Source: Aurelia coerulea
Lineage: Eukaryota; Cnidaria; Scyphozoa; Semaeostomeae; Ulmaridae
Length of the DNA stretch: 64,000 bases
Reading direction: 5' to 3'
Assembly (NCBI GenBank): GCA_039566865.1
Contig: CM076943.1
Location: forward strand, 34,976,663 to 35,040,662
Shown here: positions 1 through 64,000 of the stretch, piece after piece
How positions within the stretch are numbered: the first letter of the stretch is position 1
Layout: each line of letters starts with the position of its first letter
The notes under the pieces: generated by a model
Database searches by the model: none
The model's input: only the letters and a program-made list of their open reading frames with translations
What the model was told of the DNA's origin: nothing
Translations under genes and position numbers: made by a program

Positions 1-348
1 TGTCAGAATTTTTTTCTGGATCTGCCCCTGAATGTTCTCTTTAGTGGTTACGGCGGAAACGTTATCTCCCACATTACAAGTATCAAATTTGAGTCATACA
101 ATAGTTACTGCTTGAATCATACACATATTATAATCTCTGAAATGAAATACCTTCTTTAGCCTTATTCTTGAAACGCGTGAAATTTCAAATGACACACGTG
201 CAGCTCCTTAGATTAAGGTCCCGTTCACATTGCTCCGTTTGTCAGTATCCGTTTTTGTGGCATCCAAACTACCCGTTCACATTGCTCCGTTTTTGTACAA
301 AGTAAGGCTTGAATTAGTTCTTAGTTTATAGCTATTGTTTTATATGTA
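1..348. other. Non-coding edge with a 21-bp direct repeat
   Basis: No gene is visible. A 21-base word that begins CCCGTTCACATTG occurs twice, at 220-240 and 272-292, separated by 31 bases. The rest is AT-rich and shows no open frame or recognisable family. Confidence 0.5.
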
Positions 349-1101
349 CAGGGTGTCTCAGAAAAATTGTTCGATGTTTGATTAAATGTTGAAAAATAAC
401 GATAAAAGGTACTGGCTCCTGGTTAGATATCCCTGTTCCTCAGATTTTTAATTAATTTTAGACGCCAAAATCTTGCAAATCCGCTAAGAATTCACGGAGT
501 TACAAGCTTTTGAAGTTCAAATATGTGCGAAAGCTGAAACCAGACGCCCCTAACTGACTTGTTTTCCAAAAATACGTTCTAGAATCGAGGTAACAGAAGG
601 CTGTCCAATGTTTTACCTCTCGTCGATATCAGAGCAAACCACAAAAGACTTCCAAAGTTATCTAATTCTTGTAACCGTTGCCAAAAATCTACTTAAGACT
701 GCAAGTATTTGAAAACACGGAATGAAAACTTAATTAATGAGAGATGGTTCAATTCTAAATTGTGCTGAACAGGATTCCTCCAAGCATCCATAACCTTGAT
801 TCAATGTTATAGAAAGCTAGTTGATCGGAAGTGATTTTCAAATTCCATTTGATTTGCTTTGAATAACCGATATTCTACTTTCACTATATTTGCAATTTAG
901 GGGCGTCTGGTTTCAGCTTTCGCACAACTTGAACTTCGAACGCTCGTAATTCCGTGAATATTTAGCCGATTTGCTAGTTTCTGGTGTCTAAAATTAATTC
1001 AAAATCTCAGCAATATGGTTATGTTAACAGGGAGCCCATTCATTATTTCGTTATTTTTTTATGTTTAATCAAACGTCGAACAATTTTTTTGGGACACCCT
1101 G
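349..1101. mobile_element. Palindromic TA-flanked MITE (mariner-like termini)
   Basis: The ends are inverted repeats that start CAGGGTGTCTCA and finish in its reverse complement, each bordered by TA (347-348 and 1102-1103). The inverted similarity continues for about 205 bases per arm (349-553 and 897-1101) and includes the shared core GTGCGAAAGCTGAAACCAGA. The spacer of about 340 bases has no open frame. TA duplication and long arms fit a non-autonomous Tc1/mariner-type element; the superfamily is inferred from the duplication, because no transposase is present. The same terminal motif recurs at 2669-8644 and 42513-43072. Confidence 0.85.
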
Positions 1102-1103
1102 TA

Positions 1104-1586
1104 TAAATGTCTTGTATGTAAGTTAAAACGAAATACTAAATGAGTACAGGCATCACTGATTTACTTCAGACTTGTATATTTTTGATATGTTTATTGACGT
1201 CAGTCTCAACAGGAAAGCCAATGGGCGCTGTGAGCGCTTTTATGACAGGGAACTACCTCTGTCAACCTGCTACCTGAGACCGACTTTCTCGGCAGCATCT
1301 AAGGCTTTTAATACCGAGCTTTGTCATATTTGACGTCTTATTAATAGAAAAATTGCGCTTTGGCCTAGGCCTTTTTCGGCCGAATGTTTTGGAGCTATCA
1401 CCGGAATTTTCTCGGTGTGCTATGCCTTTTTGGCATTAGAAAATGCTGCAATCAGAGTTGCTTGGCCAGGAACAATCATTGTTGTCCATCGTTTGGCCCT
1501 ACAACATTAATTTCTGCCTGAACTCAAAATGTTTTATGTGCAAGGAAGTAAATAGGTTAAAACAAGAAAATACAGTGTCTTGTATG
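1104..1586. other. Non-coding stretch between two MITEs
   Basis: No gene recognised. There is a short open frame at 1443-1706, but it runs into the next MITE and has no recognisable domain. A decayed retroelement is possible. Confidence 0.4.
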
Positions 1587-1588
1587 TA

Positions 1589-2662
1589 CACTCCCGTCAC
1601 GAAAGTATCCGGACGGCCGAAACAAAATGGCGTCGAATTTGACCGTTGGCCCTTCGACCCCCAAACGGTTCAGCCGTTATGCGGACATTTCAGGGAGTGG
1701 AAATAAACGATTTTACCCCCAAAATTTTGTTTATCGATCATGCAATCAAGGAAGAAATAAGGGATTGAAAAACAAAGCAAGTTAAACGTGTTTTGATAAT
1801 AAAACATGAAATTAGCTGCGACGAGAAAATGTAATCGATAACAAAGGAGCCTCCCAACTTAGAACTGATATTTAAGATACTCTTCCAAATAATTCGTCCA
1901 CTGGAATAGCATCACTTGGTGCAGAAAAGTCTGAAATTGGCAAATATGAAAGAAAATTCAAGTAAAATCCCGATATAATGAAGTTATAAATGAAAAAAGA
2001 AACAGTTGCTGCGATCGAGGTAACGTTTTGTAACAACAGAATTATTGCAATCAAACTCAAAACCAAATTGTTGCAAAGAAAATTCTTTAGGGACTGTATA
2101 ATTTTGCTCAGATTGATTCCCCTATGTAAGATGTACAAAATGATACCAACTTTAGGCCAACCTTTGGCATTAATTATATTTTGAGGCTTTGATACAAATT
2201 TAAACTTACCTTGGCAAAGATGATATCTCAACCCCACAGTCCTGGGAGACTCAAATTTAATTTTGCCATTTTATAGCCAGGCGTCTTTTCGATGTCATTC
2301 ACATGATTCCTAAACCTGCGATCTTTTCTGCTTCATTTGTCATAAAAAACGATCTTCTCCTGTCATGTAGCAGCCTCCAAGACTGGAAATTTGTTGAACA
2401 TATTGTCTTGTTTTCGATTGCTTTTCCTTCTCACAGCTAAATTCATATTTTGCTATCAAAACACTTCATTTTGCTTTGTTTTTCGATTTTTCATTTCTTC
2501 CTTGATTGCGTGATCGATAAACAAAGTTTTGGCGGTAAAATAATTGGTTTCCAGTCCCTGAAATGGCCGCATAACGGCTGAACTGTTTTGGGGTCGAAGG
2601 GCTAACGGTCAAATTTGACGCCATTTTGTTTCAGCTGTCCGTATACTTTCGTGACGGGAGTG
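1589..2662. mobile_element. Palindromic TA-flanked MITE, second family
   Basis: Inverted termini start CACTCCCGTCACGAAAGTAT and are bordered by TA at 1587-1588 and 2663-2664. The arms are about 255 bases (1589-1845 and 2405-2662) with scattered mismatches; both contain GCAATCAAGGAAGAAAT on opposite strands. The middle of about 560 bases has only short chance frames. It abuts the next MITE within a few bases, so two TA-targeting elements lie side by side. Non-autonomous; mariner-like by inference from the TA duplication. Confidence 0.85.
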
Positions 2663-2668
2663 TATATA

Positions 2669-3623
2669 CCGGGTGTCCCAAAAAACGCAACAGATTTGAT
2701 CGCGACTAGCGACAAGAATTTAGGTCCAATAAATCCAAAGATAATTTCTGATATTATCCTCGATAGCTGACTTGAAGATACATACCTTTTTTGTTGATAT
2801 TGTTGCATGGAGAGTTGGAATATTAATCTTGAAAGTGCAAATTTGCTTCCATCTCCAAAGCAGAGGTTTCGGGGTTTGGCCTACCTGAAAACATGCTTTA
2901 TGAATCTCCTCAGTCATGATTTTACAAAGTGTAGTAGTGTGAGCATGCTAAGGCACACATGTTTAGGCACTTATTTCAATTGAAATTTGAAAGCTAAAAA
3001 TTGATAAACATCACAATGCTGAAGGGAAAATTCACAAAGGAATATATTTCTTCAATCATAGTGCACCTGCAAAAGAGCCAAACACGAATGAGCATTTTCA
3101 AGGATCTTATCCATGGATAATTTTCCTTTGGGTATATTTGATTTGTTCTTTCGCAATAGTTCGAAGAAAGATTATACAAAATGCATTTCATTAAAGTCAT
3201 AAAAATTGCAGGAATTAATTAATTGTTCACACCAAAACAAACTACTTTGCGGATTTCTTTCTTTTATGAGACGGATGCAATGCCAACTTTTCGAAACTTT
3301 CAAAGCATAAAAAAAGATGTCTTTTCTCGACAAAATTGATGAATTTGATTGAATTTCTTTTAAAATGTTTTCCTCAGAGTGAGGCCTTATTCTCCTATTT
3401 CAGGGTAATTCAGGAGATTCCCCAAAAATATCGTGTTTGCAGTTTAGGCTAGAAGCCACAAGCTCTGGTTTGAGGGTTCAGGCAAATTTGAACTTTCAAA
3501 ATTAATATTCCAACTTTCCATGCCCCAATATCATCAAACAAGGTATCTATCTTCAAGTTAGCTATCGAGGATTATATGAAAAATCACTATGGATTGATTG
3601 GACCAAAATTCTTGTCGGTAGTC
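2669..3623. mobile_element. Palindromic MITE, left part (interrupted)
   Basis: The left terminus CCGGGTGTCCCAAAAAACGC follows TA at 2667-2668. An inverted arm reappears at about 3430-3623 (shared ATCGAGGAT and GGACC-AAATTCTTGTCG), but the outermost 35 bases of the right arm are missing here. They are found at 8610-8644. The gap is exactly the length of LINE A1 plus the Penelope element, so those two were inserted into this MITE. No coding potential. Confidence 0.85.
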
Positions 3624-6052
3624 CTGATACTAATTTTAAATTCAGGAACTTTTGACATTTGTATTGCAGACCATAGCCTGATATATGCAACTTTGAAAAT
3701 AAGGAAAGACAGGGTGCCCCCAAGATATCAAAAAGTTTCAAATATGTCAAAATGTGACTGGGCTGGTTTTAACGAATCACTTGAAGAAGTTCCTTGGCAT
3801 GTTTGTGATATCTTTGATGACATTGATGATAGTGTTTGGGCATGGAACCAACTATATAAAAATGTGAGGAAAGACTTCATTAAAGAAAGGTGTGCTAAGG
3901 TGCGCTCAACAACATTACCATGGATGAATGGAGAAATCAGGAAAGAAATGAATAAACGATATAAAATTCTAAAGAAGTTAAAGACCACAAAAAGGGAGGC
4001 TGATTGGTTAGCCTACAAAAGCAAAAGGAATGAAGTAACAAACATGTTGCGGAAAGCAGAACAAAAACATTGGGAAGAAAGTTTGAATGATGCGCATAAC
4101 AAGGGAGCAAAGAGCTTTTGGAAAGTTGTAAAGAAACTGAATGGCAAAGATGAAAAAGAACCCATTGGACCCATAGAAAATGATGAGGGGCAGGCAGTAC
4201 TTGATGATAAAGTCAAAGCTGATATATTCAATGACTTTTTCACAAATATAGGATGTGATCTAGCCAGCAAATTTCCAGACACACAGTCAGATGATACAAG
4301 CTACATAGAAAACATTACACCAACAACCATGCAAATAACAACTGATGTAAAAACAAAACTGAAAGAAAGTGTTAGCAAACTGCAAATAGGGAAAGCTACA
4401 GGACTAGATGGGGTGACAGCAAAGGAAATAAAGAATACATCTAAAATTTTCATTGAATCCTTGGAAAGAATTTGCCTCAAAAGTGTACAGACGTGCAAGT
4501 ATCCATCAGAATTTAAAAAAGCAAAACTAAAAGCTGCTTACAAAAAAGGAGGAAAACCCAAAAGAGAAAACTATAGACCATTGAGTATGCTGAGTACACC
4601 TGGCAAGCTAATGGAAAGCGTAATATGTTCAAGCTTAGATGATCATGCAGAAATAGTTCCAAACAACAATCAATGGGGTTTTAAGAAGCATTATTCAACT
4701 GAGCTTCTTCTGCTTTATCTAACAGAGCTATGGACTAAGTCGCTAGATGAGGGCCAGGCAGTAGGAGTAATCTTCATAGACTTTCGTAAAGCATTTGACA
4801 CTGTTGATCATGTAATAATGGATAAAAAACTACAAAGTGCTGGAATAGCAGGGGATCTTGCGGAATGGATACACGATTACCTGCATTGCAGGAAGCAACA
4901 AACTCAAATTGGGGAGTCATTTTCAGATTTTCAACAAATTACATATGGCGTACCACAGGGCTCACTTCTAGGACCCAGACTGTTTAATATCTACACAAGA
5001 GATCTGCCTGGGGCCGTGAGATCTGGCCAAGTTCAAATGTATGCTGATGATACGACAGCCTATGTAATTCAGGACAGCGTGGATAACGTCTGCATAGCAT
5101 TACAAAAGACTCTAGAAGAAATACAACAGTGGTGTAGAAAGCATAAACTGACAATCCACCCTGAAAAGACGAAAGTAATGATTTTGAACCGACAAAAGTT
5201 TACTGGCCCACTACCACAACTAACAGTCGAAGAGCAGAACATTGAGTATGCAAGTGAATGTGAATGTCTTGGAATCTTGATTGATAATAAGTTAAACTGG
5301 AAACCACAAGCAAAGAAGGTATCTAAAACATTTGGTGCAAAAGTGAAAAAGATCAGGACAATGAACTATCTCCCAAAGAAATTCTTAGAGGAAATATACT
5401 TTAAAACAATAATACCGGCAGTACTGTATACAATATTAGTCTGGGGAAATTGCTCCCCAAGCATGTGGAATGAAATTGAAAAGTACATGTATGTGCTGCA
5501 AAGACGACACATAAGATCGACAAACATATACCAGCAGAAAGGGTACTGGAAGTTGCAAAATGGGATTCTATATTTTATATGCACAAGAAGAGACTCATTT
5601 TGTATATGCACAAAGTCTATAATAATAAGACAGTAAACCAAGTCTCTGACCTTTTTGAGAAGAATCGAAACGGTTACATTCTGAGACAGAAAATGAACTT
5701 TAATATCCCAAGAGTCAAAACTGAAAATGCCAGAAATTCAACAAGATTGAGAGGACCAGTCATATGGAATTCACTTGATGACTCATGGAAGGATCTCAGT
5801 TACATGCAATTGAAGAAGAAAGCAATAATGGAGAAGAACACAATAAACCAGATTGATTTTAAAAAGGGAACATTTGTAAATAGGAATAGATCTAGTAACT
5901 TTTTATACCATTAACATTGTAAAATCTTGTACTTAGTTATGGACACAATGTTATTTAATTTTTGGACTTTTTAACTTATTTTCCGTTAAAGAATTTTAGA
6001 TTACAGGTCCACATCAGCTGCACAGCTGCCATAGATTAACCTGTTTAATATT
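3624..6052 (+). mobile_element. LINE A1, 5'-truncated CR1/L2-type retrotransposon
   Basis: This is a LINE copy truncated just before the last endonuclease residues and inserted into the right arm of the MITE. Its 3' untranslated region shares AGGTCCACATCAGCT with the end of LINE A2 (30.6-34.1 kb, opposite strand). The remaining 3' tail, made of ATGT repeats, lies beyond the Penelope insertion at 8537-8609. LINE A2 also ends in ATGT repeats, which supports the join. Confidence 0.8.
3627..5914 (+). pseudogene. Reverse transcriptase ORF of LINE A1 (truncated, frameshifted)
   Basis: The product would copy LINE RNA into DNA at a nicked chromosomal target. What remains is the last endonuclease motif (ADHSLI, where the family has SDH), a linker, then the reverse transcriptase: NYRPLSMLS, FIDFRKAFDTVDH, GVPQGSLLGPRLFNIY and the catalytic MYADDT. 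The first 16 codons of the open frame that starts at 3576 come from the MITE, so its ATG is not the LINE start. Near 5495 the reading frame shifts; the C-terminal part continues to 5914 (RLRGPVIWNSL), matching the end of LINE A2 (RWRGPLLWNTL). The family is jockey superfamily, CR1/L2 side, judged by motif spacing; the exact clade is uncertain. It cannot encode an active protein because nearly all of the endonuclease is missing. Confidence 0.85.
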
Positions 6053-6098
6053 AAACTGTATAAAAGAAGGTCGGATGCAAAAAAGACAAGATATTTAG

Positions 6099-6139
6099 CA
6101 CACTGAGGCCTTTCTGACTTGTGTCTTCATCAGAGTGTG
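6099..6139 (-). ncRNA. Hammerhead ribozyme motif in left Penelope arm
   Basis: Mirror copy of the motif at 8450-8490. On the minus strand it reads stem I CACACT, core CTGATGA, a stem II hairpin GAC-ACAA-GTC, core GAAA, and a self-complementary stem III AGGCCT, then C and AGTGTG closing stem I. Penelope-like elements are known to carry hammerheads. Activity was not tested and an A-A mismatch sits at the base of stem II. Confidence 0.7.
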
Positions 6140-6248
6140 ACTTACAAAACTAAAGTGATTCTAAAGTTACGTTATGGGTATACATATACTGTGATTCAAT
6201 TAACAGATGGATTAACAATTTCCTGAAAAAATGTTTTCTAAGTTTTCA

Positions 6249-6524
6249 CTAATTAAGTGTTGCATGTCCGGCTTTTATCAACTTTTCTTCGTGGGAAAGT
6301 AACTGTCTAGGATCTTTCAACTGCATGAAAGCGGTGATTTTGAAAAAAGGTTCTTTCAAGTTCTTATTCTTGGCGCCACAGTCGAAAACGTGTTTGGGAA
6401 ATATGCACGGTGAGATTCCTGTGCGTGATTCTGAAATATGGTTGTTCATACGTTGGCGTAAATTTGTTGTCTGACCAATGTATGTTGTTCTCCCTTTACA
6501 TAAATTACACGAGAGAAAGTACAC
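6249..6524 (-). pseudogene. GIY-YIG fragment in inverted Penelope arm
   Basis: These 91 codons have the same sequence as the C-terminal 91 residues of the + strand Penelope protein: YFLSC, TYIGQT-NLRQR and the final KAGHATLN. The coding match continues further upstream inside the arm until the junction near 6695. It is a fragment with no reverse transcriptase and is present only because of the inverted duplication. Confidence 0.85.
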
Positions 6525-6697
6525 AACGTTTTTGCTTTTGCAAGTGACGTGACTTCTGATTGACCAGCTTGTTCCTTTTGATGTTATGAATGAATCTACT
6601 GGCTGGAGGTATAATCTGCAAAGTTTGCACTGTTTATTGTTACATAAAGTGATTCCTTGGGGGGCTGGGACACTTAGATGTTCTTTGGAATTAAATT

Positions 6698-8341
6698 TTG
6701 CAGATTATTAGTCATATTGCGTCATCTGACCTTGACTTCATCGAGATTTCGCCACCTGAAGATTTGAAAGGCAGGCCAATTATAGCCGGGCCAGTATCTC
6801 CAACTCAAAAACTTAGCGAGTTCCTGGACACTCTCTTAAAACCTATCGTCACGACATTAAAAACGTACATTAAAGATGATTGGGATTTTATTCGCAAGCT
6901 CCCGCAGGATTTTGAATCGAACTCTTCCCTTTACTCATATGACGTCGTAAGTCTTTATACGAGCATACCCCACGAACTTGGACTTGAAGCCATAAAATTT
7001 TGGATTACGAAAAAGCGCACCTTGATCCTGGATCGTTTCTCTGACGCTTTTATACTCGAATCCGTAAAATTTGTTCTTGTAAATAATAATTTTCTTTTCG
7101 ATGATGTCGTGTACAAACAAGTAAAAGGAACTGCTATGGGTACAAAGTTCGCACCATCATATGCATGCCTTACCGTCGGATTTTTGGAAGAAACATTACT
7201 GTTTCCAGCTGTTCTACCAAAATATTTCAGCCATCAGATTTGTAAATACATAGAAACGAACTACTTCCGTTACATGGACGACGGTTTTATTGCTTTGCCT
7301 GAAGACCCGATTTTGTTACAACAAGCTTTAAACGAACTCAACCCGTCCATGAAATTCACCATGGAAAAGGGTAAAAAGAACGCAGATAATGTTGAATCGT
7401 TGAACTTCTTAGATATCAAAATACTTCTCCATAATGGAACAAGAATCAGCACCGACATCTTCTATAAACCAACTAACCCACACAAATACTTAAACTTTAC
7501 AAGCGCCCATCCAAACCATATAAAAAACACCATTCCCTTCAATCTCGCTAAAAGAATCGTAGTTTTCGTCTCCGATCCCCTGCTCTTGGATTTTCGTTTA
7601 CGTGAACTAGAACACTGGTTACTCGACTGTAATTACCCAACAAATTTGATAAAGCAAGCGTTCCATCGAGCAAAACTTCAAGGCCCAGCGCCAGAACCAA
7701 CAAAGAAGGACATTATACCTCTCGTGACAACCTACTACCCAAGCCTGTCTTATAACAATGTTGTAAAGACCATATCAACACTGTTCAAACATTTTAAGGA
7801 CCAAACAACGAAGCAAAAATTCATTAATTGCAAACCACTGTTAGCCCTCAAACAACCACCGAATATCACATCAATACTCACAACCGCAAAATTTTTTAAT
7901 TCCAAAGAACATCTAAGTGTCCCAGCCCCCCAAGGAATCACTTTATGTAACAATAAACAGTGCAAACTTTGCAGATTATACCTCCAGCCAGTAGATTCAT
8001 TCATAACATCAAAAGGAACAAGCTGGTCAATCAGAAGTCACGTCACTTGCAAAAGCAAAAACGTTGTGTACTTTCTCTCGTGTAATTTATGTAAAGGGAG
8101 AACAACATACATTGGTCAGACAACAAATTTACGCCAACGTATGAACAACCATATTTCAGAATCACGCACAGGAATCTCACCGTGCATATTTCCCAAACAC
8201 GTTTTCGACTGTGGCGCCAAGAATAAGAACTTGAAAGAACCTTTTTTCAAAATCACCGCTTTCATGCAGTTGAAAGATCCTAGACAGTTACTTTCCCACG
8301 AAGAAAAGTTGATAAAAGCCGGACATGCAACACTTAATTAG
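6698..8341 (+). CDS. Penelope-like reverse transcriptase with GIY-YIG endonuclease (5'-truncated)
   Basis: The open frame has 547 codons and no internal stop, but it begins directly at the inverted-repeat junction with TTG, so it has lost the true N-terminus; full Penelope proteins are longer. The reverse transcriptase follows in order: GRPIIAGP near residue 26, SYDVVSLYTSIP near 78, GTAMGTKFAPSYA near 145, the catalytic YMDDGF near 191, then FLDIKI and the Penelope-typical FYKPTNPHKYLNF. The C-terminal GIY-YIG nuclease starts near 455 (VVYFLSC, TYIGQT, NLRQR), with Cys pairs just before it (CNNKQCKLC). The protein should nick the target and prime cDNA synthesis. The intact remaining frame suggests the copy is not old. 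Family call is firm; function as it stands is unlikely. Confidence 0.9.
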   Translation: MQIISHIASSDLDFIEISPPEDLKGRPIIAGPVSPTQKLSEFLDTLLKPIVTTLKTYIKDDWDFIRKLPQDFESNSSLYSYDVVSLYTSIPHELGLEAIKFWITKKRTLILDRFSDAFILESVKFVLVNNNFLFDDVVYKQVKGTAMGTKFAPSYACLTVGFLEETLLFPAVLPKYFSHQICKYIETNYFRYMDDGFIALPEDPILLQQALNELNPSMKFTMEKGKKNADNVESLNFLDIKILLHNGTRISTDIFYKPTNPHKYLNFTSAHPNHIKNTIPFNLAKRIVVFVSDPLLLDFRLRELEHWLLDCNYPTNLIKQAFHRAKLQGPAPEPTKKDIIPLVTTYYPSLSYNNVVKTISTLFKHFKDQTTKQKFINCKPLLALKQPPNITSILTTAKFFNSKEHLSVPAPQGITLCNNKQCKLCRLYLQPVDSFITSKGTSWSIRSHVTCKSKNVVYFLSCNLCKGRTTYIGQTTNLRQRMNNHISESRTGISPCIFPKHVFDCGAKNKNLKEPFFKITAFMQLKDPRQLLSHEEKLIKAGHATLN

Positions 8342-8449
8342 TGAAACTTAGAAAACATTTTTTCAGGAAATTGTTAATCCATCTGTTAATTGAATCACAG
8401 TATATGTATACCCATAACGTAACTTTAGAATCACTTTAGTTTTGTAAGT

Positions 8450-8490
8450 CACACTCTGATGAAGACACAAGTCAGAAAGGCCTCAGTGTG
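8450..8490 (+). ncRNA. Hammerhead ribozyme motif in right Penelope arm
   Basis: In order: CACACT (stem I, 5' strand), CTGATGA (core), A, GAC-ACAA-GTC (stem II hairpin), A, GAAA (core), then AGGCCT, whose T and the next C form the cleavage dinucleotide, and AGTGTG (stem I, 3' strand, exact complement of CACACT). Stem III is a loop-less palindrome, so a monomer would fold poorly while a dimer could pair. Minimal hammerheads of this kind are known from Penelope-like elements. It lies about 110 bases after the stop codon. Confidence 0.75.
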
Positions 8491-8536
8491 CTAAATATCT
8501 TGTCTTTTTTGCATCCGACCTTCTTTTATACAGTTT

Positions 8537-8609
8537 ATTCGTACAACTTTCTACCAATATATATATTTAATATAAAACATGTATGTATGTAAAACATGTA
8601 TGTATGTAT
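8537..8609 (+). mobile_element. 3' tail of LINE A1 (ATGT repeats)
   Basis: AT-rich sequence that ends in several ATGT units and stops exactly where the MITE resumes. LINE A2 ends in the same repeat, so this is the separated tail of the copy at 3624-6052. Confidence 0.75.
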
Positions 8610-8644
8610 GATCAAATCCGTTGCGTTTTTTTTGGGACACCCGG
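8610..8644. mobile_element. Right terminus of the interrupted MITE
   Basis: ATCAAATCCGTTGCG followed by GGGACACCCGG is the reverse complement of the terminus at 2669-2703 with minor changes, and is followed by TA at 8645-8646. It completes the palindromic element that begins at 2669. Confidence 0.85.
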
Positions 8645-8675
8645 TATATATATGTAGGCCTACTTTAAATAGATT

Positions 8676-8688
8676 GATAATAATAATG

Positions 8689-8730
<42 letters not shown>

Positions 8731-8742
8731 GTAATAATAATG

Positions 8743-8778
<36 letters not shown>
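8676..8778. repeat. (AAT)n microsatellite
   Basis: About 100 bases of AAT units with a few TGA interruptions. It is the first of a chain of such arrays down to 16.7 kb. Confidence 0.95.
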
Positions 8779-8828
8779 TACAAACTTTGGTAGTCTTAAT
8801 TAGTGGCTTGAAGTAGCTTTTATAAAAG

Positions 8829-8900
<72 letters not shown>

Positions 8901-8901
8901 T
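8829..8901. repeat. (AAT)n microsatellite
   Basis: An uninterrupted AAT array that directly abuts the 3' end of the next Penelope copy (8905). Confidence 0.95.
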
Positions 8902-8904
8902 GAA

Positions 8905-8959
8905 AAACAAAACTGTTAAAAGCAAAACGTTTCGATTATAAAATCTTCATCAGTTGTTT
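8905..8959 (-). ncRNA. Hammerhead-like motif at Penelope 3' end
   Basis: On the minus strand: AAACAA (stem I), CTGATGA, A, GATT-TTAT-AATC (stem II), GAAA, then ACGTT pairing with AAC-a-GT (stem III with one bulge), T, and TTGTTT, which closes stem I as the exact complement of AAACAA. All three stems and both core boxes are present. The cleavage position would be a U, which is weaker than C. It is followed directly by the TTA array. Confidence 0.65.
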
Positions 8960-9363
8960 ACAACCACAGGACAGCCAAGTATTTATAGGACAAAATAACA
9001 TTTACATAAAATCGTGATAAAATCCCCCCGAGGCCCCCCTTAAAAACAATGCCAAACAACACACCTAGACTATTTCAAGTTTTCTTAGCCAGCCAAAACT
9101 TCCAATTCAAATAAAAGTTCATAGAAAATTCCCTAATCCTTTAGTTCTCGACATCGGAATGGAAGCTCTGCGTATATAAAGTCTCAAGCAAACGAAGAAG
9201 CACGCCTCCCAACGACCCTCCTGGGATTTGCTTAAATTGCTAAATCCCTAGATGGCAAGACAGGGAATTCCACCCTGACACCACGTGCACACTGACACGA
9301 AATACGAAAGGAAGCATGCCCCCAAGATAAAGCCTAAGACTTATTCAAATGGAATGACTGTAT
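8960..9363 (-). other. 3' untranslated part of Penelope copy 2
   Basis: No open frame. It lies between the GIY-YIG fragment (9364-9857) and the hammerhead motif (8905-8959), so on the minus strand it is the 3' untranslated region of that element. Confidence 0.55.
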
Positions 9364-9857
9364 TCAGGCGACCCCACAGGCGAACATATCCAATTCAACA
9401 TCAGCCGCTCTTTCATTAAGACCGTTGGGTGCAAAGGTTCCCAATTTGTATTGCCAAAATAATTCTTTTCTACGAAGTGAGTAAACATCTGAAGCCCCAT
9501 CAATGATTGTTATGCTGACCGAAAAAGCACCCTGATGGCCTTCACTAAAAAAATGCCCAAAGAAACCCGCCTGTGGTACCGCCTTACCCCTATCAAGACT
9601 GCCATCATTGTATTTACGTGCATATGTTCGAAAATATGATTTGTACACATTAAATCTTTGCCGAAATTTGGTTTTTGTGCTGCCCACATATTTTTTATTG
9701 CAGCAATCACATTGCAACAAGTAGACTACATTCTCCGAGTTGCAATGATAAGCACCAGAGGAGATCGTAAAGCGTCGAGAGTCATTAAAATTTCGAAATG
9801 TCTCCCCTTCAACAATGAGTGCACAAATTTGACAGCTTCTCCTGCCATTACATTTGA
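9364..9857 (-). pseudogene. Penelope-like GIY-YIG endonuclease fragment
   Basis: Only the C-terminal nuclease region of a second Penelope family is left: C-QIC, VVYLLQCDCC, KYVGST-TKFRQRF, a GHFFSEGH block and LRRKELFWQYKLGT before the C-terminus. The first residues of the open frame are tyrosines encoded by the adjacent TAT array, so the copy is truncated directly at the microsatellite and has no reverse transcriptase. Sequence differs clearly from the Penelope element at 6.7-8.3 kb, so it is another subfamily. No internal stop is present in what remains. Confidence 0.85.
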
Positions 9858-9858
9858 A

Positions 9859-9878
9859 ATAATAATAATAATAATATA
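9859..9878. repeat. Short (AAT)n array
   Basis: Six AAT units between the 5' truncation of one Penelope fragment and the 3' end of the next. Confidence 0.85.
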
Positions 9879-9880
9879 AA

Positions 9881-10112
9881 AACAACACTGTTAAAAATTT
9901 CGTACGTGTCGATTTAAAAATCTTCTTCAGCTAAACTTTACAAAGCAACGGAGCATTTTATATCCTACGGTAAACAACCTAGATTAAACTTGAAAGCCAA
10001 AACTTTAAAATCCATCCCAAGTAAGCGTGACTACCATTGAAATAAGACCCAAATGGCGATAAAAATGATGCTAAAGTTTGAATTTTTTTGGAGTAAACAA
10101 GTTTGAAGCATT
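9881..10112 (-). mobile_element. Penelope 3' end relic with degenerate hammerhead
   Basis: At 9881-9936 (minus) the motif CTGAAGA, A, GATTT-TTA-AATC, GACA is followed by a block similar to the motif at 8905. The second core box is GACA rather than GAAA and stem I no longer pairs, so it is probably inactive. The remaining bases up to the AAT array at 10113 are non-coding. Like its neighbour it is bounded by AAT arrays on both sides. Confidence 0.55.
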
Positions 10113-10129
10113 ATAATAATAATAAAAAA

Positions 10130-10161
<32 letters not shown>

Positions 10162-10216
10162 TAATAATAATAATAATAATAATAATAATATTAATAATAA
10201 TAATAATAATAATAAT
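10113..10216. repeat. (AAT)n microsatellite
   Basis: About 100 bases of AAT with minor interruptions, directly upstream of a LINE C2 3' fragment. Confidence 0.95.
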
Positions 10217-10583
10217 ACTACAACGACTTGAAATACGAAATTTTGAAATGTTGGAACAAAGAAGTAGATAAAGTCATGATCTTACCAATCGTCATAGGGG
10301 CTTTGGGAACTGTGACAAATAATTTAAGAAAAAACCTTGACAAGGTAGGCCTGCACCTGGGGGTTGACGCTCTTAAAAAAACATGTCTTCTTGGAACAGC
10401 GTGCATTATCCGGAAGGTCCTCGATACAAAGTAAAGAACAAAGGAGTACTGCACAGAAGGACAGTAATAAGAAGAAGGACAGAAATGCTTCCCATCCTAG
10501 ACCACGGGGCGGGGAGTGGTTCGATGAGAGACATAATTCAGACAATTGGCCGGTTGTTAGATCAATACCGTGTAAAGGCAGCA
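10217..10583 (+). pseudogene. LINE C2 3' fragment (copy a)
   Basis: The conceptual peptide ILPIVIGALGTVTNN followed by CLLGTACIIRKVLD matches the C-terminal end of the LINE at 15048-16536 (VPVVVGALGSVTKE, ALLGTVRILRKVLA). It covers only about 70 C-terminal codons and a 3' untranslated region of about 150 bases, which ends exactly in the next AAT array. This is an extreme 5' truncation of a restriction-endonuclease LINE. Confidence 0.7.
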
Positions 10584-10584
10584 T

Positions 10585-10707
10585 GATAATAATAATAATA
10601 ATAATAATAATGATAATAATGATAATAGTAATAATGATAATAATAATAATAATTATAATAGTAATAATAATAACAATAATAGTAATAATAATAATAATAA
10701 TAATAAT
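10585..10707. repeat. (AAT)n microsatellite
   Basis: About 120 bases of AAT with several substitutions. It bounds the 3' end of C2 copy a on one side and the 3' end of C1 copy a on the other. Confidence 0.95.
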
Positions 10708-10895
10708 GGAAACTTTTTATTCCCTACAAATACTACGATACATGATGACACCCATCACTCTCAATTAGGCATGATGGGGAAATTTACAAATAAGTTCGAA
10801 AAGTATGATTAAAATGTTCCTTAAAATAAATTGAAAAATCTACAGCTAATACGTCCGAAATAGAATATTTGTCCACATCTTGATAGGAAAGAATT

Positions 10896-12261
10896 TTAAA
10901 ACGTTAGCAGTTCTGGACTAGCCCACTCACTGTCTCTCTTACAAAATATATAGTATGTACAACGTATGCAGATGGTTATTATTTTCTTTTCTAGGTAAAG
11001 TTGCTCTTGCTTACTCGTTGATAAATTTTGCAACATATTCATAAACGCTTTGTGTCCGTTAATACCGATTGTTCCTATTGCTCCCATCGATAGATTTATG
11101 TATTCCACACGCAAGTATGAGGATGAAAGGTCTTTCAGAAGATTTTCGTAGCGCCGCTTTTTATGAGCCTCGTTATTTCCAATGTTTGTTTCGAAACCGA
11201 CAGACAGTTCGAGAACATATAATACACCCTCATTGATTACAAGGAGATCTGGACGCTTGCTGTTTCCAGTGATAACAGCTGATGGTCTGAAGCCTGGAAT
11301 GTCATCAGCATAGACTTTAACATTTCTTATTCCTGTTAAGAAGTTGCCAATCGTCAGGAGGACAGAGTTGTGATGCCAAGTATATCTTTTCCCTTCAAGC
11401 ATGGATTTGCAACCAGAGACGACGTGAAGAAGGGATTGTGGGAGTTGGCAGAAGTTACACAACTCGCTTTCGACTCTACCCCAAAATTTCATATTTTTCT
11501 TTGTAGGCAAACTGTTATTAAGATAACGCACAGAGAAGTTGAAGATGTTCTTAGGTAGAAGTTTCTGTGCCTCACTCCATATGCTTGTTATTTTATTTGT
11601 CGTATGCTCAAGGATAGCCTTCAGTATAAGGCCTTGAGATGTCAATTCATGTGTGATCCTATGGATCTTCTTCGTTCTATTTTCTTTAATTACCTCTTTC
11701 CCATTAGCGTATGTGTCATATTGCACATTTTTATCACGGCTAGTTACTTTATGTAGCGACTGTATGTCTCCATTTGGGGACTTCTTTAAACAGTTCCTAA
11801 GCGAAACTTGGCCCTGGGAAAATTTTGTAGACGGATCAATAATTCCTAGCCCGCATTTTTCTTTCGTAAGACCAATTATATCCAACGTTCCACTGATCGG
11901 TATCTCGAGCCATAATCTAATGTACCTGTGCGCTAGTGAGTCTAGATTTTGTTTGACCCACGTGATGTCTAAATCTGCAATAGTTAAGTCCCAAGACACT
12001 TTAGACATGAAATACGTCGAATAGAGAAGAATCTTGTTTTTCGGATGAAGTGGTAGCCTACTTATCGCTTCCAGCAGCAGGTTAGTTGTCTCCAGTAACT
12101 TTTTCTTATGCTCTTCGTTGTCCATTTTAAAGTTAAAACTTCTACCAAGGTAAGTGAATGAGTCAGTAGATAAAACAGGAGGGATTCGCTGGTTTGAGAC
12201 AAACACCTTTGGACTAACTTGACAACAATTTGTATTGACTTTCATCATACCGAATGCTTTA
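10896..12261 (-). pseudogene. LINE C1: RT C-terminus and restriction-like endonuclease (copy a)
   Basis: About 450 codons remain open: the end of the reverse transcriptase (FTYLGRSFNF) and a thumb-like region, a CCHC zinc knuckle (CNFC-LLHVVSGC, near codons 310-327), the block YTWHHNSVL, and a PD-(D/E)-type nuclease core (KRPDLLV then LYVLELS). This order is that of LINEs with a restriction-like endonuclease (R2, R4/Dong, NeSL and Hero groups); I do not assign the clade. The catalytic YADD part is lost. The 5' end runs straight into the AAT array at 12264, whose codons give a leucine run that is not part of the protein. The 3' untranslated region ends near the AAT array at 10707. Confidence 0.8.
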
Positions 12262-12262
12262 C

Positions 12263-12263
<1 letters not shown>

Positions 12264-12359
<96 letters not shown>
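12264..12359. repeat. (AAT)n microsatellite
   Basis: Almost perfect AAT array of 32 units between two minus-strand LINE fragments. It borders the truncated 5' end of one and the 3' end of the other. Confidence 0.95.
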
Positions 12360-12361
<2 letters not shown>

Positions 12362-12443
12362 TCTGATATGATTTGATGAACGAGAGCAAAACTAAGATAT
12401 CTCAGAGTCAAATGTTTGTCCAGTATACTTATAAAAACTAAAA

Positions 12444-14099
12444 TTAATTTTGTCCGTGCATTCCTTTACATCTGTTCTGCCATATTATGTTTCCACATAT
12501 CATGCTCGACACACTGCACCATTTTATCGTAGACTTCACCTCCTCACTAGAAAGTCCTAATCTTCTTAAATTCTTCCTTACATCTTCATGCACAGTTCCA
12601 AGCGATCCAAAGCACAGTATTCTTATATTTGTTATAATCCCATTTTGATCCAATATGTTTTTCAGCTGTTGGTATTTCGTTTCTTTACTCCTGTATGATT
12701 CTGACATGTACAAATCGAAGCATACAGTTATACTTCTATGATCTCACATTCTCTTTTGTTTGACTTTATCTCTAATAAATCAGGTTTCCGGTTATTCATT
12801 TGCTGCAGTTCAGTTCGTAAATCTGGAAATGCTATTTCTGCAATCCTATTTACAAAGAAAACTGATGTTTGATTGTATCGACGCATCTTTTGATAAACAG
12901 CATCTACTATCCTATCATGTCGCTTTGAGTAGAGATCTTTGAACTTTTTGCAGGAGATCATCAAATGAGCTACTGATTCCGTATGATGGTTACAGAAAAA
13001 GCATTTTTTCTCGTGATCTTTGTTCCAAAAATGTATCAGCTGATTGCAAGGTATTTGATTCATCCTTGCTCGTAGCACAAATTTCACCAGGCTGTCTGAA
13101 TGTTTCCACCCGTAGTAAATTTGATGTGATATTTTCCGATCAATCCCATCCATTTCTATAAATTTCCCTTGACACCTGAGTTCTGAGCATTTGGCTAAGT
13201 CCAATTTTTCCATTTCTCGCTCGATCTCTTGCGTCAGGTTTCTCTGTTGAAGTTCCTTTCCGTCGACTAAAACTTTCGCCAAACTGTTTTCGTATACGAC
13301 ACAACCTTTTAATTTGTTCACTTGGAATAGAAGATCTGGCCAATCTGAGCTTCCACCATATGTTTTATTCTTGACCAATCTGTCGTTATCATCTAATTGA
13401 TAGCCTAAAAAGTTCTTTTCACAATTCGTTGTTCTTACTCCCCTCGATCTCATATCCAAACTTAACGATTCTCTTGCCATATTCCTTATATTTTCTTCTT
13501 CGTGGTTTAGCATTTTGATAAGATTAGAAATTCGTGTAGCTCTGTAAACATTGGATGGCTTCTTTACACCAAGACCCCCATGTAGCCTGCCAACGAAAAA
13601 GACTTTATCCGTCGCTTTAGGATACAATCCAAACATAGCTCTTATGACACAGCTGACTTAACTGTCCATTTCTTCTAGTTGTTTTTCCTCTATTCTTGTA
13701 TTATCAAAAGGATGTAATATTTTGGCCAGGGCTATGTTGTTAAAAGCGCTAAGTTTTAGAGGGATTGGAAGAGAACTACCCTCGATCTTATCTATTGTTT
13801 CTTTAAACTTTTCGATAAAGCCTTCAACTTGCTTTAGATCTTCACCACAAATGCTAAGAGATTTACCGAGATATTTGTATGCCTGTGATCTCTTATATGT
13901 TTCGATCTTTTCTCCTTGAATCTCTATCACCGGTCGCCTATCACTCTTCCCTTTATACCAGTTATTTCCTGTACGCCTTTCGTAGAACAGGGCACATTTC
14001 GATCCTTTTACTTTTAATCCAGCATCATTAAAGAGTGGTTCACTTATTTCTATCATTCTTTGAGCATCTTGAAATTATAATACGTATTAATAATATTAT
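12444..14099 (-). pseudogene. LINE C2: RT end and restriction-like endonuclease (copy b)
   Basis: Reads from 14099 downwards. The first part (to 13658) is the stretch just after the catalytic RT box (QRMIEISEPLFNDAGLKV, then YKYLGKSL). An in-frame TAA follows near 13658. The next part holds GGLGVKKPSN, the zinc knuckle CFFC-ESVAHLMISC, KRHDRIVD and the nuclease core RKPDLLEI then CEIIEV. A frameshift near 12728 leads to the last part (ILCFGSLGTVHEDVRKN), which corresponds to VGALGSVTKE in copy c. The truncated 5' end adjoins an AAT array and the 3' untranslated region ends at another. Two lesions make it non-functional. Confidence 0.8.
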
Positions 14100-14114
14100 A
14101 TAATAATAATAATT

Positions 14115-14148
<34 letters not shown>

Positions 14149-14192
14149 GTAATAATAACAAAGATAATGATAATAATAATGATAATGATAAT
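14100..14192. repeat. (AAT)n microsatellite
   Basis: AT-rich array of AAT units with GAT variants. It separates LINE C2 copy b from LINE C1 copy b. Confidence 0.9.
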
Positions 14193-14337
14193 GGAAACTT
14201 TCATCCTCATAAATAAAGCTTACAATCAGATAAAGAATTAAAATGTAAAATCTACAGTACAAAGAATATATGTGACTAGCACTCTCCATAAAAGGGCATG
14301 TTAGTCAGTCTTACTGCCTTCAACAGTCTTTACTTCT

Positions 14338-14977
14338 TTAAAATGTTAAAAGGTCTGGATTGGTCCAGTCTTTGTCTTTCCTACAAAATAAGTAATATGT
14401 TGTCCTTATGCAAATGTTTATTATCTTTCTAACAATGTTTTTTGACGCAAGTTCCGAAAGTCCGATGCTCTTTAATGCTTGCAGTATGCCATTTCCGTCG
14501 TCATCCCTGCATATCAATCCTAGGGCGCTCATGCTCAGGTTCACAAATGTTACTTTCTCATACTTTTCATTGAGATCAAGGATAGTAGAGTTGTATTTTC
14601 TTATCTTCCTTGCACAATTCTCTTTCACGTTGGTGACAAAACCGCAGGTTAATTCTAGAACGATTATGACCTTCTCTTGATAGACTATGATGATATCTGG
14701 TCGCTTTAATGTTCCTGTGACAACTGTGGGGCAGGGGTAGCCTGGAATATCAGCAAAAACTTTCAAGTCCCTCAGGCCATCAATGCTACTCAATAGAGTC
14801 GCAAGAATGGAGTTATGCCTCCACGTGTATCTGCCTTGTTGAAGATGAACTTTGCAACCCGAAACAACGTGCAAAAGGGATTGACTATTTTCCTTACATG
14901 CAAGGCATGTGTCCATGGTTGCTCTTCCCCACAGGACCATATTCTTTAATGTAGCTAAGGTATTATTCATGTATCTG

Positions 14978-14978
<1 letters not shown>
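14338..14978 (-). pseudogene. LINE C1 endonuclease fragment (copy b)
   Basis: About 210 codons of the C1 C-terminal region: zinc knuckle CLAC-LLHVVSGC, YTWRHNSIL, nuclease core LKRPDIIIV then IIVLELTCGF, and the end TYYLFCRKD-NPDLLTF, which matches TYYIFCKRD-SPELLTF of copy a. No stop lies within this part. It is truncated upstream of the knuckle at an AAT array (14980) and its untranslated 3' part ends at another. Confidence 0.8.

Positions 14979-14979
<1 letters not shown>

Positions 14980-15047
<68 letters not shown>
14980..15047. repeat. (AAT)n microsatellite between head-to-head LINEs
   Basis: An uninterrupted AAT array of about 68 bases. LINE C1 copy b leaves it on the minus strand and LINE C2 copy c leaves it on the plus strand, so both truncated 5' ends share one array. 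Confidence 0.95.
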
Positions 15048-15048
<1 letters not shown>

Positions 15049-16536
15049 TTTGTCTTGAGTATGATTCCACTGTCGTTAGTGCTCAGAAAGGTCAATGCAT
15101 GTGATGAATGGGGAAAGAGAGAGTACAAATTAAATCATCTTCTGTTCATGGATGATCTAAAGCTGTTTGGTAAGAATGAAGAACAGATAGATTCACTTGT
15201 GAACACGGTTCACGTCTTCAGTACAGATATTGGGATGGAGTTTGGTCTTAGAAAGTGTGGTGTTCTTACCTTGAAGAGAGGAAAAATAGCTAGATGTGAG
15301 GGGATAGAACTTCCGAATGGCGAAGTAATGAAGGAGGTGGAAAAGGAAGGGTACACATATCTGGGGATAGTTGAGCTGGATAAGATCAAAGAAAATGAGA
15401 TGAAAGAGAAAATCACAAGGGAATACAAGAGAAGGCTCAGGCTGATTCTTAAATCAAAGTTGCATGGCAGAAACAAAATTACAGCGATGAACACATGGGC
15501 AGTAGCTATCTTCAGATATAGGGCTGGAATCCTGGACTGGAAAGGAAGTGAACTGCAAAGTTTAGACAGAACAACAAGAAAGACGATGACAATGTATGGT
15601 GCGTTTCATCCTAAGAGTGATGTGGACAGACTGTACTTGAAGAGGCATGAAGGAGGCAGAGGTTTGATAGGCATAGAACATTTTGTTAGAGGAGAGGAAA
15701 ATAGCTTAGGCTTGTATGTATTGAATTCTGCAGAAAAGTTAATTCAGGGGGTTTGTACATCAAGGACGATTGAGACAGAAAGTACCATCAGTAAGAGTGA
15801 ATTCAAACGAAAGAAGGCTCAGAAGCTTAAAGACAAGTGGAAGGGGAAGAGGATATATGGACAGTTCATCAGGGAAATGCCGGCGTTGTTGTGTGCTGCA
15901 CAGGAACAGGCGATCAGAACAAATTATGTAAAACTCCACATTGATAAGAGTATTGGCAATCCTCTTTGTAGGATGTGTGGAAAGAAAGAAGAAAGTGTGC
16001 AACACATAATAAGTGAATGTGGAAAATTAGCTCAGAAAGAATACAAGAGACGCCATGATAATGTAGCAAAGAAAGTTCATTGGGAACTGTGCAAGAAAAA
16101 TGCATTAGAACATAAGGAAAGATGGTATGAACATGACCCAGAAGGAGCGGTAGAGAATGAACGTGTAAAATTGTTGTGGGATATAAATATACAATGCGAT
16201 AATGTGATAGAGGCTAGGAGGCCAGACATTGTTATAGTTGATAAAAAGGAAAAAAGCTGTGTAATTGTGGATCTTGCAGTACCCGCCGATGGAAGAGTAC
16301 ACGAAAAGGAAAGGGAAAAGGTGAAGGAATACCAGGACTTGCGAAGGGAAATTGGAAGACTGTGGCAATTGAGAAAGGTGCAGGTTGTTCCTGTGGTTGT
16401 AGGTGCCCTTGGGAGTGTAACAAAAGAGTTTGACAGGTGGATTGAGAAGTTGGGGATACCGGGTGATGTCGGTGCTGCACAAAAGACTGCCTTGTTAGGA
16501 ACTGTAAGGATCTTGAGGAAAGTGCTAGCGATCTAA
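15048..16536 (+). CDS. LINE C2: RT palm to restriction-like endonuclease (copy c, 5'-truncated)
   Basis: The frame is open for about 496 codons. It begins inside the reverse transcriptase just before the catalytic FMDDLKLFG (codons 38-46), continues through GMEFGLRKCGVL and GYTYLGI, then GGRGLIGIE, the zinc knuckle CRMC-SVQHIISEC (near 307-325), KRRHDNVA (near 335), and the nuclease core RRPDIVIVD then CVIVDLAVP (near 390-408). The C-terminus is VVGALGSVTKE and RILRKVLA. The ATG at the edge comes from the microsatellite junction, so the start is artificial. R4/Dong-like LINEs are known to insert into TAA repeats, which matches the AAT arrays on both sides; the clade is an inference. It is a long open remnant without fingers and the first RT motifs. 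Confidence 0.85.
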
Positions 16537-16637
16537 GAGAGAGATTTCCTGTTAGCCCTTGGTCATTTGTTGTGACCCGCCTAACAGGACGAATGACGGC
16601 AATTCCAACAGCCAGAGCGTAAGCTAAAAACAATGAC

Positions 16638-16672
16638 AATAATAATAATAATAATGATAATGATAATAATAA
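16638..16672. repeat. Short (AAT)n array at LINE C2 3' end
   Basis: AAT and GAT units right after the 3' untranslated region of C2 copy c. It closes the microsatellite chain. Confidence 0.9.
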
Positions 16673-17590
16673 GCCATATTTTTTCCACAAACCTATGCAC
16701 TAAATGTCCATGCCAATGCTCCGTGCCTCTGAAAGAGACAATCTAGCATCACCACGAAAATATTTTCCCAAAATAGAGGAGATGGGAAAAGCGAAAATCA
16801 GCCACCAGCCACTATCGATGATAACCCGAGATGTTCGCATTCTCAATGTTGAAATCTATGTGCGAGAAAATCGCTAATTTGCAAATGCCTTTATACGAGT
16901 TTAAGACGCATGCTTACTTGTATCCAGGGAACAATCGGAAATTCCCTGAACATTATCACACCTCGTTTTGCTAGGCCAAAAGGGGCCTTGACCATTCAGT
17001 GATTCCAAATAACATTCTAAGGCACAGAGCACGGCAGGAGTGTTATCTTGCAGGTACCCAGGGTACAGTAACTGATGACCCTTCCTTTTAGAGAAGCCAT
17101 GACGCAACCTCTTTGCCCGAATTAACTGTGATATGAAATTGCATCTTAATCCCTATTATATTTTCCGGAATCAACATACGACCTTGGAAGTACAACGATC
17201 AAATTCAGCATAGTTTGCTGACACGAAAATTTGTTATCTAAATTATCATAGTTCAATCAGTGGAAAATATTTAGTATTATTTGCGTTTAGTATGCGGTGA
17301 GGCATAGAGATAGGGCTTATCTAGAATGTCGGATTGAAAGGAAAGGGCTTTGAGAAATGACGTAACAAAGAGGGGCTAAATAGAGCTTCTCTGTCCTTCC
17401 GTAACGAAAGCAAATAACGATGGCGGGCCTATTCTTGCCTAACGTGGCTAGAGTACGCTGAATTTCATAAATGTACTTTCTTTACTAAAACAGATGATTT
17501 TGTGACTCGCACGCACCAGGTAAATTGATATCCACAATGCGCGATTCGTGTGATCTATTCTCTTCTTTTGCACATTGGAAATAGTTTTGT
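16673..17590. other. Non-coding stretch
   Basis: About 900 bases without a recognisable gene or repeat. Short frames on both strands lack domains. Confidence 0.5.
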
Positions 17591-17593
17591 AGA

Positions 17594-17935
17594 GTGAATG
17601 GTCATTCATCTGTAACTGAAGGAGTAGATTGTGGCGTTCCCCAGGGCTCCTGCCTAGGATCCCTACTCTTTCTAGTTTATGTAAATGACATCCCCTACTG
17701 TTTAAAGACTTCTAACGTGGCAATGTGTGCTGACGACACCACTGTCTATTTCTTCTCTCCTTCTGTGACTCATCTAGGTTTTGTTTCGTTTTTTTGTCAA
17801 AGATTATTGTAATTAGGGTTATATTATGTATTTAGTTATTATCAAATTTTATTTTAGCATAGCTCCCTGTAAAACGGTATGTAGATATTGAGTGAATTAC
17901 CATGAATAAGAAAGTTAAAATAAAATGAAATGAAG
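17594..17935 (+). pseudogene. L2-type LINE remnant with internal deletion
   Basis: A short stretch of reverse transcriptase is clear: CGVPQGSCLGSLLFLVYVND and CADDTTVYF (the catalytic box has C in place of the usual F or Y). After codon 60 the frame leaves the family and passes into an AT-rich 3' untranslated region that ends near AATAAAATGAAATGA. The whole C-terminal domain is gone, so this is an internally deleted copy. Confidence 0.75.
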
Positions 17936-18859
17936 CATTTATTTTTAAATTGCTCACGACTTGTTGCTATTTCCCAATAGCATTGGATGTGACGCAACTC
18001 CAGCAGAATTGACTGTCGATACTATTTGTCCATAGGTTGTGCAACAGCTGCCTCCAATTCTGCAATATTTATCCCACTGGAAGATTCTACTTCCATTCCT
18101 GCAGTTTGTTTACTGGTCTTTGCTGCATGCCGAATTCACTCAAAATAGAAAGGTATGAATTCTGAGAACGTTTTTTGTATTTATACTACAAAATTAGAGA
18201 ACAAGTTGCAATAATAAGTATTTTCACAGACCTGACGAATCTATTTCTAATCGTTCATTGCCGTCACAAAAACTTAATACTACCTTCGAAATTTTACTGA
18301 TTTTCATGAGATTAACTTTTGAAGACGCCTTTGGTTTCTTTAGTGTAAATTAAGCTATTTCGGAAGCTAAGCTTTAAAACTTCGAATACACCTTCATTTC
18401 TGAATTGTTTGTCCTGATTTTCCCCTTTTTGATTCTCATTTGAATCGCTGCATTTAGTCAAGTCATTGGATTTAAAATACGATGCAGTTAAGCTTGAACC
18501 CATCATAAATCTTGGTACTCACTGCACAGTGCGTTAAAGTGCGTTAAAGTGCGTTTATCCAACTGCGTTCAAGTTAAACCCTCAGTGAGTATGATGTAGG
18601 CGTTTATTTTTCTGGATTTAAACGCACTTAAACCCTCAAAAAAGTTAAACGTGCGGTTAAAAGAATTTTTGATCTTGACGTTTAAAATTCAAAATCTTGA
18701 TGATTAACTCCATTGAAATTGATATTGCGTTGTCCATTTGCTGTGTCAGAATAACATTTTTTGAATGGGAAAATGTCTTTGACGTAAAAGGGAAGGAATT
18801 TGCAGGTTGCTTGTGTGTTTCCTGTTCAAGATTCATGTCTTTGCCTCCAATTTCTGCCT
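17936..18859. other. Non-coding stretch with a small TACTCACTG hairpin
   Basis: No gene. At 18516-18591 a 76-base segment has the inverted ends TACTCACTG and CAGTGAGTA and an internal tandem of GCGTTAAAGT. A related sequence lies at 26262-26289 on the other strand. Confidence 0.45.
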
Positions 18860-19088
18860 GCCGGGGGTAACTTAAGCTTCCATGATACGAGGTTGTGCCA
18901 TTCAAAGCGTAAAACTACCACCCATAAATCCGGAAAATTTCTGGACAATTTCTGAAAAGTATACCCATAAATCCGGAAAATGTAAAATATCGTTGAAAAC
19001 CATACCCATAAATCCGGAATCCATCAGAAAAAGGTACCCTAAAAATGGCACAACCCCGTACCATGAAGAACTTAAGTTCCCCCCCGGG
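18860..19088. mobile_element. hAT-type MITE with 8-bp target duplication
   Basis: Flanked by the direct repeat TTCTGCCT (18852-18859 and 19089-19096). Inverted ends of about 42 bases share AACTTAAG and GGTTGTGCCATT. The centre carries the word ACCCATAAATCCGGA three times. An 8-bp duplication is typical of hAT elements; no transposase is encoded. Confidence 0.8.
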
Positions 19089-19096
19089 TTCTGCCT

Positions 19097-20244
19097 CTTT
19101 CAAAATCTTTCCCAACCTACATTCTCCTTACGTTATAGGGTTTTTTATTTCAGAAAAACGGACTGAAAAATTTTTCTTTACAAGCTGAATATTTTAAATG
19201 TGTAGGGGAGACTGGAGCTAAAAGCAAGTCGTTACGGGGTATTTAACTGCTGCTATTAAAACGGTGCTCACCAGCTTTTGTGTGAATGAATGTCTTGTTA
19301 GGGCTGTTAGTACCGTCAATTTAAAAAGTGGATCTTGTTGTTCTTGCCTGCGGCTATTTTTTTAACACTTGTATCCCCAGTTTTCGGCCTAGAAATAAAT
19401 TTTTGGATTTCAGAACTTTTCGTTCTGCGTCGTTCTGTAGTTAGTGTGAATTCCTAATTCCCATGCAGTATTGGAGTAAAATATGTGTTGTTTCTCCTGA
19501 AATCGAGCTTGAATGCTATATTCAAATTCATTTTTCCAGAACAGTGCATTTTCGCACCTTGTCGGTCTGGGGGCAAGTTGTAACAAACAAAAAATTCCAC
19601 CAAAAAACAAGTAAAGTAAGTTCTTTCTGAAAGCTATTTAGTAAAAAGAAAAACGATTGTTCGATATGCTTGATATAGAATTAGAGTTTACTGAGAGTGA
19701 AATCGAGTGAAACTGATACATCCAGCAGGTGATTTTCAAGATGTTCAGATCAGCGAAAGCAGTTAAGACATCTGGTCTGGAAATAATGAAATAGTACTAA
19801 ATGAACTAACTATATTATATCTGATTTAGGGTTTATTTGATGATATTTCCCCTGATTTTGAGTTTATTTGATGTAAAAAGTAGGATTATACCAACAGACA
19901 GGTCTCATTCATTGTTTATTTTGTTCTGTTACAACTTGCCCCGGTACCTGTTACAACTTGCCCCGAACACTCCGATCATGATTTTCATTTGCAATTTACC
20001 GAAAACCTAAAAGTGTCATATTTGTGAAACAACATATGCTCAATAGCAAATGGTCAAACACAACACATGTTGGTATAAAGACAGGTTTGCGCTTTGCTCG
20101 CAAGGAGAAAATTTCATTTTTCTGAAAAGTGTTACAACTAGCCCCGGCCTCTCCTGCGGAAATCAGGTGAAAACTACAGGGAAATTACCGATTTTGATCA
20201 TGAAATATGGCAAAGTTTTTGAATGGCTTCTCAAAGCATGCTCA
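19097..20244. other. Non-coding stretch with repeated GTTACAACTTGCCCC words
   Basis: No gene. The word TGTTACAACTTGCCCCG occurs twice in tandem near 19926-19966, as GTTACAACTAGCCCCGG near 20130, and inverted near 19566-19584 (GGGGGCAAGTTGTAACA). This is probably the end region of an unrecognised DNA element. Confidence 0.45.
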
Positions 20245-20480
20245 AAGGAAGAATCTCTCTTAAGTCTCTCCAAGAGATCCAGAATAGAGCTGCGAGAATA
20301 ACTACAAATGGTCCTTACGATGCTTCTGCTGTCCCTCTTCTCCAAAATATTGGTTGGCCATAAATTAAAGATCTTGTCAGAAAAGAAACAGCATCGCTGA
20401 CCTATAAAGCATTTAACTCACTTGCCCCTCAATATTTAGGGGAACTTTTCACTAAATGCTCAAAGAGCAGTGGTTGCAAT
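20245..20480 (+). pseudogene. L2-type LINE C-terminal fragment, left part
   Basis: Conceptual translation gives the familiar C-terminal block of L2-type LINEs: LQEIQNRAARI, then LLQNIGWP, a stop, KDLVRKETASLTYKAFNSLAPQYL. The reading is cut at about 20480 by an RTE-type LINE on the opposite strand and resumes at 22535. It carries at least one in-frame stop. Confidence 0.75.
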
Positions 20481-22534
20481 CTTCTCTCTCATCATCATCG
20501 TCATTCGGTGTCTGCTTCATCTGGAAGATTCGTCATTATTCCTCTCCAGTAGTCACGGTCTTCAGCTCCTCTTCTGCACTGCTCAAAGTTTAAATTTGTC
20601 CATTCCATGATGTTCTTCATCCACGTTTTATGGGGACGTCCCCTTGTTATTTTTGCACACACCCTTCCTTCCAATAAAAGTTTTTGCATTTTATCTTTTC
20701 TTATCAAATGAAAAAAATATTGCGTTTTTCTCATTTTTATGTTCTTCTCTAATGACAAACTTTTTTCATTGAAACGTTTCAAAACCTCCTCATTTGTAGT
20801 CTGACTTGTGTATGTGATCTTAAGCATTTTTCTATACATCCACATTTCAAAACTGTTTATTTTCTTCCGTGTATCAGCATTACGCGTCCAGGTTTCACTT
20901 GCATATAAAAGTGTTGACAAAACGTAGCATCTGGCTAAGCGTTTTCTTGTCTCGATCTCAATGTTCCTTGCTGTTAAAACATCACTCATATTTAGGAAAG
21001 ACTGTCTTGCGATTTCTATACGTTGTCGTATCGCAGTATCGGTTCTACCATCTGATGTAATCGTTTGCCCCAGGTACTTAAATGTTTCCACTTGCTCTAG
21101 AGTAGTTCCATCCACCCTTACTTATATCGATTTTTTGGATTCTCTGTATCTCGACTGATTACCATTGTTTTCGTCTTCTTTATATTCAATTTCAGACCTT
21201 TCCTCGTACTTTCTGTTTTAACCACATCTATTATTAGTTGTAGACCCTGTACCAACTCCGCAATCAAGGCAGTGTCATCTGCATACCTAAGATTTGTTAT
21301 ATTTCTCCCTCCAATGTTTACACCAGGTAACTTGTCGGCTTCCTTGAAAATATCTTCTGTATATAAATTGAATAATTTTGGCGATAGTATACATCCCTGT
21401 CTCACTCCTCTTTTAATATTGAAACTGTCTGATTCTCCATCTTCCAACTTTATACTGGCTGTCTGATTCCAATAAAGGTTTTGTATCAAGCTCAGATCCA
21501 TGGCATCTATATCGCACGATTTTAACTTGCTTATTAGCTGATCATGATAGACCCTGTCAAAACCTTTTTCGTAGTCAATGTAGCAAACAAAAACATTCTT
21601 TCTTACTTCTAGATATCTATCGAATATCAGCCTTAGATTTAGTTTCCCTTCTCTTGTTCCTACACCTGAACAGAACCCAGACTGAGTTTCTTCAATTTCT
21701 TGTTCTATTGCTTTCTCGCTTCTCTTCAAGATCACTTTTAATATGACTTTGGTGACATGGCTTATTAAACTGATTGTTCTATGTTATGAGCATTCAAGCG
21801 TGTTCTTCTCCTTTGGTAGTGGGGTGGGATCACGGGGCATAAAAACCGTTTTGTAAATCTCTTGACAAATTTTTACCAAAATGTTTATCGACGTATCATC
21901 AAAAGCCTTTAAATGCTCTATCATCACACTATCTGCCCCTGCTGCTTTTCCTGTCTTTATTTCTTTTATCGCAAACATAATCTCCTCCTTTAGTAAATTT
22001 GTAAGTTTACCAAATTTGACCTATTTTCATCATCATGTCATACTTCTTTGATATATTCTACCCATCGCTGTGCAACTTCCTTTTTGTCAAATAGGACACG
22101 ACCGTTCCGGTCCTTGATACATCCACTTGACGTTTTGATTCCTCTTTTCCTGTCCGTCTTTTCTTTTACTTTTTCATGCATTTCCCTAAATTTATGGGAT
22201 CTTTCAAGGTCTTCTACTTCTTTACATAATGAGTTGTACCACTCTTCTTTGCGTTCTTTTTATCTTTATTAATTAGGTCGTCTATTTTCTTATATTCTGG
22301 AGTTCCTTTCTGATCCCTTCTCTCGTTCATCATTTCTGGTATATCCTCGGTCATCCATATCTTGTCAATCTTTCTTTTTGTCTTTGGAAGTACCTTGGTT
22401 TGTGCAGCAATGATATTACATCTGCTCCTGGATATGTACGAACATCTTTGACATGATTTTTGAAACGGTTTTTACCAAAATGAAGTCAATCTGATCTTCT
22501 CTATGGAATTTTCTCTCTACCGAAACAAAAAGTT
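20481..22534 (-). mobile_element. RTE-type LINE inserted in an L2 fragment
   Basis: A minus-strand LINE whose 3' end is a short run of ATG/ATGATG units at about 20485-20500. It splits a plus-strand L2 C-terminal region (20245-20480 and 22535-22726). Coding similarity reaches from the linker before the reverse transcriptase (RWVEYIKEV near 22060) to the C-terminus. The endonuclease is missing or too decayed to see. Confidence 0.75.
20501..21978 (-). pseudogene. RTE-type reverse transcriptase (broken)
   Basis: From 21978 down: AIKEIKTGKAAGADSVMIEHLK opens the RT domain. An in-frame stop follows, then ISLISHVTK, ETQSGFCSGVGTRE, CYIDYEKGFDRVYHDQLI, GVRQGCILSPKLFNLYTE and the catalytic LRYADDTALIA, LNIKKTKTMVI. 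A 2-base shift at 21116 leads to VETFKYLGQTITSDGR, LLYASETWTRNADTRKK, FEMWMYRKML and the C-terminal TRGRPHKTWM and DYWRGIM. This block order is that of RTE/BovB-like LINEs. The palm is complete, but the stop and the frameshift make it non-functional as read. Confidence 0.85.
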
Positions 22535-22726
22535 TGCAGATACCTCTGTTAAGAACATGCATAGGTCAAAAAGCGTTTTCTTATCGTGGAGCAACATTAT
22601 GGAATGAGCCGAATACGGAAACTAAATTGACACCGTCCCTGGCTGCCTTTAAGAAATCCATACGAGAGGTACTTTTTTTCTATTTGCTTTTGTTATGCCC
22701 GATATCACAAGTATAGTATATGAGCT
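22535..22726 (+). pseudogene. L2-type LINE C-terminal fragment, right part
   Basis: Continues the copy at 20245-20480 after the RTE insertion: LLRTCIGQKAFSYRGATLWNE and SLAAFKKSIREVL are the last conserved C-terminal motifs of L2-type proteins. It ends with a stop near 22716 and then meets the first 246-bp direct repeat. Confidence 0.75.
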
Positions 22727-22972
22727 ACAATCTTGGCCTAAATACTTGGGACAAATCATAAAATTGCACTACTTCGGTCTTTGATTACGTGCCCCCCGCT
22801 CCCCCCGTTTCAAAGTTGCTTGAATCAAACGCCTTTCGACCTTCTCAACATTGAATTAGGGGGAAGGGGGGATTAGGAGACTCTAAACGTATGTTTTCTC
22901 CTCGATATTTTAGGAAACATCATGAAGACACTGAAATTTGCCTGCGTCCCAGCTTCTTTTGGTCAGGATTGT
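22727..22972. repeat. 246-bp direct repeat, copy A
   Basis: Reads the same as 24260-24505 except at two positions I could see (T/A near the start, T/C near the end). Its own ends are short inverted repeats: ACAATC-TTGG at the left and CAGGATTGT at the right. It carries C-runs and G-runs but no open frame. Confidence 0.9.
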
Positions 22973-24259
22973 CTGAAAATGATTGTTAACAAATAATACC
23001 TCATAGCTTGAGAACCCATAGAGATTTCTGTGTGAAATTTTAACACCGTTATCCCCAATACAAGAAGTGAGTTCTCAGCTATCAATGCCGAAATAGGCGT
23101 TGTTCGTTAAATTCGCTGAGCACCTTCTTAAAAATGGGCGTGGCAAAATTGCTGCAATTTTCACTCACATAAAGAATCCCTTATAAAAAGTGACATACAT
23201 TAGGATTCTGAGCTTTCTTCCGCTATTGTAAGATTGTGTACTCCGCTGCTCTTTGAAAATGACTTATTATTGCAAGAAAGCTTTTGGGCTCATTGTTTGA
23301 GGTCAGGTTTCTTGTGAATTCTTCGGTGCTCCCAACGGCGCTCCAAAGAAAATGCCCCATAATTTTGGGATAAGTCACGCTTTTTTGGTAGATTCGTCTG
23401 ATTCCACATTTTAACATCAAAGTCTTCCTACTCATGCAAAAAAACCAAGTAAAAATTGCCTGGAAGGTGGAAATCTCACGGCGCTCCAAAATTAAAAAAA
23501 CTTAAGATAAACAATTCCGGATAAGTTTCTTTTGAACTCTATTGAGAACCGTCAGAAATCATATTTCACGAAAATATCGATGCAAATACTGACTATAGGC
23601 TAATAGAGCTCATTTTTCTCATTAGAATGAGACAAAATTTGTTAGAATAGGGCAAACGTTGCCGACGCTATTAATGTTTAAAGTAGGGAGAAGTGTTGAC
23701 AAATTTGATCCCTTTCTCAGTTTTCCAGACAGTGCAAAATCCGCCTTGCTGCTATGCAACAGGTATATTCTTCTTCAACAAAAAGTTGTGGATTACAATT
23801 CATCGGGCACAATAGACCATTCAATGCCGTCCAGGGTGAATGCAAGTTTGGTGGAGCGAATTTAATCTCATTGAAAATGAATGAATAGTTAGAGAATTGG
23901 CTAACGGTACATTTGAAAATAAGACAATTGCACTGCGGAGGCGCAGAATTTGCACTGATTCAAAAGGAACTTTGTTTTCCAGTTCTCTTTGATAACTGTA
24001 ATGTTTTCAAACGAAAATCATTGGCAGGTTTCGTGCACAAGAGAAGTTTCGCTGAACGTCATGGGAAAATTTTGCATAATTTGATGACGTCTTAGTTCTG
24101 ATGGATGAACCAGTAACAATGAAAACATTAACATCGGAAGTACTCTGGAGTTAAGCCCACAGTTAGTGGCTATCCATTCATAATGAAAGAAATTGTCTGA
24201 TACAAGTAGATTTGGATTCATAGAAACATATATGATAGGTAGTGATAGCAATTTTTCAG
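22973..24259. other. Non-coding interior between 246-bp direct repeats
   Basis: 1287 bases with no recognisable coding sequence. The base runs next to the two repeats mirror each other (CTGAAAATGATTG after copy A, CAATTTTTCAG before copy B). The arrangement could be a non-autonomous element with terminal direct repeats or two MITE copies; no primer-binding site or polypurine tract was recognised. Confidence 0.5.
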
Positions 24260-24505
24260 ACAATCTTGGCCAAAATACTTGGGACAAATCATAAAATTGC
24301 ACTACTTCGGTCTTTGATTACGTGCCCCCCGCTCCCCCCGTTTCAAAGTTGCTTGAATCAAACGCCTTTCGACCTTCTCAACATTGAATTAGGGGGAAGG
24401 GGGGATTAGGAGACTCTAAACGTATGTTTTCTCCTCGATATTTTAGGAAACATCATGAAGACACTGAAATTTGCCTGCGTCCCAGCTTCTTTTGGCCAGG
24501 ATTGT
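24260..24505. repeat. 246-bp direct repeat, copy B
   Basis: Same length and orientation as copy A at 22727-22972, with two visible differences. The very high identity indicates recent duplication or conversion. Confidence 0.9.
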
Positions 24506-24679
24506 ATATCTAAATATTGTACATATTGTAATTTTCTTTAATTTAGGCTTTCCCCTGTTTTTGTACAGGTCAATTTGTAAAACAGTTATCTATTGATAAT
24601 GATTGAAGCTAATTCTCCATTTCGGAGCAGTTACCCAACAACTGGGTACACAAGCTGGTGCTGATATTTTTTTAGCCAA

Positions 24680-26035
24680 TCCTTATTTGTAGAAATTTTG
24701 TAGCGTTTTGTTTATACATTTGAGTACTTCGGATTTATTTTTAGCCAAACAAGTCTTTTTCATCTTAAGTTTTTGAGAGAAATTTGGGCAATCCCATAAG
24801 TGTTCGATGTATTCCTCATGGGACCCACATCTCCTGCAAAGAGAATCAGTGTACTTTCCTTTGTAGTTTACTCTTAGGTCAACCATGTTTAGTTTTAATT
24901 TCAGTAGAGATGAGGCTTCTTCACACCTCAGGTACTCTTTCATTTCAAACTTACTACCCTTGATAAATCTGAGTTTAGTCTTTTTATTATTTTCAATATT
25001 ATTTTCTATGATAACGATAATTTTTTCTCTAACAGTTTGTTTTCATTGTTCTTTGGTTAGGTCTTTGATCTGACATTCTTTGAGGTTAATATCAATCATT
25101 TCTAGGTCACTGATTACTTCTTTATACCAACAATTTGGGAAATGTAACCTTTTTTGCTCTTCATAAACTATCTTAGTAAATCTACTTTTATTCATGTTTA
25201 GTATCTTATGAAAGTATATCAATCTTTTCTCTTTAATTCTAAATTCCATAGGCATCAAGCCACATTCAAGGACTATTCCGTCATATGGCATTGATTGGGA
25301 TAGAGAATCAATGATTGTAACTGCATCTTTTTGCAATTTTTCTAGGTTTTTAATTTGCTTCTTAGTTAAATTAGTCCATGTTTCACATGCATACAGAACT
25401 TTGGGCATCAAAATTGCTTCAATCCACTTTATACTGATTTCAAAACTTTGTTTTTTGAATGCCTCTTGCTTAGTGAGGAATTTTATTTCATTAATAACCC
25501 CTATGGCAGATTTTATTCGTTTATTGATGCACAAATCTAAGGTTCCTTTGGTGCTTTTCAAGTCTCCTAGATACTTATATGACTCTACTTCTTTAATAAT
25601 TTGGCCATTTAACATTAAATTTTCTTTTTGAACTTTCTTACTTTTGCTATACTGCATCACCATTTGTTCACTTTTATCCAAGTTAAATGCAAGAGGTTTT
25701 TCTTTTGAAATTCTTCAGCAATAGTTACCATTTCCTGCATTTTCTTATGAGATATGGAAGCAATCAATATATCATCCTGATAGAGCAGTGGAGGTATCAA
25801 AATGTTCCCAAAATTTATCCCGATGTTTTCTCTTTTGGCTACTTGCATACCTTTATCGATATGATTGGCACAAATAGGGGCTGCCAAAATGGCTCCTTGT
25901 TTCAAATTTTCTTTAATTTAACTTCTCTTGTTACTCCACTAGATGTATGGATTTGAATGTATCCTTCATTGTTTAGTTCGTAAACATTCTTAAGAAAATT
26001 TCCCTTGACCCCACTCCTATACATATCTATAATGC
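24680..26035 (-). pseudogene. Decayed LINE, clade uncertain (LINE E)
   Basis: From 26035 down: MYRSGVKGNFL, then ILAAPICANHIDKG, the catalytic-type box YQDDILIASIS (with Q in place of A), EEFQKKN, then after a frameshift near 25680 VESYKYLGDLKSTKG, VLYACETWTNLTKKQ, an in-frame TGA near 25043, and the C-terminal zinc knuckle CRRC-EEYIEHLWDC. The order RT, thumb, knuckle is that of a non-LTR retrotransposon, and the ACETWT block recalls RTE or Ingi-like proteins, but I cannot place the clade. It is broken in at least two places and lacks the first RT motifs. Confidence 0.7.
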
Positions 26036-26290
26036 AAACAAATTTCAACGCTTCACGAATTTGCGTGTCATCCTTGCGTCACTATTGCTGAAATCTGTAA
26101 CCTGTATAGATATTTAAAAATGAAACAAAAATGCAAAAAAGTTCGTGAACAATAACCTCTTCCTAAACTTTTCCCTGCCCGTGGCTCGTGAAACCAGGTC
26201 TTGGCGTTTGTGTTGGCGATTATGTCTTGCAATGAGATCTTGGGTTTTATCTAACATTTCAAACGCACTTAAGCGCTCGGTGAGTACCCA
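26036..26290. other. Non-coding stretch before LINE B1
   Basis: No gene. At 26262-26289 the sequence CGCACTTAAGCGCTCGGTGA followed by GTACC is inverted relative to 18514-18545 and may be the terminus of a related DNA element. Confidence 0.4.
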
Positions 26291-26744
26291 GCTTTTTTTT
26301 CTTTATTCATTTAAAAACAACAACTATTTACAAAAACAACAAGGCTAATTAACTACGTACCATCCATACTGGGAAAGGACTTATAGTCAGCGAGTTCCCA
26401 CTATGTATGGCACTTACAATTTAAATTTAAATCGTTCCAAGAATAGTCGTAAGAGAGGGACAGCCCACGAGCACACGATTCGCCATTGTGATTGGCATGG
26501 CGCTTTAAGGTTTGACGAGCAACATGAACAACCCAGAGATTCTTCTGAGGTCGAGGCTCGAGGAATCTATCAAGAGCTAGGAATTTAGTGCCTCCAGGCC
26601 GTCTCTCTCTTACGACTATATTCCAAAGAAAAGGGCAAAAAGCAAAAATTAACAGAAGTACACACAGACACAGACATACGACAAGAACACTACAGGCATA
26701 AACTAGACAGATACAGTGCACGAATTTCCTGTTTTCAAGGGCTA

Positions 26745-27002
26745 TGTCAATTTTCGTAGTCTATTGAAACAAAACGCCTGGATGATTTGATGTACTCCAA
26801 AGTAGCTTCAAGAATCAGTCTGTTGACAATGTGTGGAAGTTCAGAACTTCCATACAACATCAGTGAGCAAACGAAATCGTCATCAAAGTTGGATACATCC
26901 AAGCTCAGAATTTCCGAGAGCTGGCCAAGGAGGTTTCTGCGAAGATGATCAAACAAGGGGCAATGCAGGAGGAAATGCTCATTATCCTCGTTCACGGTAC
27001 CG
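26745..27002 (-). pseudogene. LINE B1 C-terminal zinc-knuckle domain
   Basis: The frame reads C-GT-VNEDNEHFLLHCPLF then LRRNLLGQLSEI and ends SIDYEN. The same block occurs in LINE B2 (GIEDTEHFLLSCPSFDIHRR). It is the missing end of the protein that breaks off near 27615, so the split is due to insertions and not to a separate gene. Confidence 0.75.
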
Positions 27003-27250
27003 CAATAGACCTTTTAGCTATTCTACAAAAGAGCCTGGATCGAGCGTTATTTTTATACGCGAGGCTCGATAGAGTGGTGTTAAGAGCTTCTATCACTATT
27101 GTGCAAATTCGAAAATTCTACAAAGTGCACTTTGTAGAAATTTCGAATATGCACAATAGTGATAGAAGCTCTAACGCCACTCTATCGAACCTCGTGTATA
27201 AAAATAACGCTCGATCCAGGCTCTTTTGTAGAATAGCTAAAAGGTCTATT
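27003..27250. mobile_element. Near-perfect 248-bp palindrome (foldback MITE)
   Basis: Starts CAATAGACCTTTTAGCTATT and ends with its reverse complement. The arms meet at the centre AAAGTGCACTTT with almost no spacer and only a few mismatches. It interrupts the coding sequence of LINE B1. A related but rearranged copy lies at 46083-46268. Transcribed, it would form a single long hairpin. No clear target duplication was identified. Confidence 0.85.
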
Positions 27251-27615
27251 GAATAGTGGACTTACGATTATTATTATTATTATCTATTTATTTAAAGTTG
27301 GCGTTTCTAATTAAAATAGCTAAAAGCTAATTAAGGCGAACAAAACTAAAAGAAGCTATGATTTACACTGGATAACCTAGAAAGTAAATTAATCTAAAAA
27401 TCCCAAATCTTTAATAAATACTATACACAATCTGCAGGTGCATGAATCACCATTCCATTGTTTACTTTCATTTTAAATTCTTGAATTATGCTACAGTCTT
27501 TCAAAAAGCTTGGAAGTGAGGACCATAAAAGGCAGCCTCTATGCTGAATATTTTCTGTACCATATATTGTTGTCCTTACTTTCGGCAGCTGCAAGTGATT
27601 TACATTACGCAGACG
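27251..27615 (-). mobile_element. 3' end of another LINE inserted in LINE B1
   Basis: Translates on the minus strand as RLRNVNHLQLPKVRTTIYG, GCLLWSSLPSFLKDCSII, EFKMKVN and a stop near 27430; this is the usual C-terminal block of a CR1/L2-type LINE, different from LINE B. It ends in a short ATA/AAT tail near 27265-27285. LINE B1 reading changes to this sequence after FRHRFN. Confidence 0.65.
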
Positions 27616-29090
27616 ATGTTGAATCTATGCCTAAACCTATGCTCATTTAATACACTGAATTTCAAACGCAACTTTGTTAAGATTCTAACACCCTCTATAT
27701 CATATATGCTATATACGGAGTTTTCAGTTGGCCTTATTTTGGAAAGGAGCTTTCGCTTAAATTCAGCAATAGACTTACAACTCCTGATATCTCTATCAAG
27801 TAAATTCCATTCATAAGGGGCATTACAAAAATATGTATTAGGAAAACGGACAGTTTTACTAATAGACGGTGTGTATATGCGCTGATTTCTAAGATCATAG
27901 TTTGTTTGCCGTTCAGCAGGGATTTCATTGAAGAGATATTCAGGAGATTGGTTATTTTTTAGGTTGAACAAATGACACAAGCGTCAGTGCCATCTTCTAC
28001 TGTACAGGGTTTCCCAGCCTAATTCATTGTAAAGTCTTTGTTTATTTGTACCTCTCCATTCACCAGGCACAGCTAGTGCTGCAGAGTATTGAGTTTGTTC
28101 CAGTTTTTGAGTAAAACCTAGTCGCATTTCAGGGTCATATTTATGGTACAACAGGTGACCATAGTCAAGATGAGGACTGACATATAGTTTGTAAGTTAGA
28201 TTAAGGACAGTTCTAGAGACATACTTGGAGAGATATTTTATAAGCCCAATTCCTCGCCTTGCCTTTAGGATGCCTGCTCTGATGTGACTCTGAAAGTTTA
28301 ATTTTGAATCCAAAATCATTCCTAGATGCTTGTGTTCGTTTTCCCTCTTAACTTCATCGTTGCCTAGCTGTAAAGGTGGGTGGACAATTCTAGTCATTTT
28401 GGTAGAGAAGATAACTTCTTCGGTTTTATCCGTATTGAACTGCATTTTCCATTGCCATGCCCAAAGCCGTATTTTCTCAAGGTCTCGATTCAATTCTTCA
28501 GCGCCGACAATCTCGTTTTCAATCACCGAAAACAAAGAAGTATCATCTGCAAATAGCCTGACGTCACTATTCAGGTTGTCACAAAGATCATTTATATAAA
28601 TAAGAAAAAACAAAGAACCCAGCACGGACCCTTGCGGTACTCCTGCAAGAACATCCTTCCACTCTGAAGTCTTCCCATTCAAAACCACCCTTTGTTTCAG
28701 ATTCATCAAAAAGTTGCGAATAAGAGCAAGTATGTTGCCAGATACTCCATTACATTTAAGTTTATGGATAAGTCCCTCATGCCATACCCTATCAAATGCC
28801 TTTGATAGGTCAAGGAAAACTGCCCGTGTTTCTTTGCTCGGAGTATCGTCAAACGCACAGTAAATCTTATTAGTTATAAACAATAATTGATTTATGGTGG
28901 AGTCTCCAGGTCGGAAAGCAGATTGGTTAGGCGTTAGTAATTGATTCTCACTCAAATGACTGTAGATTGCATCAAATAGCAGTTTTTCAAAAATCTTAGA
29001 AAAAATAGGAAGCAAAGAGATTGGACGATAGTCAGTTACCCAGCTTAAATCGTCAAATATATAGCTACGTTGTTTGTTTTGAACAGGAAC
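27616..29090 (-). pseudogene. LINE B1 reverse transcriptase
   Basis: The open part (29015-27984) gives DYRPISLLPIFSKIFEKL, NQSAFRPGDSTINQL, FLDLSKAFDRVWHEGLI, LAGVPQGSVLG, the catalytic LFADDTSLF and HKHLGMILDSKLNFQSH, then PHLDYGHLLYH and WRGTNKQRLYNELGWE. An in-frame TGA at about 27982 separates the C-terminal region (PEYLFNEIPAERQTNYDLR, VRFPNTYF, EWNLLDRDIR), which continues to FRHRFN and then meets the inserted LINE end. The endonuclease and first RT motifs are missing upstream of 29090. The family is CR1-type, jockey superfamily. Closest relatives in the window are LINE B2 and B3. Confidence 0.85.
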
Positions 29091-30600
29091 TGTTTAAGTT
29101 AAAAAGAATTGTTTATTTATATTGTTTTCCAATGAAAGACTTCGTTCTAGCCAACATTAGGGGATGAACGCATCCCCTGGCCCCCCCTGCGACTGACTTT
29201 GATTAAACGCGTCTCTGTGAAACATCCCAAAGTTGTGAAATGAGCTGCTGTTTCATTGTATCTATAAGGTTTCTCATAGTGTAAAAGTATCATGCTTCAT
29301 TCTCTTAGGGTGGTTTGCCGCTAACAGCTTTTCGAAGAATTGGTGAAGATCTCTTTAGAACTCAGGTATTCGATACTAATATTTCAAAACTATGCACAGT
29401 AATGATGTTTTTGGAAATAGTTAACTGTAGCGATCTGTTTGACAATTCTACGTGACAAACAGGAAGGATGTCACCGCCTTTTTTTAGTAAATTATTTTGA
29501 GTGGGCAGGAAGCATTTCTAGCTACGTAAAGCCAATTTAAGCCCACTATGCATGACGCATCCAGGCATGGGACCGTTAGTTTAATGTTCCTGCCGAAGGA
29601 CGGCGATGTGAATTGTGAGGTCAAGCCTCCGAGGTGACCCATCCGGAGTTTGACCTCACTCGACTGGGCTTAGCTTCAGTCACCTGACGGAAACTGTATA
29701 CGCCGCTGGGCCCTTATTGTTGCTGTAGAGCAGAAACGTTACTAGCAGTGGATTATTGGCAGCGGTGGATTATTGCTAGCGGTGGATTATTGCTAAACTT
29801 GCGCTATTTCACATTTGTTTTTTGTAATCAGAGTTGAAACACTGAACCTTAGAGCCCACAATCTCTTACAAAAAGTGTTGGACCCCTACGCAATCTAAAT
29901 TTTTCGGAAATATTGTTCCCCCTCCCCCATATCAATGTTGTTTGCTTTGGCGAATCATTCATTTGATGGAAACGGGGGGGGGGGGGGGGGGGGGACGAAA
30001 TTCGATTTTTTCAATAGGGGTCCAACAACCAAGGAGGAAAAATGTTTTAGCGTGTTTGTTTGCATTTTGCGTGTTTGTTTACATTTTCAGAGGAACCAAT
30101 CACGAGGTTCTATTTTGCACGTGACTTTGTTTTGGGTTTGTGATAGTGGCGTCGTGTAAACACAGAAGCTGCGGGGCGTTTGGAGCAAAACCACTCTCCC
30201 TATTTAGGGCCGGAAGGACATTAATTTTCTTTCTGCCAAGGGCAAAAATGATAACATTTGAAAACTTGAAAATATCGCATTTCGCTTTCTATCGATTTTT
30301 GCAACCCTCCATAACAAGGCCTTCTTGACAGATGATGCCGTGTTTGCATGATAAAGATTTATTTCTACTGCACAGTTTTCAACACAAGGGAGACTAATAC
30401 TTTGAAAATGTTTTTCAATCAATTTTTCTTGATTCAACAGCACTGCACAATTGTACTGGGAGGCTGAAAGTTATCTCAACTGTTAGCTTCTAGATCATAT
30501 CATAGACCGTTGTTGAAATAATTGAGATTCGTTATGATTCTTCATCGTTTTGAGCTTTATTTTTTTACAGTTTGCTTGATCATAAATAATGCGATGCGAT
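29091..30600. other. Non-coding stretch with MITE relic, minisatellite and G-tract
   Basis: No gene. 29092-29180 resembles the right half of the hAT-type MITE at 51473-51627 (shared TTCGTTCTAGCCAACATT). Near 29748-29792 a unit of about 20 bases around GTGGATTATTG occurs three times. At 29974-29994 there is a run of 21 G. Confidence 0.55.
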
Positions 30601-30625
30601 GAAAGAGGAATAAAACAGCTTCAAA

Positions 30626-33600
30626 GCACATACATACATACATACATACATTTGCTATTTTTTAAAGCAGGTTGCCTATAAACGCAACTATAAAGCTGAT
30701 GTGGACCTGCTGTCTACTAAAATAGAATAAAACATTTTACAAAAAAAAGAAAAAAATTCTAATAGTTTTAAAGATCGTGTTTCAAATTTTAAAGTTAAAT
30801 ACTCTTACTAAAATATGAATTTTAAAGATTTAATAATAAATAAAATCCCTCTGTTTTTTCTGTATCAAACAGGCTTCTTTGTTAAATGAGACTGCATTTA
30901 AATGTTCCTTCATACTTTTCAACTGGTTCTTGAAAGTGTCTATTCCTTTGATACTTCTTAAGTTAATGGGTAATGTGTTCCATAACAACGGACCTCTCCA
31001 TCTTACCGACGTTCTTCCTATTTCTCTGGAGCATCTTGGTAACTCGAATGACAAGTTGTCTCTTGAGCGTGTCAATTTTCGACTGAAATGTCTTTCTAGC
31101 GCTTCGGGGGCTGTTTGCTGGTAAACTTTGTGCATGATACTCAATATCTTTCTTTTATATATATAATCAAGTCTGTCCCATTTGGCTAATCGTAGAATCT
31201 CTTCATCTGGAATGTCTCTGGGTAGCCTATGAATGATTCTTGCTGCTCGTACATGAATTCTCTCTAGATCTGCAGTATGAGCAGAAGAGCAGGTCCACCA
31301 AACAGTCATACCGTATGCTACAGCCGCGATGATTGTTTTAAAATAGATTTCTTCTTGAACATGTATTGGCAAGTACGACATTCTTTTCAATTGCCAAACC
31401 TTTGCACAATAAGACTTGATGACTTTCTTTACTTGTGTATTCCCTGTCAGTTTATTATCCAGCTCTATTCCAAGTAATGATGTTGTCTTTACATATTGTA
31501 TTATCTCATCGCCTATTCTTACTGGACGCAATGGTCCTACAAAATTGCGATTTGTTATGATTAAGACTTCCGACTTTCCAGTGTGTATCGTTAGTTGGTT
31601 TTCCTGACACCAATCATTCACTTGCTTTCCAATCATGTTTAATTTATCTACAACCTCCTCGATATTCTTTCCTGCATAGTAAAATGTAGTATCATCAGCA
31701 TATAAGTATGTTTTCCCTTGCGTGATTTTATCTGGAAGGTCATTTATATACATTGTAAACAACCTTGGTCCCAACAGCGACCCTTAAGGTACTCCAAATT
31801 TGATTACGCGATTGCTTGACTTTGTGCCATTAAGTTCAACATACTGTGATCGATTGCGTAAATAATCACAGAGGATGTCAAACATGTTACCATTAACACC
31901 ACACCCAAGTATCTTCTTCTTTAGTATATCATGGTTTATGGAATCAAAGGCTTTTCTAAAATCAATCAGGAGTGCTCCTACGGTTAGGCCTTCATCAATA
32001 GCTCTCTTCCATGATTCTGTCATATGAAGTAGTAAATATTCTGTTGATTTGCCTTCTTGGAAACCCCATTGTTTTGGGGTTTGAGCTCCATTTACTTTTA
32101 AGTGGCTGTCCAGATTTAGACAAATTTGTCCTTCCAGGATCTTCCCTGGTATACTCAAAAGTGACATTGGCCTGTAATTTTCTCTTTCAGTTTGCTTTCC
32201 CTTTTTGAAAGCACTTCTAAGTCTTGCTCTTTTCCACATATTTGGAAATTTTCCAGTCTCATAGCATTTGTTAAAAACCCCCTTGAGTCCTGGTATAACA
32301 GATTTACCCCCAGATCTAAGTTCTTTTCCTGATATCATGTCATTACCAATTGCTTTATTTGGTTTCAGGCTAAAAATTTGGTGCAATAGTTTTTCCTCCT
32401 TTACCTTAATCTCATCACAGATTGGAGTTATTCTGTTGATGAAACTATTTCCACACCTATTAGATTCACCAAATTTCTTGGCTAGATTTTCACCAACATC
32501 TGCAAAAAAGTTATTTAAGATTTCTACTTTCTCTGTATCTAATGTTTTAAGCATCCCATCATCATCTTTGAGGGCAACAATGTTTGCATTCTTTGTCTTT
32601 TTTCTTAACTTTCCAACTGTTTGCCAAAATTCTTTGGAGCTTGAGGCATTTGCAAACTGTTCTTTCCAGTAATTTGCTTCTGCTTTTCTAAGACTTTTGT
32701 TCACTTTGTTTCTCAACTCTTGATAGATTTTTCTAAGCCTGCTGTCTGTTCTATTTTGCTGCCACTGTACAAGTGCCTTGTATCTCTTATTCATTAACTT
32801 TTTTATCTCTCTGTCAATCCATGGATGTTTGTGTGTCATTACCTTTGCTCTTCTAGTTTTTGTAAACTCATCTAAGATGTCTTTATATAGCTTGTCCCAT
32901 GTGTAGCAAACATCATCAACATCATCAAAGATATTAGCTATCCAGAAAGGGGTCTGATCCAATAACTGCTTGAAACCTTCTTCATCAAATGCTTTCTTAA
33001 CCCTGACCTCCTTAAACTGTGCTTTTGGGTACTTTCTTTTGATATTCAAGGTGCAAAATATTAGTTTGTGGTCAGATATCCCAGGTTCAAAAACTCCATG
33101 CTTAGAAATTTTGTAATCATCTTTTACTATTATCAAGTCAATCAACGTTTCGGTGGTGTCTGATATACGTGTTGGCTCTTTTATTATGTTGGTCAGATCA
33201 TATGAATATAAAATTCTCTTTAATTTCTTTCCTGGGTGGTTTTCATTGCTCCTTTGCAGAAGGTCTGAATTCAAGTCCCCCATTAAAATCATATTTTTTC
33301 TTTTTGTCATGATTTTGCTGAGTATAGTTTGTAAATTTCCATAAAACTTGAAATCAGTTGGGGGTCTATACAGAGCTCCTAACAAGAATTTCTGTGACAT
33401 GATGTTAACCTCAATCCATGCACTCTCCACAGCCTTAAATTCCTCAATATCATTACTAAAGGGAACCACTGTTAGGTTATCTTTATAGTAGATTAAGCAG
33501 CCACATCCACCCTTTCCTTTTCTGTCTTGCCTCTCCATGCTGTACCCTGTAATAGATATTTCCTCATCCCTTATCTTTGAGTTCAGATGTGTTTCTGTAA

Positions 33601-34060
33601 TTGCAAAAATATCAAATTTTCATTCAACTAGGAGGAGCTCTATCTGTGAGAGCTTAGACAATAATCCATTTACATTAAGGTGCCCAATTTTTATTCCATG
33701 TTGCCCCATCTCGATCTTTAATTCCTCAAAAGTATTGCCATAAAAGCTGGTCTCTCTTTCTTCAATAATACTTTCCATAGTTGCTGTGCTTTCATTTTCG
33801 ATCAGGCTTATTTCCAAATTTGTAGCACACGAGGGGCATTCCCACTGTAAAGATGTTTCTTCCAGCATTTTCTTGTAATCATGCAAATATATATTCCCAC
33901 ATTTTGGGCCAATATGGCATCGTTTTTCACATCGATTACAATCAAGTGCATGGTGATTTTTAGCGACTGGCCTACCACAGGCAGAGCAAGGATTTCTGAT
34001 AGGTCCCGGATTTTGATGAATATCACCCGACATGATTATCTGAGATCGTATGGTCCCACG
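30626..34060 (-). mobile_element. LINE A2, nearly complete CR1/L2-type retrotransposon
   Basis: The element runs from about 34060 to a tail of ATGT repeats at 30628-30650. It has a single long ORF interrupted only by two stop codons. It is the best preserved member of the A family; copies A1 (3624-6052) and A3 (44.26-45.1 kb) are fragments. No target duplication was recognised, so the 5' boundary is approximate. Confidence 0.8.
30830..34033 (-). pseudogene. LINE A2 ORF: 2A-like start, PHD finger, endonuclease, reverse transcriptase
   Basis: About 1067 codons in one frame. Residues 2-11 are SGDIHQNPGP, like a 2A ribosome-skipping motif with His in place of Glu. A PHD-type finger follows (CSAC, CNRC, CHIG, WECPSC; about 17-68). 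The apurinic endonuclease begins at HLNVNGL (near 118) and has ITETHL, GGCGCLIYYK, LGALYRPP, MGDLNSDLL and GISDHKLIF. The RT has NYRPMSLLS, LIDFRKAFDSINH, FGVP-GSLLGPRLF, LYADDTTFYY and SLLGIELD. The C-terminus has WRGPLLWNTLP. An in-frame TGA sits near 33619 in the endonuclease and a TAA near 31785 replaces the Gln codon of GVPQG. No frameshift is needed. This suggests recent inactivation. Confidence 0.9.
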
Positions 34061-34089
34061 AAAGATTATGGTAGAACATAGACCTTCTC

Positions 34090-34925
34090 TCGACTTGAAA
34101 GTATCTCTAAAAAATCAAATGTATTCAGGAATTACTGGCTCGGCGTTGAGAATTCAACCTGGCCTGATTGACCTCATCGTCTCATCAGACTGGCCTTTGT
34201 CAGAAAATCGGAAAGCAAAGTAATTTTGAAGACGTTAATAAGAAAGAAGTTACCCAATTTTCATTCATTGAGACCAAGAAATACTGGATAAGCAAAATTC
34301 CACTTGCTCAATCCTGAACAAAACGAATTCGCAACGATAAAATGAAACTGTTTGCACAACAAATGACCAACACAGCCTGGACTGCGTTCTCGAAATAAAA
34401 GTTGACGAAGATGAAATGTACATCCATTCCAAAATCTAAGAAGAAATGGCGCGATAATAGTCTTGTCTCCAGTCTCCAAAAATAGAAAATGTTTCCATAA
34501 CAATCGTCGAATTAGACGAAGTACACTCTTTCTTTTTAAATAAGAAAAGAAACCACCATAAGAAACCACCCACCAAGAAACTGTAAGCTCAGTTTTTCGA
34601 AAATTAAGAAACTTTCGTAATCCGCAGCTTGATTTTCTTACGTCACTCAAGAGATTTTTGGCACTGCACATGTATTTTTATAAGAAACCGCTTATAAGAA
34701 ACTTTAGGCTCAATTTTTCGAAAGTTAAGAAAAACAACCCTACCTGAATTTAAAAAGCTAAGAAACTTAAGAAACTTAGTCCTGATTTTCGGCATCTTTA
34801 AACTGTTATTGGCATTTCTTGTGTCTTTTCCATGGCTTTGTATTGTAAAATGATTTTTGAATATGTCACAGATGTCTTTATCAATGCATTTCCGAACGAG
34901 TTTGCAAGCACGAATCTTGTTTGAA
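34090..34925. other. Non-coding stretch with a diverged 58-bp direct repeat
   Basis: No gene. Segments near 34559-34615 and 34681-34738 are direct repeats around TAAGAAAC and CTCA-TTTTTCGAAA. The word TTAAGAAAC is common nearby. Confidence 0.5.
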
Positions 34926-35887
34926 TTTTTTTTAATTCAATATAAAATTTTACAAACAAACTACTTCAAAGCACTACGTACGAGCTTCTTTACTACACTA
35001 CAAGGACGATACCACGGAGTGCAAGAGACCATGACAACTCTGCAGTCATTAACATAGAGAACGTGTAACTAAACTAAAATTAAATGTACAGCTACGAAAA
35101 ATGCACATGACCAATTTCTACCGATAAATACTAAGGTTCGTTTCACATTGTATGTCGAGCTAATTTTGGGAAATCAGGTCTAATTCACAAGAATGGGTGA
35201 ACTGGAGATTCGATTATCAAATTAGAATGGATTGTGCCCAATGAGTCAAACATACAATGGGAAACAAATTTACAGCAAAAAGAAAGAGAAGCAAAGGGAC
35301 TTGGGGACTATGAATTGTAAACAATCGCATATACTGTGAATTTCCTTAGTTAAATCGACCAGTTTGGTGAATGAACTTTAGGGTCAGTTCAAGTACATGT
35401 TTATTAACGTCGCTAGAAAGGTCTTTATCACCATACAATAAAAGTTGTATCAGAGCGCTGTTTGAAAGACTGTTGATTTGAACAAATGGTCGCAATACTA
35501 CCGAAATTCCAGCGAGAAGATCTCGTCGATGGATGTCAAATGAAGGGCAAGACAGCAAAAAGTGCTCCGTATCTTCAATGCCGTCATTTGTAGGGCACAT
35601 TGGGTGTAATTGGGTTCTTTTCTTTAAAGTGTCCTTAAAGTTGTGCTTAAATTTGTGAAAATTTAATTTACTGAGACCGACTCTTATTTGGGAAAGATAT
35701 GATAAACCTATTGGGTCATGAATTCCAAAGACAGATTTTGCCGGGGGACGAATTATTGATAGAAGCTTTGACTTAAAAGCAGCAATGGACGGTGGAACCC
35801 TAATCCCAGGATCGAGTTTTTTCCATTCAGAAATGCAGTTAGGATAGAAAACTAGATTTAAATTGTTCAGTTCTTGCCCATATTCGC
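34926..35887 (-). pseudogene. LINE B2 C-terminal domain and 3' untranslated region
   Basis: Coding reads from the insertion site of the Mutator-like element: WARTEQFKSSFL, then after a frameshift EWKKLDPGIRVPPSIAAFKS, SVFGIHDPIGLSYLSQIRVG, HKFKHNFKDT and the zinc-knuckle MCPTNDGIEDTEHFLLSC, ending HQTGRFN at 35346. The untranslated region continues to a T/A-rich end at about 34926. A second copy of this 3' end lies at 62330-62765 on the plus strand. It belongs with the coding part at 38288-40850; the 2.4-kb element between is an insertion. Confidence 0.85.
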
Positions 35888-38278
35888 AACACAGCGAAAA
35901 AATGCAAAACGAGGCTAGGAGCGAACCTTCCGCAAAAGAAAAATTAATGGCGGACCGGATTAGAGCCGCCGGATGCCAGTCTCTGGTTTTGGCACCCGAT
36001 CGCTGTTTGCGCGCCTGATTCAAATCAAAATAGTCTCGTGGGAGGTTGGCGAAGCTGCCAGAGCAGAAGATCTCCAAAGATTTATCAAAGAAGCTTCAGG
36101 AAATGCATCAGTTGCTGTTACCAAAAAGGATCAATTTTGTCCAATAATAATGATTTATTCAAAGCGAAATAAAGAGAAAACTGGTCCTGGCCCTACGGTC
36201 TAACTTCGTGGAACAAAACTTCAGGATACAACAAACATGGTGGACAAGGTAGGATATCTGGGAAAATTTGCAAACTATTTGTAAATTCCTGGTACTTTGC
36301 TCAAGTCGCAATATCTCTATTTTCCTGCAACAGTACCACTCCCTCTTCAAATTAGCATTACTCCATCAGTTTTTGGAATTAAAGGCTGAGAATAGTTCGA
36401 GAAAACAGTGAAAAGACCCCTTATTTGATTTTTATTTCTGGATTAAATAATTTCTCTCCCGTTGAAAATATTTGTGGAAAAGTAGCAGATAAACGTTTTT
36501 ATGCCTGAAATTCCAGCCCCTCGACTAGCCCCAGGGAAATTGTTGTAAAAGCAAATCCACTCCTGGCCCTACGAAGAAACTTCATAATTTTGCAGTTAAC
36601 ATGTTGGTTAACATGGCAGTGTACTGAGATTATCCAGGAAAATTTGCAAATTGTGTTATTTTCGTTTTTGAAAAATTACATTTCTGACGGTAATTTCCCT
36701 CATAAACAATGGCCTATGGGCCTAGGCACTGCTTTGTTTTGAACTGAATAATTCAAGTAGGCTTGTTTATGTTATCTTCAAAGAATGAAGAGCAAGATGA
36801 AGGGTGGAAACTGATTATCACATCACATGTTATGAATGAAAATAAAGTTTCCTGCTAATTTTAAGCAATTGTTTGACAAAAAGAAGCGTTTTAATCAAAA
36901 CACTGACCCAATTGTTGTTTTTAGTTGATCTTAAGTGCACAGCTGCAAACTTCAACTATTATATACAGTATTTGTACTTAAATTTTTCTTGTTTCCTGTG
37001 CATTAAACAGAACTTATTTGAGAAGTAGAAGATAGGAAACAAATAATCATTCCATTTGATATATTTACATACAAATATTTTACCTTATTTCCTTTATTTT
37101 GCATTATTTTTCATGAATGCATATTTGAAATGAGAAGAGGAGATCCTGCATCCTCAAAAGAAATGTCAGTACAGGATTTGGAAATCAGTCATAACAGCAT
37201 TTTTAGTGCTCAGCATTTTTTAGAAGGAACTAGAATTTCCAGTTGCACCAGTTGGATGATATTCCCATGTAAAATTTTGGGGGACTTGCATCTTCAACTG
37301 TATATCTTCAATGTGGTTTGCATCTTTGATTACAGACAACAACAATGATCTGCTCCATCTTGCCTGTGATGGCTAATTACAGTTGCTGTTTTGACAACAG
37401 ACAGCTTCCCAAGAGGATGGCTCTTGAATGGAACCAGTAAAACAATCTAAAATCATCACATTTTTCTCAGATTATTTTGACTTTGTTAAAGTCACAATCT
37501 ATTAATTTCAGTTACCAGCAAACATTTATCAAAGTAGAGGTAGAGACACAAGGAAGTATTTCTTTCAGAAAGGCAGCTTGTTATTTACAAACTATCAGTG
37601 CAGAAAAGTGATAATTTGTGAAACTTTATTTCCTTGAATGAGCACCTTCCCTTTGCATGGCTGTCCTGTCCCCAGAATTAAGGGGGATATGAAGCCACCC
37701 AGGGGGTGTACTCTGGTATATCTAGGATATGGATGCTCAAGTTACTTTTTGGGTCTAACATTTGGGCAAAGGCTATTTTTGAGTTAGTCATTTGGAAAAA
37801 TATTTTTTGGGTCAATTTTTATGCCAGAAATTATTGTTTTGGATTGATTTTTTGTACCCCTTGAGCATCCCTATTCTACTTATACCACAGCAGCAAAAAT
37901 TAAGAGCAGCAAGAACATCTCTGAATCTGAACTGAAGGGAAGGGAAGAGGATATGTTCGCATAAGCATGTTTCGTGTTCTTTCAGTATTATGGTTGTTGA
38001 AAAAAGTGCGAGGTGTGTGCATTTAGTAGGCTTTGAAAAAAGTGCTTTGCTCATTTCAGTTTCATTGCTTTGCAGTTATTTCTTCTTTGTCTGGACTAAC
38101 AAGTAACCAAATTTTTATGTGGCCTCTAGGATCTATTCATGAAAGAAGCATATCCAGTATCAAAGCGCGTGTCGCGTTGTCCGCTTTAGGCCGTGCCGCA
38201 ATTTTCCGGTTTTGAAAGCCAAAGCTCACCGTTTAGCCATTATGGCCTCGTTTTCGTTTTGCATTTTTTCGCTGTGTT
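35888..38278. mobile_element. Mutator-like non-autonomous element, 9-bp target duplication
   Basis: Flanked by the 9-bp direct repeat CATATTCGC (35879-35887 and 38279-38287). The termini are inverted repeats that start AACACAGCGAAAAAATGCAA and stay identical for 25 bases. Removing the element and one repeat restores the LINE B2 reading GVIGRIWARTEQF. A 9-bp duplication points to Mutator-like elements; Merlin-type (8-9 bp) is an alternative. Nothing in the interior resembles a transposase. The GC-rich end segments and short open frames (for example 35973-36203, with AEDLQRFIKEASGN) are not recognised; captured host sequence is possible but unproven. Confidence 0.85.
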
Positions 38279-38287
38279 CATATTCGC

Positions 38288-40860
38288 CCAATAACACCCT
38301 GATTGAGAAGAGAGTATTGCGACTGATGAAGTAGTGGGATTGGCTCCTTTGTATACAAGGGAATGAGATTATTCATGATCTTATAGAACAACGTCATCCG
38401 TCTACTCCACCTACGGGAGCTTAGTGACTCCCAGCCAAGCTCTGCATAGATTTTTTCGCGCGATGTCCCCCTCCATGTTCCTGATACAGCTAGTGCAGCA
38501 GAATACTGAACAGACTCTAGTTTTTCCATTAAGTTAGGCAAAAGGATGTTTTGACTGAATTCACATACTTTAGCTGGAGTATGATAAATAACATCCCCAT
38601 AGTCCAGGTGGGGGCGCAAATAAAGCTTATACAGTTCGTTTAGGGTATGTCTAGGCAAATATTTGGAGAGATACTTTAGCAAGCCAATGCCCTTCCTCGT
38701 TTTAGAGATAGCGGATTTAGTATGAGCTGAAAAAGAAAGCTTCGAGTCCAGGATGATACCTAGATATTTATGTGCATCTAGTTTCTTCACGGGTACGTTG
38801 TTAAAGAGTAGAACGGGGTGATCCACTTCATGTCTTTTCTAAGAAAGCACTAATTCGACGGCTCGTTTTTGCGGATCAGGATTAAATGACATCCTCCAAT
38901 CATTGGCCCACAGGCTTATCAATTCAAGATCATGGTTCATGTCCTCGGCAGCTGCATTTGGTTCTTGAACAACCGTAAACAAGGATGTATCATCGGCAAA
39001 AAGCCTTACATTACATTTCAGGTCAGCAGTGAGATCGTTGATATACACAAGAAAAAGCAAAGGTCCTAGTATAGAACCCAATTCAAGTTCAAAACAGTTC
39101 GTTGTTTTCGATCCTTAAGAAAACTTTGTATGAGAGAAAGAAGCTGTCCGGAAACGCCACATCGTTTTAGCTTATAAATGAGACCTTTATGCCATACCCT
39201 GTCGAATGCTTTTGAAATATCAAGATACACAGAACGAACGTCGAGAGGGGGATTGCAGTCGAATGCTTTGAAGATCGTGTGCGTTATGGAAATTAATTGG
39301 TTGATTGTTGAGTCACCCGGACGAAAACCTGATTGGTTGGGGTTAAGTAAGTCGCACGAAACAAGATGTGAGTATAAGGAGTCATAGACAAGTTTTTCAA
39401 GCATCTTCCCAAAAATTGGTAGAAGAGAAATGGGACGGTAGTTACCCTTTAAATTTTTTTCATTTTTCTTATGAACCGGGACTGCATTTGCACACTTCCA
39501 TATTTCGGGAAATACACCACGCCTCAAGCAGTTCGTAAAAATTATCTTCAGATGAATCACTAATGAAGCATCGCTTAATTTTACCATTCTTATAGATATT
39601 TCATCCCAGCCATGTGCTTTATTAGGATTGAGGGATCTTATGATATTCAGAATTGTTTCTTCGGAGATGGGAAAATCACTTATCAAAGTAGAACTTCCTG
39701 CGGTATCCTGTGGTATTTCATTACCTGTGTCAATCGTCGTACATTGGAGAATGAAATAGTCATTAAATAACTGTGCTTTTTCTGTAAAATGCGTTATGAA
39801 TAAACCATTCTCTAACAGAGGAGGTATAATGGGAATCTTTGCCTTATTCAGAACAGTATTGATTAAGGTCCAATAGGTTTTGCTGGATGTCCCTGGATTT
39901 GCTAGAGTTTGCCCAGTCTTACGGAGGTAATTTTTTTTACATCCTCAATCATTTTTGCACCTTCAGATATCATCTTTTGTATTCCTTCAAGCTTGTTTTC
40001 TGGTCGACCGTTCCTCACAAAGTTTTTATAAGCATGATTCTTTTTCCTCAGAAATTTTCTTACAGCTTGTGTTATCCAGGGTGCTTGGCGAGGTTTAATC
40101 GTTTTAATTTGGTTTGGAATGAAGTTAGAATAAATATTCAAAAGGACTTCATTGAGTAACTTAACCTGCTCGTTAGGGCATGTGATTTTGTCAAGATGCT
40201 CACGCCATCTAAACATTTCGATACTTTTCATGATGGCAACAAAATCTGCTTTATCATAATGCCAAATCCTCCGGGTGTAAGGAGGTAATGATATATTTGA
40301 AACAGAAAGTTTTCCATAAATGATTTGATGATGACAGTGCTCATGTAATGACGGATGAACACCAAAGTCAGTAATGAGGTTAGGCTGATCAGTAAAAATG
40401 AGATCAATGCAAGATTTGGAATCACCCATAAGGTGAGTTGGCTCTGAAATCAGCTGATGAAGACCAATGTCAGCTGTTATTGGCTCAAATAGTTTTCCTT
40501 CGTTATTTTCAATATCGTTTTCCCACCATTGAGTTGATCGACAATTGAAATCACCAGTAATGATAACGCAGAAAGGATTTTGGATTTTCAGCATGCATCT
40601 TGGAGAGCATCAGCTCAAAATTTATTGTGAAGTTGTCAAATTCACTCTGGCCCTGACTTGGACTCCTATAGACTACCACAAAAAAGTATTTTTTCCTATT
40701 TAATTGGATCTCGCACGCAACGCACTCAGAGAGAGTCACCAAATCTGAACGATTTTTAGAAGGAAGGGAATCCTTAACGTATAACCCAACACCACCTCTT
40801 TTCACATTTTGAGGATGGGTATCTTTTGAGGATGGTTATCTTGTTTGCATTCATAACACC
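38288..40860 (-). pseudogene. LINE B2 endonuclease and reverse transcriptase
   Basis: Reads from about 40860: endonuclease pieces VKRGGVGLYVKDSLPS, FVVVYRSPSQG, then after a frameshift ITGDFNCRSTQWW and EPTHLMGDSKSCIDLIF, and a linker with RQAPWITQAVRKFLRKK. The RT part has LNPNKAHGWDEISIRM, NYRPISLLPIFGKMLEKL, NQSGFRPGDSTINQL, YLDISKAFDRVWHKGLI. Around 39080 a deletion removes most of the GVPQG motif and shifts the frame. It resumes with GSILGPLLFLVYIND, the catalytic LFADDTSLF, KYLGIILDSKLSFSAH, PHLDYGDVIYH and WRGTSREKIYAELGWE. CR1-type, jockey superfamily. It is non-functional because of several frame breaks and the Mutator-like insertion. Confidence 0.85.
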
Positions 40861-40914
40861 TAACACCTTTAGCCTGGAATTACAGAGAGTTGGTGGCTCT
40901 ACGTAGCAGGTTCA

Positions 40915-40985
40915 GTTCAGCAGGGCGAGGACTCGAACCAACGACCTTCAGATCAGTAGTCAAGCGAGTTACCACTGCGCCATCC
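40915..40985 (-). repeat. tRNA-derived SINE head
   Basis: On the minus strand GGGGATGGCGCAGTGGTAAC holds an A-box-like block and GGTTCGAGTCC a B-box. The acceptor arms do not pair fully, so this is a SINE or tRNA relic and not a tRNA gene. Confidence 0.6.
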
Positions 40986-41057
40986 CCTCTAAGCCGGCAT
41001 ATCGGTCATATGCGGACTTTTGTGTTCAAATATGATAAATGAATGCCTTCAAGTTTC

Positions 41058-41218
41058 GGAACATTTATTTTGGGAAATTTTCGACAAATGGAAAAAGTGT
41101 GACATGAGTGAATTTCGAACTCGTGACCTCCTGCTATTTAGGCAAGTGCTCTACCGACTGAGCTATCCCAACACAGGCTGATACAGCAAGCCTTTTTCAT
41201 GGATATCCAGATCAGTGT
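41058..41218 (-). repeat. tRNA-derived SINE, inverted copy 1
   Basis: Contains the A-box block TAGCTCAGTCGGTAGAGC and the B-box-like GAGTTCGAA on the minus strand. About 160 bases match the copy at 41310-41470 in the opposite orientation; the spacer is about 90 bases. The 3' part beyond the tRNA-like block lacks acceptor pairing. Confidence 0.7.
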
Positions 41219-41309
41219 GGTGTGATGTTAAGGGAAAAGTGTGATGTTAGGCTGACGTAATTCTATCAGGGTTGCATCGAGGGCATTTAACCGAGGGCAT
41301 TGAGCCAGG

Positions 41310-41470
41310 CACTGATCATCTGGATACCGATGAAATGGGCTTGCTGCATAAGACTGTGTCGGGATAGCTCAGTCGGTAGAGCGCTTGCCTAGATAGCAGT
41401 AGGTCTTGAGTTCGAAATTCGCTCATGTCAAACTTTTTCCATTTTTCCATTGATCGAAAATTTACCAAAA
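41310..41470 (+). repeat. tRNA-derived SINE, inverted copy 2
   Basis: Plus-strand partner of copy 1, with GGGATAGCTCAGTCGGTAGA and GAGTTCGAA. The pair could fold into a long hairpin. The similarity extends well outside the tRNA-like part in both directions, so they are copies of one SINE family. Confidence 0.7.
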
Positions 41471-42045
41471 TATCTTTCGAAAATAACAAAGCGAATTGCA
41501 TTTCAGAATAATAGATTTCACACCTCTGAATGCATTCAATCAAATTAAAATAAGCAGAGAAGGAGGAGAATTATGGCTGGTCTTACAGAAGGTGTGATTC
41601 TTGAGACTGTCAAATCGCTTCAGAATACACCTTTGTTTTGATTTGAATCTCCCTGGTCGATTTACTCAAATAAAGCACAAAATCTTCGATAGATCACAAT
41701 CTACCTCTGAAGCTTGTTCGAAACACACCGGCATGATCTCATCTCAACAGTTTGACATACCAGGATATTGTCAATAAATGTCTACGCCCTAGCTTTTTTC
41801 TATGATCTGAACCATCATATTACAGTAAACGGGATAACTTTTGACATCAGATGCTTATCTAAATGTTTCTTACGTAAGCTCTTGTATCATTTACTAATTG
41901 ATCTACAAAATAGAATATACCATACCTCTTATGGGTATACACGCATGCGAGGCAATGACTCAATGGAATACTAAATTTTTTCTAATCAGTCAAACAACAG
42001 TAGCTGCAGCAACAGCTTCAAATAATGCGGATTATGCGCGTGCGG
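41471..42045. other. Non-coding stretch
   Basis: No gene or repeat recognised. Confidence 0.45.
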
Positions 42046-42305
42046 GTTTTTTTTTTCTTTTTTTATAATCATTTAAAATGTTACAATATATGTTACATCT
42101 ACATCCTACCATAATTTCTAATTACTTTACAGACTATACAACACTACAGGGACGGGACCACAAGGAGCAAAAGACAATGACTACCCCGTGGACATTAACA
42201 TAAAGACATGCAAAAAATAGCAACTAAATAAACAACTATAAAAAGCTACAAATACGATAAATTACTGATATATACTAGAATCCGTTTCACATTGGGTGTC
42301 AGGCC
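42046..42305 (-). mobile_element. LINE B-type 3' untranslated fragment
   Basis: Begins on the plus strand with a run of T (an A-rich tail on the minus strand). It resembles the 3' part of LINE B2 at 34930-35160: shared blocks include ACACTAC-GGGACG-ACCAC and CGTTTCACATTG. No coding part remains. Confidence 0.55.
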
Positions 42306-42512
42306 AGCATATTAGTATGATGCTAAGCAATAGGAACCCCGGACGAGAGAACAACAACGACAGCAGTTGCAGCGCGTACGGGTTGTTCCCAACAGAATCA
42401 TACGTTGGGCAAATCCGTAGACCCCATTGGCATTGCCCCGTTTTGCACAAAAGCGGCGAGAAAAACATCCATTTTGTGAAGTGTTCCCATTGATCCTCAC
42501 AAAATTAAGCAG

Positions 42513-43072
42513 TAACCAGGTGTCTCAAAATTACTCCTGTTTGAATAGTCGTAAAACTTTGATAACATTGCCCATCTTTAAAGTTATTTTTGGCACGTAA
42601 ATCAATGTATTGTGCCAGGCATAGATGATATTGTGATTGGCTGTAAAATTAGCTAATTTGGTTCTATTTAGGGGTGCCTGGATTTTAGGCATACTGCAAA
42701 AGCATTGATGATTACCACCTTTTGCATATTAAACCCCTAGTTTGGTCATAAATGTCGGAAAGAAATGCCATCCATTATCGTACACTTGAAGGATAGTGAA
42801 AAGTGTCAGTGTCGTAGCTGTTAGGCAAGATTTACGATGTTGCTTCAAGAGAATAGCTCTCAGAATAAGGTTTTTCAACGTTTGTCATTTTTTATGCCCT
42901 TTGTGTGATGAGAGCTATCGTTTTATCATCTTTAGATATATTTGGATAGATCGCGTTTTATCATCTGTAGATATAGTTTTTGCAAAAGAGATCACAAGAA
43001 AATTCATGATATATGTTTGATAATCGAGTTATGTTGATTTTTAACTGAAGTACTCTTTTGGGACACCCGGTA
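42513..43072. mobile_element. MITE with GGGTGTC-type termini
   Basis: The left end ACCAGGTGTCTCAAAATTAC and the right end TTTTGGGACACCCGGT are imperfect inverted repeats of about 20 bases, next to TA. The same terminal motif ends the MITEs at 349-1101 and 2669-8644. The interior has no open frame of note. Confidence 0.65.
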
Positions 43073-43461
43073 GCACAAAAATGGAGGTTTTCGAAAACGC
43101 TTTACGAATAACGACAAAACAGGGGTGATGCTACTCTACATTATACAACTTTACTTGCTTATTAATTGAATGACGAGCCTTTTTCGCGGATGATCCTGCA
43201 TTATTTTCCATATTGCAATGAGTACTAACGAAACCCAGTTTATATGATCATGACCCATTTTACTACGTGAACTTTTCAAGTCAAAAATTTATAACATTCA
43301 AGAAATGCATTTCAGCAAACTTTTAAAGTGATTACTCTTTTTTCAATTTCATTTGCCTTGGTTTTCTGAGTTTTGAATGTATTATTTGCTAAGATGTAAT
43401 TTAAACTTAATTATCCTTGCTGGAAAAAACTCTTGATTTGTCACTCTCTTCTTTTCAACAG
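43073..43461. other. Non-coding stretch
   Basis: AT-rich sequence without a gene. Its end is a pyrimidine-rich run that precedes a possible splice acceptor (43450-43461). Confidence 0.4.
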
Positions 43462-43587
43462 ATTTCACGAAGGACGAGCAAGCCCTCTGCAGACGTAGCT
43501 AAAAAGAAACTCGGAGAACAAACTGCTCTTATTTTCAAGTCGGACACAGAAGCAAAAATGTTGTCTGAATTCATCGTTTTGAAAACT
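43462..43587 (+). CDS. Possible host exon (126 bases, phase 0)
   Basis: A pyrimidine tract ending TTTTCAACAG precedes the block and GTAAGCC follows it, both good splice-site matches. The 126 bases are exactly 42 open codons: a basic start (SRRTSKPSADVAKKK), then GEQTALIFKSDTEAKMLSE. I do not recognise the family. It is the only block in the window that looks like a host exon, with no transposon similarity seen. Splice signals of this quality can arise by chance and no neighbouring exon was identified. Confidence 0.3.
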
Positions 43588-44259
43588 GTAAGCCAAGGTA
43601 TTTATGGGCTGATATTATTGAGACCTTATTTCTTTTTACGTTCTTTGCATGTATGTTTTCAATACAGGGAGTTACTGAATGGATGCCTTCTACACAATGC
43701 TGAAACCAGTATCTACCTTTAACAGTGTACGATAAATTGCATTTTACGCTGCTTTTGAAGATCCATGATAGAATCTTAAGTGAAAATCCTAAATAGACAT
43801 TTCCACGGTATTAAGCCCCCCTGAAATGATTGCTGATATTTTCAAAAGAAAGTTAAGAAATGTGATTCTTTCTTATTACAATTAAGACTTCTTCGGATTT
43901 CAGATTTTGCATCCGAATCTATTTTTCACTGTTCAGATGCGAACGCTCTTATCTGAATTGTCACGTTCGGAAGTTTGGTTTTCATCCAAATTCGAATTCC
44001 GAATAGAAGAGTCCCGTACAAAAGAAGCCAATCAGGATGGTGCATCATATCTGACAACTCATAGAGGCCCGCTACAATTTTTCACCTGTGAGACGCAACA
44101 TTAATTGGATGATTTAGCAATAAGCGATCATCCGAAGGTCTTGGAAGTATTGGAAGTATGAATTGAAATTGGAGAGCGACTGTTGTTCGGAGATCGTATG
44201 TGAGATCCAACAACCAACAGGCGAAATCCCAAATTCTACAAACAGTTCCAAGAAACCAT
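43588..44259. other. Non-coding stretch after the possible exon
   Basis: No gene. Short open frames without domains. The last part (from about 44200) may be a decayed start of LINE A3. Confidence 0.4.
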
Positions 44260-45095
44260 TGAGCAGTTCATTACAGTACATGTGAGAAGGATTGCCACAT
44301 TGGGAAGCATAGCGGGGATGTTAGCGTTAAAGATTATAAGGAGAAGAAACGTAATGGATTTGGTTCCACCTGGATCTGCCCAACATGTAAAGCAGGAAGC
44401 CACCAAAACAGTCCAGGGGTAGTCACATTCAGTATAACTGAAGAGCTGGTTGCTACAAATATTCCCACCTTTATAACTCCTTGATAGTTGAACTTGAAAC
44501 TGAAAGGAAAGACCAACTAAAGATTGCCCATGTCAATGCAAATGGTTTAATAACAAGGAACAAATTATCTGAGATCATACTGCTGTTAGAATCAAGAAGT
44601 TTGCACATACTTGGAATCAGTGAGTCAAATCTAGACAAATACTGTGACAGTGAAACTTTACAAATAGATGATTATAAACTTTTGAGGGAGGACAGATCAC
44701 AAGGAGGGGGAGGTGGCTGTATTGTTTATTACAAATAATCCCTGGATGCTTCCTCTTATAAAATAGTAAATGACAGCAAAGCAATAGAATTAATTTCACT
44801 TTCCACTCCCAAGAACTATTGGTGGCAATAATTTACTGGCCACCAAAGGACAGTCAATTTTATGTTGACATAGAGTACCATCTTAAAGGCATTCTACCAA
44901 AAAAAGAAAAAATATCCTATTGCGTGGAGATTTCAATTTCGACCTGATTTTTACGGGAAAAACAGAGAGTGAATGCGGCAATGGCAGAAAACTGATTGGA
45001 ATCTTGAATCACTATGGATTGAAAAACCTGATTAAAAACCACCAAGAGTTACTGAAAGTTCAAAGTCTCTAATTGGTCTTATTATTAATCATATT
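44260..45095 (+). pseudogene. LINE A3: PHD finger and endonuclease remnant
   Basis: Same family as LINE A2. Conceptual translation shows CEKDCHIG and STWICPTCKA (the second half of the PHD-type finger), then IAHVNANGLITRNKL, GISESNLD, GGGGGCIVYYK, and further on LRGDFNFDLIF, KLIGILNHYGLKNLI and SLIGLII in shifting frames. A sequence aligned with the 2A-like start of A2 is present but degenerate. It stops inside the endonuclease near 45095, where LINE B3 sequence begins. Confidence 0.7.
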
Positions 45096-45567
45096 CAATT
45101 AAAAATGAAAATTCAAAGAACTTGCAGAAATTTTGTTCAACGTGGGAAGAGGGAAGGGGCTTGGGAAAGAGTAAACAATTTCGCAGTGCTACTTCAAAAC
45201 TTATCGTCAAGGCCAAGGAAATCAATTGTTTGAAATTAGGTGGAAAATTCTCCGGTCCCAAACAAGGCTTGAAAGAGTATTGGTCAACTCTAAACAGATT
45301 AATAAACAACCAGAAGACGTTTAACATACCATCATTGTTAGAAAATGGTTTCTTCCCAACCAACGTACAAGGAAAAGGTAATGTTTTAAATGATTATTTT
45401 GTGGAACAGTGTTGTGCATATCAACTGAGAGCACCCTTTTAAGGTTGCGACCTCGATGCAATGTGCTTTTACAAAGTCTTGTTATAGACAGAGCAAAATT
45501 TTTAAGATTGATTCGTTCTCTCGATACTAGCAAAGCTCATGGCTGCGATAGTACATCGATTTTTGAT

Positions 45568-46746
45568 TACAAAGTCCAACTTTGTAATCTAAGAAGGGGC
45601 TTCGATGTCAGGCTGTCAGAAAGAAAGTAAGTAACCCACTTCCGTGACGCTCGTTAAAGCGATTGATTAACGTTTTATCTCTGCTAATTGGCACTGAAAT
45701 AAAGAAAGCGCACATAAAGCGCATACAAGACAGAAGTTTCCCGCGATCCTATAGCAACATTTGACGTCGGCTTATTTCATGTTAGACAGATTTGACACCA
45801 TAAGATGGATAAATTACCATGATGTTTACCCTGGCACAACAACAAATTTACCCAGAATTGGCACGTTCTTGACTTCAGTAGCAGCTTAATTATGTCAAAA
45901 CAATCGTTTTCTAGAACGAACGAATCATTAGCCACTTATTGATAGTACTCATTATGCAAATAAGTCAACTTTAGGGGATGATGTAACTGGTGGCCTGCAC
46001 AGAGGCTAGCATTCGCAGCATCACCGAAGATAGAAGGATCCCCTTCCTACACAGCTACAGAAAGGTGCAGAATCCCAGCAAACAATAGACCTTTTAGCTA
46101 TTCTAAAAGGAGCCTGGATCGAACGTTATTTTTATACATTTTTATACGTTACGTTCGATCGAGTGCCGTTAGAGCTTCTATCACTATTGTGCACATTCGA
46201 AAATTCTACAAAGTGTAGCAAAAGTTTGTTAGATTCTGATTCTTTCCTGAATAGTAAAAAGGTCTATGGCGCCATTGACTGGGGGAAGGCACGAGATCAC
46301 ACTGAACCAAAACATCTTCATGCATATCATTCTGCACAGAGGTTATCTTCGTGACTGCTTGTCTCAAATTAGATGCCCGCGAATAGCAACAATTGAAACG
46401 TTCTGTAGGGTTCTGCATAAGTATTTTTGCGTTATCGTAAATCTCACATGACATCTCATTTGACACTGATGCACCAATAGTTTCGTGCACGAACAAAGCA
46501 AACTAGGGGTAATGACTTTTGATTTTTGCATATCATTCTCGTTTGACATAAAGACCAAAATATTGCCTTTGAGGCGATTCTTGTCCTTATACAAGGCGCT
46601 CGATTTTCCATTGAAGGCGACTTTAGCAGCAACACTCATCTCTCTGACTGTAGCTAAAAACAGCATCTACGGTCATTTGGGGTTATGAAGAAATCAACAT
46701 TCAGATATTCTTATGCTTGTTTAGCTCAGGACAGACTTTGTAATCA
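45568..46746. mobile_element. Unclassified insertion with 12-bp inverted ends
   Basis: Starts GATTACAAAGTC and ends GACTTTGTAATC, and splits LINE B3 between HGCDS and MMKKCD. No open frame resembling a transposase. It contains a second insertion, the palindromic MITE at 46083-46268. A clear target duplication was not seen, so the limits are provisional. Confidence 0.5.
46083..46268. mobile_element. Second copy of the foldback MITE (rearranged)
   Basis: Shares the terminus CAATAGACCTTTTAGCTATT and the blocks AGAGCTTCTATCACTATTGT with the palindrome at 27003-27250, and ends AAAAAGGTCTAT. The second arm is shortened and altered, so it is no longer a perfect palindrome. Confidence 0.7.
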
Positions 46747-48974
46747 TCCAAAAGGATCTTATGTTTATGATGAAGAAGTGTGATATTTCTGTAGTAGAGC
46801 CATTGTGCCAAATCTTTGAAAAATCCTCAGAGGCAGGAATCTATCCCTCAATTTGGAAGAAAGCAGATATGATTCCCAATTATAATTCCACAAAAAGGGT
46901 AGCCGGCAGTGTAGAAATAATTATCCACCAATTTCACTTCAATAAATTTCTGGAAAACTATTTGAAAAATTGATTTTTGATGTCATGCATGAACACCTCT
47001 GCAACACTGGACTCTTAACTCCACATCAATCAGGCTTTTTTCGCCCACGTGACTCAACAATAAACCAATTATTAGCAATAGCTCATAAATTTATACCGCT
47101 TTTGAAGAAATTCCCAGCTGGCTGTCTTCATCGATCTGTCGAAGGCTGTTGACAGGGTTTGGCACGATGGGTTACTTTACCAACTTGGGTGCAACAAAAT
47201 TTCTGGGCATCTTTTGTCATTACTTCGTAACTTTATATAAAATCGTAGGCAGCGTGTTGTATTGAATGGCAAAAGCTCTCAATGGGCACAAATTTCTGCT
47301 GGAGTGCCGCAATGTTCGGTGTTGGGTCTCTTGCTTTTCCTTGTATACATTAACGACATTGTGGAAAACCTGAATTGAGATGTAATCATTTTGCTGATGA
47401 CACATATCTTTTCTCTGTCGTGAAAAATGAAAACAAAACTGCTGATGGATTAAACAGAGATCTTGAAAAGGCTCGACTTTGGGCATGGCAATGGCAGATG
47501 AAATTCAATGCAGATAAAACGGAAGAAGTTATTTTCTCTTCAAAAAGACCCAAGTCCATACATCCTCTTCTATTCTTAGGGAGCGATAAGGTCACGTTAA
47601 AAGCGGCGCATAAGCATCTAGGCATGATTCTTGATTCTAAGTTAGAGTTTCAGAGTCATACCAAAGAGGCAGGCAAGGCTATGTACTGGTATGACAAGGT
47701 ATCTTTCTAACTATGTCTCCAGAGCCGTAATGGATCAGATTTATAAGTTATATGTGAGGCCCCATTTGGACTATGGCGATATAATCTATCATAGAGATGA
47801 TCCTGGGATACAACTGAACTTTATCCGGAGAATTGAGCAGCTCAGTATTTGGCTGCATTCGCAGTGACTGGAGCATGGAGAGGTACAAGAAGGAAAATGC
47901 TCCACGATGAGCTAGGCTGGGAAATCCTTTACCATTGGTGATGGTATAGACGTTCCCGAATATTTGTTTTCTGAAATCCCTCCGGAGCGTCAAATAATGT
48001 ACAATCTTAGAAATCCGCGGGTTTATGATTAAAATATTGTACGAGCTGTTCGTTTTTCAAACACGTATTTCCAGAACACACTCCAGTCATGAGTGGAATT
48101 TACTCGACGACAAGATAAGAAATGCTAGGTCCATTTTTGAATTTAACCGAGAACTGCTTCAAATTATAAAACCTGTCAAAAACTCCATGTACAACATTTC
48201 TGATATAGATAGTATTAGATACCTGAATAAAATTCGATTGAAGCTTAGTGCTCTAAATGAAGACAAATTCAGATATGAGAAATTTTTTTCTTAAAGATTG
48301 GACCATGGGCGATTTGGACACGCTAGATGTGTCTCACTACTAATTCAAATAAAATTTTATACTTACACAGACATGGAGGATGTTTCCAACTTGCTATTTA
48401 TAAACTTAAAATGAATTTGAATGCTTTCCTTCTTGTCTATTTTGTCTGCTTTTAGTGCTGAAGTTCAGCTAACTTCTATCCACAGCTTCGGTGAAATAAA
48501 CATGGCGGCAAATGAGATGAGGCCTAAGCATGCGCAGTATGTTGTTTAGATTATTTCCTAATGTCATGGTTCTCAAGCAGGGTTTTCTATAAGCAACGCT
48601 GGGTCCCCTCTAAAAACTTATGGGTACGTAACTAGCCGTTTTTCCTTACGAGATCCATGGCAAGCACCGCATAACTTTTCTTTGCCCATATTTAGAAACC
48701 TGCCCGGGCGTTTTTTAGTGAACGACTTAGCAAAATTTTGAACAGATAGGGGTGAAGGTAAAGCAAGAGAAGGCGTTGTAGCAACAACAACAACATCGTC
48801 AAAGAAGCTTTTTGAAGCCATTACAATACGAGAAACTTGATTCCATCATATGATGCAGGAAATAAAGTGGAAATAAAATGAAAATATTGAAATTAATTTC
48901 TGGCAATCAGAGAGTGGAGTTTATATATAGTTTCTTATGAAATAGAATACACGTAGAGGTGACGTACAGCTAAG

Positions 48975-49840
48975 GAAGACCCAGGGGATACTCTGGTATG
49001 TTTGGGATAGGGGTGCTCAGGCTGGGGTACAACGCATAAACCCAAAAAAAATAATTTCTAGCACAAAAATAGACCCAAAAGAATAATTTTTCCAACCTTA
49101 TATACCCAAAAGTTATGGAGCCATCTGCATAACAATTCCCCAACTGATTAGATTTCCTTTCCCCTCCCATTTAAATATATATACACTAACAGTAGTTGTA
49201 TAAATTTAACCCCCATAAAGCTTTGACTTCCTTTCCTCAATACAGACAAATAGCAACAGATGCATTGCAAGTGAAGATATTTTTTAAAGGTTTGAACTCT
49301 GCATAATTAGCCAATACCATCAGACATTTTATGCCATCAACGATTATAGAAATGCAATTGGATTCAGACTGAGCCACAAGCCTCCGATGTTTTTAATCTA
49401 AACACGCGAAAGACCATTACAGGGGGAAGAAAACATGTATGCTACCTACACGCTGATTGGAGAAGAATCTCTTAGTGAATTTGTGAATTTAGCTGGCTAT
49501 GATCTTCATGTTCTTTTACTATAATCTTGGACAGCTCAATCGTGCGCAATTTCTCACCACATTTGCTTCTTTTACCAGGTGAACACAGAAGTAGATGGTA
49601 TAGAAGGACAGGTTCAATTTGTTTGGATATTTATGTTTTTGGTCTTAGTACTGTTAGTTGACTCTAGCTTTGATTGTAAATTATATTATTCCCAATTTTT
49701 TTACTCTTTCTCATATTTGAGACCCAGACAAGGAAGCAAGAATTTCTTGAAGCCAAAAAAACAGCTGTACAAATCATTGACCCAAAAAAATAATCCTTGC
49801 CAAAACTCTAGACCCAAAAAAGTAGCCTGAGCTCAACAAA
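48975..49840. repeat. Loop of the foldback element with ACCCAAAAAAATAA-type repeats
   Basis: Between 48975-49110 and 49690-49840 the words GACCCAAAAAA and ACCCAAAAGA occur several times; the first part starts CCCAGGGGATACTCTGGTAT, which is also found at 37686-37735 (CCCAGGGGGTGTACTCTGGT). It looks like a small non-autonomous DNA element family. No gene. Confidence 0.45.
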
Positions 49841-51472
49841 CCACAAAATACAAACTATTGTTACATTTGAGATTCCTTGACTAGAACAATACCCCCGTGA
49901 TTAGATAGGGGATGTTTCAGATCTATTGTTTAACAACCTATTGTTGTTAGATTATATGGGCGAAGAAAAGTTATGCGGTGCTTGCCATGGATCTCGTAAG
50001 GAAAAACGGCTAGTTACGTACCCATAAGTTTTTAGAGGGGACCCAGCGTTGCTTATAGAAAACCCTGCTTGAGAACCATGACATTAGGAAATAATCTAAA
50101 CAACATACTGCGCATGCTTAGGCCTCATCTCATTTGCCGCCATGTTTATTTCTCCGAAGCTGTGGATAGAAGTTAGCTGAACTTCAGCACTAAAAGCAGA
50201 CAAAATAGACAAGAAGGAAAGCATTCAAATTCATTTTAAGTTTATAAATAGCAAGTTGGAAACATCCTCCATGTCTGTGTAAGTATAAAATTGTATTTGA
50301 ATTAGAGTACTGTCGCCCTGAATGGGTCTAACCGCAAGTAAAATTGATATTTTCATTAAAGTGCATACCTTTCAGCAATATCTCGAATGTTTATAGAATC
50401 CTCATTGTCTTGTCAATCAATATTTACAAGCCAAAACTGTTTTTACTTGCATGTCCGCGTCAAACTATGGCTAACATCGACAGTAGTCACAACAACGCTT
50501 TTTCACAATTTTCGCACTGAATGGGCCTAAGTGACTTCGCTAATTGCACCACCGCAGAGGGGTCTTGCTGCACAGCGGCAAGAACAAAGACCAGTGAATG
50601 AGTGAGGAATGAGAGGGAATATTATGTTATTTGGATTTAGGAGAATGAAAAAAGGTATTCCCATGGGCATAGCTACTGGGGGCTATGGGGGCAGTGGGTG
50701 AACTGGTTGATATTATTAAAATGGAGCAAAAAATTCCAGTAAATTGGTCAAAGTAAATTGCCAAATGGATGATTTGAGGAGGCACCACTTGGCAGAATGT
50801 TGGCAAGAATTTGATTAAACCCACCTTCAAGTAAGATCCACCTTGGATCTAATCTTAACAAATTATCTTGCCCCTCAAATAAGTCCCCATGTGGGGTATT
50901 TTAAATTAAAAAATTGTCTTGAAGGTATTATGCTGATCATCACTGTATTTCAAGTTAGTTTTTGATTTTTGTACAAAGTTAAATTGAAAATAGCAGTATT
51001 TTGTAACACAACTACCTTAATATTTGATATATCCCTTGCCCCTCTCATGCCCCTACCCAAAAACTCATTTTTTAAATATGCCCTGGAGGTTCTTCGAGGA
51101 GTCATGCTGGTATTAATTAGTTTTGTGCATGTGCCTATCTGTGCATGTGCAGGATCAAGTCAGTTGATGTAATGCAAAATGGGTGCTTTCACCTTTTGGT
51201 CATTTAAAAGTATGTATTTCTTCCAGTTTTTTCTTTATTATTTTCTACAAGCAATGTTTACTTTCTATTTTTTCAACACACATCAATGAAATGTTTATTA
51301 GAGACTATTTGCATGGTCTTCCTTTCTCAAGATAAATATCTTTTTAAATAGAGCACTACATATCTTCAACGATTCACAACTAAACAGTAAACTGGAATAC
51401 ACAACACAAACAACATTTGAGACAGCCTGGGGCCATATTATTTGTCCAAAAATTTAATTATATTGCACAAAG

Positions 51473-51627
51473 CAGTGGCGGACACTTTGCCAAATATTGG
51501 GGGGGGCCAAGCTATTGTTTCAGTTAAAAAGCATTGTTTGTTTCTATTGTTTTTGAACAAAAGATCTTCGTTCTAGCCAACATTGGGGGACAATCGCACC
51601 CTCGCCCCCCCCAGGTGTCCGCCACTG
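51473..51627. mobile_element. hAT-type MITE with 8-bp target duplication
   Basis: GCACAAAG is repeated exactly on both sides (51465-51472 and 51628-51635). The inverted ends start CAGTGGCGGACAC and continue into a G-run at the left and a C-run at the right. 155 bases, non-coding. It sits inside the pogo-like element and is therefore the younger of the two. Confidence 0.9.
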
Positions 51628-52834
51628 GCACAAAGAATAACCAACTATATTACAACTAACATCAAGCCTATGAATTGCCAAATTGATGCTGAATGCAGTT
51701 CATCTGAACTTAGAACATATCATAGTGACATTTTTCTTTCACGTTATTGTGGCAATAGTAATAACTAATTGATTCAGCTACCTTGAAAATATGACAACTT
51801 ACTGTAGATGGGTCCTGAGATTGGATAATCCAAATAGTTGAATAGAAATGATGCATGCATGGAAAGAGGACCATACTGTATATCCTTAACTTGAGGCATG
51901 ACTTTTGAATGAATTTTTTCAATAGCTAGTCCTAGAGGGACATTTTCCATAACAAAAAGGACATTTTTTCCTTAAGATTGCTAAATATTGGGTGCCCCCA
52001 ACTAGCCCCTCTGGTTCCGACGTATCTGCATGCTTTGCCTGTTGTTTGAGCATTTATTTTTACTTTTGATAGTTATTGTAAAGAACATATTGATGATGAT
52101 GGCTTGATGCTATACAAAAAAAATCAACAATTTACGGCAATCACCTGATAGGAAAATGAGGATAGAATCAATACCATTTGCTGTTTTCTTTTCAAAGAGG
52201 GCTTTTCAATAGCTCTACTACGGTGCAGAGCAATTTTTTGTCATGTGGAAATTCCAGAGATTAACAAAGCCTTGGTTGCAATTGGTCCAATCCAGTAGTT
52301 ACGATTTGATGATGAAAACATTTTGATGAGAAATCTGTTCATATATGAAGTCAGCAGTAGTAAGATTATAGATGACATGCCATAAAATCAACTCAACAAA
52401 ACCGCAACGTGTGCAACAAATTGCAATTCATGGAGCTTTTGAAAAAGCCCTTCTTGAAAACAATTGGACAAACGTAATTAATTCTATCCTTGTCTTAATG
52501 CCAGTGAATAGTGATAATTTCCTAATTTTGTTACAATTCCATCTTCTTTTTCCTTTTGACAGACACTTATTATTCAAGCAAGGAATAATCACTACTCAGG
52601 CAATCTAACTAATTACTAAACTGTTTTGATGTGCTAATTTTGCTCAATACCAAAGGAGAGAACCTTGTGGCTGATATACCCAAAAGGGGATATCATGTTT
52701 TCAATTATATTTCCTTTATAGCATCTCAAAATCATTCACTCTTAATACCCTTGTTGCCTAACTACATTTTAAACAAATTTATGAACCATTGCAAAACTCA
52801 ATTTATAATTGATAAAATTTACCACACCGCAAAC

Positions 52835-54897
52835 TCACTCTTCACAAACAAAACATTTCCAGTCAATCTCCTCAATGTCAACAAGATCAAAGGTGCTCAG
52901 TTCAGTACACCTAACATGAAACCATAATTCACAGGAGTCACATTTAACCCATTCCTCTGACTCATCATATTCTTCATCACACTGTCCACATCTAAAGACA
53001 TCGTCATCCTTGTAATCATCAAACTTCCTTTTTGCCCCTTTCCTATTTTCTTTTTTGTCATTTTTTCTTTTCTTTGTTGTTTTTTTGCTTTTTTGCTTTT
53101 CTTCTTTTTTTTCTTTTTTTTTTTTTCATTATCAGCATTTTCTTTATTTTCTTTTCCTTCTATTTTTTTCTGCCTTTTCACTCGATTTACCTCCTTCACA
53201 TTCTCTTTCCTTCGTCGCTCTATGTCTTGAGCTTCTAAAACTTTCAGTGCTTCTCCCGACGTCATATGCTTGGGCAGATTAATTTTTTTTCTTGCTTTTT
53301 TTCCTTCACTTTTTTTCATCTGAGGATACGTCAAAACACTCTTTATTATGGGGCAAAGATCCTCAGAGAGCGTGCTTCGAGAAAATGATGACTCTCCACT
53401 CGTTTCCAGATCTATTTGAATCTTGTTTTCTTTTAAGACTTTCCATGCAACGTAAAGACAATCGTCATTTATATCATATCCTTCCTCAAATCGTGTTTCA
53501 AAAAGATTTACTCTCGCAGCGCCAGCAGCCTTTTCTATTCCCTCTAACGCTTTTATCGTGGGATGGCGATCATCAGTTTGCTGGTCTTTCTTTGATGTTG
53601 ATGTTGATGGTGCCGGGTCATTCAACTCATTTCCATTGGTTGGCACACTCACACTGATGTTGTTTGATTCTGCAGGTGTTTTTTGTTCTTGAAATGTCTT
53701 TGCTGGTGCAAATGCAGAAGGATCGATGGCATACCTGTTGGCTGGCCAGATACCAGAGCATCTGAAGGATGACTTCACAATGTCAGGTCTCGCCGTTCTG
53801 TCAAATGCTTCAACAAAGACGCGTGAAAAAGTTCTCTTGCTTACCACAACACCAGGGTTCTCAAAAGAAAACTTCGAGCATGTCTTTCTCCATTCACCTT
53901 TGAAGACATTGAAAAAACCACGGTCAGCAGGCTGCATCACATGCGAAGTATGAGGAGGAAGACGAAACAATAAGATCTTGTTTTCCTTGCAGAACATGGT
54001 GGTGTGAAAGTCTATATGGGATACATGGCCATCAATTAGGAGAAGGACAGGACGAATGGGAGGAATGCGCTTTACAAAGTGGTTGGCTACCCATGCAAAG
54101 AAATGGTATGTTTCCATCCATCCAGAATCCGAGAACCCGAGAAAGAAATTCTTGGGGAATCCTAAGCTGTATTCGGGATTAAATGACTTCCCAGAAAAAT
54201 AAACAGCTGGTGGTACAACTGTCCCATTTGCACAGATGCACTGGAGAGTGGTTATTGATGTCTTGGACGAGCTTGTAAGATGGAAAGTTCGTTTCGTGAC
54301 CTTGTCCACGCAGACCTTCTTGCTTGAGCATGCCTGTAGTGGGAAACCGGACTCATCACAATTGTAGATTTGGTCCGGAGAGTCTATTTTGTGCTCACAT
54401 AAGAACTTCTCAAACTCATCAAACCACCCGTAAACGATTTTTTCAGAGCATGCCGTTGCTCTAGCTAGCTCAAGGGGTCTCGGTTTAACCATATGTAGGT
54501 CAGGGTGGCGTCTTAAAAATCCGTACCACCATGACTTCCCAGGGCGATTGTTATCAAAAGATTCAACTTTCCGCCCACCCCTATCTAAAATGTGCCGTAC
54601 TGCCTCACAAACATGATCTGGCGTTCTTCCAAATCCGCGTTTTGCATTTTCTTTTACCCACTCACAAATCAGTTGCTCCTCCTTGTCAGTCAGTACCGAT
54701 TGTTTTCCGGCAATGAATTTGACTGGCTCCCCCTTTAATTTCAATTTGCGCCGAATCGTCTCCTTTGGAATACTAAAGTCAATGCTGGCCCTGTAGATAG
54801 ATACTCCTTCGTTAACTGCATTGATTGCGTGCCTTAGCTGATCTGTTGTGTATTGGCCCTTCTTCTCTCTTGGCTTTGGATGTGTTCCGGGCATCAC
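52835..54897 (-). CDS. Pogo/Tigger-type DDD transposase with C-terminal PHD finger (one frameshift)
   Basis: The main frame (54897-52897, 666 codons) starts MMPGTHPKPREKKG. An N-terminal psq-type helix-turn-helix (YTTDQLRHAINAVNEG, SIPKETIRRKL) is followed by a CENP-B-type DNA-binding region (LTDKEEQLICEWV, WWYGFLRRHPDL). The DDE_1 catalytic core has YNCDESGF (near 180), LLIDGHVSH (near 288) and QPADRGFF (near 323), giving a DD35D spacing. A lysine-rich tail encoded by A-runs follows. About one base downstream in frame, a PHD-type finger appears at 52835-52990: CGQC, CDSC-LWFHVRC, CFVC, then TGA. Hence the annotated end at 52897 is probably a slippage product or a mutation in the A-tract. It should bind the inverted ends and cut them out. 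Confidence 0.9.
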
Positions 54898-56191
54898 ATT
54901 ATTCTGTGTAAGAGAAGTTTTGGGTTGACATAGAATCTTAGAACAAATGTCCTAGTTTGGGAATATAATAGGATCTTCATCCTTTATGTGCCAGTTTTCA
55001 GGGGTACTCTTTTCAAAAAGTTACAGAATTATGGGTAACATGTTAAGACATTTTACAGAATTGTGGGGTCTCTTTTTCTGAAATTTTGCTGGAGTTATGG
55101 GACTCGTTCTGAACTTCTGGAGAATATTTGCAAAAGTATGTAAGTTGTGTTATCTTGCTTTCTTCTTGATGAATATGAGATTAATATGTATCATATGGTC
55201 TATATCTTGTCTCCTGTTCTGAAACCCCTAATGTTATGTAACCCAATCCTGTGATGGTACTCTAAAATCATTATTGAACATTCAAATTGATGAGACCACC
55301 ACAACAGCCAAATATAACTCTTACAACACATGAAATACTTTTTGAAAAGTTGTCGTGTGGAACAGAGCTGGAAAACTACATTGAGTGACGGTATTAGGGT
55401 ATGCTAAGTATTTATTTTTAGCAATTGCGCTTTTTGGTAGAACCCTTTCTATGTTGAAAAAATGAGTTTGCTTATCATTTATGACTCTTCAATCCATCAA
55501 AAAACTTTAGTTGGCTTTCTGGTTGGCTAATTTAAAAAATAGTGCACTGTATTTTATTCTCATTTCTTCACATTTAGATTTTGTATGATGATTTGCTGTG
55601 ACCAGTGTCATATGAAAATATTTAATGAATGGTACCATCACTCAATGCAATTTTATGAATGTATTGTATCATATTTCAGTCAAAATTACTCAAAAAAACT
55701 CTTAGAATCTTGGATTGCTATAATAAGTCGTTTAACTAAAAATAGACCCATTCAGGGCGATTTCTCCCCGATTTGTGTACCTCCGAGAAAAGTGCTTTTA
55801 TCCACACAAAAATCGTGGGAAGTTTGGATTAATATGGTAGAATCTGTTCTTAGAAGGTTAATGTAAATTATAAAACAGGTTAACCCGAAATTAAACGAGC
55901 AAAAATAGCAACATTAGATTCTAACTTATTAGACCCATAGAGCGAGAGAAAGAAGATTTAATGAAAACTTACAAGTTCACGGAAGGTAAGCGACTTGAAA
56001 ATTTCATAACTCTGGAAATATCCACTTCACCAAAACAAAAACAAAGAGTATCATAAAGGATGGCGTCAGCAAGAATATTTTCGCGGGGTTTCTTGAATAT
56101 CTTGATCCAGGCCCCTTTTATTGCGCGTCGAAAGGAGAAGGTACGATTCCGACGGAAAGCGGCCTTAGACCCATTCAGGGCGACAGTACTC
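54898..56191. other. Pogo-like element, region upstream of the transposase
   Basis: No gene. Just upstream of the start codon the minus strand reads CTCTTACACAG, a good splice acceptor, so a 5' leader exon may exist in this stretch. A short open frame at 55585-55866 (plus) has no recognisable domain. Confidence 0.4.
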
Positions 56192-56230
56192 TAGTAGTGA
56201 GACACATCTAGCGTGTCCAAATCGCCCATG

Positions 56231-56965
56231 ATTGGACTGGCTTTCATAGCTGAGTCCCTATGCGACATTTTCAACCTCTCTGTTGTTACCGGAGTTTTTC
56301 CAGACAGTAGGATAAATGCGCGAGTTGCCCCAGTCTTCTAGAGCGAGCAACAAGGTGACGGTTCAAATTACAGGCCTATATTTGTCTTGCCATTTCTAGC
56401 CAGACTGTTCGAGAAGTTGGTGTATAATCAAGTCTATTATTTTCTGACCAAAAACAAGCTTCTGTTCTCAAATCAATCTGCTTTCCGATTGTTACATTCT
56501 GTTGTTACCTGTCTGCTTGTGAGTACAAGCGACTGGTACGTAAATATGGATAACGAAAAATACACAGCAAATGTATTCATCGACCTAAAGAAAGCATTTG
56601 ATACCGTAGATCATGACATTCTCCTTAAAAAGCTAATTAGGTATGGTATCATTCATGATAGAGATCTCCATATTTCCAGGCTAAACCTTGAATTTACAAA
56701 GAAAGGATTTCTTTACTCTGGCATTAAGGCTTGGAATGATATTCCAGTTAATATGAGAGAACTGTCATCGCTACGCCTGTTTAAAACACATCTGAGAAGA
56801 CATTTGATGAGCCTTGATAATTAATTCAAGCCCCCTCAAGAACGACTCCCTGGAAGATCAGGTCTAATTATCTATTATGTTTATATTTTTAGTTTGAGAC
56901 CTGTAAGTTTATATTTGTTATTTATTACTGAAGGGATATCGTGATAAGTGAATTATATATATATA
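56231..56965 (+). pseudogene. L2-type LINE remnant with in-frame internal deletion
   Basis: Starts just after the foldback element (its first residues, LKIG, are encoded at 48285-48300 on the other side of the insertion) with LAFIAESLCDIFNLSVVTGV. One stop follows near 56340. An open frame of 145 codons (56387-56824) joins the RT motifs FLARLFEKLVYNQV, NQSAFR and FIDLKKAFDTVDHDILLKKL directly to the C-terminal motif SGIKAWNDIPVNMRELSSL. The catalytic box and the whole thumb are deleted, without a frame break. A 3' untranslated region follows to about 56965. A deletion derivative that depends on other LINEs is likely. Confidence 0.75.
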
Positions 56966-57302
56966 TGTTAATATCATCCACAAATGCCTGAAGTGGTAAC
57001 GGATTAACAATTTTTGCAATTCAAGCAAATCTTTGGAGGGTATTTTGGAGCCTCTCTTTGTCCAGTGTCCTGGGTCTTTCCAGCTTGGGTTATGTCAAAT
57101 TTAAAACGGGTGAAGTTAAAAAACAACCTTGGGATAAACATCAACTTTCTCTTCGTTTCGAGATTGTCATGCATGCTTTAATTCAGCAAACAATGATAAG
57201 TGTTCTTATGAAGTTAGACAAATTCTAATTTGTAATACCTTGGAGACTTTTAATTATGTTAATGTGCAAATATTTTCCAATGAATACTTGGCTGATTCGA
57301 AT
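56966..57302. other. Non-coding stretch before a Penelope end
   Basis: No gene. Because a hammerhead-like motif follows, part of it may be the 3' untranslated region of a decayed Penelope element. Confidence 0.4.
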
Positions 57303-57362
57303 TGTAAAAAGCTGAGGAAGATTTTTATAATCGAAACGTATGGATTTTTAGCAGTTGTATTT
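57303..57362 (+). ncRNA. Hammerhead-like motif of a Penelope relic
   Basis: CTGAGGA, A, GATT-TTTAT-AATC, GAAACG fit the core and stem II of the motifs at 8905 and 9881; the block TTTTTAGCAGTTG follows where stem III would close. Stem I pairing is poor. Like the others it is followed by AAT-rich sequence (57370-57450). Probably inactive. Confidence 0.5.
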
Positions 57363-57453
57363 TTAGTAACAATAACCATAATAGTAATAACAAAACCGGC
57401 AGTCAACATCAACGCCGAGTAAACATTGAACAATAATGTTAATAATAAACAAG

Positions 57454-57619
57454 CAGGGCCGTAGGAAGCAGCTTCGGATTGGGGGGGGGGGGGCAATTGT
57501 TCTTAAAACAATAGAGAACAATACATCTTGTTAATGCTTGTGACGTAACACCATTGTTTTCAAAATTATTGGGGGGAGGGGGCTTGAGCCTCCGCTGCCC
57601 CCCGCTTCCTACGGGCCTG
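57454..57619. mobile_element. hAT-type MITE with 8-bp target duplication
   Basis: TAAACAAG is repeated exactly on both sides (57446-57453 and 57620-57627). The inverted ends read CAGGGCCGTAGGAAGC at the left and GCTTCCTACGGGCCTG at the right. A run of 14-15 G lies near 57481-57494 and more G/C runs lie near 57569-57604. 166 bases, non-coding. Confidence 0.9.
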
Positions 57620-57779
57620 TAAACAAGACTCAGGAAAAAAGACTTTACTATCTGACAGCAGCGTGGACAGCAGGTGAAGGTGAAGGTGAAGTTGCGGTTT
57701 TTAGCGCCAAGCGCTGGGATCGCAGAAGAAGAATAGGCATAATCAAATCTGCAACCCATAGTCATGACGCTGAAGTGAT

Positions 57780-57865
57780 GGGGCTCTACCTGGGATCGAA
57801 CCCGGTCCACCTGACTGTTCTGGCTGCAATGTCAGAGGATCACACCACTGCGCCACAACACCTTC
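57780..57865 (-). repeat. tRNA-derived SINE head
   Basis: On the minus strand TGGCGCAGTGGTGTGATC is an A-box region and GGGTTCGATCCC a B-box. The start GGTGTTG does not pair with the end AGAGCCC, so it is a relic or SINE head and not a functional tRNA. Confidence 0.6.
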
Positions 57866-57879
57866 GCAAAAGAGCAAAG

Positions 57880-58110
57880 AGCTGGAGAAGACTGAGAAAT
57901 ACCAAGATCTTGTAAGAGATCTGGAGAAGCTGTTAGGCATGAAGATAGTGTTCATTCCTACAGTATCAGGGGCATTTTGAACTACCCCAAAGACTCTACA
58001 GAAAAGAATGAGGAACATTAGCATTAAGACCAGAATAGGTGAATCATAGAAAACAATTACCCTGCGTTCTGCAAGGATTCTTAGAAAGGTTCTGGAAGTT
58101 TGAGGAGTCT
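57880..58110 (+). pseudogene. LINE C2 C-terminal relic (copy d)
   Basis: Conceptual translation gives EKYQDLVRDLEKLLGMKI, VFIPTVSGAF, a stop, and later SARILRKVLEV before a stop. These match EKVKEYQDLRREIGRL, VVPVVVGALG and VRILRKVLA of copy c at 15-16.5 kb. It carries at least two stops. This copy has no AAT array at its ends, unlike the others. Confidence 0.7.
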
Positions 58111-58158
58111 TGTTGACATCAAACCACAAGAATTTCGGTAGTATTACGACCATTTGAT

Positions 58159-61100
58159 TTTGATTTTGATTTTGATGATGAATATTCTCAGCTAAACTTA
58201 CATGATAGTCTAATATAAAAAGATGATATAATATCTACGAAAGAACGCTTACAAGTATCTGTACATGAAAAACATCTATCTTACTAAAGGTGCTGAAAAG
58301 GACAAATGAAAATAACTCATAATGAGCTTTCGAGCCATTTGCCCTCAACAACATGGTTACTGAAATAAGAATATATAAATGCTGTAATACTAACTACACG
58401 AAAATTTTATTCATTTGTTATAATTGCTAATAACTAATTAGAAAGGCCAGTTGGGAAAACAGAGGAAATGGAAATAAAAAAGAAAGTCCAAGAAAGAGGG
58501 TTGGGGTTCAATAGATTGTTAAATAGTCTGTAATCAATAAGATTGTAGCAAAAAATTTTTATAATGCTTTCCGAAAATTTTCTTTGTGGGTAAATTTCTA
58601 AAGTTTTGGGGTAAATTATTCCAGATTTTTACGCCAAAATTTGAAATAAAGTTTCGTTTATAGTTCGTTCTAGCTTTTGGGACATAGAACTTTTTAGAGG
58701 TGGCTTGTCGAGTTTGGATGTGGTGTTTTTCACTAGTTAATTGGAACAAATGGCTGAAAGAGTCAGTACTGTTTTTATTTGAAATATCATACATAAACTT
58801 TGCGCATTCTAGAGTGTATGTGTCATTTAGGTTCAAAGAGTTTAGACGTTTGAAAAGGGGTTTACTTGGTTCATTACGGGGTTTGAAGGACATTATTCTT
58901 ATTGCTTTCTTTATATTTTTGCTTAAAGGTTCTAACAAGTTTGAGTAGGCTCCCCCCCAGTTAATGATTCCATAGTTGATATGTGGACATATGAAGGCAT
59001 TGTATATGCTGAGTAGGATGCTTTTTGGAGCAAAATGTCTCATCTTTGCTATAATACCAATGCTTTTTGCAATTTTTGTGTTGACATGCTGTATGTGCTG
59101 CTTCCATGCAAGATTGCTATCTATTAAAACGCCTAAATATTTAACACAGTCAGATTTCTTTAAGATATCGCCATTTATGCTTAAATGAATATTTTTGGGT
59201 AATTTTTTCTGTCTTGGTTTAATTATCATATAGTTTGATTTATTGGTATTTAGGGTTAGTTTATTTGCTACTAACCAATCCGATATTTTTTTTAATTCTG
59301 AGTTGACAGTTTCTTCCAAAACATTAATGTTTTTATGGGAATAGAAAAGACTGGTATCGTCTGCAAAGAGATGAAAATTCATTATTTTAGAGGCATGTGG
59401 AATATCATTTATGTACAATAGGAACAAAAGTGGTCCAAGGACACTCCCTTGTGGTACACCGTGATCGATGCTTTTCCCTTCAGAGAGTTGACCTCCAACG
59501 AAAACTCGTTGAGTTCTACCATTGAGATAGGAGCGGAACCATTCCAGGGCAACTCCCCTTATACCATAATGTTCAAGTTTGCTTAGCAGTATATTGTGAT
59601 TAACTGTATCAAAGGCTTTTGCAAAATCAAGAAAGATGCAGCAGGAAAATTCTTTATTTTCGATCGCTTCGATAAGTTTAATGCAAACATCAAGTATAGC
59701 GAGTGAAGTAGATTTCTGTTTCTGGAAACCAAATTGGTGAGGATATAAGACCTTTTGATGATGAAGAAAGTTAATTAAGCGAGCATACATCAATTTTTCA
59801 AAAATTTTATTGAAGAGTGGGAGTAAAGAAATTGGACGATAATTTGATACTTCATATTTGGAGTTTGCTTTGAAGATTGGTATTACTTTAGCATATTTTA
59901 ACATTTTAGGGTAGTATCCTGAGCTGAATGAAAGATTTATCAAGTTACTTAAGGGTTTAGCTACATGATTTTTTATTAACTTTATAAGTCTAGTGGGAAT
60001 GTTGTAAGAATCAGCAGCCTTTGACTCATCTAGGTTTCCCAATTGATCAAATACCTCTACTTCAGTTACGGGGGTTATCATGAAACTATCTGCAATTGGA
60101 TCTTTCAAATAGTCACTAAATACTGTGTTAGGGTTTGAGAGCTTATCCACGAGATTTGAAGCTATGCTGGTGAAGTATAAATTGAATTTATCAGCAACTT
60201 GTTTTTGGTCTTTAACAACGATCCCATTTTTCTTTAGTAAAATCTCATTTGTATCAGTTTTCTTGGTTTTGTTGATTAGCTCATTTATGCCTTTCCAGAT
60301 TTTTTTAGAGTTATTTTTGAAGGTTTCAAAATATGACTTATAGTGATTTCGCTTACTCTTTCGAATTAAATGGTTAAGGGTATCTCTATAATACTTGTAC
60401 CGCTGATACCAGAACGAAGCTTTCGACTTTAGAAACTTTTTGTATAATTTATTTTTTACTGAGATTGATTTCAAGATTCCATTTGTGATCCACGGTTTTC
60501 TGCGTTGCTTCTGCTGCTTTCTTGTAAGGGGCTTTAATGGGGCATGCTTATCAATGACATTTAAGATTGAGTTTTGAAAGTATTGATATTTTGTTTCGAG
60601 ATCTTTTATGTTAACGGGATCAAGATTCTTGGCATATATGTCACTGGCAAAGCTACATTCGTCAAACTTACGAAAGTCTCTTTTTATGAATTTCGATTTA
60701 GGGTCCTTGTTAATTTTCCTATCAATTAAAACAAAGTTAGGCATATGATCTGATATTTTAGCAGTAAGGTTACCACTGACGGCGTGAAAATCAAGGGAGT
60801 TTACGAATATATTATCCACTAAAGATGGCCTGTGCTTATCTGTGTATCTGGTAGGCTGCAGGATAAGGGGTTGGTAGAAGTTTGAGAACATGAGGTTTAT
60901 GAAATTTTCAGCAATTTTGATTTTGTCCGTTCTTAGTAAGTCAAGGTTGAAGTCTCCGGAGATTATCACATCCTTATTTTCTTTTGAAAGCTTTTTGAGA
61001 ACAGACTCTAAATAAACGAGAAACTCAGTTGAATTTCTGCGAGGATGATTGTAAATTACCCCTAAGACAGTTTTCTCGATTTCGATCCAAAAGGTTTCAT

Positions 61101-62287
61101 ATTCGCAATCATTGTTAACAAAGGCTTTGTTGAGGTCTTCTCTCACGTCGAATTTGATATTTTCACTTACGAAAAAGCCACAGCCGCCGCTTTTGCAGTT
61201 GCCCGTTTGTCCCTTGTAAGAATGATAGCCTGGCAAGGATAAGCTTTCGAAATTGTCTTTATTTGAATGAGTGTGCCATGTTTCAGACAAGGCAATTACG
61301 TCAAAACTGAAATCAACATTTTGGAGAAGGATCTCTAGATTTTCAATGTTTCCAAGGAGCGACTGGATATTTGAATGGAACATACTTAAAATAGGTCGAT
61401 TTTGCGTACTAATATTTGCTATTAGTTTATGAAATGAATGAGTAGAATAATAATCGAAATTAGTGTGAAATTTGGCATGATTGTCAATATCATTGTCGAA
61501 GTTGTAGTCGTGTTCATTTAAATTTAATTTACAAAGATCAAGTTTGCCAAGGAGATGATAATCAGATGATTCCGTGATAGTAACCTGACACATACACGAA
61601 AAGTCTGAGTTGAAAGCTAATTCTTGCAACTGGTTGTCATCGAGATTAGAGAACGGAAACTTGTCGTGCCAGCAATGTGAGCAACACCATTCATTGAAAA
61701 TTTTGACAGTATTTGCAAACTGCCAAAATTGAAGTCGGGAACATCTTCTGTGTATTAAGGAATTACAATCACCACAAGGTATTGACTTTTTGATGTCACG
61801 CACCCTTCTGTCACAAACACTACATATCCGTTTCATACCATTTGTAGGCGCCGTGAGTTTATCGTGTTGATCAGCGTTTTCTTTTGTTTGAGTGACTAAG
61901 GCATTTTTGAATTGGTTTTCACTGAGCGATTGAAATGGCAGGGCTTCCTTAAGGCAATATTGGCAAAGCCAAGTACTTTCAGTATTTTCGACGAAAAATT
62001 GAAAACTTATCTTATTCAGGGCAGAACAAATTAGGTGAAACCATGCATTGCAAAAATCACAGCATATCGCGTTCTTATCTTCATCAATCATTTTTGTGCA
62101 CTTAAGACAGTACAGGTCGTCTGTATGTTCACTCATAATGGAAGGAAAGAGTTATTGTTGTATACTCCTAAGTTTGAAATCGTAAGGATGAATTAAGTGT
62201 AAAGAATCAACGCTTACCAAAAGTTACCAACGGGTAAAGAATTAAAATGGTTTCCGATAGTTCCTTGGGACATAGTGCAAGTGTTAT
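58159..62287 (-). mobile_element. LINE F, apparently full-length retrotransposon
   Basis: The 8-base word CATTTGAT lies outside both ends (58151-58158 and 62288-62295). Part of that match overlaps the tail repeat, so the duplication is likely but not certain. The 3' end is a short tandem of AAAATC units (minus strand) at about 58160-58185, as in CR1/L2-type LINEs. A 5' untranslated region of about 150 bases precedes the single ORF. Total about 4.1 kb. Confidence 0.8.
58534..62136 (-). CDS. LINE F protein: two PHD-type fingers, AP endonuclease, reverse transcriptase (intact)
   Basis: 1200 codons with no stop or frameshift. Finger 1 has C10, C13, C26, C29, H34, C37, C58 and C61; a second finger lies at about 105-157 (CSVC, CGDC, HRRC, CSHC). 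The apurinic-type endonuclease (about 250-465) has FHSNIQSL, SETWH, GDFNLDLL and the terminal SDHMPN, so all main catalytic motifs are present. The reverse transcriptase has NYRPISLLP (near 764), FLDFAKAFDTVNH, GVPQGSVLGPLLFLLYIND and the catalytic FADDTSLFY (near 924). The C-terminal domain ends FGVKIWNNLPQNFRNLP. Family: CR1/L2 side of the jockey superfamily. Start chosen at the first ATG, directly before finger 1. This is the only autonomous-looking LINE in the window. Confidence 0.93.
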   Translation of the reverse strand: MSEHTDDLYCLKCTKMIDEDKNAICCDFCNAWFHLICSALNKISFQFFVENTESTWLCQYCLKEALPFQSLSENQFKNALVTQTKENADQHDKLTAPTNGMKRICSVCDRRVRDIKKSIPCGDCNSLIHRRCSRLQFWQFANTVKIFNEWCCSHCWHDKFPFSNLDDNQLQELAFNSDFSCMCQVTITESSDYHLLGKLDLCKLNLNEHDYNFDNDIDNHAKFHTNFDYYSTHSFHKLIANISTQNRPILSMFHSNIQSLLGNIENLEILLQNVDFSFDVIALSETWHTHSNKDNFESLSLPGYHSYKGQTGNCKSGGCGFFVSENIKFDVREDLNKAFVNNDCEYETFWIEIEKTVLGVIYNHPRRNSTEFLVYLESVLKKLSKENKDVIISGDFNLDLLRTDKIKIAENFINLMFSNFYQPLILQPTRYTDKHRPSLVDNIFVNSLDFHAVSGNLTAKISDHMPNFVLIDRKINKDPKSKFIKRDFRKFDECSFASDIYAKNLDPVNIKDLETKYQYFQNSILNVIDKHAPLKPLTRKQQKQRRKPWITNGILKSISVKNKLYKKFLKSKASFWYQRYKYYRDTLNHLIRKSKRNHYKSYFETFKNNSKKIWKGINELINKTKKTDTNEILLKKNGIVVKDQKQVADKFNLYFTSIASNLVDKLSNPNTVFSDYLKDPIADSFMITPVTEVEVFDQLGNLDESKAADSYNIPTRLIKLIKNHVAKPLSNLINLSFSSGYYPKMLKYAKVIPIFKANSKYEVSNYRPISLLPLFNKIFEKLMYARLINFLHHQKVLYPHQFGFQKQKSTSLAILDVCIKLIEAIENKEFSCCIFLDFAKAFDTVNHNILLSKLEHYGIRGVALEWFRSYLNGRTQRVFVGGQLSEGKSIDHGVPQGSVLGPLLFLLYINDIPHASKIMNFHLFADDTSLFYSHKNINVLEETVNSELKKISDWLVANKLTLNTNKSNYMIIKPRQKKLPKNIHLSINGDILKKSDCVKYLGVLIDSNLAWKQHIQHVNTKIAKSIGIIAKMRHFAPKSILLSIYNAFICPHINYGIINWGGAYSNLLEPLSKNIKKAIRIMSFKPRNEPSKPLFKRLNSLNLNDTYTLECAKFMYDISNKNSTDSFSHLFQLTSEKHHIQTRQATSKKFYVPKARTNYKRNFISNFGVKIWNNLPQNFRNLPTKKIFGKHYKNFLLQSY

Positions 62288-62329
62288 CATTTGATCTTTT
62301 TTGGAATGTCTTCGATGTTTGAAATCTTG

Positions 62330-62765
62330 GCAGTCGACCATTTGTTCAAATCAACAGCCTTTCAAACAACGCTCTGATACAACTTTTATTGTATGGTGAT
62401 AAAGACCTTTCTAGTGACGTTAATAACATGTACTCGAACTGACTCTAAATTTCATTCACCAAACTGGTCGATTTAACGAAGGAATTCTAAGCGTTTGTTT
62501 ACATTTCAAAGTCACCAAGTCCCCTCGCTTCTCTTTCTTTTGCTGTAAGTTTGTTTCACATTGGATGTTAGGCTCATTGGGCTCGAATCCATTCCAATTC
62601 GAAATCGAATCTCCAGTTCACCCATTCTTGTGAATAAGACATGATTGCCCAAAGTTAGCTCGACATGCAAAGTGAAACGAACCATAGTAATTATCAGTAG
62701 AATGTTTCATGTGTATTTTTCGTAGCTGTACATTTGATTTTAGTTTAGTTACACGTTCTCTATCA
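62330..62765 (+). pseudogene. LINE B-type 3' end (copy B4)
   Basis: The coding end gives VQINSLSNNALIQLLLYGDK and DLSSDVNN, as in LINE B2 (35346-35490, other strand), but breaks off in the last 30 codons. The 3' untranslated region (about 62490-62765) matches that of B2 at 35040-35340. Only the extreme 3' part is present. Confidence 0.75.
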
Positions 62766-63676
62766 ATCTCGTCCCCAGAGTGAGTTCATTGCTCTACCTC
62801 TACTCTGGAATACAAGAGGCCGTTCGACAATTTGATTGGCTATTCAAAAACGACAGCAAAGTCAGATCATAACTGGCTCCCATTCAAAAATGGCCTCTAT
62901 TGAATGGCTAATTTCACAAAATCAATGGGGTTTATGGGGCAAGTGAGGAGTTTAAGAGGGGTAATGGACCACGGCGCATCCGAATTTTTGGGTTTCAGGA
63001 AATTTTGGGGGGTAATTATGACGTCATAACAGGTGGTTGAAAAAAAATGTTGCGATTTTCCGACTCGAGGTTACGTTTGGAGTAAATGTTCCATGGTTAC
63101 AAGCCCGATTTCAAAACGGAAAAAAGTTTTCAAGAGACCATTGGTCTGCGAGTCGAAAAATGCAATTTGGGGCTCAATGTTGCACCCAGGAGCGGAGCGC
63201 GCGCCCCCCAAAAATAGGGAACATTTTGGCCTACCCCATTTTACGCCGTAACTCCGTTTTGCAAGGGGTAAACGGCCGCGGCATGTCATAAATCGACGGA
63301 AAACCGTATTCTTTCACTAAGGAACTTTAAATCTCCAATCTATCTCTAAGATTCGCAGAATAACGAGCCATTCTATTTTCAAAGCTGTGGGGAAAATTCT
63401 CGAAAATTTTAACTTATGCCCTTTTTCCATCCAAATGGATCGTGCTCGTTTTCCTACAAAATGCACTTTCTAACCCCGGATTAATGATTAGATACCTTAA
63501 AAAGGGTTGAAATAAGGTCCTCAAAGTGTTTGTTTTTAGTTTCTCAATTTATGCACTTCAGAATTAGCGCTAGAGGGCTAGAGCAACGACCATTTTCGTC
63601 GATTATCGTTGCCTAGCAATTTGCAAATCCATAATGGGGCGAATCTTGCCTTATTTTGGCAAGATTCATGCCAAGT
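62766..63676. other. Non-coding stretch
   Basis: No gene recognised. Overlapping short frames near 63033-63291 have no domain. Confidence 0.45.
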
Positions 63677-63994
63677 GTACCAGGGTGTTCATTCGGCTTC
63701 ATGACCAGCGTATGACGTCAGAACACCCTGGGAACGAGGTTGGCTCTCTATGTTAATGACTGCGGAGTTGTCATGGTCTCCCGCTCTCATGGTATCGCCC
63801 TTGTTGTGTAGTAAAGTAGCCCGTACGTGGTATGTTAAGCAGTTTGTTTGTAAAGAATTTTATATTGAATATAAAAAAACCACAAGAAAACTCGTCTGTT
63901 GACTTTCTGTAACAAACAGCAGAGATATGTAGATTCTAAAAGAGTGGCAGCAAGGCTGCTAAAACGTGAAGCACACTTGTTCTAATGTGTCTAC
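63677..63994 (+). mobile_element. Possible LTR at the window edge
   Basis: Runs from TGTACCAGGGTG to GTGTCTACA, followed by TTGGG where a primer-binding site would start. Inside are a TATA-like TTGAATATAAAAA and a hairpin CCAGGGTGTTC / GAACACCCTGG near the left end. A Gypsy-type LTR is the most likely reading, but no coding part is in the window. Confidence 0.3.
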
Positions 63995-64000
63995 ATTGGG

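Follow-up and report, generated by a model that had tools for sequence, protein, structure and literature searches.

AAT arrays as a probable common landing site for LINEs with a putative restriction-like endonuclease and Penelope-like elements in Aurelia coerulea

LINEs that encode a restriction-like endonuclease (RLE) and have microsatellites as targets have been described, among them Dong, some HERO families and Togen, which is found at (TG)n (PMC4640811, PMC3774820). Penelope elements are described as preferring simple AT-rich targets (PMC3846280) and the protein of an Anolis Penelope element has been reported to cut an ATT motif on both strands in vitro and to start reverse transcription inside its RNA (PMC11167929). 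Simple repeats can also belong to the element itself, as in the I element, which ends in TAA repeats (PMC3747384). The presence of RLE LINEs in microsatellites and the AT preference of Penelope are already known; sharing of AAT arrays by Penelope and RLE LINEs was not reported in the titles and abstracts of the open-access matches listed.

The DNA analysed here (the window) is a stretch of 64,000 nucleotides from A. coerulea (contig coordinates 34,976,663-35,040,662). Between 8.65 and 16.7 kb of the window seven retroelement pieces lie end to end among AAT arrays (Table 1; referred to below as the colony). The first-pass annotation had described these seven fragments within 8 kb, which is confirmed, although it missed the two short X-like pieces that are additional to them. 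AAT arrays with four or more perfect units are confined to positions 8,685-16,655, except for one 15-bp ATT array at 27,267-27,281. An Rfam search of positions 8,500-17,000 gave CrcZ (E=0.55) as its sole match, which we regard as chance. The window as a whole contains many retroelement reading frames.

Table 1. Elements and arrays of the colony, in window positions.
Feature	Position	Strand	Remarks
X-like LINE 3' end	8650..8676 (start approximate)	+	short similarity only, resembles the X-like end in L098; its AAT tail may open the colony
AAT array	8677..8777
Further short X-like piece, flanked by arrays	8778..8828	+	identical sequence past the array in L106
AAT array	8829..8900
PLE-a, Penelope-like 3' piece with short-type 3' end	8901..9857	-	weak GIY-YIG match (E=0.0021), under family cut-off
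AAT array, 18 bp	9858..9875
PLE-b, second Penelope-like 3' piece	9876..10112	-	3' motif
AAT array	10113..10217
C2a, 3' piece of C2c-related LINE	10218..10584	+	46% aa identity to C2c over 68 residues
AAT array	10585..10707
C1a, 5'-truncated, very young putative RLE LINE	10708..12262	-	endonuclease residues; best PDB matches are R2 proteins
AAT array	12263..12359
C2b, separate LINE family with putative RLE, broken reading frame	12360..14087	-
AAT array, partly decayed	14088..14192
C1b, piece of C1-related LINE family	14193..14978	-	46% aa identity to C1a over 213 residues
AAT array	14979..15047
C2c, LINE piece with part of RT, zinc knuckle and putative RLE	15048..16637	+
AAT array, right edge of colony	16638..16672

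Amino acid comparisons were used to group the pieces. The first-pass annotation had counted three C2 and two C1 pieces, and this grouping has to be revised. By their identities (Table 1) C1a and C1b, and likewise C2a and C2c, are related within each pair but separate. The piece named C2b shares only 22% of its residues with either C1a (175 aa compared) or C2c (103 aa compared) and is a family of its own rather than a member of C2. Alignment by eye revealed a CCHC-like knuckle, an RH(D/N) box and an R/KPD..D/E motif, which we take to be those of a restriction-like endonuclease, in C1 (the L041 copy), C1b, C2c and C2b, and all four are predicted to be LINEs with a putative RLE. The best solved-structure match of the L041 copy was an R2 protein (E=1.2e-31), and the same was found for P0001, a 92% relative of C2c (E=3.8e-27). 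The TAA array at C1 junctions is as in Dong, but a common target does not by itself confer R4/Dong membership. Named cnidarian relatives of C1 and C2c are found in Paramuricea clavata and Rhopilema esculentum (a lead only).

Junctions were sampled by genome searches for C1, C2c, PLE-a and X, with LINE F (window positions 58,537-62,151; PHD, Exo_endo_phos and RT domains) as the sole control family. The searches of the 574-Mb assembly scored about 40 best candidates each, so that the samples consist mostly of young copies. For C1 there were 42 matches (best 40 of 94 candidates scored), most of them 98-100% identical. Thirty loci were read, with further ends taken as 351-base pieces and six repeated with longer flanks. 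From the 37 3' ends listed we removed re-fetched copies (L039 = L010, L041 = L013) to give 35, window copy included; four copies without a 3' end (L027, L029, L032 and L034) and a diverged match at C3:16,973,157 were left out of this count. All 35 ends read into ATT and none into AAT, 34 of them directly and one, the diverged L037, after one A. Within 30 nt of the 3' end at least four perfect array units were present in 30 of the 35 (exceptions L012, L023, L026, L033 and L054). The same measure at the 5' boundary gave an array in 29/34 readable cases, all in the same sense, the exceptions being L034, L037 and L063 (imperfect array) together with L025 and L055, both apparently internal breaks; the L030 boundary reads N and was not counted. 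In the longest copy, L039, which is not established as full length, the array lies about 20 nt before the assigned start, and it should be noted that this start point (3,530 bp) is our own setting. Arrays beside C1 are sometimes interrupted early, after one unit in L018 and L023 and after six in L011, as is expected if the array predates the insertion. The sampled junctions favour array targeting by C1. As the strand of C1 within the arrays does not vary, we infer a nick on the AAT strand and priming from the nicked strand.

LINE F behaved differently. The search gave 47 matches (best 40 of 295 candidates scored), and among 20 of the 35 non-window matches that reach the 3' border of the query none had a three-unit AAT or ATT array within 180 bp; instead these ends show an AAATC-type tail of their own. 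In the background, taken from the window outside the colony together with L001-L008, 139 of 86,023 positions (0.16%) have the start of an AAT or ATT array of three units no more than 20 nt away. The association of the junctions with AAT/ATT thus exceeds chance, and the outcome that the first-pass annotation named as refuting its proposal, C1 or Penelope being flanked by AAT no more often than other LINEs, is not what the samples gave (35/35 for C1 and 37/40 for PLE-a vs 0/20 for LINE F).

Penelope-like copies were examined in the same way. The PLE-a search yielded 47 matches (best 40 of 1,415 candidates scored), and the 3' end was read in each of the 40 long non-window matches, the 5' end in the window copy. 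In 37 of the 40 an array three or more units long lies within 20 nt, as ATT in 22 and as AAT in 15. The exceptions are L093, L123 and L114; the latter two are AT-rich and L114 has an imperfect ATT/ATA array. L116 and L122 are adjacent copies that face a single array, so complete independence of the 40 ends does not hold. PLE-a has two discrete 3' ends about 40 nt apart (22 short and 18 long), both of which occur in both orientations with a phase that is fixed in nearly all rows. Two array orientations are a poor fit to one templated tail, and sharing of AAT arrays by PLE-a, in both orientations, is supported. Beyond the arrays 29/40 PLE-a flanks are array-free in their last 35 nt, and six of these 29 show X or X-like ends (L091, L098, L101, L106, L107 and L110), while a different Penelope end is seen in four and C1 in one (both by eye). 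The GIY-YIG match of the window piece scored 18.8 bits (family cut-off 22.6) and this copy is truncated, with no RT in it; the other Penelope in the window (6,695-8,338) has a GIY-YIG match above the cut-off. At the Penelope 3' ends we saw a hammerhead core-like motif only, for which Rfam gave no match at E values of up to 1. The first-pass annotation had thought it less expected that an apparently different LINE family and Penelope should occupy one niche. The sharing itself is borne out, but on the part of C1 it is less surprising than was thought because C1 has RLE residues and is of a LINE type known at microsatellites (PMC4640811).

A different pattern was found for C2c (72 matches, best 40 of 378 candidates scored). 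In 19 of 20 3' ends, sampled from 36 non-window matches that reach the 3' border of the query, an AAT array follows in the sense of the element, perfect or interrupted (by eye; exception L080; L068 and L069 have one common flank). At the 5' boundaries of partial matches an AAT array was present within 6 nt in only five of 12 (L170, L171, L173, L174 and L175, of which the last two share one flank); in L168 an array lies at a distance of 42 nt, and the remaining six lack one, although one of these, L165, may be no true end as another C2 match lies just upstream. C2c may use the strand opposite to C1, or carry its own AAT tail, or both. The statement that truncated and 3' ends alike adjoin AAT consequently holds in the colony but not for C2c beyond the window, and C2, proposed as the family that fits best, has the weaker evidence. 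C2c as the clearest array-user finds no support in its 5' boundaries.

The search with X, a young and probable LINE, gave 41 matches, nearly all 98-99% identical (best 40 of 706 candidates scored). When nine proteins were compared, its putative RT remnant of 142 aa shared 24% identity with LINE F over 140 aa (E 1e-10), and a Pfam search of the remnant gave no RT match. In 20 of the 38 further matches that reach the end of the query, AAT follows in one orientation (20/20) for between a few and about 20 units, frequently with flaws that resemble slippage, and beyond it there is mostly unrelated non-array DNA (by eye). From this single orientation and the array-free flanks the X array looks like the element's own tail rather than a target, with the caveat that C2c likewise has one orientation and that no X 5' end was seen. 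Use of arrays in both orientations by X was considered and dropped on the same 20 ends, though its X-like relatives do differ. A core-pattern search of the sequences read here found an array at 13/14 X-like ends, eight ATT and five AAT, in a sample biased to C1 and PLE-a sites (the coding matches L002 and L003 were excluded and re-fetched loci skipped). In L017/L044 the 3' end of X was found across the array from C1, which places C1 inside an X tail. X is a likely seeder of AAT arrays, and the array that opens the colony may be the tail of an X-like LINE.

The mixture of families seen in the window recurs elsewhere to a limited degree. Another colony element lies within 250 bp of C1 at 17/30 loci (13/30 without C2c-only calls, which are possibly spurious), compared with 150 of 612 overlapping distal 250-bp stretches of the same loci. 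Mixed occupancy beside C1 is a moderate excess, and only moderate because the colony families are common; we make no claim that mixed colonies are strongly enriched next to it.

We consider it most likely, with a probability of roughly 0.7, that AAT arrays are a common landing site, probably often seeded by tailed LINEs and settled by RLE LINEs and Penelope. Within an array C1 would nick the AAT strand and use it to prime reverse transcription, with the result that its sense strand reads into ATT. PLE-a would enter the same arrays on either strand and begin reverse transcription at either of two fixed places near the 3' end of its RNA, while C2-type LINEs would take the other strand from that used by C1, bring along an AAT tail of their own, or do both. 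Some arrays, probably including the one that opens the colony, would have originated as the (AAT)n tail of X or of a related dispersed LINE before the other elements arrived. An insertion within an array would leave target on both sides, so that a colony could grow by repeated insertion; the earlier proposal of repeated insertion into one growing array is plausible in this form. The strand rules fit the orientations of the seven pieces, with C2a and C2c opposite to the other five, though PLE-a can use either strand.

Two other explanations were weighed against this one. Each element might be the source of its own array by carrying or generating a 3' tail of (AAT)n or (ATT)n; the abundance of such tails would then produce chains without any targeting. 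The apparent tail of X, the C2c arrays that are frequent at 3' ends but less so at 5' boundaries and the single orientation at all C1 3' ends are what this would give, but most C1 5' boundaries also lie at arrays, PLE-a arrays occur in both orientations and the C1 3' arrays of L018 and L023 are broken after a single unit, and as a general account we judge it unlikely. Somewhat less probable still is a weak preference, with the endonucleases drawn to AT-rich DNA of any kind and AAT arrays being merely the longest such tracts in the genome. Such a preference has been reported for Penelope (PMC3846280, PMC3124438) and would accommodate the AT-rich exceptions L114 and L123; it is not easily reconciled with the one phase and one orientation of C1 at all 35 ends. 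The phase of PLE-a, which is fixed per end type in nearly all rows, also speaks against it, but for PLE-a, with the scoring confined to AAT/ATT, it keeps some probability.

The landing-site reading can be extended to an ecology on one microsatellite, for which we would put the chances at about even. X and its relatives would keep seeding dispersed (AAT)n, strand-specific RLE LINEs and strand-blind GIY-YIG Penelope elements would colonise these arrays, the LINE families would split the strands between them and colonies would grow by themselves. The cluster in the window appears to be a single instance of a more general behaviour in this genome. It becomes a countable system with two endonuclease types on one simple repeat, in which the strand, phase and priming site of each type can be read from junctions. 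If X seeds arrays, one retroelement makes habitat for others, and AAT microsatellites in such genomes have a cause beyond replication slippage.

With Dong, HERO and Togen the LINEs described here have in common an RT, a zinc knuckle, a putative RLE and an array at the junction, but differ in that C1 and C2c run into different strands of a single repeat, one that Penelope elements share as well. The PLE-a junctions agree with the in vitro work on Anolis (PMC11167929) and with the AT-rich preference (PMC3846280); unlike in known Penelope elements, nearly all sampled PLE-a copies lie at one microsatellite and there are two discrete 3' ends. X, with its short AAT tail, resembles LINEs that end in simple repeats such as the I element (TAA) and UnaL2 (TGTAA), but in contrast to these its tails appear to serve C1 and PLE-a as landing sites.

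To the left of the colony, where retroelement pieces are separated by AAT arrays, lies a Penelope-like element other than the colony pieces (see the table), the 3' part of which has an inverted 644-bp copy (window 6052–6695, 99.8% identical). No AAT array of four or more units adjoins this element. Close inverted pairs, with partners no more than a few kb apart, were seen for PLE-a, a Penelope family of the colony, among the matches listed (the best 40 of 1,415 candidates scored).

Penelope-like element left of the colony and PLE-a inverted pairs
Feature	Location	Matches
Penelope-like element	window 6052–8537	RT and GIY-YIG
PLE-a inverted pairs	contig C4: 22.97 Mb; C7: 7.08 and 9.69 Mb; C10: 20.97 Mb; C17: 10.46 and 10.76 Mb	

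Within the window, the sole AAT/ATT array of at least four units outside the colony is one of 15 bp in the region 27267–27320. It lies at a minus-strand 3' end resembling that of X, a young LINE ending in (AAT)n. At two C1-LINE loci (L012 and L029) and, by eye, at a PLE-a locus (L099) the AAT/ATT arrays are bordered by an additional repeat end. Further right in the window, 57312–57390 holds a Penelope 3' motif followed by an apparently decayed AAT stretch, and 57900–58100 is weakly similar (35% over 68 aa) to the C-terminus of C2c, an RLE LINE piece of the colony. As C2c copies L068 and L069 have an identical flank in common, and likewise L174 and L175, each pair suggests a duplicated stretch of the assembly.
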